Assembly: GCA_036362985.1 (NCBI GenBank)
Contig: JAYGXS010000004.1
Location: forward strand, 25,520,603-25,584,602
Direction of reading: 5' to 3'
Length of the DNA stretch: 64,000 nucleotides
From: Ligula intestinalis
Lineage: Eukaryota; Platyhelminthes; Cestoda; Diphyllobothriidea; Diphyllobothriidae
Shown: piece by piece, positions 1-64,000 of the stretch
Layout: each line of letters starts with the position of its first letter
Numbering within the stretch: position 1 is the first letter of the stretch
Notes under the pieces: model-generated
Database searches by the model: none
What the model saw: only the letters and a program-made list of their open reading frames with translations
Told to the model about the DNA's origin: nothing
Program-made: the position numbers and the translations under genes

Positions 1-1225
1 GGAAAACTGCCCTCTAAGTTAACGTAATGGAAAGAAATACGCACTGATTTAGGCTAAACCATGCGTATGTTTTCTATGCTATAAGCTACGCCAAAACAAA
101 AAATTTTATTAATGTGCATTGTGCTGTGGAAGAACTCCAGAATAAGTGGAAAAAAATGGAAAAATGATCCCTTCAAGAACTAGAAACTGTTGTCCGAAGT
201 TGCTCAATGGAAGTGAAGCCAACTTTAAGGAATTGAATTTATTTTCAGAAACAAGCAGCAATTTAAGCTTTAAAAAGTTAGTTTCAGCAGTGACGAAAAT
301 GTTTCGTCGCCTTTTGTTTGCACCGCGCCGCTGACCTTGGCGTTTAAGCAAAGTGCCTGCATATTTTACCGTGAAGGTATTGCAAAGAATGTCTTATTGA
401 ATGTAAGTCATGTATAAATATACTTCTTTGTAAACTCTGCGGTCCGTTTAAGCGTTATTGAGAAACGAACAGACAGAAGAATATTAAGCATTTCAAAAAA
501 TGGTCATATATGGCCAGACCTTTTTGCCTTCATAAGAACAGATCGTGGCATTAATCCACTTATGCGGAAAATTAAGTTCTTTAAGATCCAGTCCAATTGA
601 ACCGTTCATCTTAAGGCATATTAAAAAATATTGCCAAAAGTCTCCAATTTCATCGTGAGATTACCTAGGAAGAAGTTAATATACACTGCAATTCGTCAGC
701 TGAATACCTGATTTAATTATTTTTTAAAGAGGCAACCTGTATTAAAAAGTTTCTTCATAAACCTAAGAATGACAATATCCGAGTTATCTCGCGGATGTCC
801 CGCATACTTGACACTGCAGTTGCTGTTTTGAGGGATTTCTCAATGTGATCAACATGGTCATTTTCATTTTATCGTTATCTTATTTTAAAGGTTTTGGTGC
901 AAATGTCGAACAAAAGCACAATTTATCGCTACAAACTTATCAATGAAGGCCCTGAAAACGAGCGAAATGATGACAGATTTTTATTCCACGATATTCAATA
1001 AATAGTTATCCACTAATGGATATATGTATAAAATATTTGACTAAAGAAAAGTTCTTTTTATACAAAGAAACTGGTTGCTCTAAGTTTTCAACTTAGCTAA
1101 ATATGTAAATTAATTGTTCTAATTTATAGCTATTTTTACGTCTCCAGAACTTGGGGATTATCGAGAAAATTTTAATTTCCTTAACAAACACTTATTTTAT
1201 CTTATATTTCTTTCAAGTTTTAAAT
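1..1225. other. AT-rich unique sequence, no gene seen
   Basis: Short chance reading frames only. No domain, tRNA, or repeat shared with the rest of the window was recognised here. Confidence 0.6.
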
Positions 1226-1345
1226 TTACCTAATCCTGTTATTATGATTTCTAAGTTTTCGTTAATGCATTCACGTCAGTATGCGAGTAATGAGCAAACT
1301 TTTACAAACTTAGGCGTGTTGCATGCAGCACTTGCAGTTCTGTAG
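1226..1345 (+). repeat. Left arm of ~115-bp inverted repeat
   Basis: This arm reappears in reverse complement at 1612-1735. Shared blocks include TAATCCT, ATTTCTAAGTTTT, GCGAGTAATGA and TTTGCATG-like stretches in the same order. The loop between the arms is about 265 bp. It may be a foldback or MITE-like element or an inverted pair of one short repeat. No coding capacity is evident. Confidence 0.6.
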
Positions 1346-1611
1346 GTACTAGCTAAAAGCCTAAACACGTGTTTCGCCGATGTTTTGCTGCTGCATGACG
1401 CAGCAACGAGGGTTTCTGGTGCTTAGTGGTAATACAGCGTTCTTTTTGTGGCTTCTGATGTAAGAATTCCAGAGAATAATCAGTGGAATAATTTCAGAAA
1501 TTCGTTGTGCATTTCTTAGACTTTAGTGACAAGAACATAACTTTTTGTGGTCAGACGCAAAATTTCAATTAAAATTTGAGTTGAAGAGAATCAATTACCG
1601 TATCGCTCGAG

Positions 1612-1735
1612 TAAATGTGAAGTACGGCGAGGTAATCATGCAAAATGCCGAAGTTTTTGAATGATGGATCATTACTCGCGGACCGGCAATAACGGATGTA
1701 CCAAAACTTAGAAATTATAATGAGCACTTTAGGAT
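1612..1735 (-). repeat. Right arm of ~115-bp inverted repeat
   Basis: This is the diverged reverse-complement partner of 1226-1345, with several small indels but a preserved block order. Confidence 0.6.
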
Positions 1736-4140
1736 TATTTTTTGTCATAGGAGTATTCTGGTTCAGACAAGGCACTCGCAAAAGCATTATCCCAGGATGG
1801 GCGCATCCTGAGGAATAGATTGGTGCACAAACAAACAACTTTAAGATTAATTTGATACTTAAAAGATATCTAAAAATACTAATTGCTTTTAAATAATAAA
1901 TAAAATTGCTTAAAAATCCTCTACTTATGCAACGCAAAAAAAGTTGTAAATAAGAACAGTAAATTTAAATCATATTTTATATTGAATGAATAACCAGACA
2001 AATTTTTTTCTATCACAATAAATTTTCCTTAGTTTAAATTTGTTCAATAATTTTTCCGTTATTCAGTTACAATTAATTATAGATTGCCCTTTAAATTCAG
2101 GAACATTTGGACGTTTATCCGCGTTAAAAAGCTTTATTCTATCCACTTAAACTCTGTTCGATGTCCGCATACAGAAATTTAAATTAAAATATCTATTTAA
2201 AGCAATTATCGCAAAAATGAGTTTTTGTATAGTAGTTCTTGTAAAGATGGCCAGGTAGGTCATATTTAGAAATTCATTGAACATGAAACATACCACGGAC
2301 ATCCGCAACAGAAGTTTCGTATTTTCATTCCTAGAATTCATAAAATACTTGCTATAATAGGTAACCTCTATAAAAATTACCTCAATTGGATATTCAGTTG
2401 GCAAATATATGTTCATATTACCTTTTTAAAAGGTAATGTTAAAATAAAAATGGAGAAATTTGACAGCTTTTTGAATTTTTCCGAAAATAAGTGATAAAGT
2501 TTGGCTGGAAACGAAATAACTCACTTTTCTCTTCATATTTGAGTATTTTTCACCATACTTGATTACTTTTCGGTTCCGTTTTAGGCTAGATAATACAAAA
2601 ATAGTGGCCCAATTTATACTAAGAATTTGCAAATATTACTAATCTCTTACGTTTCTCAATTACGTATAATCATAAATGGTAATGTAAAAAATATATTTCT
2701 ACATGCTTTAGACTTAATGGGACTTGCTTTTCCCTTCATCTTCGCAATAATATCTATAGTTTTAATTACCGTTTGACATATTGAATGAGGGAAACAAAAT
2801 GTGGTATAACCTATTCTACTGCATTTTGTGGCAAAACCTTCCCAGTTGAGCAAAGAACTTAAAAACTGAAATTGTCCCCTGTTTCTGAAAATAAATGTGA
2901 CACATTCAACTTGGCTTCATCTCCATTTTATCAAATACAAATTCAATTTTGAACTCAATATTTTGACATTTTCTTACTTAATTTTGAGGTTCTCTCATAA
3001 CATTATGCAGCTTTATATGCTACTTTCAGTTCTGTCACATAGAAAACTTCTTCAATATCAGGTGCATATAAAACTTCTTCAATATCAGGCGACTTCCGAT
3101 TTTGCCAATATTAATACCTTTTACCCGCAATAAACTGAACGAAAACGGCTTTTTGGGGACTATGTTCACTCACTAAAGCAAAAAAACGTGAATAAATCTG
3201 TACTTAACTACCAAGACCAGTTTCGATCATGACTTTGCAAGAACACTTTTAACGTACAGAGGGTAACACCTCATAGCTATGAATGAATAAACCAGACCAG
3301 GCCAGGCTACGTATTTTAAACTCAAGAGGCTTGCATAACCTGACTGTACAAAATGCTTTTTAGGCATGCAAGTTGATTCACAGGCCAGGGTGTATACACT
3401 TGCGAAAATGGGAGCAAAGGTTCAACGGCTGTCTGTAGATGCTTAAACACAAAAACCAGCGTCCCTGGTGGCGGTTTAATCAAACAACGGTAGCGTGGAT
3501 CAATGTTAGTTACCTGTCGGTAACCTTAAATAAATCTTATACAGTATAAGCAAACCATAGAAGTAATGTTAGATTAGGCTGTACAGATGCGGAAGTAGTA
3601 ACTTTTTTCAATTAATACACATGGCCTTGCACAGTGTTTCATGAAGGGCAATTATTCCGGAGTTCTAGTTCCAACCCCACGATAAACTTAACCCTAAACC
3701 TTATCTCCCTGTAAATTAACGCAAAGCCCTCGAGCTGCGGAGGGAGGTGCTCCTATCCACGTATCTTGCCAGAAATTGTCCAGTTGGACCTGCAAATTGA
3801 CTAATAACCATCTCAAAACTACTACTGAGATCGATTATCGTTTGAAACCTTCCACGTAGGGTATCTGCTCTTTGTTGAAAGGAGGGAATCAATCTAGCAA
3901 TCTACCACTGCTTTCATATTTTAATATACACTTCGATAACCAGATATTATACAGACGACCAGGGAGAAAATTGCATCTCTACCGAAAACTGAGCGTTTCA
4001 TTACTCTCATTTAACAGCAACTCAAGTTTTAACCACCGAAGGTACTTTCCGAAAACAGCATTTTCAGCAGAAACAGCAGCTATGGGAGATACCCCTGCGA
4101 GTACACTCTCACAGAGCTTAGTTAGTTCATCTAAGGTTAT
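1736..4140. other. AT-rich intergenic DNA
   Basis: No gene was recognised. The part from about 2440 to 2600 resembles 22780-22960 (shared blocks around GAGTATTTT and TTTGAATT), which suggests a very old dispersed repeat. Confidence 0.4.
3043..3089 (+). repeat. Two-copy direct repeat, 27-bp period
   Basis: The 20-base string AAAACTTCTTCAATATCAGG occurs at 3043 and again at 3070, separated by 7 bases. This is a small local duplication with no inferred function. Confidence 0.85.
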
Positions 4141-4149
4141 TGCGTAGTG

Positions 4150-4494
4150 AGTTAGGGCTAAGAGCATTTAACACTAAAGGCTGTAATTTACCAGGACAAA
4201 TTCCTTAGCAAAGCAGAGAAGGCTTGGGAAAGCCAGATTATTAGGAATAGTATATTCTGTATAGAATGAATAAGAGTAGTAAATTGACTACCAGACGACC
4301 GCACAACCGAAAGCCAGCGGGTGGCATCTGAAGTGAGGTCTGCTCGGCTGTCATCACATAAGGTCCTGTGTGAGTCGGTCTGTGATTGACTGATACAGAG
4401 ACCGCAAGCAGCAAGCCTTCTGAAAGGGCACTTCGACTTGAGCTAGTCATGACAGCCGTCCACGTGTGCACTTCGTGTTGAGCTAGTCACTATA
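4150..4494 (+). mobile_element. Family A dispersed repeat, subtype A2
   Basis: This copy carries the diagnostic A2 order: a decayed 5' hairpin, a GTATATTCTGTA core, CTACCAGACGACCGCACAACC, a CCAAT-like GTGATTG block, and two 3' GAGCTAGTCA motifs. Sister copies lie at 17835, 24245 (minus), 27453, 33053, 45235 (minus) and 45978. It is about 345 bp and non-coding, so a SINE- or MITE-sized non-autonomous element. No tRNA head and no terminal inverted repeat were recognised, so the class is uncertain. Confidence 0.75.
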
Positions 4495-4931
4495 AAGTCA
4501 GTAAACAAATCTACGGTGATCATGTGAGGTAGGTACTTATGACGAAATAACAAGTATTGGTATTCAGTTCTACTAAAAATTAAGTTTTGGCAGATTTGAA
4601 ATAATTCGTTTGAACCAATTGCGAAAGGCCCGGCAGCCTCAATGAAATTCGATTCCACGAACAGAGGCATGAGGTTTGACTATTATCAACAGTTTAACCA
4701 TTTGATCTACAAAGTTGTTACAAGGTGTCTTCAGTTTAATCATACTTGTATCCATTTACCAGCCCAGCCTACTGTAAGGTATGGCAGTGGGGTGGAGGGT
4801 AGTTTGAGCAAACGCAAGGCTTCCAGAGGGGGCTCATGAAGGTACAGGATTTAACTGAAACCTTCCGTTTGCAGTTGTGAGTTCGAATTTCACCAAGGTC
4901 ACAACGTTTTCACAATGCGGTCCGATGGATC

Positions 4932-5345
4932 CTATAGAAGCCCAATACGCGACCCAGATCACCATCAGCAAAGAAAGAAGGAAAAATGATGATTTTTAGA
5001 AACAGCCGTTGGGTAATTTTTCGTGTCCTATGAAACACGTGGTACAGTCAATGTGATTATTCACGGTAAATCAGACAAAACTTGCGGATACAGACTGTAC
5101 TAGAAGAAGCTACGTCCAACCTGCCTCTCCCCCCTCGTTATTGGTTTTCTTGACGATTTTTGCTGTTGGCACTTTTTTTCAGAATTAGCTCCTCGTGACT
5201 TGGTCCAGCCCTTTACACCGTGGATTCTGTAAAGTTCCCCTATCGTCGCCTACCGTACCTTCCAATATGCATTTATTTCAGCTCATATTAAATTTTCCAC
5301 ACCTCTGTACATTGCGTTGACATTGTATAGCTTTTGATTTGTCGA
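4932..5345 (-). repeat. Family F8 dispersed repeat, copy 1
   Basis: It aligns along its whole length with 52495-52890. Shared blocks include AGAAGCCCAATA, GTCCTATGAAACA, AGAAGAAGCTA, CTCGTGAC and GCCTACCGTACCTT. The block around 5190-5240 also matches, on the minus strand, the 3' half of the tRNA-derived SINE at 44868 and 45533. A shared tail of this kind is typical of SINE/LINE partners. Confidence 0.65.
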
Positions 5346-5349
5346 TTCT

Positions 5350-5905
5350 TCTTCTATACTAAATTAACTATTTTTCGATAAACTTCTCCAGTGCCTTATA
5401 TTCCCAACCTCTAAAATTAACTAACCTCGTCCTACAGATCCTAGCCCTTTGTTAGCGCCCGGGCGTCCACGGATCCTGTCGCAAATTGGCTCTGCAATTC
5501 GGAAATTCGAGTAGCCACGGCAATTGTCGCCCCTTAGCGTATCCGTTACTTATTACACCCCCACTAACTTCCGCTCTGCGGTGTACTATCGACGCTGGGT
5601 TCAGCCCATCAACCCTCTTCCAGTCCACACACCATACGCTGTTAGGACTGTGCGACATCCCATACTCCAAGGCCGTAGCTACCAAACCCTCCGCTACCCT
5701 GCGTCATTCGCAGAGGTGAAGGAAACGCGAACGACGCCATCCAGGCTAATGATGTCAGGAGGAGACAGGGCTTTTGCAAAAATATCTCCTTCTGCCTGCC
5801 TCGGTTCCACCTAAAATTATGTCCAGCGATCAGTTCGGCATTTAATGCAAAAGTGGAACATTTCTTTGTGTCTAAGATTTGTGCCGCGATCTAGAGCCTA
5901 ACATC
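5350..5905. other. Higher-GC stretch without recognised gene
   Basis: Overlapping open frames exist on both strands at 5450-5810, but none resembles a known domain. It may be an unrecognised repeat tail. Confidence 0.35.
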
Positions 5906-5909
5906 GAAA

Positions 5910-6110
5910 AGCACTTACTTGCTCGTTGGTCGATTGACTCATTTTCGAAATCTAGATTTCTTCATCTAGGATTGAGATATATTCGCTTGATGACAGCAGA
6001 CGAGACAGAAATTGCAATCACAGCTGCTCCTGTCCTCGTTGCTAACAGTTCTCGATTACAGAGATCGTTCATTGTTCTGTGACTGCCTTCGTGGGCTTTA
6101 CGGAAACTCC
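5910..6110 (+). mobile_element. Degenerate hammerhead SINE-like unit (family R)
   Basis: A B-box-like TTTTCGAAATCT at about 5944 is followed by a decayed hammerhead core at 5987. It matches the better copies at 20150 and 23755 in motif order: B box, ATTGAG block, GATGA core, GAAA. A 17-base string here, CTTCATCTAGGATTGAG, also recurs in the F13 repeat at 41503. Confidence 0.55.
5987..6019 (+). ncRNA. Decayed hammerhead ribozyme motif
   Basis: The core reads TTGATGA (first core C changed to T), then a 14-nt helix II region, then GAAA at 6008-6011. Helix III is the palindrome ATTGCAAT, where the 20250 copy has ATGGCCAT, so pairing is kept by compensating changes. Stem I pairing is not evident and the first core base is mutated, so cleavage is unlikely. 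Confidence 0.45.
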
Positions 6111-6617
6111 CATTTTCGGCCTGTGAGTAGGACATATTCGTGAAGGTCATTCTCCTACAGCTATTAGTGCTCCGATCCAAGTTGGCTAAACGTCGACTCA
6201 TAACTCAGTGGTTAAGAGGTCTGACCAGAAGGCTCGTCACTTTACCGGTTTGTGCTGAAATCCCAGGTCTTTCCGAGTCGAACTTGGGCATGCCTGACAG
6301 ATTATGTTAAGTTTATCAGAAAATGACTATTTCCTCGCAGATTTAAAATTTTTCAACAAGCTTGCGTACTCGGCGCTTCCAGCAAAAGCCCTCGTATATG
6401 CCATAGTTTAAAAAACGGTAAAACTTAATCCCATTGCCATCCCCTAATCGCCCGAGAATTATGCTGTCCCATCAAATAAAGCTCCTGCCCGCTGCGCGCA
6501 GAGTCCCATCAATTAAACCAAACACGCGTCTTTCCCGCCCCCACTCTATCTGCATGCCATTCGACTTTTCTTTGCGCTCCTTTGCTTTCGGGCTTTGCCT
6601 AACGCCGTGGGGCTGAT

Positions 6618-6680
6618 CACGTGCTGAAAAAAAAACCGTTTGGCGCAGACAACCAATCGCCTGAAGCGTATATAAAAAGG
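6618..6680 (+). promoter_or_regulatory. E-box / CCAAT / TATA promoter
   Basis: CACGTG lies at 6618-6623, CCAAT at 6653-6657 and TATATAAAAA at 6669-6678. This spacing predicts a transcription start near 6698-6705, about 50 bp before the ATG at 6750. It is the only place in the window where a textbook pol II core promoter sits immediately before a long, GC-richer ORF. Confidence 0.6.
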
Positions 6681-6749
6681 GACCTGAGGGCAAGGCAGAC
6701 GACATAGACAGCAGCAAACAGATCGCACAACAATCAGGACTCACAGATT

Positions 6750-7304
6750 ATGGCGCAAGTACAGCCCCTGTCTTACAGAGTTCCCCCGAGTTTGGACTTC
6801 CAGCGCTCGTCCTTGCCACCCTGCGCCCAGTTCAGCGTCAAAGAACCCGTTCTCCAGTCGAGGGCTTCGTGGGCTTCCTTCAACCCACCACCGCCACCAC
6901 CACCAGCGCTCCGACTGACGCCGCGATGCGGAAAACAGTTCGTCAGCTCCTGGTACGGCGGTGCCCCGCTGCCAACGCATTTACCTGTCCCTCCAAAAGG
7001 GTGGACAGTCAGACCACGGATAATCAGAAGTAGGAGTTCCGTCGGTGTTCATTCCCCCGACTACCGCCAACACCGTAACTCCGTTCTTACAGAAGGGGAC
7101 ACTGAAGCCTCTCACCAACAGGAGGAATCTGAAACTCTGGTTCCGACCAAATACTCCCCCAAACCTGTGTGTCCGCTCCCTAAATCCATCCTGCTCTCGA
7201 GGACCGCAGGCTCAGGCAAGCAGGATTCCGCCGAACCCAAAAAATCTAATAGGCATGTACAGTTTGACGAAGTTTGTTTGGAAATCACATTTTCACCTGT
7301 TTAA
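6750..7304 (+). CDS. Putative host protein, proline-rich, PP1-docking-like C-terminus
   Basis: This is an uninterrupted 184-codon frame. The start is chosen because it is the first ATG downstream of the TATA box and has a good context (A at -3, G at +4). I do not recognise the family. Visible features are a run of seven prolines at residues 46-52, a basic patch RPRIIRSRSS at 88-97, a Ser/Glu/Gln-rich middle at about 115-130, and a C-terminus with PKSILL (144-149) followed by RHVQFDE (168-174). RHVQF fits the R/K-x-V-x-F docking motif of protein phosphatase 1 partners, and SILL resembles the SILK motif that often precedes it. No signal peptide or membrane segment is evident. GC content rises relative to both flanks. 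It could be a single-exon gene or the first exon of a longer one, and a PP1-regulator role is only an inference. Confidence 0.55.
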   Translation: MAQVQPLSYRVPPSLDFQRSSLPPCAQFSVKEPVLQSRASWASFNPPPPPPPALRLTPRCGKQFVSSWYGGAPLPTHLPVPPKGWTVRPRIIRSRSSVGVHSPDYRQHRNSVLTEGDTEASHQQEESETLVPTKYSPKPVCPLPKSILLSRTAGSGKQDSAEPKKSNRHVQFDEVCLEITFSPV

Positions 7305-10300
7305 TTTCCATTTTTATAATACAGAGAACATATTTTTGCACATCTCCTCTGCACGACTCTTATGTCTCTAGCTGTCTTTGATAAGGTAATCGGATCATAA
7401 CCGCTAAAGGTGTAGTTAACTTGCTTGACAGTTTCTTGACAGAACGCGGGAGTATGGTTATAAGGTCTCAAGTCTGATCGTAAACATATTCTTACCCTGA
7501 ACATACTTACCAGGCGTATATAATTTGTTCTTAAAAGAAAATCAGAACCAACATTAAATTAGATATGCAAGTACACGAGATGACATGAGCCATGTCATTC
7601 AGAATGATCCAATAATTATATTCAACATCACGCGGGTATTTTCACTTAATTATTTAAATTTTTTCTTGTAATGGGTGACCATTCGCCATTAGTAGATGCA
7701 TAAAATATTTGTGTGTGCATAAGTAAGTACATACATGGTTGGGCTTACTTTGGTTGCGAATACTATTCTAAAAAGGTTCATTTAGTTCAGCTTATAGCAC
7801 GTTTTGGTCTCTTCTGGTCTCTTCTGCCTTGAATCAATGTGGTTTTTGGAATTAAGGAATTGTTGCTCGAAGTTATACGGAAGTTAGTTTGACGGCTATT
7901 TTCTCATAAGGGTGGTTTCTCCTGATCAGAGTCATCAGAAAACGTGTTTCTATGTTCGCGAGGTAAGGTAATCTGTTGTTATATGTTCTAAAGGAATACA
8001 GTAATGAGTATAAAATATATTTCAAATAAACAGCCCACCTATGAAAAACTACTTTATTTTTCCTTTGGAGAAAAGAGCTATCTAATCAATACAGCCTTCT
8101 GCTTACTAATTTCTCCGCAAAATATTAATTTCCTCGAGAAAATAAAAAAGAGAATGGTGTGAACACGTTAAACGGAAAAAGTGAATTTTTTTACAATTAG
8201 CTGACGACACTGAAGACATTTTCTCGCAACAAACTTTACAAGCACAAAGACTCTTGAAGATGTGTCACATTTGTTTAGCGGAATAAATCGCTGGAGGACG
8301 ATAAGCAAAATCTTTAAGACTTGAAATGCCTTACTGTAGCTTAACAAATGATAAAAAACGTATTTTTAATAGCTTATTATAAGACGCGACCAAGTAAGTT
8401 TCAGAGCTTTTCATTTCTGTACATTTAAATTGGACTGTCTGATTAACCAAAGGGTAACACTCAGGGATAATTTTTATAGGCATTAAATAAGCTGCTTTAT
8501 TCGCCGAATCGTGAAAATCACTATAATGATTTCCCACGAGGCTAATTCACGCATGTCAAGGGTACTGTGGTTCCTTGGGGAATTCGTAGCGCAGCATTTT
8601 ATGCATCCTTACTAGTTTCATTGATCTACTTTCTATCCACGCCCTTCTTTAATTTGAGTTAAAACCTATGTGATTGAAGGCACGTGGGGTGGCAATGTTT
8701 ACCTTTGTTAAGTACTCGGGTAACCCTATGAGTATGTGACCTTACAGGGCAATAAAACGCGTGAATGTGAATTCAACCACTACCCGTGACTACTTACCCA
8801 CTTGCACTTGAACATTTAATTAAATTTTTGAGTATTTAGACCACCTAACCTTCCAGCTGCATAGTCGTAGCCGATGTGCGCCCACCGTTTGCAGTTAATT
8901 TCCTCTTGTCGCAGAGCACACGAGTATATTTAATTGTCATAACTTCGCCCCTAAAAACTTCAAAAAATTGGTGGAAATTAGTCGCAAAAACATTCACTGT
9001 GAGTAATTGGGCAGGGGTCTGGTGATGCCTAGGTAACGACGCAACTCAAAGTTGCACGAGTGTACCGTCAGCACAGATCACACGCTTCAAACCCTCCCGG
9101 AAATCGATTGCTCTGACAGTCGGTATTTACCTTTACTTTGAGCGTGTTGCACGCTCTACCAAAAGTATTAACTCGAATTACGAAGTACCGCGAGTTTGGT
9201 GTCGTCTCAGCCACCTGGAAAAGTGTTTCTGCCTAATTTGCATTTACTGTTTTTGTGCATGATTCAAATTCGAAGGTTTCGTTTCGTCGGCGGGTCTTGC
9301 AGCATTCTCGTGCGGTCTTTGATGTAATTTTAGTCAGGGCCTGGTGCTTTAACGCTTCGTAAAAAAGTATCAAACAAATTTAAGGGAAAACCGCTGTTTG
9401 GTTGAGACAGACCAACGGGATTAGAGTTGTTAAGAGGGCCTGGAAATGTTCAAGGTCGCTACTCAAGCACGTGGGTCCTAGAACTGTTGTTGTACCTGCA
9501 GCTGACCTATCGCTCATTCCCGCAAGCATTTTTCTTTTTTTTTTCTCGCCAATAATTTTCAAACAACAAATTCAGTTCACTCCTCTGCCTGTCAAATAAT
9601 AACCACCTGTGGAGACTGTCGATAAAATATTATTCTGTAAAACCTCTCTCATAAAGGGCTGAAGCGTACCTGTTGATGAATTAACTCCATCAATACATTT
9701 AAACAGCGGGTTCAGAGACCAATAGAATATCACCTGAAATGCATAAATCTGATACAAAACTAATTTACGGAAGAGGTCGTTTATGTTAACCCTCCTTCCC
9801 ACCGAAGGATATGAGAAGAGAAACCAACCGTACTACGGCGGCGTTAAGCTGAATTCCAGGAATATTGGCGTTAGGATGAGGGCTGGGATACGGTACAATG
9901 GATGCACTATCCCATAAAACGCAAACCAAAATCTGAAATGTGTTTTTGTTTTTGTTTCGTAAGTATTACTTTAGCGAAGTTTTAGAAACAATTATCATGC
10001 AGGCGAAACCCAAGGCATATTAGTCACGTCAGGAGGCCATCATTTAAGCAAGCCTCTTCCTAGTTGTCACTGTAAGAATGACTACTTACGGGATATTCAG
10101 TTATACCACTGAATTAGGGGTGTCCTAATATACTTAAATATATTTGTAGAAAGCCTATGAAAAACGGTCTTTCTTATGCTCCTCTCACAGAAAATTACAG
10201 CTTCGTCAAATTTTATACTAAAAGAAATGATATCTTTTAGATTTTAAAAGATAGTTTCCAATCATAAGTTTTTAAAGACCTTAAAATGCCTATTCATAGT

Positions 10301-10890
10301 ATCTGTCCAGCTATTAGCACTGTTCATAAAGTATGCAATATGGGTTACATGCACAGCTAAATTTCATGAAAATTAAAGGATGTTTCCTCAAAACTGAAAA
10401 AATTTATGATTCCCTTTAAAAATAATGTATGCAGGTTATATTTTGTAAACTCTCAACGCAATTGTAACCACAAGCCTGGTTCAAAATTATTCAAAAGTTG
10501 AAAACCTCTTTTTCCTGAAAGAGACTATTTCTTCAATTGAAACGTTTGAAAAAGACGCAATTTTCTAACAGAGAAGTGTTTGAAATAATAGTTTTATAGA
10601 TTTTTTCTTTGAAATGTATTTGAATTTATAGTGTCCTCGAAAACTATTGGGATAAAGTCATACTTCTTAAGTAGTGTGTGCAGTCGGTCGGAAATCAGCT
10701 CGTTCGAAAGCCAGCATCATGATATAGCTAAATTATCTTAGGACTAGGCTGCATTATGAGTATTTGTGCAGCCCCGCTTTTCAGAAATAGAATATATTTG
10801 AGGAGTTTGTGTTAACAGTTTGCATGATCGCACATCCATTGTATCTGTTAATGAGTTAAACATAAAAGAAAATCACAGCGAAAGATTATA
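7305..10890. other. AT-rich sequence with no recognised gene
   Basis: Only short chance frames were seen. The first 700 bases may be 3' UTR of the upstream ORF. No shared repeat was recognised in this stretch. Confidence 0.5.
8025..8030 (+). terminator. Candidate polyadenylation signal
   Basis: AATAAA occurs about 720 bp after the stop of the 6750-7304 ORF; a weaker ATTAAA lies at 7553-7558. Either could end that transcript. Such hexamers are common by chance in AT-rich DNA. Confidence 0.2.
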
Positions 10891-10894
10891 TCGT

Positions 10895-11100
10895 AGGGTT
10901 CGTTTTTATGCCCCCGCAGAACATTAGAATAAGACCCAGCCATAGCAAGGTGGTTCAATGCTAAATTTCGGGGTGTTAGGGCTAGAGTGTAGGTTAGGCG
11001 TCGTGCTACGGTAAGGACAGGGGAAAATTTCCACTTTTGATCTCAAAGGCGGCTGTATGCCGGGGACTTTGCTATTCCTGCGTTCTGTCGTGGGGAGAGG
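10895..11100 (+). repeat. Family F3 repeat (TTAGG-like interior), copy 1
   Basis: It contains TTTCGGGGTGTTAGGGCTAG followed by further TTAGG-like words, aligning with the block at about 18830-18870. Related copies lie at 18755, 24530 and 40655. Confidence 0.5.
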
Positions 11101-12190
11101 CGTATAATTGATTAGGGCCTAAAGTATGGTTTATTGACTGCCGGAATACTTCTAATTGTAGAATAGGATCTCAAGTCAAAGCGTCTCGGTGGCAATATGG
11201 CCTTCTAGTAAGAAGCACGCAATAAAATATGCTTAAAGTAAATGACCAGGTTGCGGAATACACGATAATAATGGTTATATTCGAATGCACTTCCTGAAGA
11301 TTAGTTATTTAATATAAAGAATATTCTTATGGGATATGTAATAGTCTATCCAGGAATCAAAGGTGGAAGTATCCCAACAGTTACAAACAGTTCCCAACAA
11401 ACAAAACAAAGAACAAAGACGTTGGCCGCTAAAACAATGTGCTCTTTAGTGTCTTAGTGAAAGTTTGGCAAGTTACTTACAAGGTATATTTAAGTGAGTA
11501 AAACAAAAAGCTGTTCAAGGTCACTTCAATAATCCCCTTCCTAAGAGAACACAGTTAAAAAATGTTAAAAGGAGAAAAGGGGAGTGTCTTAAAAGAATTA
11601 ATATCGGTGGTGTACTGCGTAATTAATCGAGATGGCGAGCCTCACAGGGTGTATACTTTTCGTCAGTATTAATGCAAACATATCTGCCTTCTTCAAAATT
11701 ACGGAAATGTTTAGTGGCTAAATTAATGGAAGAAGTTATCTTATTGATATAGTGAGTTTGTAGGGGTGTCAGTTTGGCAGATGAACGAGGACAATGGCAT
11801 TCGCAAGAGCCTTTCTGACACGTTTGAAAGCATCTACGGCTGTGTTAGGGCAAGAAAACCCGCGGTTGCTCCTGCGTAAAAGGTTACCAAGTGGTAACAT
11901 CGATTGAGTGCAAGGATGGAGGAAATTTCGATAGAAATGGACAAGGCTTATAAAACAGCGCAGTTTTAAAAAAGAAGTGGGGATAGAGAACTCGCGAACA
12001 GCTCAAACTTTGGCATCTATGGGATAACAACCAAAAGCATATATGCGATGTCCTAGGAAAAGTAACGATAGTACACCAAAAACGCAGTTCGAAACATCAA
12101 TAAAAATACCGAATTGGCTTAATCGCTCAAAAATTAGACGTTTATGCTGCAGATGTTCCTGTACCTTGAAACTTGCTACCAGAACATTAT
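11101..12190. other. AT-rich intergenic DNA
   Basis: No gene, RNA or repeat was recognised in this interval. Confidence 0.45.
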
Positions 12191-12194
12191 CAGC

Positions 12195-12345
12195 ATATTA
12201 TTAAGGAGGTTTGGCAGATTTGGTCAATTTAGTTTATCCAATTGTGAAAAAACTGGAGGCATTCGGCGGAAATTCGAACCCGCATAGGAGGGAAGGTCTT
12301 CTACGCATCAACGCTCTACCTCCTTGAGCTAGGAATGCCACGATT
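12195..12345 (-). mobile_element. tRNA-derived SINE (family S), 5'-complete copy
   Basis: On the minus strand a tRNA-like head carries an A box (TAGCTCAAGG...GTAGAGCG) and a B box (GGGTTCGAAT). Acceptor-like arms GGCATTC and GAATGCC pair perfectly and are followed by TCCA and a T6 run. The anticodon region is about 10 nt too long for a normal class I tRNA. The sequence after the head (TTTTTTCACAATTGG) matches the SINE body of the copy at 45533, so this is a SINE rather than a working tRNA gene. Confidence 0.7.
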
Positions 12346-12910
12346 CACAAGTGGTGTGTAAGCTCGATCTAATTATAGAGGCCGGAAGACAGGAGGCAGG
12401 ATGGCTGACAGTCACTGACAATAGCAGAAAACGGTAACAGAAACACGTTTTTTAGAAAAACCTACTTTCGAAGTCAGCCTACCGTATTAGCTTTTATTTA
12501 TCCTATATTTTGCCTAGGTTGAACAATGAATTAAGCCTATGCATGTAAAAGTCGGAGTTCGCAGTCTAGACTTCGCAGCCCATTGGCTGTACAAAAGCCT
12601 TCTACATAACGTCGTAGGTTCGAAAACCGACGAGGTCGCCGAGTTTTCTACAACTGAGTCAGCTACCTTAAGCACATCCACTGAAGAAACACCTGAACTA
12701 AAAAGGAATTGCGTACGAACCGTATCATTTCGTCTTGGTTAATTCTCTTGCTTAGAAGGAACGGACATAAAATTCTTTTTCTCTGGTGATCCTTTGGATT
12801 TTTTAAGAAACTAAATTTTTTATCGTTAAAGCAACGCATTCATCTCTTTGTCAAGCAACCCCCTTTGACATATTCTCTGGGTTTCCAGTTTTTTTTAAAT
12901 TCCCATTCAG

Positions 12911-13069
12911 TCAATCATAATGCAAACTACTAATCTGGATCAGAACCACCGAAATGCACATACATGCAGTGCCGATGCTCCACAAACGGCTTCTATAACA
13001 AGCACTTCATCTAACCAAGGGGAATCAGCATCCCACCACTTGTCAGTCTCTGAAGTTGCTGCATATGAG
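12911..13069 (+). other. Speculative 53-codon exon
   Basis: A pyrimidine-rich tract ending TTCCCATTCAG precedes an open stretch containing ATG at 12920, which ends in GAG before GTATTT at 13070. The exon would be 159 bp, phase 0 to 0, and rich in Ser, Thr, Asn, Gln and His. There is no homology that I recognise. Splice-like strings are common by chance. Confidence 0.18.
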
Positions 13070-13321
13070 GTATTTTTACATGGAGGAGCACCGATCTTGT
13101 ATTTCTGAAATAAACTAGCTTCGGCTGAGTGGCAGCGGTCACGAACAGGAAACCAACTGCCGGAACTGGATACTGGGATAGCTTGATCGAATTTGCCTTG
13201 GCATGGCTGCTGATTAACATTCGGAGACGGTTGGTCGGAAGACATCCATCAGTCGGTGTGTCCCCACCCCTGTCTGTGTACTTGAATGCTTCTGCCACAA
13301 CTGGTAGTCTGTGTACGGATG

Positions 13322-13686
13322 TTTTGACTAGCTCCTGTCGAAGTGAACTTCACTAGAATCTCACGACTGCGGTTCTTGGCGTTTTGGAGCAGCCAATCAC
13401 AGTTGCCACAAGCCTGCATTCTTAGCCCAGCGACGAATAGCAGGCCGGCACTCATGAACTGCTCTCCCTGCCCGCTGGCCTGACTGCTATTAAACTGGCA
13501 ATCGGACCCGGCTGACTCTCCTGGCTGGTCATGTTCTCCCAAGTCAGTTTTCTTCTATCTATTCTCCGTTCCTCTGTGTACACAATATACTGTTCCTAAA
13601 ACTCCGACCTTACCAAGACTTCCTAACTCCTAAGTAACCATGGTCTGAAGATCACAGTTGCAATGGTTTAACTTACTCAACTAAAA
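13322..13686 (-). mobile_element. Family A dispersed repeat, subtype A1
   Basis: Read on the minus strand it carries the A1 order: a decayed GTTGAG/CAAACC-like 5' end, CTGTGATCTTCAGACCATGG, a GTATATTGTGTACAC core, a TGTGATTGGCTG CCAAT motif, and a 3' CACTTCGACAGGAGCTAGTC. It is non-coding. Confidence 0.7.
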
Positions 13687-13859
13687 CTTCCAAGAGTAAA
13701 ACACAATGCATGTAGCTAAATGACCAACTTACAGTTCAGGTATTTCGTCTGTTCGAAGAAATGGTTCAGATATGAAGTGGTTCCCTGTAAATGAACTGTC
13801 AAAGGCGAACTTCGATTAATTCAGCGAAAATTCCCATTTATACGATTGAAAATTCGTGT

Positions 13860-13897
13860 TGGCAAGCGATCGTTTTCGGTCATTTATCGTCAGGCCA
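13860..13897 (-). ncRNA. Hammerhead ribozyme motif in PLE-1 terminal repeat
   Basis: On the minus strand: stem I strand TGGC, core CTGACGA (13887-13893), 9-nt helix II region, GAAA (13874-13877), short helix III segment, TT, then GCCA pairing with TGGC. Both conserved core blocks are present. Helix II has lost its usual G-C closing pair and helix III is very short, so this copy is probably weakened. PLE terminal repeats are known to carry hammerheads. Confidence 0.65.
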
Positions 13898-14165
13898 GTA
13901 CATGACATGGTGAATAAAATTGGTCAATTAATTACAGCGATTATATGATCGTCAGGTTAGGGAAAGGGGGAGGGGGAGGAAAAGGGTAAGGGTAATTAAG
14001 CAGCTGAGTTTTTCCTCGTCTCCTGAACGCGGGCGCCTGCGCGGGTAGGACGCTGGTTGCCATGCCCAGATGAGACAGGGGGGATGTTCTCGCGGTCTGC
14101 GGATTGAGTTCTGTATGTCAGCCGCGCAGCTTGCGTTTGATTATTCTCCGTAGATTCGTCTTCTT
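13893..14165 (-). repeat. PLE-1 terminal repeat (pLTR), 3' copy
   Basis: About 273 bp that includes the last ~57 codons of the endonuclease ORF plus the 3' UTR. It contains a G-tract (13960-13986, plus strand). It matches 16756-17032 in reverse complement with few mismatches. Confidence 0.88.
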
Positions 14166-16750
14166 TGGCTACAGTAGGTGTTGGGTTTCCGCGTGCAGTC
14201 GGCCAAGGGAGGCCGATGGCTTGAATTTGCGCGTTTTGACAGCATAGAATGGGTTTTGCTAGCCGGATTGCCACTGCTTCTGCTGTGGCTAACACCCGTT
14301 TCCGCAGGCCTTTGGATAAGTGCGTTGGCGTGCGGTAAATGACCCGAAAGGCTTCACTCGCGTCCACTTGGTGGTTTTTATCAATTAGGTGGGCGAGGAT
14401 TGAGCTTGAGTTCGGTCTATTCTCCCCTCTGCTGAGCCAAGCTGGTATGTGCTCGCGCATTCTCTTCTCCAGACGTTGCGTTGTTCGGCCAGTATAGCCC
14501 GCTCCACAGGAACAGGTGAACGAATAGATGCACATAGATGTGGCCTGAAACGGTAGTCTGTCCTTACCTCCCATTCGTAGAAGGGGAGAATTAGTGAAGA
14601 GAACCCGCAAGTTTGCAGCCGGGAAGGCATTCATAACCGCTGTCTTCAGGAGCCTTCTTACTAGTTCACTCGTTGCGTCTCCAATTAACGGCAGTCTTAT
14701 AAACAGATCTTTCTTTTCCGCCGTTGCAATTGTGACCTTTGGGGCACGTTCCTTGATGTTCTGAAGGATGAACCGTTCCGGATAACCGTTTTCTTGGAGT
14801 GTATCCTTTAGTTGCTGCAATTCTACTTCCACTATTTCAGGAGAGCAGATACGGCGTATTCTGGCTGCCATTCCCTGGACTTAGTTCCGTTTGACGTTAA
14901 GGGGGATGAAACTCTGAAAATTAACGCATTGCCCAGTCCAGGTTTTCTTTCTAAAGAGTCGGCGTTGTATTGAGCCATCTTCTTGTCTGTGTAAGAGGAC
15001 GTCTAGGAAAGCGAGTTCCTCGTTCGCCTCTGTTTCCACTGTAAATGTGAGTGCTGTGTGGGCGGTATTAAATTTTTGGACTAGACCATCGATATCAGCG
15101 GTCTTCTTTGTCAGGCAAAAGATGTCGTCCACATATCGACCATCGAACTTAAGGTCATTGATAGTGTCTTTGAGCTTCGTTTCCTCGATCTTGCCCATAA
15201 AGAAATTTGCCAGGAATGGTCCAAGTGGTGAGCCCATGGCCACTCCGTCAATTTGCCTGTATAACTGGCCCTTACAGATAAACTGTACATTTTGTGTACA
15301 GCAAGTCAGTAGATCTTTCAGCCTCTCCACTGTCATCCCTATATGGTAGTGTGTTTCCCGTATGAAGTCGCATAGATATTCTATGGTTTCAACTACCGGG
15401 ACGTTGGTGAACAGTGAGGATACATCTTATGACAGCATCATCGTTTCGCCAATATTAGTATCCTTGACAGCCTCCACGAATTCAAACGTNNNNNNNNNNN
15501 NNNNNNNNNNNNNNNNNNNNNNNNNNNNNNNNNNNNNNNNNNNNNNNNNNNNNNNNNNNNNNNNNNNNNNNNNNNNNNNNNNNNNNNNNNNNNNNNNNNN
15601 NNNNNNNNNNNNNNNNNNNNNNNNNNNNNNNNNNNNNNNNNNNNNNNNNNNNNNNNNNNNNNNNNNNNNNNNNNNNNNNNNNNNNNNNNNNNNNNNNNNN
15701 NNNNNNNNNNNNNNNNNNNNNNNNNNNNNNNNNNNNNNNNNNNNNNNNNNNNNNNNNNNNNNNNNNNNNNNNNNNNNNNNNNNNNNNNNNNNNNNNNNNN
15801 NNNNNNNNNNNNNNNNNNNNNNNNNNNNNNNNNNNNNNNNNNNNNNNNNNNNNNNNNNNNNNNNNNNNNNNNNNNNNNNNNNNNNNNNNCACGAATTCAA
15901 ACGTGTCTTTCAGGCTTCTTGGGTACAAGCGGCTCTGAAGTGGTTTTAACTTTTCGGCAAGCCATTTTGCCACGGCGTGGTACGGTGAGTTTCTCATGTC
16001 CAAGATCGGACGGTGTGGCACACCTTGTTTATGGATTTTCGGGAGGCCATACATTCTTGGTATTGTAGTACCAATCGGCCTTATTTCCTCCAGCTCCTTG
16101 TCTGATAAACGTCCTTCTTTGTGCAGCTCTTTTAGTAACTTTGTCAGTTTGTCTTCAACAGCTTCAGTCCTGTCCTTGTATTTATCGGATTGTGAAAATT
16201 TTGTGTGATTTGATAATATTTCTTGAAGTTTTGTCACATAATCTTTCTTGTCCATCAACACAATCCCCGAACCCTTGTCCGGTCTTGTAATTAATATGTT
16301 TTCATTTCGGCGCAGCTCCTTGAGACTATCGAGATGAACCTTGGTCAGGGGGCGTATGGATTTCGGAGCCTTTCTTAAGTATTGATGACAGCAATTGACA
16401 AGAGTCGATTTCAGATAATCAACTTCCCTGGCCTCTGAGGGTTTTAGGTCCGAGGTCTGACTGAAGAGACTCTCAAATTGTATTTCCGGGTCTAGCTGTT
16501 TTTGCTTCCGTTGTGGGACGCAACACTTAGGACCAAGAGATAATACTTCTAGGAGCGTCCTGTTAAGATGTAGTGACGAAAGGTTATGCACGTATTGCTC
16601 TGGATTATTCGGAAGCGCTGTCTGTGCTTTCACTGGTTGAAGACTTCGTAGGAGCTTGGTCCACTTGACCTCGGTTCGCCTATTTCTGATTGTCTTTACG
16701 TAGTTCTCGAAGGCTCGTCTCTCAGAATTTTCAAGATGGTCGAGGACGAA
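13996..16750 (-). pseudogene. PLE-1 reverse transcriptase / GIY-YIG endonuclease
   Basis: This is the polyprotein that copies the PLE RNA and nicks target DNA. The N-terminal portion runs to the LITRPDKGSG block (about 16290-16250), and RT motif B is MGSPLGPFLANFFMG. The catalytic YVDD is at 15124-15135. The C-terminal endonuclease has MCIYSFTCSCGAGYTGRT with a Cys pair, a downstream R-x-REH and a late AEAVAIRL carrying the expected Glu. The frame is broken by TAA at 15427-15429 inside RT motif A (Leu in PLE-2) and TAA at 14881-14883 (also Leu in PLE-2). An N run at 15490-15889 interrupts the assembly. No frameshift is needed to read through once the duplicated 15-base gap flank is counted once. 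Inactive as it stands. Confidence 0.87.
15490..15889. other. 400-N assembly gap, probably spurious
   Basis: The gap is exactly 400 N. The 15 bases CACGAATTCAAACGT immediately precede it and immediately follow it. Alignment to PLE-2 needs no extra residues at this point, so the two contig ends most likely overlap by these bases. Confidence 0.85.
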
Positions 16751-16755
16751 TCTAC

Positions 16756-17032
16756 GAAGACGAATCTTCGGAGAATAGTCAAACGCAAGCTGCGCGGCTG
16801 ACATACAGAACTCAATCCGCAGACCGCGAGAACATCCCCCCTGTCTCATCTGGGCATGGCAACCAGCGTCCTACCCGCGCAGGCGCCCGCGTTTAGGAGA
16901 CGAGGGAAATCTCAGCTGCTTAATTCCCCTCACCCTTTTCCTCCCCCTCCCCCTTTCCCTTTCCCTAACCTGACGATTATATAATCGCTGTAATTAATTG
17001 ACCAATTTTATTCCTCATGTCATGTACTGGCC
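16756..17032 (+). repeat. PLE-1 terminal repeat, inverted 5' copy
   Basis: Reverse complement of 13893-14165. It ends at TACTGGCC, exactly where the hammerhead core begins in the other copy, so it lacks the ribozyme core. Confidence 0.87.
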
Positions 17033-17830
17033 TTCGATTAATTATTTCTAGGAAACCTCAGTCACTTTACCAAACTTTAAGACACATTCCAAATATCGGA
17101 TCACTTTCTGAAGTAGGTAGAGATAATGGCTGAAAGTTTTTTTTATCTCATTGACAATGTAACTTGATATTGGGGCAGATTTCCTTATGGCAGAATAGTT
17201 AAGAGTGTGAATTCATTTTATTCCTATTTGCTGCTACCCTGTCAGTGACTGGCATTTCGCTTTTAATTAGATTATTAACTAACGAACTCTCAGGTAAAAT
17301 TTCAACTGCGAATACACCGTACCAACGCCATTAAGTGTCCTGTTCTGAAAAATGCTTCTACGTGAGATTTTATGACCATTGAAGATCAGTTCGATGGCAT
17401 CATATCTGTAACTTTATTAATGCTCCTCTTTAAGTATACAGCATATTCCATAGCCATTAAAAGCGTTCTTAAAGCCCTGTATGGTATCAAGCAGACTGGT
17501 CTCAAAGTTGTTATAGACTTTAAAATGTTTTAAACCCTACAGATACACTTTGTTTGAATACAAAATCTGAAGATAAACAAATTTTGTCTACAAAATTACC
17601 AAAACAAAGGATACTTTTAAACTTTAATTTATAAGAGCCTCGAAAATCGATTTTAAATGATCCCGCAAAAAAAGTTGTTCTCTTCCACAGAGTGTGGGAT
17701 TTGCAAACGATCAAAAATATAAATGCATTAATAAGGGCAACTGATTTTTGCCTTACTTAATTTGTCCTTTCCTCTTTCCTAAGAGTCAGATGATTAAAAG
17801 TCGATGCACGATCATGCCTTTATCAAGATG
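17033..17830. other. AT-rich intergenic DNA
   Basis: No gene or recognised repeat. Confidence 0.45.
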
Positions 17831-17834
17831 CTCA

Positions 17835-18119
17835 GACTATTAGAGTTAACCCTAACGGCTGCGATCTCTCAGGCCCGGTTCCTTAGGAGAAGAGAGAATT
17901 CATGCGAAGGCCAAAGTGGAAGGAAAATAGTTTGTAAGAGATTTGACTATCGGGCTAGGTTCGAAGTCCTGTCTACTCGGCCATCGTTATATGGGGTCTT
18001 GTGTGAGTCGTCCTGTGGTTGGCTGTTCGAGATGCCGGAAGTACAAAACGTTCCGAAAGTACACTTCGACTTGAGCTCGGCGTTCACAAATGCACTTCTT
18101 GATGAGCTAGTCACTATAT
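17835..18119 (+). mobile_element. Family A repeat, subtype A2, internally deleted
   Basis: It starts with the CTAACGGCTGCGATC block and ends with CTTGATGAGCTAGTCACTAT. The DNA between the GGCCAAAGTGG block and the CGAAGTCCTGTC block is shorter than in the 27453 copy. It abuts an A1 copy head to tail. Confidence 0.7.
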
Positions 18120-18540
18120 TGCAGGGGGTTAAGCGAGTTAAACCCAGTAACTGTGATCTTCAGACCATGGCTACTTAGTAGAGGAGAAGTCCGCAAAGGC
18201 CAGAGTAGAGGGAAGTGTATATCGTGTACACAAGGGAAAGGAGAATACATGAGAAAAAATTGACTTAGGAGAGCCTGACCACCAAGGAGATCGGCCGGGT
18301 CCGAAGTGAGGTCTTAGCAGCAATCAGGCCAGCAGACACAGAGAGAGCGCGTTCATTGACTGGGTTGGCCTTGCGATTTTGGGCAAAGAAGCAGCTTGCG
18401 TCGGGAACGCGTGCAAGCTTGCCATTCGTCACTTGGCCCAAACCGCGTAGATGCGCGAATCGTGAGTGGCTGATCGAGACGTCGAAAAACCGCATCGGCG
18501 CGCCTTTGGGAAAGTGCACTTCGACGCGAGCTAGTCGGCC
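18120..18540 (+). mobile_element. Family A repeat, subtype A1, near full length
   Basis: It begins with the 5' hairpin GGGTTAAGCGAGTTAAACCC, then AACTGTGATCTTCAGACCATGG, a GTGTATATCGTGTACAC core, a CAGACACAGAGAGAGCG block, and a 3' end CTTCGACGCGAGCTAGTC. One of the longest A1 copies. Confidence 0.75.
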
Positions 18541-18754
18541 AGGCACGACCCACTACAACTACACCTTTTCTTCTGCCTGCCAAGTTGTACTAGTCGTTTC
18601 TTTTTAATCATTTTCTTCCAATTCGGCTGTAAGCAGGTTAACTGTTTGACTTCCTTCCAACTATTACCTATTTACAGGTGTCCATTCCAGGTTTAATACA
18701 TCAGCGAAATAGCTTTCATTCTTTCGACTGTATCGTCCGGAAGGCTTACTTATA

Positions 18755-19060
18755 TGGTGCCCCTAAGCAGGACATGGGAAAGAGGAGCACCCGCAGGAGA
18801 TCTAGTTTCGGGCAAAATTCTCTGACATTTCGGGGTTAGTGTTAGAGTTAAAGTTAGGTTCAGGTTTAGGCTTGAAGTTAGGGTTAACTTTCGCGCTGGT
18901 GCTTACGCTAAGGTTAAGCTTAATATTAAAGCTACGGTTTAGGTTTATGTTGGGCTAGCCTTCGGATTGGGACACAGGAAAATACGCCTTTCCTGGACTT
19001 ACATGCAGGGACACCTTTATGACTTAGGCGGGGCAGTCCCCCTCCTGTGTCCTTGCAGTT
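18755..19060 (+). repeat. Family F3 repeat with TTAGG-like interior, copy 2
   Basis: A flank with AGGACATGGGAAAGAGG leads into many degenerate GTTAGGGTT/GGTTTAGG words (18835-18960). It ends with a CATGCAGGGACACC...GACTTAGG block that recurs at 40905. Confidence 0.6.
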
Positions 19061-19339
19061 TTGCCTTCTAATTTACGTCAACCGTTGCATGAATTTAGGA
19101 GGCTTTTTCATTCAGAAAAAACGTTACTTTTAAATGCAACTCATGTAGGTTTTTATGTTTTATTCATTACCCACCTTTAATGAGGCACGCTGTGGTGACT
19201 TTGTAATGACGGATTTCTTGTGGAGAACATATACAGGCTGATTAGGCAGGTTGTGCGTTTGTTAGTGCGCGTGTGCGTGCGTCCGTGCTTATCCACCAAA
19301 AGAAGTGACGCTGCACTGTGAGATGTAAAGCGATATCAA

Positions 19340-19800
19340 GTGCCACAAAACTGTAGACCACGAAGTAATCCGGCCGGCTAATAGAAGATAGACGTATCCC
19401 AATGGTTATAAACTAGTAAATAATAAGAGGCTTAGAAGGTCAGAGTGTTATGAATAATTTATTAAGTGTATAAGGAGTAGAGTATGAGTAATGAATAACT
19501 GGCTCCCGAACAAGTGCAGTCCAGGGTCGAATTTCGGCAGTGAGGTCGCTGTGTTCGGAAGTCTGCATGACAGGCAGTGAGGTAGCCGCGTTCAGGGGTG
19601 TCTGAGCGTAAGCGGTCACCACACTTATCCGTTGTGAACTGGCCTTTGAAATTAGTTTGCTAGTTAGGACAGACAGAGGTTAAACACACGTCCGTGACCT
19701 TAACCTGCCTTTGATACGCTCTGTTGCGCAAGTTCATAGTGGACACGAGTAACAGATATGCCTCACGGGCGTGCAAGCAAAGCATGGCTTAGAATACAAG
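19340..19800 (+). repeat. Family F6 dispersed repeat, copy 1
   Basis: Shared order with 52900 and 21725 (minus): ACGTATCCCAATGGTTATAA, GGGTGTCTGAGCG or its variant, TGTGAACTGGCCTT, TTAGGACAGACAGAGG, GGACACGAGTAACAGATATG. It is about 460 bp, non-coding, of unknown class. Confidence 0.75.
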
Positions 19801-19944
19801 ATCACTACCCAACCTTTGAATCAAATGATCCTTTCAGTTCTCAGCTAACCCCGGCCTAGTATTCAGGGCTGATACTAGCATACTGTGGCAGTACAATGTT
19901 CGAAAACATAGGGTTCCCCAAATCAGGAGGAAGGACAGACAGTT

Positions 19945-20030
19945 GGATATGCAAGCCTTTACTGACGCTGAAACTGTGTAGGAGTCTAAGCTCCCTTTGC
20001 TTTGTCGGATCCATTTCATCATATCATCCT
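19945..20030 (+). repeat. Isolated tail of hammerhead SINE family R
   Basis: CTTTGCTTTGTCGGATCCA at 19995-20013 is identical to 20298-20316 in the neighbouring R unit. The spacing is 303 bp, as if two units once lay in tandem. The upstream ribozyme part is not recognisable. Confidence 0.45.
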
Positions 20031-20149
20031 AATGACTATGTGACATTTTGGCGGTTTTACGTTGTAAGCACCTGGGCAAAGCGGAACTTAAGTGTTCCTC
20101 TACTAGATCGGCGAGACACATATATTTATCGTCTTCCCGATCTCAACTG

Positions 20150-20360
20150 ACAAAGCAGGGAGCTCGTGGACTCGTGGTAGAATATTTAAATCAATGACTA
20201 AACGTCCCGGGTTCAAATCTCGAAGGTTCCTACCATTGAGATTAAGTATGACTGGCTGATGACGGCTAACGAGCCAGAAATGGCCATTCCGGTCTGCCTT
20301 TGCTTTGTCGGATCCACTTCCCCAGTCTAAACAGTGCTTGTACTCGGAACACAAGAATTC
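20150..20360 (+). mobile_element. Hammerhead-bearing SINE-like unit (family R), best copy
   Basis: An A-box-like TGGTAGAATAT (20175) and a good B box GGGTTCAAATC (20209-20219) lie about 34 bp apart, as in a tRNA-type pol III promoter. A hammerhead motif follows at 20250-20294 and then the CTTTGCTTTGTCGG tail. A pol III promoter plus hammerhead is the layout of schistosome Sm-alpha retroposons; comparison with metazoan retrozymes is also apt. Non-coding. Confidence 0.75.
20250..20294 (+). ncRNA. Hammerhead ribozyme, type I, well-formed
   Basis: Stem I GACTGG pairs with CCGGTC (six pairs, one G-U). The core CTGATGA is at 20256-20262. Helix II is GGCT/AGCC with loop AACG, although its core-closing pair is C-A. 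GAAA is at 20277-20280. Helix III is the palindrome ATGGCCAT, giving only two pairs and a GGCC loop in a monomer, and the predicted cleavage follows AT-T at 20288. Very short helix III with a palindromic loop is characteristic of retroelement hammerheads thought to act as dimers. Confidence 0.78.
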
Positions 20361-21720
20361 TCACGTCCAACTTGAGTTTGAAGGAGAAGAGTAAACACCA
20401 GTAGGTGCTTGTGTTTTGTACAGAATCGTAGTGGCTCTCAGAGACCCCGATGCGCGACAAGCTCCGAGCCTGCGCACACGTCTGTCCGCTAGCCTGGGGT
20501 GGACAGGAGGGAATAAACGTCATTTGAGAGTGATTGATTGGCCGCTTGATCAATCGATGGTCAAATAGCAGATTGCGGCGCCTGTGACTTACTGGCTCAG
20601 AGGCAGTTCAAGAACTGTCATCACGTGACCGCATGCGTGAGGTGGGCAACGGGGGTGGAAGATAGTACAACCAGCGTATACATGAGACCACATGTAGCTG
20701 CAGCTCTCACTATAACCGGACAAAGTTCGACCGAAGTTCAGGCGGCCAAAGTTTTTCTAATTGAGACTAAACCGGTGAAGAGAGAAATATCGATCGGCGT
20801 CACAATCTGAAAGTTGAATCACACGCGCATATAGTGCATGTCAGTCGTGTTAGGCTGACCATCGGCGACATTGGTAAGCGGTGCACTGACTACCGTGAGA
20901 GCGGGTAGCTACAGCATAACCCACGAGGGGTTCTTCCAGTCTAAGTCTCCTTTTTCTTTTTGACATCTAGAGGCTTTTGGAGGCCATGTGATTGAGTGCT
21001 GGTACGGTGCATATGCATTGGTTACCTAGACAAGCTGAGCGGCTTTTGAGCTGGGAAAAAATGGGGCATCGCACCAAGTGATGGTATGCGGTTGGCTGGC
21101 TGCTCTAGGCCTGCGTCTAAGCCCTAAATATTGCAGTGTATGCGTGCGACATGTAGGCGCCCGAGACAGACTTGAGGTCAGACATACTAACCCCAACCTC
21201 ATTATCAAGTCGGGTTGAATCATACAAGGAGGTGATATATGATTGAAGTGCGGGGGTGGTAGGGTTATGTAGCTCGTATCCTGGCTTTGTTCTTCACTAT
21301 GACCAGTCACACTCGGTGCGAACGTACGACTGTCGCATTTGACTAGGTTCAACGTGTGCCCTACAGCGAGGTGGGTCAGCAACGGGGACTTGCAAGAGGA
21401 TTAGTTCCAAGAGATGGCAGACTTTTGCCGTATCAACCGCACTTTTACTCTTTTGCTTCTCTTAACCACCTGTGCCCTCTCTCAATATGAAGTAAAGAGG
21501 ACGTTAGGCAGGATCGTGCGCGGGTTACAAACACACAAAATTATAACCTGGTATGGCCTTCACTGTGTGTTAAATAGCACCGTACTACGCTGATCGTTGT
21601 TATAATTTGGGTTTTCACGTGCGCGTTTCTACTGGATACAAAGTCAGAAGATGCAAGAACGTCGAAACCGTTCGAGTATCCATTCCAATCTGATATCATT
21701 AAAAGTTCCTGCTGTTTCCT
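20361..21720. other. Unassigned repeat-like DNA
   Basis: Moderate GC and several chance frames. No domain was recognised. It may hold further unrecognised dispersed repeats. Confidence 0.35.
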
Positions 21721-21724
21721 CCGT

Positions 21725-22175
21725 TATATATTATGTGAGATACGCTAGCCACCTCGTATTCTAAGCCATGTTTTTCTCGCATGCCTTTGGGGCATTCGCG
21801 CCCTCTCTGGCTCTCGTGTCCACCAGCACGTGCGCACCAGACGGTGTCAAAGTTCCGGTTAGGGTCAGGGACGTCCGTCTGTCCTAACTGACCAATCACT
21901 TCTGAAGGCCAGTTCACAAAGGACCATAGTGTGGAGACTGTTGACGCTCAGACACTCCCGGAGACGGCGACTTCACAGCGGACTCGGTGATCTCGCCTCC
22001 GGAATGCGATTCTCGACTCGGCCCGTTCACCGCTGGACTGCCCTCACTTAACTATTACTCATTTTCTACTCCTTTTGTACTTAGTTAAATTACTCATAAA
22101 ACTCTGGTCTTCCACACCTTGTCTTATTTACTAGGTAATAACCACTGGGATACGTTCTATCATCTATTAACCGGC
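21725..22175 (-). repeat. Family F6 dispersed repeat, copy 2, minus strand
   Basis: It is the reverse complement of the 19340 and 52900 copies. Visible plus-strand blocks are CATGCCTTTGGGGC, GTCTGTCCTAACTG, GGCCAGTTCACAAAGGACC and CACTGGGATACGTTCTATC. Confidence 0.72.
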
Positions 22176-22469
22176 CAAACTACTTTGTATCCTACAATAC
22201 TTTGGACTGAGGCAACCATATTTCCCCTTTATTACACCGATCTGCACGTTGTACAAATAAAATATTTCAGAAGCTCACATGTGGAAATGCCAGTTAGTGA
22301 CTAGAAAATATAAGTGGCATTTTGAAGTGTAATCGTTAAAGTACAATTCTTTATATATTTAGAGAAGTTTCCTTTTGTCACGTGTCCTTGCAATTATTTC
22401 GGGTGTTCGATTGTGACAAGGTTCAGATTATTCCTAAACTATTAGTATAAAGTTTACGATTTTCAGTAT

Positions 22470-23520
22470 TTTTAATCAATTGTCCATAAAAATTGATTCC
22501 TTTCTACGTGCTAGCAATTCCTTAAAAACCTTTATCGAAAAAGTGGGTTTAATTACATACTTTCTAAGACAGCTGTCTGTTTGGGTTATGTCTGTAGTCA
22601 CACCCGAAAATGTCAAGTCATTATCGAGAAAAATGAGTGAAAACAACATAAGTCAAAAAATAATCTGCCTAAGATCAATTTAGAAGCTTCCTATAACAAG
22701 TCGTCTTTTTTAAAAGTGTTTTACTTAGATACTTTGACGTCAAATAACCGACTACTTTGGCATTTTTACCTTGACTTAACCATCGAAAAAGGTAAAGTTT
22801 GACCGGTCTTTTGAATTCCCTGAAAATTAGGGCCAAACCTTTTGCTGAAAATAAAAGATCGCACTATTCTTAGTATACTTGAGTATTTTCCCGTATATTT
22901 GTCCACTCTATATCCCTTCTAAAATTGAAAATGCAGAACAGAATGGCTGAATGTATACTGATAACTTGCTGTCCGTACCGTTTCAATGTTCCGTGCTCGC
23001 TCACTGTATATGGGAATTGTTTGGATATCTTTCGTGTACGACGTGACAGCAAAAAGTGACGGCATGTTACGGGTGTTCACATATATGCTTGTTTACTGCC
23101 CCAGCTATCGGTGTGGTAAAATGAACTACAGCCGCACGCGTTTATTAATTGCACGAAACGTAACAAATTTGCCCCTCTTTTACCGAAAGCAATGCGACTT
23201 CTCATGCTTGCAATTACCGGATTTTCGTGAACGCAAAACAATGTATTCCGTTCTCCGGAGAGCTATAGGTAAAAATTGCCTGACTTACCAGAGGAATTAA
23301 TCCGCAGCGTTAACTAGCGTATTCATTTCTTTGGATGTCAAGAAACGTTGGATTTTGCCAAAATTTGCAAATTTCTCCCTGCAGTTCACTGATTTGAACT
23401 GAAGCCTTTTCTGGTAAACAGCATTTTGCACCTCAACTCAGTTCATTAAACAAACACATACAGCCTTCAATGCATGTAAAACTGCTCTCTTTCACATTGC
23501 ATAAGTTGGGCAATCTACTG
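22470..23520. repeat. Very old dispersed repeat, weak similarity
   Basis: Blocks near 22790-22960 resemble 2440-2600, and 23110-23230 resembles 46990-47140 (GGTAAAATGAACTACAGCC versus GGTAAAATAAGATACAGCC). No coding sequence. Confidence 0.3.
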
Positions 23521-23754
23521 TATAAGGTAGTGTGTTACGTACCATCTGACTAGCGGTATATAATGCACAAATACTTGACGCGATCAAGTATTTGTAACCC
23601 TGATTATGTCTAAAACCCGTCATAATCAGATTTTATCAGAAACTTTACAGCAGGTCTGACGTTTAAGAGCTTAATTCACTGCGTGTTTTATTGAATGCAC
23701 AATATTACGTCACCCACTGGTACACCGCCAACAATCTAGTGCAATAATTGCATT

Positions 23755-23945
23755 ACACTTAATGAACAAATGTTGTGGCTTCGGATCTCAGGTGATCCAT
23801 ACGCAAGATTGGATATGACTAACTGATGACGGCTAATAAGTCGGAAATGGGCATTCCGGTCTCCCTTATCTTTGTCAGTTTCACTGTATTGACACAACCT
23901 CGTCCATCTATCACATTCCCAGGTACTGTTTATTTTATCGGGCAT
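23755..23945 (+). mobile_element. Hammerhead-bearing SINE-like unit (family R), copy 2
   Basis: It shares the TATGACTxxCTGATGACGGC block and the CATTCCGGTCT block with the 20150 unit and a CTTTGTC tail. Its tRNA-like head is decayed. Confidence 0.65.
23817..23861 (+). ncRNA. Hammerhead ribozyme, family R copy 2
   Basis: The core CTGATGA (23823-23829) and GAAA (23844-23847) are intact. Helix II is CGGCT/AGTCG, five pairs including one G-U, better than in the 20250 copy. Helix III is ATGGGCAT. Stem I is damaged next to the core: GACTAA faces CCGGTC, so two G-C pairs are lost. Confidence 0.68.
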
Positions 23946-24244
23946 TTTCTACTGAAAAAATATTTCGCAGAAACATAACCTCACTTAGCAGAAGGGCACC
24001 TGTAGTTGTTTCGACTAGCTCTGGCTTACCTTCCATGCTCCCGAGTCGAGCTTCGTTGGTTGGGGAACCCTTCCTTGGAACTTCCTTTGGTATACACGAA
24101 CTCTATACTTTAGGTGTCCTTTAAGCGTCCTTGAACTATAGGGAACGTAGTCGGTTCCTGAAAGAAGTTAATGGCCATTTCAGACTCCTTCAAAGTTGCC
24201 TGAACATAATTTTATCGCGCTCTTTTGGGTAAGGATGTGTGAGG

Positions 24245-24525
24245 AATATTTCCATGTCGAGCGCACGCTTGTGAACGCTCGCTGTTTCCGGCCTCTATAA
24301 CAGCCAATCACAAACCGACTCATACAGGACCTCATGTGACGACTGCTGAGTAGATTTTATTCCTGATGCCGTCCGCCGGCTTGCGGTTGTGCGGTCGTCA
24401 GACAGTCGGTCTCCTACTGCCTATGCTCCATTCCTTCAGTAAAAAATATACTTTTCTTGCCACTCAGGTCTCCTATGACTTCTCCTCTCCTAAGGAACCT
24501 GGCCTGAAAATCGCAGTTGTTAGAT
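24245..24525 (-). mobile_element. Family A repeat, subtype A2, minus strand
   Basis: Plus-strand blocks AACAGCCAATCACAAACCGA, GGCTTGCGGTTGTGCGGTCG and TCTCCTAAGGAACCTGGCCT are the reverse complement of the A2 order. Confidence 0.72.
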
Positions 24526-24529
24526 GGCT

Positions 24530-24790
24530 TATATGGCCTCCTAAAACAGGACATGAGGAAAAGTATCAGCCGCATTACAGGCATTTTTGCGCCAGCATCC
24601 AGTGTAAAACACGTAGGTTTATATTAAGGGTTGAGTTTAATTTTAGAATTAAGGCGTTAAGCTAGGTTCGGATGAAGTCCAGGGTTAGGGTAACCTGTGG
24701 GTTTAGGGTACGGTACGGCTAACGTTAGGTTTAGGACACGGGAGTATTTACTTCTCCTGCAATCATGCACAGTACTTACTTTTTACTTGG
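24530..24790 (+). repeat. Family F3 repeat with TTAGG-like interior, copy 3
   Basis: It opens with CCTAAAACAGGACATGAGGAA, like the 18755 copy, continues with many degenerate GGGTTAGGG/GGTTTAGG words, and ends with GGACACGGGAGTATTTAC. Confidence 0.55.
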
Positions 24791-26450
24791 ACCGGGTGGT
24801 TCCTGCTCTCATGTCCTTTTTAACGAGCAAACGTAACAAGTTTACTAGCTCAGCGCTGAGTCGTCACCTCTGTTGTCACCTATGTGCAAGAAGAGATACC
24901 TGTATATGTTTTGTTTTGAGTGGATTTATGTCTTTGTTTCAAGTTTATAATTCTGCTGCAAAACTAAAAAAATATAATTTGACTGATTATAATCCAGTGT
25001 TACACGATAACCACGCTCGTCTCCGCTGAGCAATCGCTCAATCACCTGTCCCTGACAAAAATGCAACTACCTAGTAGCGTCTCCAGCTGTTTCCAGGTTT
25101 CCCTTTGGAAGAAACTGACGGACGCAACCTTCTATCTCCAGAACACCTCATAAGAGCACTATTAAAACAACACCAACTTTCTTGTGTTATGTTTCACGCT
25201 CAGAAGAGCCAACTCATACGACCTAAACCACCATCTGCCAGAAATAAGACGCTTATTCGGCAAAGTTTGGGAATTATGCAGTGCAGATAACGACTGTATG
25301 AGTCATCGATCAGACACACACGCGAGAGGTTCAATGTGCTCGCTGACAGTTCAAGGCCACCCATGCAGTCAGCAGACTCCATCGTGGTTGGAATGTGCGA
25401 ATAAATTACATGAAAGAAAAATTATCCACATGCATCAATAGTGGCATGCATATGATCCCATGCGCTTAATGCATTTCCGTTTTTAATCACTGACAAGAAT
25501 CCCGATATGTGACCTCGGGAAAAAAACTGTGTTCTTTCAAACTCCCTACTTATGAGATCAAACACCTTTTTGACGTAATAAGTCGCAGTTTCAATAATGC
25601 ATAAGTGGCATCACTTGATTTCTAGTCTTTTCGTTTTATTTTAAATCGATTTCTTTAGGCAGAAAAGGCTTTATGGACTACCATACCGCAAATTATGCTG
25701 GAGGATTACGTAAATCCTGTTCCTAAGCCTTTTACGTTGGACCTTTTACGTTCCTCAGCTAGGAATGTGTGGTGGATGTGTGAACGTTTTGTGCAGCAAA
25801 CGATTAGAGCTTCGTTCCGAAAGTTCAAATGCATATTTGAGCAGAATAACTGCGTGGTTTTTGCAACCCGCTAACCTTCAATCCCTATTATATAATTACT
25901 GGTGGATCTACCCCAATTCCAAAACGAATTTCCTTGATTTTGTGAAGCTGCGTAATATAGTTGCGGAGGGCTGCGTTCGTAATTCGGTTCCATTGTATTC
26001 CCGTGTGGTTTCTAGCGCATAAGGGCCCCAGTTTTCTTGGTTCGCATTTCAGCAGTCTCCCCTTCTGCAAATTTGCTATTCTTAAGTAAGCGCACATCGT
26101 CCGTTTTTAGCTGAATGCGTATTTCAGTGTTTGTAGACCAGCGTCGGAGTGATTAAGTGTTGTTTGTGAATTTACGTGTATTTTGTGGGTCAGGTTGCCG
26201 ACTGTATACAATGCTTGAGTCGGTTCTACACCCAAGCAAGATTGGCGACCAGAAACCTTAACATGCACACTTCCACTGCGCTGTTATCAACAGATTATAT
26301 TCAACGGTCAAGTCAGAACAAATGCGGAAGTTCATCGGGTCACCGTAGATCTGATGTCGTCAGTTTAATGTGTTTGCCCTGCTGTATTGCCAAAAGAGTA
26401 GCATAGATTAAAAGTGGGCTCATCTTAAGATCTGGGATTAGGAGTAGATT
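24791..26450. other. AT-rich DNA, no recognised gene
   Basis: An 85-codon open frame at 25765-26022 shows no domain I know. The rest is non-coding by eye. Confidence 0.4.
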
Positions 26451-26454
26451 GGGT

Positions 26455-26884
26455 TACCGCAGGAGGTTAAGTAAGTTAAACCCTAGCAACTGCGATCTTC
26501 AGGCCATGGTTACTTAGAAGAGAAGAAGACAGTTGAGGCCAGAGTAGTAGGAACAGTATATGGTGTTCATAGAGGAACGAAGAATAATAGGGAAGAAATT
26601 TGACTTGGGAGAACACGACCAGCTAGGAATCTAGGCAGGTCCCAAGTGTGGGATTAGCAGCTGGAATGCCAGTGGCCGTACAAAGAACGTTAATTGGCTG
26701 GGTTGGTCTTAAAGGTGTTCGGCCAGACAGACAGATCACATCGGGAACGCGTACAGGCATGCTAATCGTCGCCGTGTTTAGGACCATCTTTGTGGCATCT
26801 GTGATTGGCTGTTCGCAGGCGTCGAGAACCGCATCGGTGGGCCTTTGGGAAAGTTCACTTCGATGCGAGCTAGTCACAACAGGG
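26455..26884 (+). mobile_element. Family A repeat, subtype A1, full length
   Basis: It carries the hairpin GGTTAAGTAAGTTAAACC at the 5' end, then AACTGCGATCTTCAGGCCATGG, GCCAGAGTAGTAGGAACAG, TGTGATTGGCTGTTC and the 3' CTTCGATGCGAGCTAGTCAC. Non-coding. Confidence 0.77.
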
Positions 26885-27452
26885 TAACTCCGAAAACAGA
26901 CAGACAGGACTGCCCGAGGTCCGAAATAGAGCACAAGCACTTACTCGAAAAATAAGACTGACCACATCGCATGGAAAGGCCTTTCTTGTTGCTGGCAGCC
27001 CCAGTAACCACAATTACCTGACGAATCGTTAACCTGCTACTTTACTGAACATCAGATGGGCTGTGCTCTGAGAAAGTTTTACAGTTACTACTAGGTCACA
27101 CCAAAGTTTCCCGTCCTTGTGCATTATATAATTTTCTGGTGCCCTAATCCTTATTGTGAGTTCAAAGTTCCTATTTATAAGATGGTACACGCTCACCTCT
27201 TATATTTAATGAAATACCTTTAACGGATTTTCAAAATCTGACACGTTAAGACCTGGCCGCTCTGCTTTGGTGACAGCTAACAGTGCAAGAACTTTTTTCG
27301 ATGAGGAACCACAAGAGAAAACAGTGTAAGCACGGTTTGTGACGATTATGTCTGGAGATATCGGAGTCGAAACTGAACGGTGTACCTGTAAGCTTCTTCA
27401 GAAACCCGTGACAATTTATTTCTAACAGAACTCTTCGTTTTCTGAGACGACT

Positions 27453-27816
27453 TATCGAGGTGTGTTAAGGCTAAGAAGGCTTAACCCTAACGGCTGCGAT
27501 CTTCCAGGTTCGGTTCCTTATGAAAGGGCAGAAGTCTTGCGAAAGAGAGGTGCTTAGGAAGAATATATCCTGTACAGAATGAATGGGAGAATAGGCAGTA
27601 GGAAATTGACTACCAGACGACCGCATAACCATAAGCCAGCGGACGGCGTCTGAAGTGAGATCTTTTCGGCAGCCGTCACACTAGGTCCTGTGTGAATCCG
27701 CCTGTGATTGGCTGTTAGAGAAGCCGAAAGAAGCGAGCCCTTCGAAAGTGCACTTCCCCTTGAGCTAGTTATGACAGGCGTTCACAAATTCATTTCGTGT
27801 TGAGCTAGTCAATACA
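27453..27816 (+). mobile_element. Family A repeat, subtype A2, full length
   Basis: It starts TATCGAGG, followed by a hairpin near GGCTAAGAAGGCTTAACC, and continues through GGCTGCGATCTTCCAGG, CTACCAGACGACCGCA, TGTGATTGGCTGTTAG and the two GAGCTAGT motifs. A good reference copy for the A2 subtype. Confidence 0.78.
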
Positions 27817-28612
27817 GGCCTTCTAAAAGGCATGAAAAAAACAGTGCATGTGAACTAACAAACCGAGGTTGGCTCAGTCACTTTAAAAGAAAAAAACTCT
27901 CGCAACCCATTGCACAACCTAACCTCCACACGCTGACTGTCATGTCAACTATTTGATCTCCTGCGTCATGCGCCTACCAAAACTTTCTCCGACCTAGTAC
28001 CGCGCAGTCATACAGTAACTAACTAGAAGTGATCGTCTGAAAACATCGCATTCAGCAAACGCTCACATGTAATTGGTACCTCAGGCACAGAAAAGGGCAG
28101 CAACTGCATATGAAAAAAATGCTGGAAGTTAACACTGGCTACGATCTCAGCATGACCGTAAGATGAGCCAAACTTACTTTAGCGTAACACTGGTAGTACT
28201 ACTGCACGATTGTTTATGATCCTTACTGAAACTAAAATTAAGCAGGCAGTGAGTGATGGGTTCAGATGCTTAAAGTGCTTTAACGTATTTTCTAAAGTGA
28301 CAAGCCACTGCTAGGGGATGATGAAGCTGTGGCGCTGATACCAAGCCCGCAAACTGTCACGTGATTGCTCTCCTCTATCTTCCCCTGGGACAACTAATCA
28401 CAGGTGCCATAGACTGCTATTGGTCAAGCACTTGAGCAAGCGACCAGTTCATGGTTCGAATCTGTTACGCGTTGGGGCTCCAGATCACCACTGACTTTCT
28501 GTATGCAATGAACAACTCTTACTGGTCTTACCCCTTCTGTTCCTTTAGGCAACTGGGCGGGATAATCGTAGTGCTCTGCGCACACCCACGGCTTAGACCC
28601 CTACAAAGCTCC

Positions 28613-30160
28613 TGAATGGATACTGAAAGATGGAATCCTCAACAAATGGTGAGTTTTGACATGGTGGGACGTAAACAACTACCAGTACACCGCCCTAGAC
28701 CATGAGCAAAGGCTAGGCGACAAGAATATGTCAACTTTAAGGCCGGAGGTGTAAAAGGCGGAACTAAACCTCATAGTAGGCGGCACTAGCATACCACAGA
28801 CAACTTCTGACGGAAACCGCTCGTAGTCAGTAAATGACCATCCTGTTCGGATCCTCCTTTGCCATAATTGTACTTATCTACAACTTTGTCGTACTTCCAT
28901 TTGTACACAACTTTCTAGACTTATTCTAGCTGTTACGCACTTCTGTAACTTGTATTTATCACCCTTTGTTTAAGTTGGTGTATAAATGTTATCCGCTACA
29001 CTTTAACAGGGTTGCATTTCGGATCAATAGCGGACATCTTGCTCCTACTGTTCCTTTTCACTAGACCGGGTACGCAGTCGATTTCGTCATATTCAGGGTA
29101 TTGGATTCAACATAGCCTGAAGTGTTCCTAGGGAGGGATCGCATTATCGATTGCCTTTCTCATTAACTATAAAGTTACCCCTGTATGCGATGAGGAAAAG
29201 GAGAGAGTTTCACAACAAATCACCAAGCTTTTACTTGACTGAGCATCAATTGGAGCCATGTTTTGATGAGGACTCCTCGCAGCCACTACTAAGCAAAACA
29301 TTTCCGTATCTGGAATTGCCTTTTACCTAGGACGATAGATTCATAAGTTAGAATAAGCGAAAAAAAGTTGCCACAGGGGGTTTACAAGGATGGACCTTCT
29401 CAACCCTAGGCACATCCAGACCACCACTCGAAAATTATTTTACTTACTGCTTGAAATTCGGCTTCGACAGTAATCCACTACCAATCCATCAAACTTATTA
29501 GTCACAATAACCATGCTGACATAGAAGACTTCGCCCCTGAACTCAACATCCCACAAAAATAATGGCAAAGGCATTAAAAAGCTATGCTCTCGACTCAGAA
29601 GAAGCCTCCAAAAAGTGGCTAGGGTCTTTAGAAAACTGACTACTATGTCAACAGCAATCTGGCAAGTCGAACCAAAGTGAGGTCATTTTGCCGAGCACAG
29701 ATAGGGCAGTGCCAGTTATTTTCGACGATTTCAGCATCAAAAAGTACGTTTCGGTTCTTATAGACAGCTAGCAGCAAAAATCTCTTTGCAGTCACCCCAC
29801 CCCGCGTCAATCACGATTAACAGAAACTATATGGGGCGTGCTAGAGGCGTGGTCCGCCCTACCCATGACCAGCCGACCTCTGTTAAACGCTAGGGACGGT
29901 CTCGATTAGTGACACTGAGGTGGTGAGAGTGGTGAGATGCTCCTGAATAGACAAGAAACAAGGCTTTTATGGCTGTTTGGTGTCTGCAAACAATGCAGAG
30001 GTAGGCATTCCAGTCTTCTTGGAGTCGCTTGTCGCTTTTCGAACTCTGGCTGCCAGTCACGCCGTGCGAACGCCCCCGTGGAGCCTAGACAGGAGCTAAA
30101 AATAGAGAGTAAATAATTCAAAACTCGTCCTCTAATTGCTATAAGGATGAAAAGCAGTTA
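28613..30160 (+). repeat. Composite repeat block, copy 1 (F9 + F10)
   Basis: It begins with GGATACTGAAAGATGGAATC (28616) and contains, in order, a CTCATAGTAGGCGGCACTA block, a TTGACTGAGCAT block (about 29240), an AGCAAAACA block, the CCCATGACCAGCCGACCTCT unit (29789-29905), and a TCTGCAAACAATGCAGAGG unit (29969-30160). The same order recurs at 30610-32090. No ORF was recognised. Confidence 0.6.
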
Positions 30161-30179
30161 TTAGTGAATGGTGAAGCTG

Positions 30180-30603
30180 TTGTTGGTAGCTCGAGTCGAA
30201 GTGAACTTTCCTGAAGGCTCACAGAAGCTAGTCTCGATGCCTGGATCAGCCAATCACAGTTCCCGCATAGATGCAGTTTGGGGCCGGTGACGAATAGCAA
30301 GCTTGCACGTGTTCCCGACGCCATCTATCTGCTTGGCCAAAAACCGCAAGGCCGACCTAGCCAATGAAAGCTCTCCATCTGTGTCTAGTAGCCTGACTGC
30401 TGTCAATTCAGCACTTGGAACTCGGCCTGTCTCCTGGGTGGTCGTGTTCTCCCAATTCAGACTGCTTCCATCTATTCTTCGTTCCTCCGTGTACACAATA
30501 TACTGTTCCTAACACTGGCCTCCACTGGTTTCTCCTCTACTAAGTAACCATGGTCTGAAGATCGCAGTTGCTTGGGTTTAACTTACTTAACCCCCTGTGA
30601 TAA
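30180..30603 (-). mobile_element. Family A repeat, subtype A1, minus strand
   Basis: Reverse complement of the A1 order; the plus strand shows AGCCAATCACAGTTCC, GTGTACACAATATACTGTTCC, ACCATGGTCTGAAGATCGCA and TTAACTTACTTAACCCC. The 5' hairpin is at the right end. Confidence 0.77.
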
Positions 30604-30773
30604 AGCCACCGAACGGATACTGAAAGATGGAATCCTCTACATCTGGCGAGTTTGGACATGGTGCGACTTGAACAGCTCGGAGTACACCACCCTAGACCAC
30701 AATAAAATGCTATGTGACAAGAGTATGTCACCTTTAATTCTGGAGGTGTGAAAGGCGAAAATAACCCTCATAG

Positions 30774-30812
30774 TGTGTGTGTGTGTGTGTGTGTTTGTTT
30801 GTGTGTGTGTCG
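30774..30812 (+). repeat. (GT)n microsatellite = LINE 3' tail
   Basis: Nearly pure GT repeat with a GTTTGTTT interruption, marking the 3' terminus of the minus-strand LINE fragment. Confidence 0.9.
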
Positions 30813-31373
30813 TAGCCCATTATTTGATCAGTAGTCCTCGCCGGAATCCAAACTGGTTGTAGTTTGAAGACGGAGAAGAGCCGAGACCTCGACCGGTTTG
30901 AGCCAAAGGTCCGCGAGGGTGAATTGGGTGTCTGGCCAGGAACAGCAGGCGAATAGATGCTGACGGTCATGCGGAGCAACACCACACTCGGGGCAGCTGT
31001 CGAGTGTGGATGGGTCGAGTCGGTGTCGGTTCTGACGAAGAAGCATGAAGTAGCCACTGCGTAGTTGAGCCAAGGTACAGCGAGTGACCCTCGGGAGTTG
31101 TTTTTCTGAGGTCGCAGTGGGAGGTGGATAGCTGTACAAAAGGACCGGGGCCTTGCAACTTCATTTTTCTTCAACAATGGCTCTCTGGTGAAGACAGTGG
31201 AAGTCTGTCAGGATGGCAGAGCCATCAATGGGTAAACCCGAGAAACACGAGGCGACAACTTTCTTGTGCAGAACTAGAATAGACGGTTGAACTTTGCGGC
31301 TGGGTTCAGGAGCTTGGCAACTGTGTTGATTTGGCTGGTCAGGTTGCGAACAGCTCTACCAGAACCCCTGAGG
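30774..31373 (-). mobile_element. 5'-truncated LINE 3' end with TCATAG target-site duplication
   Basis: The frame at 31139-30828 (minus) encodes a typical C-terminus of a non-LTR retrotransposon polyprotein: a TRCTLAQLRSGY segment, then a CCHC knuckle CPECGVAPHDRQHLFAC. Upstream coding is frameshifted. The element ends in a (CA)n-type tail. The 6-base TCATAG flanks it at 30768-30773 and 31374-31379, and the uninterrupted block at 28770 shows a single CTCATAG. A second copy of this 3' end lies at 42940. Confidence 0.78.
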
Positions 31374-32650
31374 TCATAGTAGACGGCACTACCGGCAGCC
31401 TCCCACAGAAACCGCTCGCAGTTAGTACACGATTTTCCTATTCGGAGTCTATGATCCGCAGTCATCCGTGTGCGATTGGGAGATGGAACGAACTTGAGGA
31501 TTACTAGCTAACCTGCAAATTGACTGAGCATAAACCGGAGTGGAGCTGCACTACTCACGGCTATTCCGAAGCAAAACAATTCCTTTTCTAAACAGCTTTT
31601 TACCTGGTACGATAGATAGATAAGGCTGAATAAGCAAACATAAGTTGACGTAGCGATTGCAGCTTCTTCTGCTCACATACGGTTGGCTGTTGGTTATTTT
31701 CGACCTATGTAGTATCCAAAAATAAGTTTCAGCTGTTGTAGACAGTTGGCAACGCAAGTGTCTTTGCAGCCAATTTGTGCCACCCACGCAAAATTTGCCA
31801 TGCTTAAACGAAATGATTTGGGTCGTGCTGCAGACGTGGGTCGTCTCACCCATGATCAGCCTACCTCTGTTAATCTTCAAGGGCCGTCTCGAGTGCCGAC
31901 ACAGTGTAGCACAGGTCTCTTTGCAGCCAAATTGGTCCCCACGCCGTGTCAATCATGCTTAAAAGAAACTATTTTGGGTGTGTTATTGGTGCGGCCTGCC
32001 CCACCCATAACCAGCCGACCTCCGTTAAACATTGGGGGCCGTCTTGATTACTTGCATTGAGAAGGTGAGAGCGAATGTTGCCGAATCGACAAAAAATGTG
32101 CGTTTGGTCTCATTTGGTACACCTTTACCAGGCTAACGTCCAACACGTGTAGAGAAGTGGCTAGTCGAGGAAGATTTTGATTTTGTCCTTGAAACCATCA
32201 GATTTGCAGCACTGGTTGCCTTAGTCGTCGATGATAAATGGTTGGAAGTGAGCAGAGGGGCTGGTGTGCTTACTGTCTTTTTGGGGAATGTTTGTCGAGG
32301 GCTGATAAACCACGCGACCACATCCCTGAAATTGTTACTTTAGGATCGGCAAATAGAATCATTCTTATGGCCATTCAATCAAATGTTATTTACAGGAAGT
32401 TTAAGTATTTCCTTCAAAACAATAGTCTTAATGCACGTGTGAAAATAACGAAGTGATTTTCGGATGCCCTAATTTCTGCCCCGTTTTCGTTTTATGTGGG
32501 AGCCAAAAAACGGATGGTGTCGGGGTAACATTCTGCTCTCGCAAAGGTAACTCACATAAGTCTTACTCCGTACAGATATCAAACCAGTAGACGTGTGGTT
32601 GGGAGGGGATTGGGCATAAGAACTATACTTACTATCGGCGTCAGCCCAGT

Positions 32651-33012
32651 TCACGTGGCCTTGTCTCCAGGAAAGGAAAACAGTGCGAAGAGGAGGTAGG
32701 GATAGTTTGGTACACTCGTTGCGACGTCCTAGTAGTTGTAGCTCGACAGGCTACCGAGTGGTTTGAAGTGCTATCCCAAGGAAGACCTTCTTGATGCAGG
32801 GTAGCAAACTAGCACACGCGTGACACACCAACGGGCGAGGAGGGGCAACGCTCAGCCCAACCAATACGCTCGCTCTGATCTTCACTCTCTCTCAGGTGAC
32901 CTTGCCTCGGGAGCACGATAGGACTGCGAAGAGGAGGTGTGGATTTTTAACTCTGGTGATGGGTCGCGGTGCCCTGTCCATTGTGACTTGGGAGGCTACC
33001 GAGTGGTTAGAC
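32651..33012 (+). repeat. Diverged ~240-bp tandem duplication with tRNA-like ends
   Basis: Two units share GTGxCCTTGxCTC, TGCGAAGAGGAGGT and GGCTACCGAGTGGTT. After the second unit the sequence reads like a tRNA-Ser/Leu head: GAGTGGTTAGACG (A box) and GGGTTCGTAA (decayed B box, about 33038). Probably a tRNA-derived SINE. Confidence 0.5.
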
Positions 33013-33052
33013 GACTCAGTCCTCCGGACGGCCAATGGGTTCGTAATGGGTT

Positions 33053-33345
33053 TATCGAGGTGGTGCTAAGGTTAAGAAGGTTTAACCCTAACGGCTGCGA
33101 TCTTCCACACCCGGTTCCGTAGGAGAGTAGAGAAGTCATGGGAAGGCCGGAGTGATAGGAAGAGTTATTCTGTACAGCCGGAAATGAGAATAATTAGGAC
33201 GAAGTCTTGACTACCGGAGTGAACATCCTGCCGCGAGGCGGGCTAGATCAGGAGTGTGGTCTAGCGGCAGTAAAACGGGTGGCCACCGAAAGTTGTCTCG
33301 GTCAGCCTTGATGGTAATTGGTCAGACTGCGACATCACATGTTAG
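33053..33345 (+). mobile_element. Family A repeat, A2-like with divergent 3' half
   Basis: TATCGAGG and the hairpin GGTTAAGAAGGTTTAACC open the element, followed by the TAACGGCTGCGATCTTCCA block and a TTATTCTGTACAG core. The 3' half differs from other A2 copies and lacks GAGCTAGTC, so it may be a fourth subtype. Confidence 0.6.
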
Positions 33346-33495
33346 TAGGTCGCGCCAGACATTGAGCGAGAGATGGCCAGGGTGTGGGTAGTCAGGATGG
33401 CTGCAGCCCGGGCGTGATGAGTCAGAGATCACGGGTTCCCATAGTGGCGCTAACACCAACTACAGGTCCTCCTGCTGACAATGTTTGCCGGATGA

Positions 33496-33945
33496 AGCGG
33501 GAGCTTGTTATGACCAGCGCCTGGTACTACTACTTAAATCGAACGCCGAAATCAAGAGTCCGTAAGAATGAGACAGAGAGAAGACCGCTTGGCCAGAAAG
33601 AGGGAGTATACTGAGACAAGCAAGTTACAGCAAGTCAGAGCAAGTCCTTGAGTGTGTGTCCGGTACCAACAAAATTAGGGCAACAAACGACGGTGGGCTA
33701 GGTCCATTGAGCCAATCAACTTTTGGCTGCCGGCGTGATTGGCTGGGGCTCGGCGGCTGAGATTCGGATTAAATTTTAAATTATCGACTTGCTCTGATTT
33801 GCTGTAACGTGCTTGTCTCAGTATCTCCCTCTCTCTGCCCAACCTGTCTTCTCTCTGTCTCACTCTTACAGGTTCTTTGGTTCGGCGTTCGACTAACGTT
33901 GCAGTACAAGGCACAGGTCATAACAGAGCTATAATAATTTTCCAG
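33496..33945. repeat. Foldback: ~150-bp inverted arms with ~125-bp loop
   Basis: The left arm 33496-33650 (TTATGACC, CGAACGCCGAA, GAGACAGAGAGAAGAC, TACTGAGACAAGCA) recurs in reverse complement at 33780-33945. The arms are diverged by substitutions and small indels but stay collinear. The loop holds a second short CCAATCA/TGATTGG inversion. Foldback or MITE-like, non-coding. Confidence 0.75.
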
Positions 33946-33998
33946 GGCTCTTTTGTCTTGACGTTGCGTAGGCGTGGGTCTAGCTTCTAGACTTTGGC

Positions 33999-34165
33999 TG
34001 GTTGATGTCTGCAAACAGTGCAGAAGTGGTCATTCCAGTCTTCTTGAGGCCGTTAGTCACTTTTCGATTTTTGGCTGCCAGCCAACGTGGAGTCTAGACA
34101 GGAGTTACAAACCGAGAATAAATACTTCAAAGCTCGTCCTGCAATCGGCATAAGAGTCGATCAGT
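33999..34165 (+). repeat. Isolated copy of the TGTCTGCAAACA unit
   Basis: It matches 29969-30160: GTCTGCAAACAGTGCAGAAG, CATTCCAGTCTTCTTG, TTTTGGCTGCCAG, TCTAGACAGGAG and CAAAGCTCGTCCT in the same order. Confidence 0.7.
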
Positions 34166-34587
34166 TGAACGCCCGTGTCAATTGGCATGCATTGAGAGAA
34201 AACGAAGATCTGAGCGATAATAGTTAACCTGTTCAGAACCTATATCATGTACTCTGGATTAAGAAAACTGCTAGGTTATCACATCAGGAACGGCAAGTGA
34301 TTTTGCCTTTTCGTGGGGTAAGACTAATTATTCTTTGAGGATCGTGATTTTCCTTATCATTTAGTGGTTTAGGCATTAAAAGGACGGCAGCATATGTTTC
34401 ATCATTTTTTTAAAAAAAATCATCGGTACCCATTTTGGGTTTGCCACTAAACTGTGTAGTAGCCATTGTTCTGTTGCAAGTACGTATAGTACGTGGGCCA
34501 AGCTCACTAGTACGCCCCTCCCTTATGCCATAGAGTGGGCGAATTGTTGAAACACATATAGCTAATTCTAGAATCCAGAAGGACAGT

Positions 34588-34629
34588 TGGCGAGCATACG
34601 TATACTTTCGATAAATTCTCTTCGGGCCA
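34588..34629 (-). ncRNA. Hammerhead ribozyme motif 3' of the PLE-2 ORF
   Basis: Minus-strand order: TGGC, CCGAAGA (core with U4 changed to C), GAATTTATC forming a two-pair helix II with a G-C closing pair, GAAA, helix III GTAT/ATGC around ACGT, TC cleavage dinucleotide, then GCCA pairing with TGGC. Everything except core position 4 fits a type I hammerhead. The plus-strand remnant at 38697 has the identical helix II and an intact core. Confidence 0.7.
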
Positions 34630-34695
34630 TTACATTTATATGGAAGGGGAAGGTACAGGGTGACAAGCAATCAATTAATTATCGTTCTTATCAAC

Positions 34696-37195
34696 TTAGT
34701 CTTGGGAATGGGGGCTTGGGGTTTGGGTTGATAAAAAGTGAGTAGTGACAGGGTAATTAGGAGAAGGAGAGGGAAAGGAACGCGTGGAAAATGCTGGTAG
34801 TTCTGCGGCCGTTGGCCATGCTAGGCTTGGGGCCTGAAGAAGGTTCTTCTGCGCGCACAACACCGGCTTTATCAGGCGAATGGCCGTGGCCTCCGCTGTT
34901 TCCAGCAGCCGTTGACCCAGGGACTTTGGGTAATCTGGTGAGCCCTTGTAGATCACCTTAAAGGCTTCGTTCGGGTCAACACGGTGTCCAGAGTCCATCA
35001 TATGAGCAAGAATGGAACTGTTGATGTTCCTGACTTCGCCTTTGTTAAGCCATGCTGGCAGATGCTCCCGTATCCTCTTGGATAAGCGCCGGCTCGCGCG
35101 ACCTATGTAACCTGCACCACAGGAACAAGTAAATGAGTAAATGCACATGGAAGTGGTCTGGGCTGGCAGCTTATCCTTACCTTCGCCGTGTATGACCGGG
35201 TTTGTTGAGAATAACACCCGAAATTTCGCCACTGGGAAGGTTCGTGATACGGCTTGGTTAAGGCGTCGGCTTAACAGTTCACTTGCTGCGTCCCCTTGAA
35301 AGGGGACTTTGAGGAAAATGGTCTTCTTTTCCACGGTGGGTGTTAAGGGTTTGCGTTCTCTCTCCATCATGTTCTTCTGAATAAACTTTTCAAGGTACCC
35401 ATTCTCTCGAAGCAGGTCCTGGATCTTCGTGAGCTCTCTTTCGATAGTATCGTCCGAGCAGATTTTTCTAGCCCTTCGCGTTAAGCAGCGGACTAGATTA
35501 CGCTTCTTCTGGATGGGTACAAAGCTGTGAAAGTTCGTGTACTGTCCGGACGAGGTTTTCTTTCTATTAACGCTCCTTCGGAGGCTACCATCAGGTCGTC
35601 TGCTTAGGAGAAAGTCCAAGAACGGAAGCGAACCTGCCGTTTCCATCTCCAATGTGAACTTTATGGAGGGATGTGTTTGGTTGACAGTATTTAGAAGCGA
35701 GTCTATCTTAGTGTCTGCTGGGCCGATAGCAAAGATATCATCGACATAGCGACTGTAGTGCTTAAATTCATGAATCTTGTCGCTAAGTTGAAACTTCTTC
35801 AGCTTGCCCATGAAGATATTTGCTAGGAGAGGCCCAAGGGGGGAGCCCATGACGACGCTGTCTATCTGTCGATATAGTTGGTTATCAAAAAGGAACTGCA
35901 AATTTAATGTGCATTTTAGTAGCAGTTCCTTTAGGGCTTCTATTGGAATTCCTACTTCTGTCTGATTTGTCAATAGGAAATCGCAGATGTAATCTACTGT
36001 TTCCACGACCGGGACGTTCATAAATAGCGACGAGACGTCTAAGGAGAGCATCATCCTGCCATTTAGGTTTATGTCCCTGATGTCGTCAATAAATGTGAAC
36101 GTGTCTTGATAGCTCCGTGGTACTAGTTGCTGCTGCAGCGGTTTGAGTTTATCCGCTAACCACTTAACTATCGTATGGTAGGGCGAGCAACGCATGTCCA
36201 AGATCGGACGAACTGGCAGGCCATCCTTGTGGATTTTTGGGAGGCCATAGAGACGAGGGATATGCGTACCTACTGGCCGGAGACGTTCGAGGTCACGCTC
36301 AATTATGAAACCTGCCGTTTGGAGTCAGTCAAGTGTGCCTCTTCTTCATCCGTGCGATCCTTCTCTTTGTCTACTTTCTTAAACTTCGTCTGGTCTGACA
36401 AGATAGTATGCATTTTTCGAAGGTAATCCAACCTGTTCATTATGACGACACCTGCTCCTTTATCAGGTCTAGTAATCAGGATGTCTTTATTTTCTCGCAA
36501 CTGCTTTAAGTTCTTCATGTGTGATTTTAACAGCACTCCGCGACTGATTGGTCTCTGATTCAAGTACTGGTAACTACAATTCACTAGTGTCGATTTTAAA
36601 TGCTGGATACTTTCAGTTGAGATAGGTTTTAATTCGTAAGTTTGGTTGAACAGGTTTTCAAACTGGGTTTCCAATTCTAACTGATTAACCCTTCGAGCAG
36701 GTATGCAGAATTTTTTGCCAAGAGATAATGCCTCAACTGTTGTCTTATCAAGCGTCAAAGAGGAATGATTGTACACGTACCGATCTGGGTCTTTAGGCAG
36801 TCTTGCCTGGGGTTTCCTTTCATGCACCCTTTGTAGCAGTGACGATCTTTTTGCTTCTCCCCGTTTCGTTTCTATGATCTTTGTGTAGCTAATGAAGTCT
36901 CGCCTTTCTTCGTCATTGAGGGTGTCCAGAACGGCAGCGCGCTGGCACACGTGATGCTCTAGTTCTCCCATCCTTATCCGAGTTCTTTCTAACTGGTTTT
37001 CAGCTTATCTTCTTAAGGTGTCAGTAGTGATAGCAGTACGATTGCGACGTAGAGCTCTCCAGTATTCATTTGGATACTCATGTCTTTCCATACAGTCCCT
37101 AGTAAACTTGGCCAAAACCTTCGCCTCTGCAAGCTTGGTGTTGAAACGCAGGTACCCATTGAGTGCCTTCAACACCGCGGGATCCTTGGACTGTT
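34696..37195 (-). pseudogene. PLE-2 reverse transcriptase / GIY-YIG endonuclease
   Basis: Reading minus: an N-terminal PLE segment (about 37195-36972, including FNTKLAEAKVLAKFTRD) with one TAA at 37005-37007, and the RT N-terminus to about 36320. A one-base frameshift follows near 36314-36325, then a continuous frame to the stop at 34696. RT motif A is SLDVSSLF, motif B is MGSPLGPLLANIF, and the catalytic YVDD is at 35737-35748. The endonuclease has MCIYSFTCSCGAGYIGRA with intact YIG, R-x-REH and TAEATAIRL. The C-terminus is Pro/Ser-rich. Only one frameshift and one stop separate it from a full-length frame; function is not expected from this copy. Neighbours are other repeats, no host gene. 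Confidence 0.88.
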
Positions 37196-37509
37196 TTAAC
37201 GTTGCGAATCATTGTTTCCACTTAGGAAGGCGAAGTACAACCCCTGCTGAGCATAAAAAGTGCGCATATGCCACATAAAAGGTTCATGTATTGTTGAATT
37301 GAAAATTTTGGCTTACCTTAATGACCTGTCCGATCACCGAGACGCATATCAACGGTTGTTCCCTGTCTACAACCTTGATGACAAGCTCCCTGACCCTAAA
37401 TTCAACTCGAACCATAATCTTATGCCATCTGCATACTTGCCCTAACCTCAGTCCTTACTCCATTGAAGAGCAGGGTGGCAGTACTTGGTTCCCATTTATG
37501 GGTCAACTT

Positions 37510-37798
37510 ACAGGGCAAGGTCTAATTATCATGGGAGAGTGCATCACATGACGGAACTACCGCAGTCAATTAAATCAACATTAACTTCCATCAGGTCTTT
37601 AACTTAATGACCGAAGTTCGCTCTTTCCAAGGTCTCCTGACTGCTACCGACAGGGTAAGGTCTCACTCGCGTGGGAGGGTTCATCACATGATGAGCCTAA
37701 TACATTCAATTAAGGCAACATTTATTTCAATCGGATGAAAAATGCCTCTAATAGGTTGACCGAAGCTTGCTCTTTTCACTATCTCCTGATTGCTGCTG
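37510..37798 (+). repeat. Two-unit tandem repeat, ~140-149 bp
   Basis: Unit 1 (37510-37649) and unit 2 (37650-37798) share ACAGGGxAAGGTCT, CATCACATGA, TCAATTAA, TGACCGAAG and CTCTTT blocks. A third unit begins with ACAGGGC at 37799 but stops matching at once. Confidence 0.72.
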
Positions 37799-37924
37799 AC
37801 AGGGCCGACGAATATAAATCTTACAACTTAAGCGGAGGCTTGAAACCTACCCAAAAGACGGTACGCAAATTCATGTGCGCACACACCTCTCTTAGGGCGG
37901 AAACAACTAAAAACGTGCACAGTT

Positions 37925-38345
37925 TTGCGATGGGGACTTAATACTAGGAGCATTGTGTTCCAAGTTGGGCGATAGTTGGCGCATGACCACCATTTTTTCC
38001 GTGTTGGTGGGGAGTCCAGATGTAGTGCAGTCGGAGGCGAAGAGCTCCATGCTCCTCTGCCTGTCCTGTTCTGCCGTGGTGTTCAGAGCGCAGTCGTCCG
38101 CGAAGAGCATGTCGCAGACTGCGGTCGTGGATACGCGCGTTGGAGCGCGCATACGTCGGATTTTGAGCAGGCACCCATCAGTTCTGTAGACGATGCGGAT
38201 CCTAAGGCACTCCTCACGGTAGCTGTCCATCAGCTTGGCAGTGGACATGAGACTGTAGAGGATAGGCACGAGGACGCAGCCCTACTTCACTCTGTTGGCC
38301 ACTGCAAAGACTTTTGATATCGTCCCGTTGTCAGTGGCGCGCGTC
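37925..38345 (-). pseudogene. Non-LTR retrotransposon RT fragment (LFADD lineage)
   Basis: The frame encodes the central RT: a TDNGTISKVFAVAN segment, a stop (TAG) where a glutamine is expected in the next turn, GCVLVPILYSLM, CLRIRIVYRTDG, then the catalytic LFADDCALNTT and a following QRSMELFASDC helix. This lineage (LFADDCALN ... RSMDLF) is abundant in flatworm genomes as I recall it. Only about 140 codons remain; it lacks endonuclease and 3' parts. Confidence 0.8.
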
Positions 38346-38572
38346 ACAAACTGCCTGCTCCTTTCTGGCGTTCAAAGTTCGAGGTCTCTGATCATAAGCC
38401 CCAGGACCTGCGAAACACGTCATGAGACCAGCTTGAAGACCTGATAGGAAGTTCTACTCGCATAGCTGACGGTAAATCTTGAAGAGCAAGTCAAATAGAT
38501 TAACAAGGAATTGACATCAATAAACTATGATGGTTGGTGGAAAGATGGACTGTTGTTGCTGTCAGGGTCGAT

Positions 38573-38587
38573 GGGGGGGGGGGGGGG
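38573..38587 (+). repeat. Poly-G tract, 15 bases
   Basis: Uninterrupted run of 15 G. Such runs are prone to sequencing error in length. Confidence 0.9.
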
Positions 38588-38639
38588 TAGGGCGCCAACT
38601 GAGGGCAAAAATATCGGTGTCTAGCCGAACCGGCGGCCA

Positions 38640-38800
38640 CGACAGGGGATAAGGTGTGCGCATAGTTTATTTATTTAATTATCATGTAACTGTAAAGGCC
38701 TGACGAGAATTTATCGAAAACGAACGTATGTTGGCCAATTTATCTTCTGAACTTTTCAGTGAGAATTTTCGCAAAGTTAACAAGGATGTCTTAAGTTTTC
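38640..38800 (+). mobile_element. Solo PLE terminal-repeat remnant
   Basis: It aligns with the minus strand of PLE-1 near 13760-13905: CATGTAxCTG, GGCCTGACGA, CGAAAACGA and a downstream GAATTTTCGC. It contains the hammerhead at 38697-38737 with no adjoining PLE coding sequence, and lies in the opposite orientation to PLE-2. Confidence 0.6.
38697..38737 (+). ncRNA. Hammerhead ribozyme in solo PLE repeat
   Basis: Order: GGC, CTGACGA (intact core, 38700-38706), GAATTTATC (identical helix II to PLE-2), GAAA (38716-38719), helix III ACGAACGTATGT, T, G, GCCA. Helix III keeps its first pair by change from G-C in PLE-2 to A-T here. The residue at the cleavage site is G instead of the permitted A, C or U, so this copy should not cleave efficiently. 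Confidence 0.65.
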
Positions 38801-39635
38801 CAGGAAGCCTACATCCACGTATCATGATCAATCAGGCCGCTGCTGTTGGCGTCTGCTGATGCGTCATTGAGGACCCAATAACTGGGGGTCCGCAAAAATG
38901 CATAGTTGTGGTGTATGCAGGCGCGACTTGCAACACTGTGCCTCTCGCGGGTACTTGCAAGCATATTATTTGCACTCGGGTTCTAGGCCAATCACAACCA
39001 TCCAAGTGGACCAATCAACTTCAAGGTCGACCCAAACATGCCCTCGCTCAAAGATCTCCCATGAATCTCACAGCTTCACTCAGGTCGCCAGCTGTCTCGG
39101 CGTTGGGCGTGCATCCTCGTAGACCGGCTGCAAACTTGTCCTAACCTGTTCTGCCATCTTTCGTCTTAAACGACGTCCAAATGCACTTTCTGTTCAGGAA
39201 CGTGACAGTGAAAGTCATTGGAGCTAGGGTCTCTATGACTTTTGCTGCCACAAAAGCTGTACTTGTATATAAAATTCAAGTATTTTATATCACCCAACTG
39301 AGGAGCGGAAAGGAGAGGCATGTGCACCAATCAATAGCAGAGGCACCTGGTCCCAAGCGTGACGATTCCGCCTGAGTGGATTGTCATCTTGCACGTTACG
39401 GGTTGATGAAGTAGCCCGCTCATCTCACTCCTGAAGCCACAGTGACACACATGTCACCACTGTAGAGGCCGTACTACATCAAAGGGCTCAAGTTGTTCTC
39501 ATACAACATGTCTATCAAGTAAGGGTAGCCCACCACACACGACGATCTCTAAGTGCCAACTGTTTGTTTACCTAACTGGCAGTACCGACCATGCTATACC
39601 CTGCTACACGCATCACTAGATACAGCGATTGCAGG
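38801..39635. other. No recognised gene
   Basis: Moderate-GC DNA with overlapping short frames and two CCAATCA boxes (about 38986 and 39012). Nothing else was recognised. Confidence 0.35.
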
Positions 39636-39639
39636 ACTT

Positions 39640-40115
39640 CCTTAAAACCGCCTGGCTGACAGCGTAAGTTTGAGCTTTTGTGAGTCAGTATATTTTAGCT
39701 TCTTCCACGCACCCATACAAAAACAGCGCAATGACTGTGTTCGCACCGCGCTGATATGATTTTTCCAGTGTGGAGCAGGTGTGAGCGACATGACATTGAG
39801 GACTGTCGTGCAGACGAAGATCAAACCCAGAAAAGAAGAAAACTGAAATTCGTATTTCCTGCTGTTTCCTTATCAGTTACACACTGAATAGGTTCTTAAG
39901 GAAAAAAGTTGAGTATGACTTAGGGAGAATACTGGTCGGGCACGAGAACAGTTTGTTTCGGACACTCTTGCAAGTGTTCATCGTCAAACATAGCAGCAGC
40001 AGTAGTAGCAAAAGAAGATGGCAATTATGGGGGCTCAAGCCAATCTGCTATCAATGACTCATGCCTGGAGGTGCCTGCGCAGGGCTCTGTAGGCCGACGC
40101 CAAATCGATACCAGG
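39640..40115 (-). repeat. Family F5 dispersed repeat, minus-strand copy
   Basis: Reverse complement of 56845-57990 units: plus-strand blocks TTCCACGCACCCATACAAAAA, GCACGAGAACAGTTTG, GAGGTGCCTGCGCAGGGCTC and GCCAAATCGATACC. Confidence 0.7.
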
Positions 40116-40654
40116 ATTGATTGAGTCTCGGTCCGTAGGCCAGGCTTCAAGCATTTCTCGGCTCATCTTGTTTCCAGCATGGACGATTATGTCATGATGG
40201 TTGCGGAGTTGAACTCGTGGTCTGTTTCGTACGCGGGCGCATATACTTGCGATACGTCATCACCGCATCACACAGCCTGCTTAAATTCATGCATGCGTGA
40301 TCCTAGCACACATCCAGTTTGACCTGTGTAGTTGCATGGACAGCCTACGCATGGGATGGGACACACTATCCCAGAATGCTCTTTGCTCGGTCGTGATAAC
40401 TGCATATTTTTGGGAAAGTGAATCATGCATTATCCGCAAAAAACTGTGTTTGGCATATACACTTACTTTGAAAAAAGCATGAGAAGAACAATTATCATTA
40501 AGAGCACTTACAATTTTGGGTGTATGCTAATGTGCTTTATTTGCGACTTCTGTTCAGCTAATATTAACTTCAGAAATGCCACTGATATCGCAGTATTCAC
40601 TTTGACGACACCTTGCTTTTGACATAAGCATCAGTTATTTGCCGTACATTTATA

Positions 40655-40950
40655 TATTTGGGCCTAAGAGTCAGGCTCGTGTCAGGAAATATGGACCTCC
40701 TACCACATACAGTCTTGCATGACTTCCAGAACGGTACGTGTTAGGACAAGGGTTAGTTTTCGAGACAGAATTGGTGATAAGATCAAGATTCATTTAAGAG
40801 TTGGGGCAAGAGCTAAGTGTGTGAGGAGTAAGGTTATCATTATGGTATGGATTAGGGTACATGGTCGGTTCCCGTTAAGTCAGTAGTAGAAAAGTCACGT
40901 AATTCAATGTGGGGACACCTGTAGGACTTAGGATCTTCTATGTTTCCGAG
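40655..40950 (+). repeat. Family F3 repeat, copy 4
   Basis: Degenerate GTTAGGAC/GGGTTAG words (40740-40860) precede a GGGGACACCTGTAGGACTTAGG block that matches the end of the 18755 copy. Confidence 0.5.
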
Positions 40951-41324
40951 TTCGGCCTATACTTCTTCCAAAACAAAGAGAAACTTCGAGTGTCGTTTGC
41001 GAACAAAGAAGTGTCAGAAGTGAATCGACGAACTATTCTGATTTTCTTCATGACCAGAGCCAAAATGGGTTGCATGTTCGTTTCAGTCTGGGTTCACCGC
41101 CGTAGGAAACGCAAAGGATGTTACTATGAACCCGGCGTACAAGGATGAGGACGAGGAAAGAGCTATGAACGAATTGAAAATTAAATTCCAGACGACGTGA
41201 ACAGCCAACACCCGCTACACTCGAGCCTTCAAGTAGGGGGTCCCTATGTTTACTAAAACAAGCAGTAGGGTTGGCTTAGGATGTGTAGATAATTTAAGCC
41301 AAGAAAGTCTGTCACCTCAGCATA

Positions 41325-41830
41325 ATTTCGCTTGCGAGCAAAAGAGTGCCAGGTGTAGTCGGAGAAAGGCATGGATCGACAGACTCTTCTGATTTTCTCC
41401 ATTAAATAACTTCCAACACACTGAAGAAGGTAGACATTCATCTGCAGAATCCGCAACCTAAAGACGCTCTGCTAAGTCAGTTTGGCTGCAGAGAATTGCC
41501 TTCATCTAGGATTGAGCGAGATCACCGATGAGGATAAGTATTATCTTCGGGATGAGACCGATAATTTCATGCTCCTCTGTCGTCTGCGTGCTATAGCTAC
41601 CTTTAATGCACGCAGAAAGAGGAGACCCCCTACATATTGATGCCATGTAAATTGGACAAGTATGTTAAAGGACTTGAAGACTGTCAGCATTTTAAGTGAT
41701 AGACTGACCCCAAAATGAGACATCGTCAAATACGCGATTGCGTGCGCGCAGCCAGATAAACGGTGAAAAGTTGCTACACCTTGCTCAAACTTACTGACTG
41801 ACCAAGATTCTGAAGCATAACTATTAACAA
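41325..41830 (-). repeat. Family F13 dispersed repeat, minus-strand copy
   Basis: Reverse complement of 55070-55535. Shared blocks include ACACTGAAGAAGGTA, AAGTCAGTTTGGCTGCAGAG, GATCACCGATGA, GATAAGTATTATC and GCAGCCAGATAAACGGTG. Confidence 0.75.
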
Positions 41831-42425
41831 TGCTCACTGTTGGATTAAGTTCTCCTTACTTTTGCCTCTAGATATGTGACTTAGGTTCAGAAGATTATAA
41901 AAAGATAACATCGTGTTATTTGCAGCAAAAAAAACTCGTTGGAAAAAGTGTTAAGGAAGCTTGCGTGCTCAGATTAGTTAACATTTCAGGGTCCACGTGT
42001 TGAAAAAACACAAGCAAGTGTTGAAACCGACAAATAATTCGTAATGGACCCATGTTCCAAATCGGAACAATTGAATCTTTAACTAATGCTATGCCTTCAT
42101 GCACTCCTTAAATCACATCACATAAAACGCTTACCTTATGCTGCGATAAAGCATTGCTTTTAACGTAGATTGGAAAGGCTGAAATGAAAAAATCTAAGGC
42201 ATTAAGGACACATAACATCAGTAAGAAGTTGACCGATACAGTAAACAGGAGAGTCAATACGCTTTATCTTAGAGATAGTCGAAAGATTCAACCCATCAGT
42301 CATGCAAAAGACAGGGGATGTTAAAGTTTTAATCTCCAGTTTGTTCGTTTTTGTCGTAAAACCCCCCACATTTCTAATCTTTGGATCATCCGGAATTCGA
42401 AGGCGAATTCATTGTTCATTTACTA

Positions 42426-42860
42426 CTGTAGTGGGTCGTTGCCTGCTCTTTGTCTGGCTTTCCTCTCGTGATCTCAATCTGTCTGCATCTCAAGTTCGTT
42501 GCGACTGCTGCGAGACACGAGCCACCCAAGATGTCCATCAACGGAGTCGAGCCATACTCTATCCACCCACACACTGTCCACCCGCACGGTGTCCAGCAAA
42601 TCACAGGCCAACCTAGCCAATGGACTCACTCTCTCTCTGTGTCTCCTGGCCTAACGGCTCTTAAACCTCACTTGGAATCGCACCTCGCGCGCGGCGGTCA
42701 TGACGACGCCGGCCTCACGTTCAGACGCCTTGCAAGACCAATTGGTGGCTTTCCCCTTCCTCTCTGTAAACAATATAATGTTCCGTCTACTCTCGCCTTT
42801 CCACCGTCTTCCCTCCAATCTAAGGAACCAGGGTATAAATGATTGTAGGTGTTAGGGTTA
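42426..42860 (-). mobile_element. Family A repeat, subtype A3, minus strand
   Basis: Plus strand shows GTAGTGGGTCGTTGCCTGC, CGTGATCTCAATCTGTCTG and CCAGCAAATCACAGGCC, the reverse complement of the A3 order seen at 43432 and 56363. Confidence 0.68.
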
Positions 42861-42939
42861 ACCGCATTAGCCTTAACTCCTATGCTACTACCTACCCCCT
42901 CCCCAACCTTTACCAAAATACAACGAATCCGCTGTCCTC

Positions 42940-43145
42940 TGTGGGTGTGGCTGTTGTAGCCCATTGTTTGATAAGGAGTCCTGCCGGAATCCAAACTGGT
43001 AATAGTTGGAGGACGGAGAAATGCCGATACCTCGACCGGCTTGAGCCAAAGGTCCGCGGGGGTGAGTTATGTGCCCCGCCGGGAAATGCAGGCGAACAGT
43101 TGCTGACAGTCATGCGAAGAAAAGTCGTAGTCGGGTGTCCGCTGT
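42940..43145 (-). mobile_element. LINE 3'-end fragment, second copy
   Basis: It matches the 30774-31373 insertion: LTPADLWLKPVEVSAFL is encoded on the minus strand with one stop, followed by the CAAACAATGGGCTAC 3' UTR block and a short CACACC tail. It is only ~200 bp, strongly 5'-truncated. Confidence 0.72.
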
Positions 43146-43252
43146 CCTGTCGATTCCGTTAGCGAATATTCACCAACTTGGGAAGATTCTTCGGCAGGCT
43201 CGTCATACTGCTGAGCAGGCTTGTTGAAAGGAGTGATAATCGACTAGAGAAG

Positions 43253-43431
43253 GTATCGCAGGGGGTTGAGTAAGTCAAACCCAGGCAACTGCGATCTTCA
43301 GAACATGGTTACTTAGTGGAGAAGAAGTCAGTACAGGCTGGAATAAGAGGAATAGTTTATTGTGTACACAAAGGAACGGAGAATAGATGGGAAGAAGTTG
43401 GACTTCGGAGCACACGTCCTTCTATCGCAGG
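43253..43431 (+). mobile_element. Family A repeat, subtype A1, 5' part only
   Basis: It opens with GGGTTGAGTAAGTCAAACCC, continues AACTGCGATCTTCAGAACATGG and TTGTGTACACAAAGGAACGG, and is cut at CACACGTCCTTC where an A3 copy starts directly with TATCGCAGG. Confidence 0.72.
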
Positions 43432-43815
43432 GGGTTAAGTGAGTCAAACCCGACAACTGCGATCTTCAGACAATGGTGACTTAGTTGAGAAGAAGTCGGT
43501 GAAGGCCGGAGAAGTTGGAAGAGTATATTATATACACAAGGGAAAGGAGAATAGATAAAGGAAGTCTGACTTGGGAGAACACGTCCGCTCAGGAGATTGA
43601 CCGGGTCCCAAGTGACTGTTTGAGAGCAGTCAGGCCAGTAGACAGAGAGAGCGTGTTCATTGGCTAGATCGGCCTGTGATTGGTTGGACAGCATGTGGGT
43701 GGTCCATGGCACGCGCGCTAGTAAATCTGGCGACCGCAACGACCTTGAGCCCCAGACAGATTGAGGCCACGACAGGAAGGCCAGACATCTGCAGGCAACG
43801 GCCCACTACAATTCC
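43432..43815 (+). mobile_element. Family A repeat, subtype A3, full length
   Basis: The 5' half is like A1 (hairpin, AACTGCGATCTTCAGACAATGG). The 3' half is specific: TGTGATTGGTTGGACAGCATG, CGCGCGCTAGT, AGATTGAGGCCACGACAGGA, CAACGGCCCACTACAA. Confidence 0.72.
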
Positions 43816-44865
43816 ACCGGAACGCCGTGGTCCTAAGTCATGTCTGGTGGCCGAGAGTGGAGAAAAGGGGACTTGTTCGAGTGGTGCTTGGGCAGCCGCG
43901 AGAACTTAGACACACGCGTGTGTGTCCGAGTGGAAGTAGGTCAAGTCTCTGCAGGTCAGCGCGTCTGTAAGCGCTGACTGAGGTATTGGATGACTTTGAG
44001 GCAGCTGGCCTTGAACAATGACGCCGGACAAAGCAATGCAGGGCGTCGGACGGCAGTGACCACTACAAAGGTTCCCCAAGTCAGAAGTCAGCAAGACCAA
44101 TAAGGTAGGAGATTAAACTGTGGGAAAAGGAACTAACAAAAGGCGCTGCAGAAAGGAACGGCTCGCAGTAGACCAAACAGTTGTGTGTCCGCATTCTGTG
44201 TTCTGCGCCTCTGCGCAGGGTTGGAGACAACCTCTGACCTGTCCTGTAACCAATCAGGAAATGGGTCACGCTGATTGGGCGGAAAGGCTTCGCGGCTATC
44301 GGTACGGGTCGAAGAGTCACATGCGAGCCTGCAATCTGGCAGGAGGAAAAATGTGTTAGTGCAGGGCTGATCGCACGACCGCCAAAGGCTCATCGAAATT
44401 GGTATTGGAGCTCACGCCGGGGCCTTCCCAGCCAGACGCATATCGATCCGTAGTTTTATGAGCATTTTCCGTACTTTAAACAGCTTGTCTAATGAGCTGC
44501 ATCGTCGCGATGGCGTAGTCAGTAAATGTAATCGTTAAGGAGATGAAAAAAGCACAGACTAATTAGGCTGTAATTATCTCTAAGATGTCGAAGAGTATTC
44601 ATAAATATGTTCGAATTTTAAATTAAAAATCTGCGGGAAAATGGTGCGGCCAAACATCGTCCTTACTGCAGATGGTCTGGATGACTATTTGAGGGAGTAG
44701 GGTAGCAGTACCTTTATGCCAGTTTAATACAACATCCAGTAAGACCTTCGTGGACGAATAGAGGATGAATAAATGAGGTTCCACACTCCTAATCCCGTCA
44801 AATTTTCAGTTTCAACAACTGAGGTTATACACCACAAAAATAGGAGACTTTAGTTGACCCTATTT
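43816..44865. other. Unassigned repeat-like DNA
   Basis: A GGTTCCCCAAxTC block at 44070 recurs at about 19910 and 56010, and two CCAAT-type inverted boxes lie at 44248 and 44270, so more dispersed repeats are likely. No gene was recognised. Confidence 0.35.
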
Positions 44866-44867
44866 GG

Positions 44868-45085
44868 CACTTTCTTTCACAATTTGCGCCTCGTGACACG
44901 GTTCAGCCGCTTCCACCTCATATATTTTATTAAGTCCCCTATTATTGGGGGGCGGGTAGCAGATCTGAATAATCTAGATAACCCGGTTATGAAAAATTCG
45001 TGGCCTCCGTGGGATTCGAACCCACGTCATCAGGGAAAGACATTAGTGCACCCAACGCTCTACCGATTGAGCTACGAAGGCGAAA
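44868..45085 (-). mobile_element. tRNA-derived SINE (family S), full length, minus strand
   Basis: The head reads GCCTTCGTAGCTCAATCGG, then a GTAGAGCG A-box end, a long anticodon region, and a perfect T arm GTGGGTTCGAATCCCAC. Acceptor arms pair only if offset by one base. The body includes CCCCCAATAATAGGGG and the tail GTCACGAGGCGCAAATTGTG. Body and tail recur at 45533 in the opposite orientation. Confidence 0.82.
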
Positions 45086-45234
45086 GCTGCCTTGTCAACT
45101 GTGGAACAGCCAATTATAGGTGTTGCAGATTCCGCGAGAACGCGGCGGCCAATACCACACCCGTAGTCGCAGGCTGACCTCATTATGTCTGGTCATTCGC
45201 CTTCGGACCAAGCCGCCCTAGCCGATGGACGTGC

Positions 45235-45360
45235 CGCCCGACATTCCACGGCTTCCTGCATATGCTCCATTCCATCTGTACAGAATAAAGTATTCCTACC
45301 ACCCTGGCTTCACATTTCTTCTCTTCTCCTAAGGAAACAGGCCTGGAGATCGTTCTCTAT
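45235..45360 (-). mobile_element. Family A repeat, subtype A2, 5' fragment, minus strand
   Basis: Plus strand shows CTCCATTCCATCTGTACAG, AAAGTATTCCTACC and CTCCTAAGGAAACAGGCCTG. Confidence 0.62.
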
Positions 45361-45532
45361 AAGCCTTAATGCCTTGATAGGCTCGCCGAAAACCATGAAT
45401 GTAATCGCACTTGGGTTCATTTACCCGCCTAGCCACCAATATGGACACAGTGAGCTGACTGCCCAAACAGGATTTCCGCCAGAATGACTGCTAGGTATGC
45501 TTTAATTATTAGACAGGAGGTTGGCACGACTT

Positions 45533-45757
45533 TCGGCGTGCGTTTGTAGCTCAATTAATAGAGCATTAGCTGTAATAAAGCCTTCCCCTGCTGAGGTGTG
45601 TTCGAATCCCACCCAGACCACGCATTTTTCACAACTGGGTCAACTTACGTATCCAAATCTTCTACCCTATCCCCCATATAATAGGGGGCTTAACAGCATG
45701 TACATATGATGTGGAAGCGGCTGACTCCTGTCAAGAGGCACGAATTCTGAAAAAAGC
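45533..45757 (+). mobile_element. tRNA-derived SINE (family S), full length, plus strand
   Basis: The head has GTTTGTAGCTCAATTAATAG (A-box region) and a B box GTGTTCGAATCCCAC. The body has ACGCATTTTTCACAACTGGG and the hairpin CCCCCATATAATAGGGGG. The tail is AGAGGCACGAATTCTGAAAA. GCGTG and GTTTG on the 5' side pair with CAGAC and CACGC on the 3' side. It forms an inverted pair with the 44868 copy, about 450 bp apart. Confidence 0.82.
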
Positions 45758-45977
45758 AATAAAAGGAAAAAATGTCAAGTAAAACAATTACGGGGTGTTG
45801 GCTGTAGCATCTTCTGTTACAGTCTGTATCCGTAAGCTCTTTACTATGTTACATGTGAATCGTCACACGGACTGCGCAAAGTGTTTCATGGGACTCGAAA
45901 CAATTCCTAACGTCTGTTTCTGTCAATTCTTATTTTTTCCGACCTTCATTTAGGTGAATTTCGCTGATGGTGAGAAT

Positions 45978-46413
45978 CAATCGAGGAGTGTTTAATCTAA
46001 GGAGGTTAAGCCTGACAGCTACGATCTTCCAGGCCCGCTTTATTAGGGCATGGGAGAGAAGTTATGGGAAGACCAGAGTACAGTAGTCGCCGGCTATTAA
46101 GCCTAACTCGAGCCCAGACCAAATTGGGCTTCATAAGTGGCGGGCTTATTAACCGGCGACTACTATAGTAGGAAGAATATATTCTTTGCAAAATGAATTG
46201 GAGAAGAGGCAGTAGGAAAATTGACTACCAGACGACCGCACAACCGCAAGCCAGCGGACGGCTTCTGAAGTCAGGTCTGCTCGGTAGTTTTCAAATGAGG
46301 TCCTATGTGAATCGGTCTGTGATTGGCTGTTATTGAGCACTATCGAAAGTGCACTTCGACTTGAGCTAGTCACGACAGGCGTTCGCAAGTGCATTTCGTG
46401 TTGAGCTAGTCAC
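45978..46413 (+). mobile_element. Family A repeat, subtype A2, interrupted by a MITE
   Basis: Full A2 order, from AATCGAGG through CTACCAGACGACCGCACAAC to two GAGCTAGTCAC motifs. The AGAGTAGTAGGAAG core is split by the 85-bp insertion at 46081-46165. Confidence 0.77.
46081..46165. mobile_element. 85-bp MITE with TA target-site duplication
   Basis: The left end CAGTAGTCGCCGGCTATTAA and the right end are imperfect inverted repeats of about 23 bp, and an inner AGCCCA/TGGGCT pair makes the whole element a hairpin. TA at 46079-46080 and 46166-46167 flanks it; uninterrupted A copies have a single TA here (GAGTAGTAGG). TA duplication points to the Tc1/mariner superfamily by convention. Confidence 0.82.
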
Positions 46414-49400
46414 GGCACTTATGGAGCCTCTGTAGGATTAAAGTCACGTCGATTAAGTTACTGAGCTTTTTAACCCAATTCTGGCGACTTACACACGCTT
46501 CAGTACTCAACAGCAAATGTTAGGGCACCGAGTAGACTAGTAGGTACGAGTTTCATTATCTTTTGGGTAACTAGAGTCACTGACAGGAATTAATCCTCTG
46601 CCATGTAGTTGTCTGAACACCAATAAATTATCAGGAATAGCAGTTGCAACCATTCCTGACAACTCGGGGTGACCAAAATTAGGCTACACTACCCGGTAGC
46701 ATGCGCACATAAGAATTTGCTAAGATGCTTGTTGTTTCCCTGGCTAAGCGCCCCCACCATTTGTCTTCATTTACTAGGTAGGGCCAACAGTTGGTACCAA
46801 AGAGTGCCCGAATGTGTACGAAGATTTTGCGAAAGCGGTCAATCTTTTGTCCGTGGGGTTTCTATGATACGCATTGGCAGAAACTATTTTCTACAAAGAA
46901 GTATCTTACCATTTGCGCATAGTTAACACGATCATTTTCACTGCCTATGTACACGGTAAAGTATAGACATTTTTGTTAACGGTCGCAACTATTCGATGCG
47001 GTAAAATAAGATACAGCCAGACAGTTCTATTTCTGTGTTTTGGGACAAAAAATTCAGAAAATGGCACAGAGTAATTTTTAAATTGAATTTGTTTCTCATT
47101 TCAGAAAAACAGTGCGATTCTTTTAACTTACCTCCATTTAATTTCCACTAAATTAAGATCAGCTTTTACGGTTTCGGAAGGCCTTTGATTGTACTCCTTG
47201 AGGGGAGCATATAAAAAGCAAAAGTTTCAGTTCTGTTATATTAAATAGCGTAGCAAATTTCATAGATATCCCGCAGACTCCGATTCTCACGTGCGGCTGA
47301 TCAAGAGTTCCGAGTAGTGCTAGCGGTGACTACAAGCATATATTTCTGAACTGCATGAGACGCGCACAACTCATAAGGCACAATGCAATTTTACGTGTAA
47401 CTGGTCAGTAATAAGTAAAAGTGTATAGGAATTAAGCATGGTACTGAGGCGATGATAGATAAATTGTCTGCTGCGAATATTTACTGAAAGGATTTAATAA
47501 GTAATTTTGGCTTCCTTTCTATCCAGAAGTGTTCTTGTATTGAGTAAGACCTTTCTGCGCAGACTGTAAACCTTTCCAAATAATTTTAAATTCTATCGTT
47601 TCACTGAAACAGACCTTTTCATAGGGCACACGTGGAAGCCTCTATCACCGTTTAAAGCTCCTACAAAACGTGTTATGCAAGACTATGGGGCATATATCCA
47701 TGGAGACCTGTGAAGCGACTGTCTTCGTGGGAGCGGTGGATCATGATGCGTACCTGACATTACTCATCCACATGTTCTCTCCTCTTTACTGTGTCCCGCA
47801 TGAATCGTCACATGTTCTATAACATGCGCTTTAAGGGCCTCTAAACCACCAACCGAGATTCATTTGAGTGATTATTACCGCAGATAACCATCTGGATCTG
47901 TCAAACTATAATCTCATCTCTGAAGTTACCAAGGTTTTCGGACGAATGTCAGGGACCTATGTACATTTCAGCGATTAAGCGGAAAATTCTTCGACAGCAA
48001 GTAGAGAGGTAACGTGTTCCTTCATCATTTGATTAAGTAGGATTACTGGCGGATACTGATCACTGTTTGTATGTTAAGACAGTCTCTCCAGTTCCAATAA
48101 ATTGACACAGACAACAGTGACTGTAAACAAAGGGATGACTATAATCAGTTAACTCAGGGAATTGTTGTAAAGGTCCCGGTAAATATTATGCAATAGGCAA
48201 AAGAAAGCACTCGAAAATTAGATTCAATTCACACCGATTTTTTTATGAGCTACAGCGGTAGAAGGTAGACTGGGGAATTAATTCAAGAAATTGCGTAATT
48301 ATAGGTCAGTCAAATCTAGGTTTGTGTGCTGTATGAATGTGAGCAGGTAGTTGTCGGTATCTTACGGTGCGAATAGATATTTCCGTTAAATATTAATTCA
48401 ACCACCAAAAATAGCTTGCTGAAAAACTTAAAATCCAAAATAAAATTCTTTAGGAATAGACCTTAGGTAATCCATAATCTTAATTTGTTCCAAAAATTAA
48501 AGTAGAAATGCGGTATCGTAGCCTCTGAACAGCCGGCTAGCTAGCAAATCTATTTAAACTCACATTCGAGGACCGGAAATGAAACAATAACACGTTTGGA
48601 ATTTTCGAGTTTCGATTTCTTACGTCAACTAGCGTTTTTGATTGTACAAGTTGCGAGTTCAAATGAACACAATTTTCATGGGGTCACATATCGGGATGAT
48701 GGTTAGTGATTACAAAGTGAAATATAATTAGTGGATACTGTCATATGCATTCTACTATTGATGTATCAGATGAATTTTGTAGCTTAAGTAATCTGCACAC
48801 GCTGGGGTCTGCTGAACTTATAGCTGTCCGTGAAATGTCAGCGAGCCCGAAGCGAGCCTCTCAGACGTGTCTGATCGATTGCGTAAAAAGTCGTTAGTTG
48901 CATTTCATAATTTCCAAAACTTACCAAGTAAGAGTTATCTCTTTAAGATGACAATTTGGGTCATCCTAAGCGTGTAATTTAACAGAAGAACATGTATGCT
49001 GTCTTAAAAGTGATTTTCTGGGGTGTTTTGTAGATAGAATTTCACGTCCATCAGGGGTTTCTGAAGTGAGACCTGAGAGTAGAGTCTGACAAAAGACATT
49101 ATTTGGAATCCAAAAACTGGTCAAACTTCCCCGATTAATTTTTACGGAACCATGGAAAAAGGTTATGTACGTAGACCTCTATCCGCAAGGTGTCTAACGA
49201 AGAGTACCTCAGAGGATAATGCTTTTTTATTGGTCACAAGCATATAAACCACCGAATTTTTTCTAGAAGTTTATTTTCCTCGGCTATGAGTTTCTATGTT
49301 TCGTTGAGTCTACCAACAGGATTTAACCAACCATATGCATTAAATTAAACGTTAAAGAACTCATTATTTCCGTAAATGCTATTCAGCAACGTTATTTCGA

Positions 49401-51430
49401 AGGTTTTTATTAACACACTAAGCAGGATTTATGTTTATGTGAAAAAGTATTCTCACTATTTTAAGGGTTATCTGAAACGCATCGTAATGCAGCACCATAA
49501 ATAGCTAAAAATAAATTTTGCGACAGGGAAATATCTCTTGATATACACAAATGATACGTTTACGATTACTCTGATAGGTCTGTTTACTTTTATTAGCCAT
49601 TGACCAGTCTGTCAACGTCTGATATTATGAAAAGCATTTAATGTCTCTATAGGCTAAATCAAGCAAGACCTGTTTGCTTTTAGTCAACCGCATCTCAAGG
49701 AACCTAAAAAAGGAAAGAAGAGTGGTCTATTTTCCTCAAAACCCTGTTGGAAACTACACTCGAACTTAAGCCTACTTGTTAATGGGCACCTTTGAAAACT
49801 GTAATACCATTCGCGCATGGCTCAGACTATCCTACCATTACCTATGATTAAGGACTCTCGAGAGAATCCGAAACGTCAGGAAATTAAACATCTTGTTCCA
49901 GTGATCGCATCTTCAGCTTCCGTAATACCATTTTCAAGCGTAATTCTAATTATGTTACTTCATTTGCTCGTTTTTTTGTAGACAGGTTTGCGTACACTTA
50001 AACCTTAAGTTTACTCAGAGGTAGCAGTTTTTAACGTTTTCGGAATTCGCCGCATTTCTAGACAGCAGAATATTACTTCAAACATTCCTTTTATGCTTTA
50101 AATCCGCATAATTTTGTTCCTTGGTACTTTACAGCTGTGGTACGCTCGTTGATGTCGGTTTGCGAATGATGAGCAGTCTTTCCTAACTTATGGCATTGAG
50201 CATGTGTACGGTTACGCACTGTTGCTCACATAACTCACACCACTTATTCCCGACAAATTTCACTTCATAATTTAAGTATGCCTTATCACTTATGTGCCTC
50301 TCATAAATTTCAGAAGTGCATGCTCCAACTGCACCTTGCGTCTCGCAATGCGTCAGTTTTCGCATAACAATATATTGCTAATAAGTCAACCAGTAATACT
50401 TCAATCCGTGCTTATTCCATTTCTGGTGACGGTTCTCTTCTACGTTTTGATGCTAGCTTACGCATAAGCTGACATGTTTTGTCAAGTGAACAGTACGCTT
50501 CCTATTTTCTTCGAGAGTTGCAAGACATTCTAATTAGAATCTCAATATACACGCCCACAAAAGTGAGGTAACATCGGCAAAAGCCAAACGGCAAGGCACG
50601 TAAAATGAAGTCTGTTTTAAAAACCTCAAAACAACTGAGAATGATATTATCTCAGATAATTTTGTTGGCAAAAGGGTATGCAAAGAGCGTTTTTGATCTT
50701 AATTAACACAAGACCTAAGAACAGAAATAGAAATGTTCTTCTTAGGCTCGCAGAATGTAAAATCAGTAAGTGAACATAAGGCTTCAGATTTACCATTTGT
50801 CTTGAATGCACATTTGCTTCCTTTCAGTAGGTAAACTCGTAATTGGCTAACGCAAGCTCTACTTTATTGGGAACATTCTCTCAAATTACAGTTTGGATTG
50901 ATGGATTAAATGTAGAACATTCAAGCGTATAAGTAAATGCCTGCAGACAATGGTATATTCCGATTTTTCGCTCCTTTCTCTTAAGCTCTTAAGAACGCAA
51001 ATTCTGTATAAAAGTGGCGATTTGGGCTTATTGGGACAATAGGGGAGTGGTTAACTAAAATTCACCTACGGTTTTTACTCGCGTTCAGAATTTAGGACTT
51101 AAAGTGATTTTGGAAGGGTAGACTTCATGCTGGGCATGAACTCAATCAGTTTAATAGAAAAATGGAGAGGTTCCTGACTTTGAGGTATCATTTCTCCTCT
51201 TTCTATTCATCCTTGAATTTCTTGTTGTCTTTGATTAACGCGGCACTCTGCTTATTCATGCATTCTTCCTACTGCTTTCCCATGCTCTCCTGTCATATCC
51301 TCTTTTGTTAAGAAAAAGATGCGGCATAATCCTACTTTAGGTCCCAGATCAGCACGCAAAAGCCCCATCTTTCTGCAAAACAGGATCGGGTGTAACAAAG
51401 AGTGTCAGGTCTGGGCAATGCAAGAGAAAG
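46414..51430. other. Five kb of AT-rich DNA without recognised genes
   Basis: Only short chance frames. 46990-47140 has weak similarity to 23110-23230. No RNA genes or recent repeats were seen. Confidence 0.5.
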
Positions 51431-51434
51431 CTAA

Positions 51435-51745
51435 TATAAATAAATAAAATAAAGTTTATTAAATTTTAAAAACAGGAATAATTATTTTAATAATCTAATG
51501 TTCATAAACAAAAAGCGCGCTATAAGCAAAATGTGCAATTATGCTAATATTGCGAAACAACTAAATTAAAAAAGACTAACTAAAACTAAAATCAACTAAC
51601 TTAAAAAACGTAAACTAAAGTAAGCTAGACTCACTTAACTAAAAAGTAATCTGAAACTAAATAAAAATAGTAAGCATAATAATGAACTGAAAACTAAAAT
51701 TAAATATAAATAAGTTAAATAAAACAACTGAAATAAACTAACACG
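51435..51745 (+). repeat. A-rich low-complexity tract, AACTAAA-type
   Basis: Dense repetition of ACTAAAA/AACTAAA/TAAATAAA words for about 310 bp, with almost no G. Likely microsatellite-like expansion and decay. Confidence 0.7.
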
Positions 51746-52490
51746 AAGTTGTTGCGCATGTTAATTGAAGGGGTGAGCGGGGCTTCGCACCGCAAGCTAT
51801 ACCAATCTAACTCCAGAACGATAAGTTGGACCTTAGGCAGGTTAAAGGAGGCAACGTACTAACCAACACATTTTTTCAGGAATATCAAGGAATCCAATAA
51901 ACTATCAAGTAAAAGAAAGTAAAAAATGTCCAAATTTGTCACACCCAATTAAATATAAATAGGTAAGATATGTAAGTGAATTTTTGTTTTTATTTATGGA
52001 AAGTTATTTTGTTGCGAAAACATAAGATTATTTAAACAATTTCTGGGACCCAAAGTAGGATTTCACGGAAGATTCGGGCATTTAAAGACTCAAGACGATC
52101 GGCCTCCCTATTCCTTCGATTTTCCCAACATCAGTGCGTGGAATAAACTTGGCCATCTGTGAAGATACCAGCCGTTGACTCTGTCCAATGGCTGCAGACA
52201 AATGGTGGGGCTCTTAGCCAGAGGAACAGCAGGGACCTTATGAAAGTTTTCTCTGCGCACGCCATCACGTTGTGTAGACTGATTTTAGCCGCCCGATTCG
52301 TTGGTAATTGTTGCAGCTGCCAAACCCCTACTAGTTGATTGGGATTCGAAAAACTACATTACAGGTGATTAATTCCTGTCCATGATTCTAGCTACCTAGA
52401 TGATAAAGAAATTAGACCCTTTTCCACTCAGTGCATATATAGGTCGCCAACGTTGGGGTTTAAAAATTTAGTAGCTTCAACGAATGAATT
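51746..52490. other. No recognised gene
   Basis: A GGGCTTCGCACCGCAAGC block and other unique sequence. Nothing was recognised. Confidence 0.35.
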
Positions 52491-52494
52491 TTAG

Positions 52495-52890
52495 GCCTAC
52501 AGAAGCCCAATAGGTGAAAGCTACATAAATTAATTTAGAAAAAATGATCATAATTTGCGGAAACAGTGGTTGCGTGATTTTTCGAGTCCTATGAAACATG
52601 TGATATAGTCCATGTGACCACCTTAAAGGGAAAGAACTTGTGGATACGTACTGTAACAGAAGAAGCTAAGGCTGACCCCTGTAGTTGTTTTACTTGTCTT
52701 TTTTTGCTTTTGGTACATTTTTTTCAGAATTCGCGCCTCGTGACATGGTACAGCAGATTTCATACCGTCGACTCTGTCAATTTCCCCTATCGTTGCCTAC
52801 CGTACCTTTTATTGTGCATTTGTTTCAGTTCATATTACATTTTATAGAACACTATACACTGCTCTGACATTATATACTTTTGTGCTACTG
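52495..52890 (-). repeat. Family F8 dispersed repeat, copy 2
   Basis: Collinear with 4932-5345. The block 52728-52800 (CAGAATTCGCGCCTCGTGAC, CAATTTCCCCTATC) matches the SINE S tail in reverse complement. Confidence 0.65.
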
Positions 52891-52899
52891 CATCGCTTT

Positions 52900-53380
52900 G
52901 TAGGATATGAAGTAGTGCGGCCTGATGATAAGCGATAGAACGTATCCCAACGGTTATAAACTAGTAGATAACATATGCGTGGAAGGCCAGAGCGTTAAGG
53001 ATAATTAAATACAGTGCAGAAGGAAAAGAATATGAGTAGTGGGGTTATTGACTCCCAGACGAATGCAGCCCAGCAATGAGCAGGCCGCGTCCAAAGTCGC
53101 ATTCCGGCAGTGGGTTCATCGGGTCCGAATGTCTGCAACCGGCAGTGAAGTCGCCGGCTCTGGGAGTGTCTGAGCGTAAGCATTTACCACACTAAGGTCC
53201 TTTGTGAACTGGCCTTGAAAAGTGGTTGGCCAGTTAGGACAGACAGAGGGTGAACACACGTCTGTGACCCTAGCCTGCCTTTGACACGCTCTGGTGCGCA
53301 CGTGCTCAGTGGACACGAGTAACAGATATGCTAGACATGCCCCAAAGGCGTACGAACAAAGCATGGCTTACACCAGGAGG
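52900..53380 (+). repeat. Family F6 dispersed repeat, copy 3
   Basis: ACGTATCCCAACGGTTATAA, GGAGTGTCTGAGCGTAAGC, TTGTGAACTGGCCTTG, TTAGGACAGACAGAGGGTG and GGACACGAGTAACAGATATG occur in the F6 order. Confidence 0.76.
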
Positions 53381-53705
53381 TTGCTACAGCTTTCTATAAC
53401 ATTTTAACACTTTCGGTACCTATCACCGCATATTTCTTCTGTTGCGTTGCAATTAAACCCTATAGTCATTGTTTTCATATACCACTCATTATCTCTAACA
53501 CGGCGATATCATAACGAGATTACACACCCTTTAGAAGATAGTGGCGTAGCAGCGTCATCAGAAAGACTCAAATATAGTTTCCCAATATACAGGGCTGACT
53601 GGTCTCCACAGGCTCACAGTTGCTTAACAGATACGTTGGTAGCAGCTAGTCCAGCTGGGGTGAAATCCTGGTCTCATTCGTCCCACCTATACTGTTTTCA
53701 CATCA

Positions 53706-54720
53706 CCTAACGATATTGTGCAACACATCCGAACCGTCGGACCTCTTGTGCTTTCTCGTTTCGTGCCTGCATATCTTGCTGCCGCTAAGGCCGAGTTCGA
53801 GTATATGCTTCAGATGGGCATGCCCTCTCCATATGGTCCCCAAAGGCTGTCAATGGTGACTGGTGTCCCTGTGGTTACTACATGGGTATGAAAAATGTCA
53901 CTATCCCGGACCGCTATCCCGTTCTTTGAAGATCGATCTGGCCCGTGCCTCCTATCAAATCACTATAGTTACTGAGGACGTTTCAAAGACCGCTGTCGCA
54001 ACCTCCTTTTGCCTGGTTGAATTCCTGCGCATGCCGTTTGGACACCGCAATGTTTTCCAAATGTCCCAGACGTTTGTAGACAGTGCTTCGTGGCCTCTCT
54101 TTTGTCTACTCCTACATCGACGACGTTTTGGTTGCCAGCTCCTCCACCAAAGACCACATGGAGCATCTCGCAACGGTGTTCGATCAACTTCAACAATTTG
54201 GCTTTGTCTTCAACCCGTCCAAGTGTGTCTGTGGCGTTCCCTCTCTTGAGTTTCTTGGACACCAGGTTAACACCAATGGCATCCATCCTCTCTCTTCCCA
54301 GGTTGCGGCCATCCGTGATTTCCCTCCTCTTTCTTCCAGGCGTCAACTCCAGTGGTTTTTGGGTATGGTGAATTTTTACCGCCGGTTTCTCCTTAACTGT
54401 GCCGACAAAATTCTGCCACTCACGAACCTCCTTTCGGGTCGAGCTATCCGTAAATGCTCTCGTTGCTTTCGACAAAGTCAAGACTGCCTCAGCTGATGTC
54501 ATCCTCTTGATGTGCCCAGTCCCTGATGCTACTAACTCTCTCATCCTTTACGCCTCTAATTTCACAGTCGATGCGGTTCTCCAGGAGCACCTTGCAGGTC
54601 CTTAGTCGTGTATTATGCAAAATTTCCGAACATCCAATCTCTTGCTCGTGGTAGATTTTCCAAATTCCTTCGATATTTTCATTCCAGCCTTTCTAGTTCA
54701 CGTCGAAAACAGCCTTTGTT
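53706..54720 (+). pseudogene. Ty3/gypsy LTR-retrotransposon pol fragment
   Basis: Decayed RT and start of RNase H in several frames. Visible pieces in order: LAAAKAEFEYMLQMGM (53770), KIDLARASYQITI with EFLRMPFGHRN (53930-54050), then the catalytic SYIDDVLVASSS (about 54110), CGVPSLEFLGHQVN, FLGMVNFYRRFL, and an RNase H start with YASNFTVDAVLQEHLAGP (54550-54603). Multiple frameshifts, no LTRs, gag, protease or integrase were seen. Inactive relic. Confidence 0.85.
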
Positions 54721-54721
54721 G

Positions 54722-55050
54722 TAGCATCCTGTAAGCACGTAACGAGATATGATTTAAGGAATGCATGAAGGCATGGACTTGCTTATAAATTAATTATTCC
54801 AATCTGCTAAATGAATCGTCAATTGTCGGTTTCAGTGCTTGTCTGCGTTTTTTTTTCAACGCGTTGACCCTGAGACCTTAATTAATCCGAGCACACAGAG
54901 TTTCTTAGCACTTTTGTCAACGGGTTGTTTGCTGCAAATCACATGGTGCTATGTTGTTATGGCCTTCTGAATTGAAGTCACACGCCTTAGGGGAAAAGTC
55001 CAAATAACTTAACCCAACAGCTAGCTTTCTTAACATTCATTCGCCAGCAA
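54722..55050 (+). repeat. Family F12 dispersed repeat, copy 1
   Basis: It aligns with 58958-59290: ATATGxTTTAAGG, ATTATTCCAATC, TTGTCxGTTTxAGxGCTTG, CCTGAGAC, AGTCACACGCCT, CGCCAGCA in the same order. Confidence 0.72.
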
Positions 55051-55069
55051 CCTGGCCGATCAGTAAGTT

Positions 55070-55535
55070 TGAGCAAGTTGTAGCAACTTTCCACCGTTTA
55101 TCTGGCTGTGCGCACGCATTCGCGTATTCGACGACGTCTCATTTCGGGTCACCTAAAGTGCTCACAATTTTCAAGTTCGACGACAATTTTACATTTCGTA
55201 CATAGGAGAATATGTATTGGTTCGTTCTTCTGTGCACGCATTGGAGGTCACTAAAGCAAAAGGATGCCATAGTAGCCTGGAATAATTGGTCTCGTCCCGA
55301 GGATAATACTTATCTTCATCGGTGATCTCGCTCGATCCTAAATGAAGGCAGTTCTCTGCAGCCAAACTGACTTAGCGGAGCGTTTTTAGGTTGCGAATTC
55401 CGCAGATTAACGCTTACCTTCTTCAGTGTGTCGGAAGTTATTTCATGGAGATAATCAGAATAGTCTGCCGATCCACACCCTGCCTCGACTACATCTGAGA
55501 ATATTGTGCTCACAAACGAAAGTGTGCGGTGGTGC
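55070..55535 (+). repeat. Family F13 dispersed repeat, plus-strand copy
   Basis: Inverted relative to the 41325 copy. It holds a long hairpin, GATAATACTTATC, next to CCGAGG/TCATCGG. Confidence 0.75.
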
Positions 55536-56360
55536 CCGACTTTCTTGCCTTTAATTATCTACGCAACCTAAGCTAACTCTACCGCTTGTTTTACTGAACA
55601 AAGATTCTAGGACGGCCTAACGAACAGCCTTAACAAGCAGTAGCTTGCAAGCCATAGCCGCACCCCAAGCGGGCTATCGATTGGCCTACACGGGCGAATT
55701 TACACAGGCCGTCAATCGATCGATAATTCAAATTTCCAGTTGCAGTAAGCCGTCGAGTCATTTGCCAATCGCACCGATGGCCAATCTAGAAGCGAATCTG
55801 ATTGGCTCAAGAGAAATCGTTTACATGCGTTCGTTGCTCTAAATATGTTGTACCTATGACATTGTTCATTCAGGTTTTTGTCTTATCGAACATAGAGACC
55901 CCCTGTTCGACGGCTTGGAATGTGCTAGCTGCTCACATCGTTTGACATTTAATTTTTAATTCTTACATAGCTTCTCTTTTCGGAGGTTGGTTGTGTTGAT
56001 AACAAACGGTTCCCCAAATCAAAATTCAGGTAAGACGGAGTTGGTAAGAAGAGCTTTTACTGCGTAAAAAGGGCCTTACAACTTGGCCCTGCCAAGCGAT
56101 AGGACACACTGTATCTTCAGGCAGGTTGAGTGAGCCGCTGTGTCCGCTGCTGCGTAGACTTCACTGCGGAATGTTCTTAGTCGCCTGTGCAGCCAATCGG
56201 GTGGAACGGCGTAGATGGATTGGCTCGAACTAAAGTGCACGTCAGAAGGCGAGTCGCCGTGAGGAGCATAGGACGGACAGGTAATCGCGGGCATAATGCA
56301 GTGATTGACAAAGATGCAGGGGGATCCAGAGGCTTGTCGGGCGCAGAGAGGATGAGTTGG
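55536..56360. other. Unassigned DNA
   Basis: A CCAATCGG/GATTGG-rich stretch near 56190-56225 and a GGTTCCCCAAATCA block (56009) also found at 19910 and 44070. No gene was recognised. Confidence 0.35.
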
Positions 56361-56362
56361 CG

Positions 56363-56780
56363 TATCGCAGGTGGTTACGTGAGTTAAACCCTAGCAACTA
56401 TGATCTTCAGACCATGGGTACTTAGAAGAGAAGTCGGTAGACGCCAGATTGTTTGGAAAGGTATATTGTGCATACAAAGGAACGGAGAATAGCTGGAAAG
56501 AGATTTGACTTGGAGAGTTAACAATCGGCCAGGATAGCCATTCGAGTCCAAGTGTTGGTTTGACAGCAGTCAGGCCAGTTGAAAGAGCGAGAGAGAGCGT
56601 TCATTGACCGGTGGGCCTGTGATTGGTTGGACAGCGTGTGGGTAAACATCGACGTGGACAGATGCGTCTCGCGCGCCAGTCAGTCTGGCGGCCGCCACGA
56701 CCATGAGGTCTAGGTGGATTGAGGTCACGACAGAAAGGCCAGGCGTCGGGCAGGCAACGACCACTACAAGCGCAGCAGTA
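56363..56780 (+). mobile_element. Family A repeat, subtype A3
   Basis: TATCGCAGG, decayed hairpin, ACTATGATCTTCAGACCATGG, TGTGATTGGTTGGACAGCGTG, TCTCGCGCGCCAGTC, GATTGAGGTCACGACAG and CAACGACCACTACAA define the A3 order. Confidence 0.72.
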
Positions 56781-56844
56781 CTGAGTGCAGGCTACTACAC
56801 GCTCTTGCCATGGTCCTTTTAATCAGGACGGGAAGTGTATCAAT

Positions 56845-57480
56845 CTATGTATCGATTTGGCGCCGGTGTACAGAGCCCTGCGCAGGCACCTCCGGGCATG
56901 AGTCACTGCTATCAGATTGGCTTGCACCCCCATACTTGCCATATTTTTCCTGCTACTGTTGCCGCTGGGTTCGACTATTAATATGCGCAACAGTTTGAAA
57001 GCTCAGAATAATAACCGAACTGTTGTCCTGCTCGAACAGCCTTTTCTTGTACTCACACAGTTTTCCCTTAAGTACATATTCAGCGTGTGTCTTATAAGGA
57101 AGCTGCACAAAGTACGGATTTCAGTTTTTCCCTTTCAAGGGGTTTTGTCCTCGTGTGTATCACAGTGTTCAAGGTTATTTCGCTCACACCTTCTGCTCCA
57201 AACCCAAAAAATCTGTGGTTAGAGTACGAAGGTGTGTAGAATATTAATAAAATAATTACAACATGAAGTCTTTGTATAGCCAGAGGTAAAATTCCAGCGG
57301 TGTTGCCAGCGTATTCAATCGCAAGGGACAGTCAAGGAAAATGGAGGTAAGAATGTTCAAACTTAAATATAGTCTGAGCCTCTCAGCGCGTCGCAAACAC
57401 AGTCATGGCACTGTTTTCGTATGGGTGCGTGGATGAAGCTAAAATGTTCTGACTCACAAGAGCTCAAAATTAAGCTATCC
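56845..57480 (+). repeat. Family F5 repeat, first tandem unit
   Basis: ATCGATTTGGCGCC, GAGCCCTGCGCAGGCACCTCC, ACTGTTGTCCTGCTCGA, TCACACAGTTTTCCCTTAAG and the 3' TTTTCGTATGGGTGCGTGGA block. It is followed directly by a second unit. Confidence 0.68.
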
Positions 57481-57484
57481 ACCA

Positions 57485-57990
57485 GGCAGTTTTATGGAGT
57501 CAATTATCGATTTGTCGCCTGCATACAGAGCCCTGCACAGGCACCTCCAGAAATAAGTCATTGATGACTGATTGGCTTGCGTCCCCTTCCCCCCGCCATA
57601 CATGTCCCCTTTTTGTTTGGACCGATTCTGCTGCTCTGTTTTACAATGAACTCCTGCACGACTTCGAAATCTTAAAATGGTAAGCCAACTGTTCTCGTGC
57701 TCGAAAATTCTTATGCTTTACTCACACAGTTTTGTCTTAAGAACATATTAAGTGTATAACTGATAAGTAAACTGCAAAAACTATCGATTTCAGTTTTCAC
57801 GTATGAAGGTGTTCAAGGTCATTTGGCTCACATTTTCTGCTCCACATTTGAAAACTCCTCTCAGCATAATGTGAACACACCGTCGTTGCATTTTTTGTAT
57901 GGGTGCGTCGAGGAAGCTACAATATTCTAACGCACGTAAGCTCAAACTTGAGCCGTCAGTCAGGCAGTTTTGGGGAGTTTTTGAAATCTG
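57485..57990 (+). repeat. Family F5 repeat, second tandem unit
   Basis: Same order as the first unit: GAGCCCTGCACAGGCACCTCC, CTGTTCTCGTGCTCGA, CACACAGTTTTGTCTTAAG and TTTTTGTATGGGTGCGTCGA. Confidence 0.7.
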
Positions 57991-58142
57991 TAGTGACTCA
58001 TCTCCAAGTGCAGGCGCACTCCCAGCTGCTAGCAAGTGCTCAAGTGCACCCCAATCCGCACTGGCCAATCACCTCTCCGAGGCTGATTCGCACAGGACAT
58101 ACCTGCGATGACTGTCACACTCAGACGCTTCCGGGTCGTGAA

Positions 58143-58516
58143 TATCGCCGAGGGTTAAGTAAGTTAAATCTTTGCAACTGCGATATTCAGACGATGGTTA
58201 CTTAGTAAAGAAGAAGTCGGTAGAGGCCAGAGTAGTAGGAGCAGTATATTGTGTAAACAGAGGAACGAAAAATAATATGGAAGAAGATGGACTACAGAGA
58301 GCACGATCTTTCGCTGGGGCGGCGTGATCCAAAGTGAGGCATAGTTGCAGGAAATCCCCACGGCCCAGAGAGCAAGCATTCACGTGTGCAGGCTTGCTAT
58401 TCTTCGCCGGCCCAGAAGGCATCTATGCGGTAACTGTGATTGGCTGTTCCCAGACGTCGAGATCAACGGCTGTGGGACTTCAGGAAAGTTCACTTCGACG
58501 CAAGCTAGTCACAACG
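58143..58516 (+). mobile_element. Family A repeat, subtype A1
   Basis: TATCGCCGAGGGTTAAGTAAG, AACTGCGATATTCAGACGATGG, GCCAGAGTAGTAGGAGCAG, CTGTGATTGGCTGTTCC and 3' TTCGACGCAAGCTAGTCAC. The hairpin has one mismatch. Confidence 0.74.
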
Positions 58517-58957
58517 TGCCCTCGTCTGACAGTTAACTTCATCCAGTCTATTGCCCACTACCTCTGTGCAGAATGCACGATTCTTCCCATTTAATGTTTT
58601 TTTTACATTTATTCTCTTCGCACAGGAAACTGGGCCTGAAGATCACCGGGGCCAAGAGTTTTACCTAGTGATCTAACCCACTGCTAGTGATGCGTGTAGC
58701 AGGGTGTAACATATTCGGTGCTGCCAGTAATGTAGGCAAACCGCTGACACTTTGAGGGGGGGTTGTCATTTATGGTGATTTACTTTCACTCGGTAAAGGT
58801 TTTGTACGAGAACACTTTGAGCCCTTTGATGTACTGCAAACCCTGCAGTGCCGACTGCCTGTACATATGTGATATTGTGGCTTCAGGAGTGAGATGACAA
58901 GGTTACTCCCTTAAGCTGACAACGTTCATGTTGAAGACATTGTTCGTCATAGTATTT

Positions 58958-59290
58958 CGTAAGCGTTTTATGTGATATGGTTTAAGGCGTGCATGAACGC
59001 ATAGATGTGGTGTAAATTTATATTATTCCAATCAGGCAAAATGTTTCCCTTAATGTCAGTTGTCAGTTTTAGCGCTTGTTTACGTTTGTTCAAGGCCCTA
59101 AGACCCTGAGACGGTAATTAACTGGAACACGCAAGTTTCATTGACACTGTTGATCCCAGCGGGGCCTGCTGCAACTCATATAACCTCCGGTTTTTATGGC
59201 ATATAAGTCACACGCCTAACTGAAAAATACAAAATAATTTAATCCCACAGGTAACTTGTGCAAAAACTACTCGCCAGCAGTTCCGTCAGT
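58958..59290 (+). repeat. Family F12 dispersed repeat, copy 2
   Basis: Collinear partner of 54722-55050. It is followed at once by an A1 fragment. Confidence 0.72.
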
Positions 59291-59306
59291 CAGTGGATAT
59301 GTGATA

Positions 59307-59398
59307 TCCTAGCAACTGCGATCTTCAGGCGATCTTCAGTGAAAAAGTCTTGGGAAGGCCAGAGTAGTAGGAACAATATATTGTGTACACGGATGGAC
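59307..59398 (+). mobile_element. Family A1 fragment split by the 59399 LINE
   Basis: AGCAACTGCGATCTTCAGG (with a short GCGATCTTCAG duplication), GCCAGAGTAGTAGGAACAA and TATATTGTGTACACGGATGG match A1 and then stop abruptly at the LINE tail. Confidence 0.7.
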
Positions 59399-59448
59399 GT
59401 GGTGGTGGTGGTTGTTGTTGTTGTTGTTGTTGCTGTTGTTGCAGGATC
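59399..59448 (+). repeat. (GTG)n(GTT)n microsatellite = LINE 3' tail
   Basis: GGT then GTT triplets on the plus strand, i.e. CAA/CAC triplets at the 3' end of the minus-strand LINE. About 20 bp precede the stop codon side at 59468. Confidence 0.88.
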
Positions 59449-59467
59449 AATTGTAAGGTAAGTGGCT

Positions 59468-62400
59468 TTAGAACCACGACTTCCGGATCTTCTTCAGATA
59501 CCGGACTGTGGCAGAGGGTCTTCGGATGGTTAGGTCGATTGGCGCTCTCAGTCTGTAGTCGACACCAAACTCCTGAACTCTGGAAACCATCTCGGCTGCA
59601 CATTCCATCAGGTGTTCGTTGGTCTCTTCCTCCCCACAAGCTGCACATGTGGAATCATCAGTCAGATTGTACCGCTTCCTGATGTGATTCAGCTTTGGAC
59701 AATGCCCGGTCCTAAATCTCACTAGGGTCGTTCTATCTAGCCAAGTCATTTTCTTTTCTTCATCCCAGTTGATGGCCGCGTTCATGTGTCAATTGTGTCC
59801 TGGGGGTCATTCGTCTGACTGCTTTCATTGTTGCCGCAAAGGATGTCGGTCTACCGTCCGGTTCAGTCCTGGCCGCTGATGCTTCAGCGTCTGCTTGTTC
59901 ATTCCAGGGGATACCCACGTGGCTGGGAATTCACGCAATTTCCACTCTCCTTCCTGTTGTGGCTCTCTCCGGAACATTCATCACTTGTTGTACCAACGGT
60001 TTCTGAAGATCTTCTCCTGTCCCGAAGTTCTGTAGGGCATCTACAACGGATTTACTGTCAGTAAGGATTCTAGCAGAACTCTAATCGTCGGGTGGGTGCT
60101 CTAGCCATTCCGCCGCCATCAGTAGGGCTAGCTTCTCGGCATCAAAGGATGAGCTGTAGCATACGCCCCTTCTCCTGGACGTTGCAATTGTTGAGTAGTT
60201 ATTCCAACTTCCTTTCGTCACCACGACTCCCGCATCTCCCTGTCTTCATCCATCATTCGCCGACTAGTCGGTATAAATAGTCAGGGACGTTTTCGGTAGG
60301 GAATTGAGCTCATCCTCCATTCGCTGCCGATTTTCTACCATCTCTGCCTTGCTGCAGAGATCTTCAAAATTCCTTAGGAGATTGATGTTGGGTCATCGCC
60401 ATGGGGCTAGCGTGTTTGTAGCGCAAACCTCTCTAGGCATCTCCGAATCCTCTCCCAGAGTTTGGTGCAAGCATCTGTGCGCATTCTCCCTCTAGGCTGA
60501 GGTCCGCTTTAGCCGGGTTGGCTACTGCTTTTCGGCCATCTGTTTGCGGAGACTTTGTGCGGGGAGTCTTAGGCTGTGTTCGTAGGCCCTGATGGCTTCA
60601 AACTTGCCCCTCTCCCTTATCATCTGGATATCGGCCTCTAGTAGCACCATCTCCGTCGGAGATGAGATTGGGAGGCTCTTTGTAGTTCGAGCTGCTTTCA
60701 GGTTCAGGCGTTCCAACCTGTCAATTCGTGAGCGGCAGATCCACGGCATCCATGCTGCTGATCCGTTCTCAATCACCGGCCGCACACAGGCAGTGTAGAC
60801 TTTTTTGATGTCCTCCGGTCGCCATCCCCAGGTTGTTCCACCTAAGGCCCTCGTCCTATTAAGTCGCTTCTCCGACTTTTCTAGGACGAAATCAGTGTAT
60901 CTATTAAACGTTAGCCCCGAGTCATACACCACTTCAAGGAATTTCGCCGTCGGTCTTTGGATGATTTGCAATCCATCAACCTCGATCGCCCTGACTCCTT
61001 TTCTTTCACTCGGGGTCGTACTGAACACCATTAACTCCGTATTTTGGACGTTTACTTGCATCTTCCACTTTCGGCTCCATTGGACCATCATTTCTGTCGA
61101 AGTCTGCACTCGCTGGATAGCCCTGTCGGGGTTGGTATCTTGGCGCCATACCGTAGCGTCGTCCGCCAAAAGGCTTATCTCAACGTCCTCTCAGATGCCA
61201 TCCCCAAGGTCATTTATAAAGATGTCGAAAAGGAGGGGAAGAGAACTGCTCCTGTGGGAGGCCCCTTGTAAGTCTGAACTCCATACTGAGGCGTCCGTTG
61301 TATCGCACATGCATTAGACGGTTGGTCAGCCAGCTCTCGATCCAAATCTGTAGGCAATTTGGTACCTTCATTTTTGCCATTTTCAGCGCTAGACCGGTTC
61401 TCCATACCGTGTCGTAGACTTTTTCGAAATCGATGAGAGCCAAAGCTATCCTTCTACTTGGCTTACTATGGAAACTATCTGATACTGACTGAGATAGTCG
61501 AATCAGTTGGTCCTCAGTGCTCCTCATCTTCCGGAAACCGGCCTGGTAGTCTACCAGCTTCTGGTTGCCTTCAACCCAGTGTCGGAGTCTGCGTTCGACC
61601 ATTCGTTCACAGACCTTTCCCACCACAGTGGTCAGACTGATGGATCTGTACGATTCCAGTTTCCCCGCGTCTTTGCCGGCCTTCAAGATTGGTACTATAA
61701 TGGCTGTTTTCCAGCTCTGGGGTATTGCCTTATCCCGCCAGCTCTGATTTATAATGCTTAATAGAGTCTATTTGTTATTTGTAGATAGGTTTTTTACTGC
61801 CTTGGGGGGGGCGGGATTTCATCCGCTCCACCTACCTTTTTGTCCTTAAGTTGTTTTAAGGATTCAGTCAGTTCGTTGATAGTAAACTCCCGTCCGTAGG
61901 AGTTATTGTTCTCAAGGTGTAGGGCTTCTTTCCGTGCTTCCACCGCGTATCCCTTCATCGCTCTTTCATTTTTGGCCAGTCTCAGTCGGCTCACACTGGC
62001 ATACTGACTTCCAAAAACGTTAACCTTCTGTTTGTCGGTGACGAGGCGGTGGTCACCCTGCAGGATAACATGGTCAGACGTTGACTTGTTTTTCCTTTGT
62101 AGCATATGAATAGTACTCAACATTTTAGATGGGTCATCGTCCTCTCTGACAGTGTCGAGATACGCTCGCCATGTCCTTGTCCACTCTTCGCTTATAGTCG
62201 TTCTTACTTATTTGCATGCCTGGGTCCACTCCACTGTATTCCTCTTCCCCTCACTGGCCAGCCTATCTCACTCCTTTGTGACCTCCTCAACTTTTGCAGT
62301 CCACCATACGCTAGCAGTTCGGCGAAGCCCTTCCATGATTGCTTCAGTGAAGGTTCCACCGCTATCTGCAATCTTTGATGTCTGGGGTGGATGGTTGTGT

Positions 62401-64000
62401 AGATAATTTTCGGTGATTTCGTTGAACTTTTCCCAGTCCACTACGGATATCTTCCAGCGGAACAGATTAATCTTGCTGGTTGATTTATCGTCTTGCTGTG
62501 CCCTCTGGATGACAATGGGTTTGTGGTCGGAGCCGGACGTGTTGAGTACTGTCCAGGTTGACTCTGCTGCCATTGTCGCTGTAGTGATGGATATGTCCGG
62601 AGATGTGCCTGAGCGTCCGCCATTTCGGAGACAAGTTATGCATACCGGGTCATTCAGGATGGCAAGCTCTTCCTCTCTTATCCGGTCTCCTATTCTTCTC
62701 CTTCGCTTGTCTTCTCTCACTTCGTCCTGCCATAGTCCCGAGTGCGCATTGAAGTCACCGAGCTACATCATTCTGGGGTGACTAGGGAGTATATGGCTAT
62801 TAGGTTCTTCAATGAAAGTCCCATCATTTCTAGCACGTATTGGCAGGATATATATGCTGGTAATCTCCAGATCAGGTTGTCCTTCGTGAACCAGTCAGAT
62901 GTGTTGAAGTTCTTGGATGCTGGTTTGTTGGGCTCGTACCAACTCATGAGGGATGCTATCTCCGATAATCGTCATCAGACCTCCTCCGAAACCCAATTCT
63001 CTGTCCCGTCTTAGGGCCTCGTATCCTGGGAATGTAGGCGTCAGTTGGGTATCTCTGAGTTTCATCTCCTGAAGGCAGCACACGTCAATATTCTGTTCTG
63101 TGAGTAAATTGCACAGCTCCGTGACTTTGGGCATCAGGCCATCGTAGTTCCATTGCAAGATGCGTAGATAGCTGGGGTCCTTTATTCTCTCATCAGTAGT
63201 CACCTGTTGGTTGGGTTTGAGTTCCACAAGGCAAGCGTGGCACTGCCAGGTTTCCTTCAAAGCACTTTCTCAGGCGGGTCTCTCCAGCGAAGAGCACTTG
63301 CGATCGAACACTTTCAGACATCTCTCAAATCGGAGTCCTCTGTTTCGGGAGTGTATCAGGTTGTTGCATTTCCTGCATCTTTCCTGTTGGGATACTCTCC
63401 GTTTGGTAAGATTGGGATTTGATGGACCACCATGTTCAGCGCATCTCCATTCTCCATGTTCTTTTGTTACTTGTGTGAGTTTCCAACGGGTCATACCAGA
63501 GCATGATTTATGGCAGCAAGCAGAACAGTCAGGACATTGTAATGGTATGATGTTACCCGCTATAGTCGCCTCACAGTTGCAGCAGTAGTTTCTGTTGAGG
63601 TTGGTGGATATGGCTGGGAGGGATGCGGAAGACACTGAGGTCCCTGCAATTGGCTGATGCGAGTGAGCGGGCAACACTGCATGTTCGAGCGAGGGTCCGA
63701 CACAGGTCCTATGGGTATAGCCAGCACTCGTAGTCGTACGAGCAAGGCCTCTCGTACCCGTGGGGTGTTCCGGTTAGGTCGACGTCTCTGCGCTGCGCTT
63801 GTGGTACTGGATCTCATTCTTTTCCTTTGTGGATGTGGCCTGCCCTTCTGTCATCTGTAAACATTTTAGATGCTCCCAGGCTCTACAAATGTCGCACCGG
63901 GCACTTCCTTTGTGTGCTGACTTTCCACAGCAAGGACAAGGCCACCTGGTTCCTGGATTCATTTCTACGTCTCCTGAAAGCTCCAAATGCCTTCTAGGCC
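59468..64000 (-). pseudogene. LINE polyprotein, decayed
   Basis: Minus-strand reading in several frames. Two Cys/His fingers follow the 2A-like peptide: CPCCGKSAHKGSARCDIC (63900s) and a PHD-like CCNCEATIAG...QCPDC...WRCAEH (63595-63430), then a third Cys-rich stretch. The APE endonuclease has LRILQWNYDG, CCLQEMKL, GFGGGLMT, LGDFNAHSGLW (62760), GTSPDI and SDHKPI. RT has SYRSISLTTVVGKVCERM, ALIDFEKVYDTVW and catalytic LLADDATVW (about 61165). RNase H has YTD, DAEKLALLMAA and TDSKSVVDAL (60075-60035). The C-terminus has CAACGEEETNEHLMEC. Breaks include stops at 63270-63272, 62763-62765, 60264-60266 and 60246-60248, plus several frameshifts. Inactive. Confidence 0.86.
63948..63986 (-). other. 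2A-like peptide coding segment, last residue Thr
   Basis: The minus strand encodes LELSGDVEMNPGT, preceded in frame by PRRH to the window edge. DVExNPG is the 2A ribosome-skipping signature, which normally ends in Pro; here the codon is ACC instead of CCN. 2A-like sequences are known at the N-termini of several non-LTR retrotransposon groups. The Thr would be expected to abolish skipping in this copy. Confidence 0.78.

What the first reader, a model, noticed from the sequence alone, without database searches (positions are those of the whole stretch)
20250..20294. Hammerhead ribozyme joined to a tRNA-type promoter in a short dispersed repeat
Seen: A/B-box-like motifs about 34 bp apart, then CTGATGA and GAAA with pairable stems I and II and a palindromic two-pair helix III (ATGGCCAT). 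Known: schistosome Sm-alpha retroposons and metazoan retrozymes combine small repeats with hammerheads of this short-helix-III kind. Inference: the window holds a non-autonomous ribozyme-bearing family that may form circular or multimeric RNAs.
Basis: partly seen in the sequence, partly recalled or inferred. Interest (0 to 1): 0.88.

Follow-up and report, generated by a model that had tools for sequence, protein, structure and literature searches.

The report
Tapeworm SINE carrying a hammerhead ribozyme
A short mobile repeat, whose ribozyme core occurs more than a thousand times in what is likely a tapeworm genome, joins a tRNA-like start to a hammerhead RNA motif that is predicted to cut itself, most likely when two copies pair, even though a normally near-invariant base pair of the ribozyme is mismatched in most of the copies examined.

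Summary
It belongs to a high-copy, non-coding retroposon with a unit of about 305 bp: a 28-nt core pattern matches 1,057 times in the 644 Mb source genome, reversed control 0. A covariance model built from copies outside the window finds it at 75.6 bits, with clear relatives at 23812 and 33991. The unit has a tRNA-like head, the hammerhead and a tail. Copies are 5'-truncated, head-to-tail multimers (18 of 77 loci) or head-to-head pairs (16, against 0 tail-to-tail), and 3' ends are enriched at (AT)n tracts. In copies retrieved with the hammerhead masked, 11 core positions are better conserved than the other 22. Against simple activity: stem II starts with a C.A mismatch in 80 of 100 listed copies, Rfam misses the motif, and insertion 5' ends do not pile up at the cut. 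Helix III is the palindrome AUGGCCAU, and two copies fold best as a double hammerhead. Best reading: a retrozyme-like SINE predicted to cleave mainly as a dimer. The host is likely a diphyllobothriidean tapeworm, not a schistosome. Cleavage and circular RNA are untested.

The parts
19991..20320 (+). Main element copy: one unit (303 bp, tail to tail) plus 27 bp of the next, 5' end at unit position 6 (unit counted from the predicted cut)
   Evidence: 27-nt tail repeated at 19991 and 20294, 303 apart; aligns to the tripled unit of L017 over 338 columns at 79%; boundaries
20167..20177 (+). A-box-like motif TGGACTCGTGG in the tRNA-like head
   Evidence: by eye against a recalled consensus; sequence
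20210..20219 (+). B-box-like motif GGTTCAAATC in the tRNA-like head
   Evidence: by eye against a recalled consensus; sequence
20250..20294 (+). Type I hammerhead: stem I 20250-20255/20289-20294, core 20256-20262 and 20277-20280, stem II 20264-20267/20272-20275, palindromic helix III 20280-20287, predicted cut after 20288
   Evidence: model R1 match 20245-20298, 75.6 bits
20263..20276 (+). Stem II with its C20263/A20276 mismatch at 10.1/11.1
   Evidence: first stem II pair reported unpaired
23761..23885 (+). Second, older copy of the element (head remnant, hammerhead and tail; C-G at 10.1/11.1, two unpaired positions at the inner end of stem I)
   Evidence: 80% identical over 80 bp; 77% to the L017 unit; model R1 23812-23865, 64.6 bits
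33991..34044 (+). Third copy, hammerhead region only, degraded core (TGATGTC)
   Evidence: model R1 33.9 bits, E 2.6e-7
5976..6029 (+). Borderline degraded relative
   Evidence: model R1 16.7 bits, E 0.019

Best explanation
This is a tRNA-headed SINE of the retrozyme type that carries a type I hammerhead predicted to cut its own RNA mainly as a double (dimeric) hammerhead, and it is likely copied by target-primed reverse transcription. Shown by sequence: a unit of 303-311 bp (tRNA-like head, hammerhead, tail, a second segment); over 1,000 core copies; head-to-tail multimers up to about three units; variable 5' ends with clustered 3' ends; (AT)n beside many 3' ends; head-to-head pairs. Inferred: RNA polymerase III starts at the head. 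A helper reverse transcriptase, not identified, starts copying where the RNA's AUCAUAU meets a nicked AT tract, at times from both broken ends, which would leave head-to-head pairs. In a multimeric transcript two hammerheads would pair through AAUGGCCAUU, which would steady the core despite the C.A mismatch at the base of stem II, and would release a unit of about 305 nt that a host ligase could circularise. Cutting and circles are untested.
For: Copy number with a zero control. Model R1 from 38 copies outside the window finds the window copies. Unit, boundaries, 18 of 77 loci with more than one unit, 16 head-to-head and 0 tail-to-tail pairs, (AT)4 or longer within 20 nt of 14 of 66 3' ends in the two main end classes against 0.5% of random places. 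Core constraint: with the hammerhead masked, 27 usable copies show 0.946 mean identity at 11 core positions and 0.860 at the other 22 (permutation 1.5e-4), with N7 at 0.81; unmasked retrieval gives 0.947 against 0.830 in 42 copies. The youngest subfamily (15 copies, median pairwise identity 0.958) is among the copies that keep the same core. Two copies fold best in a double-hammerhead arrangement, -44.1 kcal/mol against -16.3 for one. Precedent: an axolotl retrozyme with a U.U mismatch at the base of stem II and a two-pair helix III cleaves 22% alone and much better as a dimer (PMC7229834, section 15).
Against: C.A at 10.1/11.1 in 80 of 100 listed places and in 102 of 119 aligned copies; PMC3088659 section 8 says that the U.U mismatch supports more cleavage than any other mispair there, so C.A should be worse. 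No Rfam hammerhead match at this motif. Insertion 5' ends do not pile up at the cut: 1 genome match, 7 bases away. Covariation is weak: score 0.200 against 0.180 +/- 0.011, 20 of 500 shuffles reach it; RNAalifold predicts no pair. The monomer's best fold is not the hammerhead (-16.3 against -10.8 kcal/mol), and the dimer fold pairs A14 with U17, which the active form does not (the last point recalled). ARAGORN finds no tRNA in the head. 12 pieces are plain 156-198-bp monomers from head to tail (my count), so multimers are not required for spread.
Confidence: 0.55

Rival explanations
1. The hammerhead is a catalytically dead relic. The element is an ordinary tRNA-derived SINE that inherited a once active ribozyme and keeps it as a shared core domain for another reason, such as recognition by the helper reverse transcriptase.
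For: C.A mismatch as the commonest state; no pile-up of 5' ends at the cut; weak covariation; a competing monomer fold; plain monomers are common.
Against: Better conservation of exactly the catalytic positions with N7 left free, and the same core in three subfamilies with different tails.
Confidence: 0.32
2. The hammerhead cuts efficiently as a monomer, as Sm-alpha's does, and its cut products are what is copied.
For: A predicted helix I internal loop (UAU/U) and the UAAUAA loop II could make the usual loop contacts (by eye, recalled). One 30-bp insertion between AT tracts starts exactly at the predicted cut (L076).
Against: Monomer fold disfavoured; mismatch; two-pair helix III; no pile-up at the cut.
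Confidence: 0.07
3. The repeat is a terminal-repeat piece of the Penelope-like elements that lie in the same window, which are known to carry minimal hammerheads.
For: Two Penelope-like elements in the window; Penelope-like elements carry minimal hammerheads (PMC6155905 passage); five of the Penelope pairs listed are also head to head.
Against: BLAST finds unit-like pieces in only 3 of 30 Penelope loci (L051, L053, L058), at no constant place, plus a weak profile match in L031; the Penelope 3' end is a different sequence and is not followed by AT tracts as a rule. The unit has no reading frame tie to them.
Confidence: 0.03
4. A chance resemblance in unrelated repeat sequence.
For: The bare core pattern alone is near chance.
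Against: Full descriptor and family counts, core constraint.
Confidence: 0.01

Closest known systems
Sm-alpha / Sj-alpha SINE-like retroposons of Schistosoma (PMC2770079 and PMC8490949, passages seen; Ferbeyre 1998 and Laha 2000 seen only as cited)
   Same: Non-coding, tRNA-related SINE-like element with a type I hammerhead, several hundred bp at most, very high copy number.
   Different: Sm-alpha is related to tRNA-Gln-TTG and found by Rfam's hammerhead (about 38,500 blastn candidates); this family's head is not recognised by ARAGORN, its hammerhead is missed by Rfam, has C.A at 10.1/11.1, and the host is likely a cestode. Homology with Sm-alpha was not tested (no Sm-alpha sequence was fetched).
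Metazoan non-LTR retrozymes, especially axolotl HHR_Amex2 (PMC7229834, abstract, outline, passages and section 15 seen)
   Same: Type I hammerhead in head-to-tail units of 170-400 nt; mismatch at the base of stem II; two-pair helix III with a four-base loop; predicted dimer action.
   Different: U.U in axolotl, C.A here; this unit has a tRNA-like head; circular RNA is shown there and untested here; here most loci hold less than one unit.
Rfam Hammerhead_HH9 (RF02275) and the second hammerhead repeat of this genome
   Same: The second repeat shares the GGCUAAUAAGCC stem II with this family and matches HH9.
   Different: HH9 match is 27.2 bits at best against a gathering score of 52; the second repeat has longer helices, another flank and A.C at 10.1/11.1 in 7 of 10 copies seen.
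Penelope-like elements with minimal hammerheads (PMC6155905 passage)
   Same: Minimal hammerheads in a retroelement; head-to-head pairs also occur.
   Different: This unit has no reverse transcriptase and does not flank the Penelope genes sampled.

Membership tests
Type I hammerhead ribozyme | CUGANGA and GAAA core with A15.1-U16.1 and H17 | tested here: met
   Present in the window copy and constrained in the family
Type I hammerhead ribozyme | Three helices, open at helix I | tested here: met
   Stem I 6 pairs, II 4, III 2-3 in the window copy; 85.8% of cells paired in 38 copies, against 22-45% when partners are slid (that control favours the consensus structure)
Type I hammerhead ribozyme | Paired base of stem II (10.1-11.1, normally G-C) | tested here: not met
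   C.A 80, U-A 15, C-G 1, A.A 2, C.U 2, G-C 0 of 100 listed places
Type I hammerhead ribozyme | Matches the Rfam hammerhead models | tested here: not met
   No match at the site, E up to 10, nor at this motif in 8 other loci, E up to 5
Type I hammerhead ribozyme | Self-cleavage | not testable with these tools
   Needs an in vitro assay
Metazoan non-LTR retrozyme | Hammerhead in head-to-tail units of about 170-400 bp | tested here: met
   303, 308 and 311 bp spacing; more than one unit in 18 of 77 loci
Metazoan non-LTR retrozyme | Circular and linear unit-length RNA | not testable with these tools
   No RNA data held
SINE | tRNA-type internal promoter head | tested here: inconclusive
   A- and B-box-like motifs by eye; ARAGORN reports no tRNA in 13 loci
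SINE | Non-coding, dispersed, clustered 3' ends with variable 5' ends | tested here: met
   1,057 genome matches
Sm-alpha SINE | Sequence homology with Sm-alpha | not tested
   No Sm-alpha sequence was fetched
Penelope-like element | Unit flanks Penelope reverse-transcriptase genes | tested here: not met
   Pieces in 3 of 30 loci within 1.5 kb, at no constant place

The most novel reading that the evidence does not exclude
This flatworm lineage has rebuilt the hammerhead core around a protonatable A.C contact: both hammerhead repeats seen here replace the near-invariant G10.1-C11.1 pair, one with C.A and one with A.C, and the family works as an obligate, palindrome-joined double hammerhead whose cutting depends on pH and on dimer formation.
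Probability: 0.2. Interest if true: 0.72.

Novelty: new variant of a known kind. Interest (0 to 1): 0.52.

Why it matters
It would extend hammerhead-bearing SINEs from schistosomes to, likely, tapeworms. It offers over a thousand natural copies for asking how a hammerhead lives with a mismatch at one of its most conserved pairs. The head-to-head pairs and AT-tract ends give a readable record of how such elements insert.

Tried and rejected
Rejected: chance motif; piece of the window's Penelope elements; a canonical Rfam hammerhead.

Negative or without result: a pile-up of insertion 5' ends at the cut (1 match, starting at unit position 8; by eye 4 breaks within about 8 bases of the cut among the loci held, no more than a rough even spread would give). 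Covariation. ARAGORN on the heads. The helper element was not found. Never answered by the genome machine: RF00163 in the whole genome, the copy number of the second hammerhead repeat, and a similarity search with a whole unit.

Rows dropped: L009, L016 and L029 (overlap other loci); 4 of 42 unselected copies by length before alignment A1; 6 of 33 flank-retrieved copies whose core could not be placed without gaps at 20 of 33 letters, a filter that leans somewhat towards conserved cores.

Full report
What is there. At 20250-20294 (+) the window reads GACTGG-CTGATGA-C-GGCT-AACG-AGCC-A-GAA-ATGGCCAT-T-CCGGTC: a type I hammerhead with a six-pair helix I (one G.U), a four-pair helix II, a helix III closed by the palindromic loop GGCC, and a predicted cut after T20288.

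It is a high-copy family. The window is C4:25520603-25584602 of a 644 Mb, 2,377-contig assembly. A 28-nt core pattern occurs 515+542 times and 0 times reversed; a looser pattern occurs 572+577 times, 0 reversed. I read 78 family loci on contig C1 (30 given, 48 fetched by place), dropped 3 that overlap others, and added the 2 window copies: 77. A covariance model built from 38 copies outside the window finds three clear window copies (20245-20298, 75.6 bits; 23812-23865, 64.6; 33991-34044, 33.9) and two borderline ones. The main window copy is old: 79% identical to the unit of L017.

Anatomy. The unit is 303 bp (window), 308 (L015) or 311 (L017): a tRNA-like head with A- and B-box-like motifs, the hammerhead, a tail ending GTCGGATCCACT, then a second segment. 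GACAAAGC in the head and GCTTTGTC in the tail are complementary. ARAGORN calls no tRNA, so tRNA origin rests on the boxes and on a variable-arm-like hairpin seen by eye. 3' ends cluster at unit positions about 31-43 and about 147-156, both at the same motif CCATCATAT; a third, older family ends at about 21 with another tail. 5' ends vary. Of 77 loci, 18 hold a piece longer than 308 bp, the longest 911 bp. Sixteen adjacent pairs are head to head and none tail to tail. (AT)4 or longer lies within 20 nt of 10 of 46 and 4 of 20 ends in the first two classes, 0 of 27 in the third and 1 of 25 others, against 0.5% of 20,000 random places. From this I infer target-primed copying that starts at AT tracts, at times from both broken ends. 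The helper is unknown.

Is the ribozyme under constraint? Masking the whole hammerhead and retrieving copies by flanks alone gave 103 copies, 33 of them not selected by the core pattern; 27 of these could be placed without gaps (6 dropped). Their 11 catalytic positions average 0.946 majority identity, the other 22 average 0.860 (permutation 1.5e-4). N7, the free core position, is 0.81. An unmasked retrieval gives 0.947 against 0.830 at 58 other positions in 42 copies. Copies from one locus are not fully independent, and the 20-of-33 placing filter leans towards conserved cores. Covariation is weak. The youngest subfamily has median pairwise identity 0.958 (15 copies).

The mismatch. Of the 100 places listed, 10.1/11.1 reads C.A in 80, U-A in 15, C-G in 1, A.A in 2, C.U in 2 and G-C in none. 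Of 119 aligned copies 102 are C.A and 8 U-A (78 of the rows were selected by a pattern that fixes the C at 10.1). Position 11.1 is A in 27 of 27 flank-retrieved copies. PMC3088659 (passages and section 8 seen).1-11.1 the most conserved pair after 15.1-16.1, finds a natural U.U there surprising, and notes that U.U supports more cleavage than any other mispair, which speaks against C.A. PMC7229834 (abstract, outline, passages and section 15 seen) reports an axolotl retrozyme with U.U there and a two-pair helix III that cleaves 22% alone and much better as a dimer. For two copies of L017's sequence the best fold is a double-hammerhead arrangement through AAUGGCCAUU (-44.1 kcal/mol; one copy -16.3, in a non-hammerhead fold; the drawn hammerhead -10.8). 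In that dimer fold A14 also pairs with U17. This is why I favour dimer action; it is a prediction.

Footprints of cutting. One 30-bp insertion between AT tracts starts exactly at the predicted cut (L076 821-859), and L006 starts there too. But a genome-wide pattern for AT tracts joined to the element near the cut gives a single match, starting at unit position 8. So there is no general footprint of cutting.

Host. The Penelope reverse transcriptase at 34696-36324 has as best hits proteins of Sparganum proliferum and Spirometra (55-76% among the first six), then Dicrocoelium at 53% (120 of 460 listed). The host is therefore likely a diphyllobothriidean tapeworm. This rests on one mobile-element protein.

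Literature. Sm-alpha of S. mansoni is a SINE related to tRNA-Gln-TTG with a hammerhead, about 38,500 blastn candidates (PMC2770079 passages). Retrozyme-like repeats are mentioned for platyhelminths in general (PMC7229834 passage). A search for 'hammerhead ribozyme' with 'cestod' gave 3 papers; by title, abstract start and, for PMC10886601, passages, none describes a cestode hammerhead. In the 15 papers listed the hammerhead term occurs 0 times. PMC12249497 (passages) has 0 uses of 'ribozyme' for Spirometra. Most subscription papers are not held, so this does not show absence in print.

Verdict. It works, most likely, like a retrozyme-type SINE. I do not file it as an active hammerhead: the paired base of stem II was tested and not met, and cleavage could not be tested.

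Noticed in passing
L001, L005, L008, L015, L017, L065, L086, L098 (8 of 75 family loci); L050: A second hammerhead repeat (CTGATGA-A-GGCTAATAAGCC-C-GAAACAG...) that matches Rfam HH9 below its gathering score (up to 27.2 bits) often lies beside these elements, next to the AT tract they sit in; 7 of 10 copies seen have A.C at 10.1/11.1.
   Followed up: partly
window 13996-16870 and 34696-37004, minus strand: Two Penelope-like elements (RVT_1 hits for both; the first holds the window's run of N). Among the 81 genome matches of the second, five pairs lie head to head like the SINE pairs.
   Followed up: partly
window 60522-62762, minus strand: Broken non-LTR retrotransposon: RVT_1 and Exo_endo_phos_2 hits in separate frames.
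   Followed up: no
window 45002-45081, minus strand: tRNA match with a 15-base insert in the anticodon region (Rfam RF00005, 40.5 bits); ARAGORN does not report it.
   Followed up: no
window 19574-19807 and 21746-21979: Long diverged inverted repeats (arms 50-53 nt, 77-78% complementary, about 2 kb apart) flank the main element copy, as if it sits inside another repeat.
   Followed up: no
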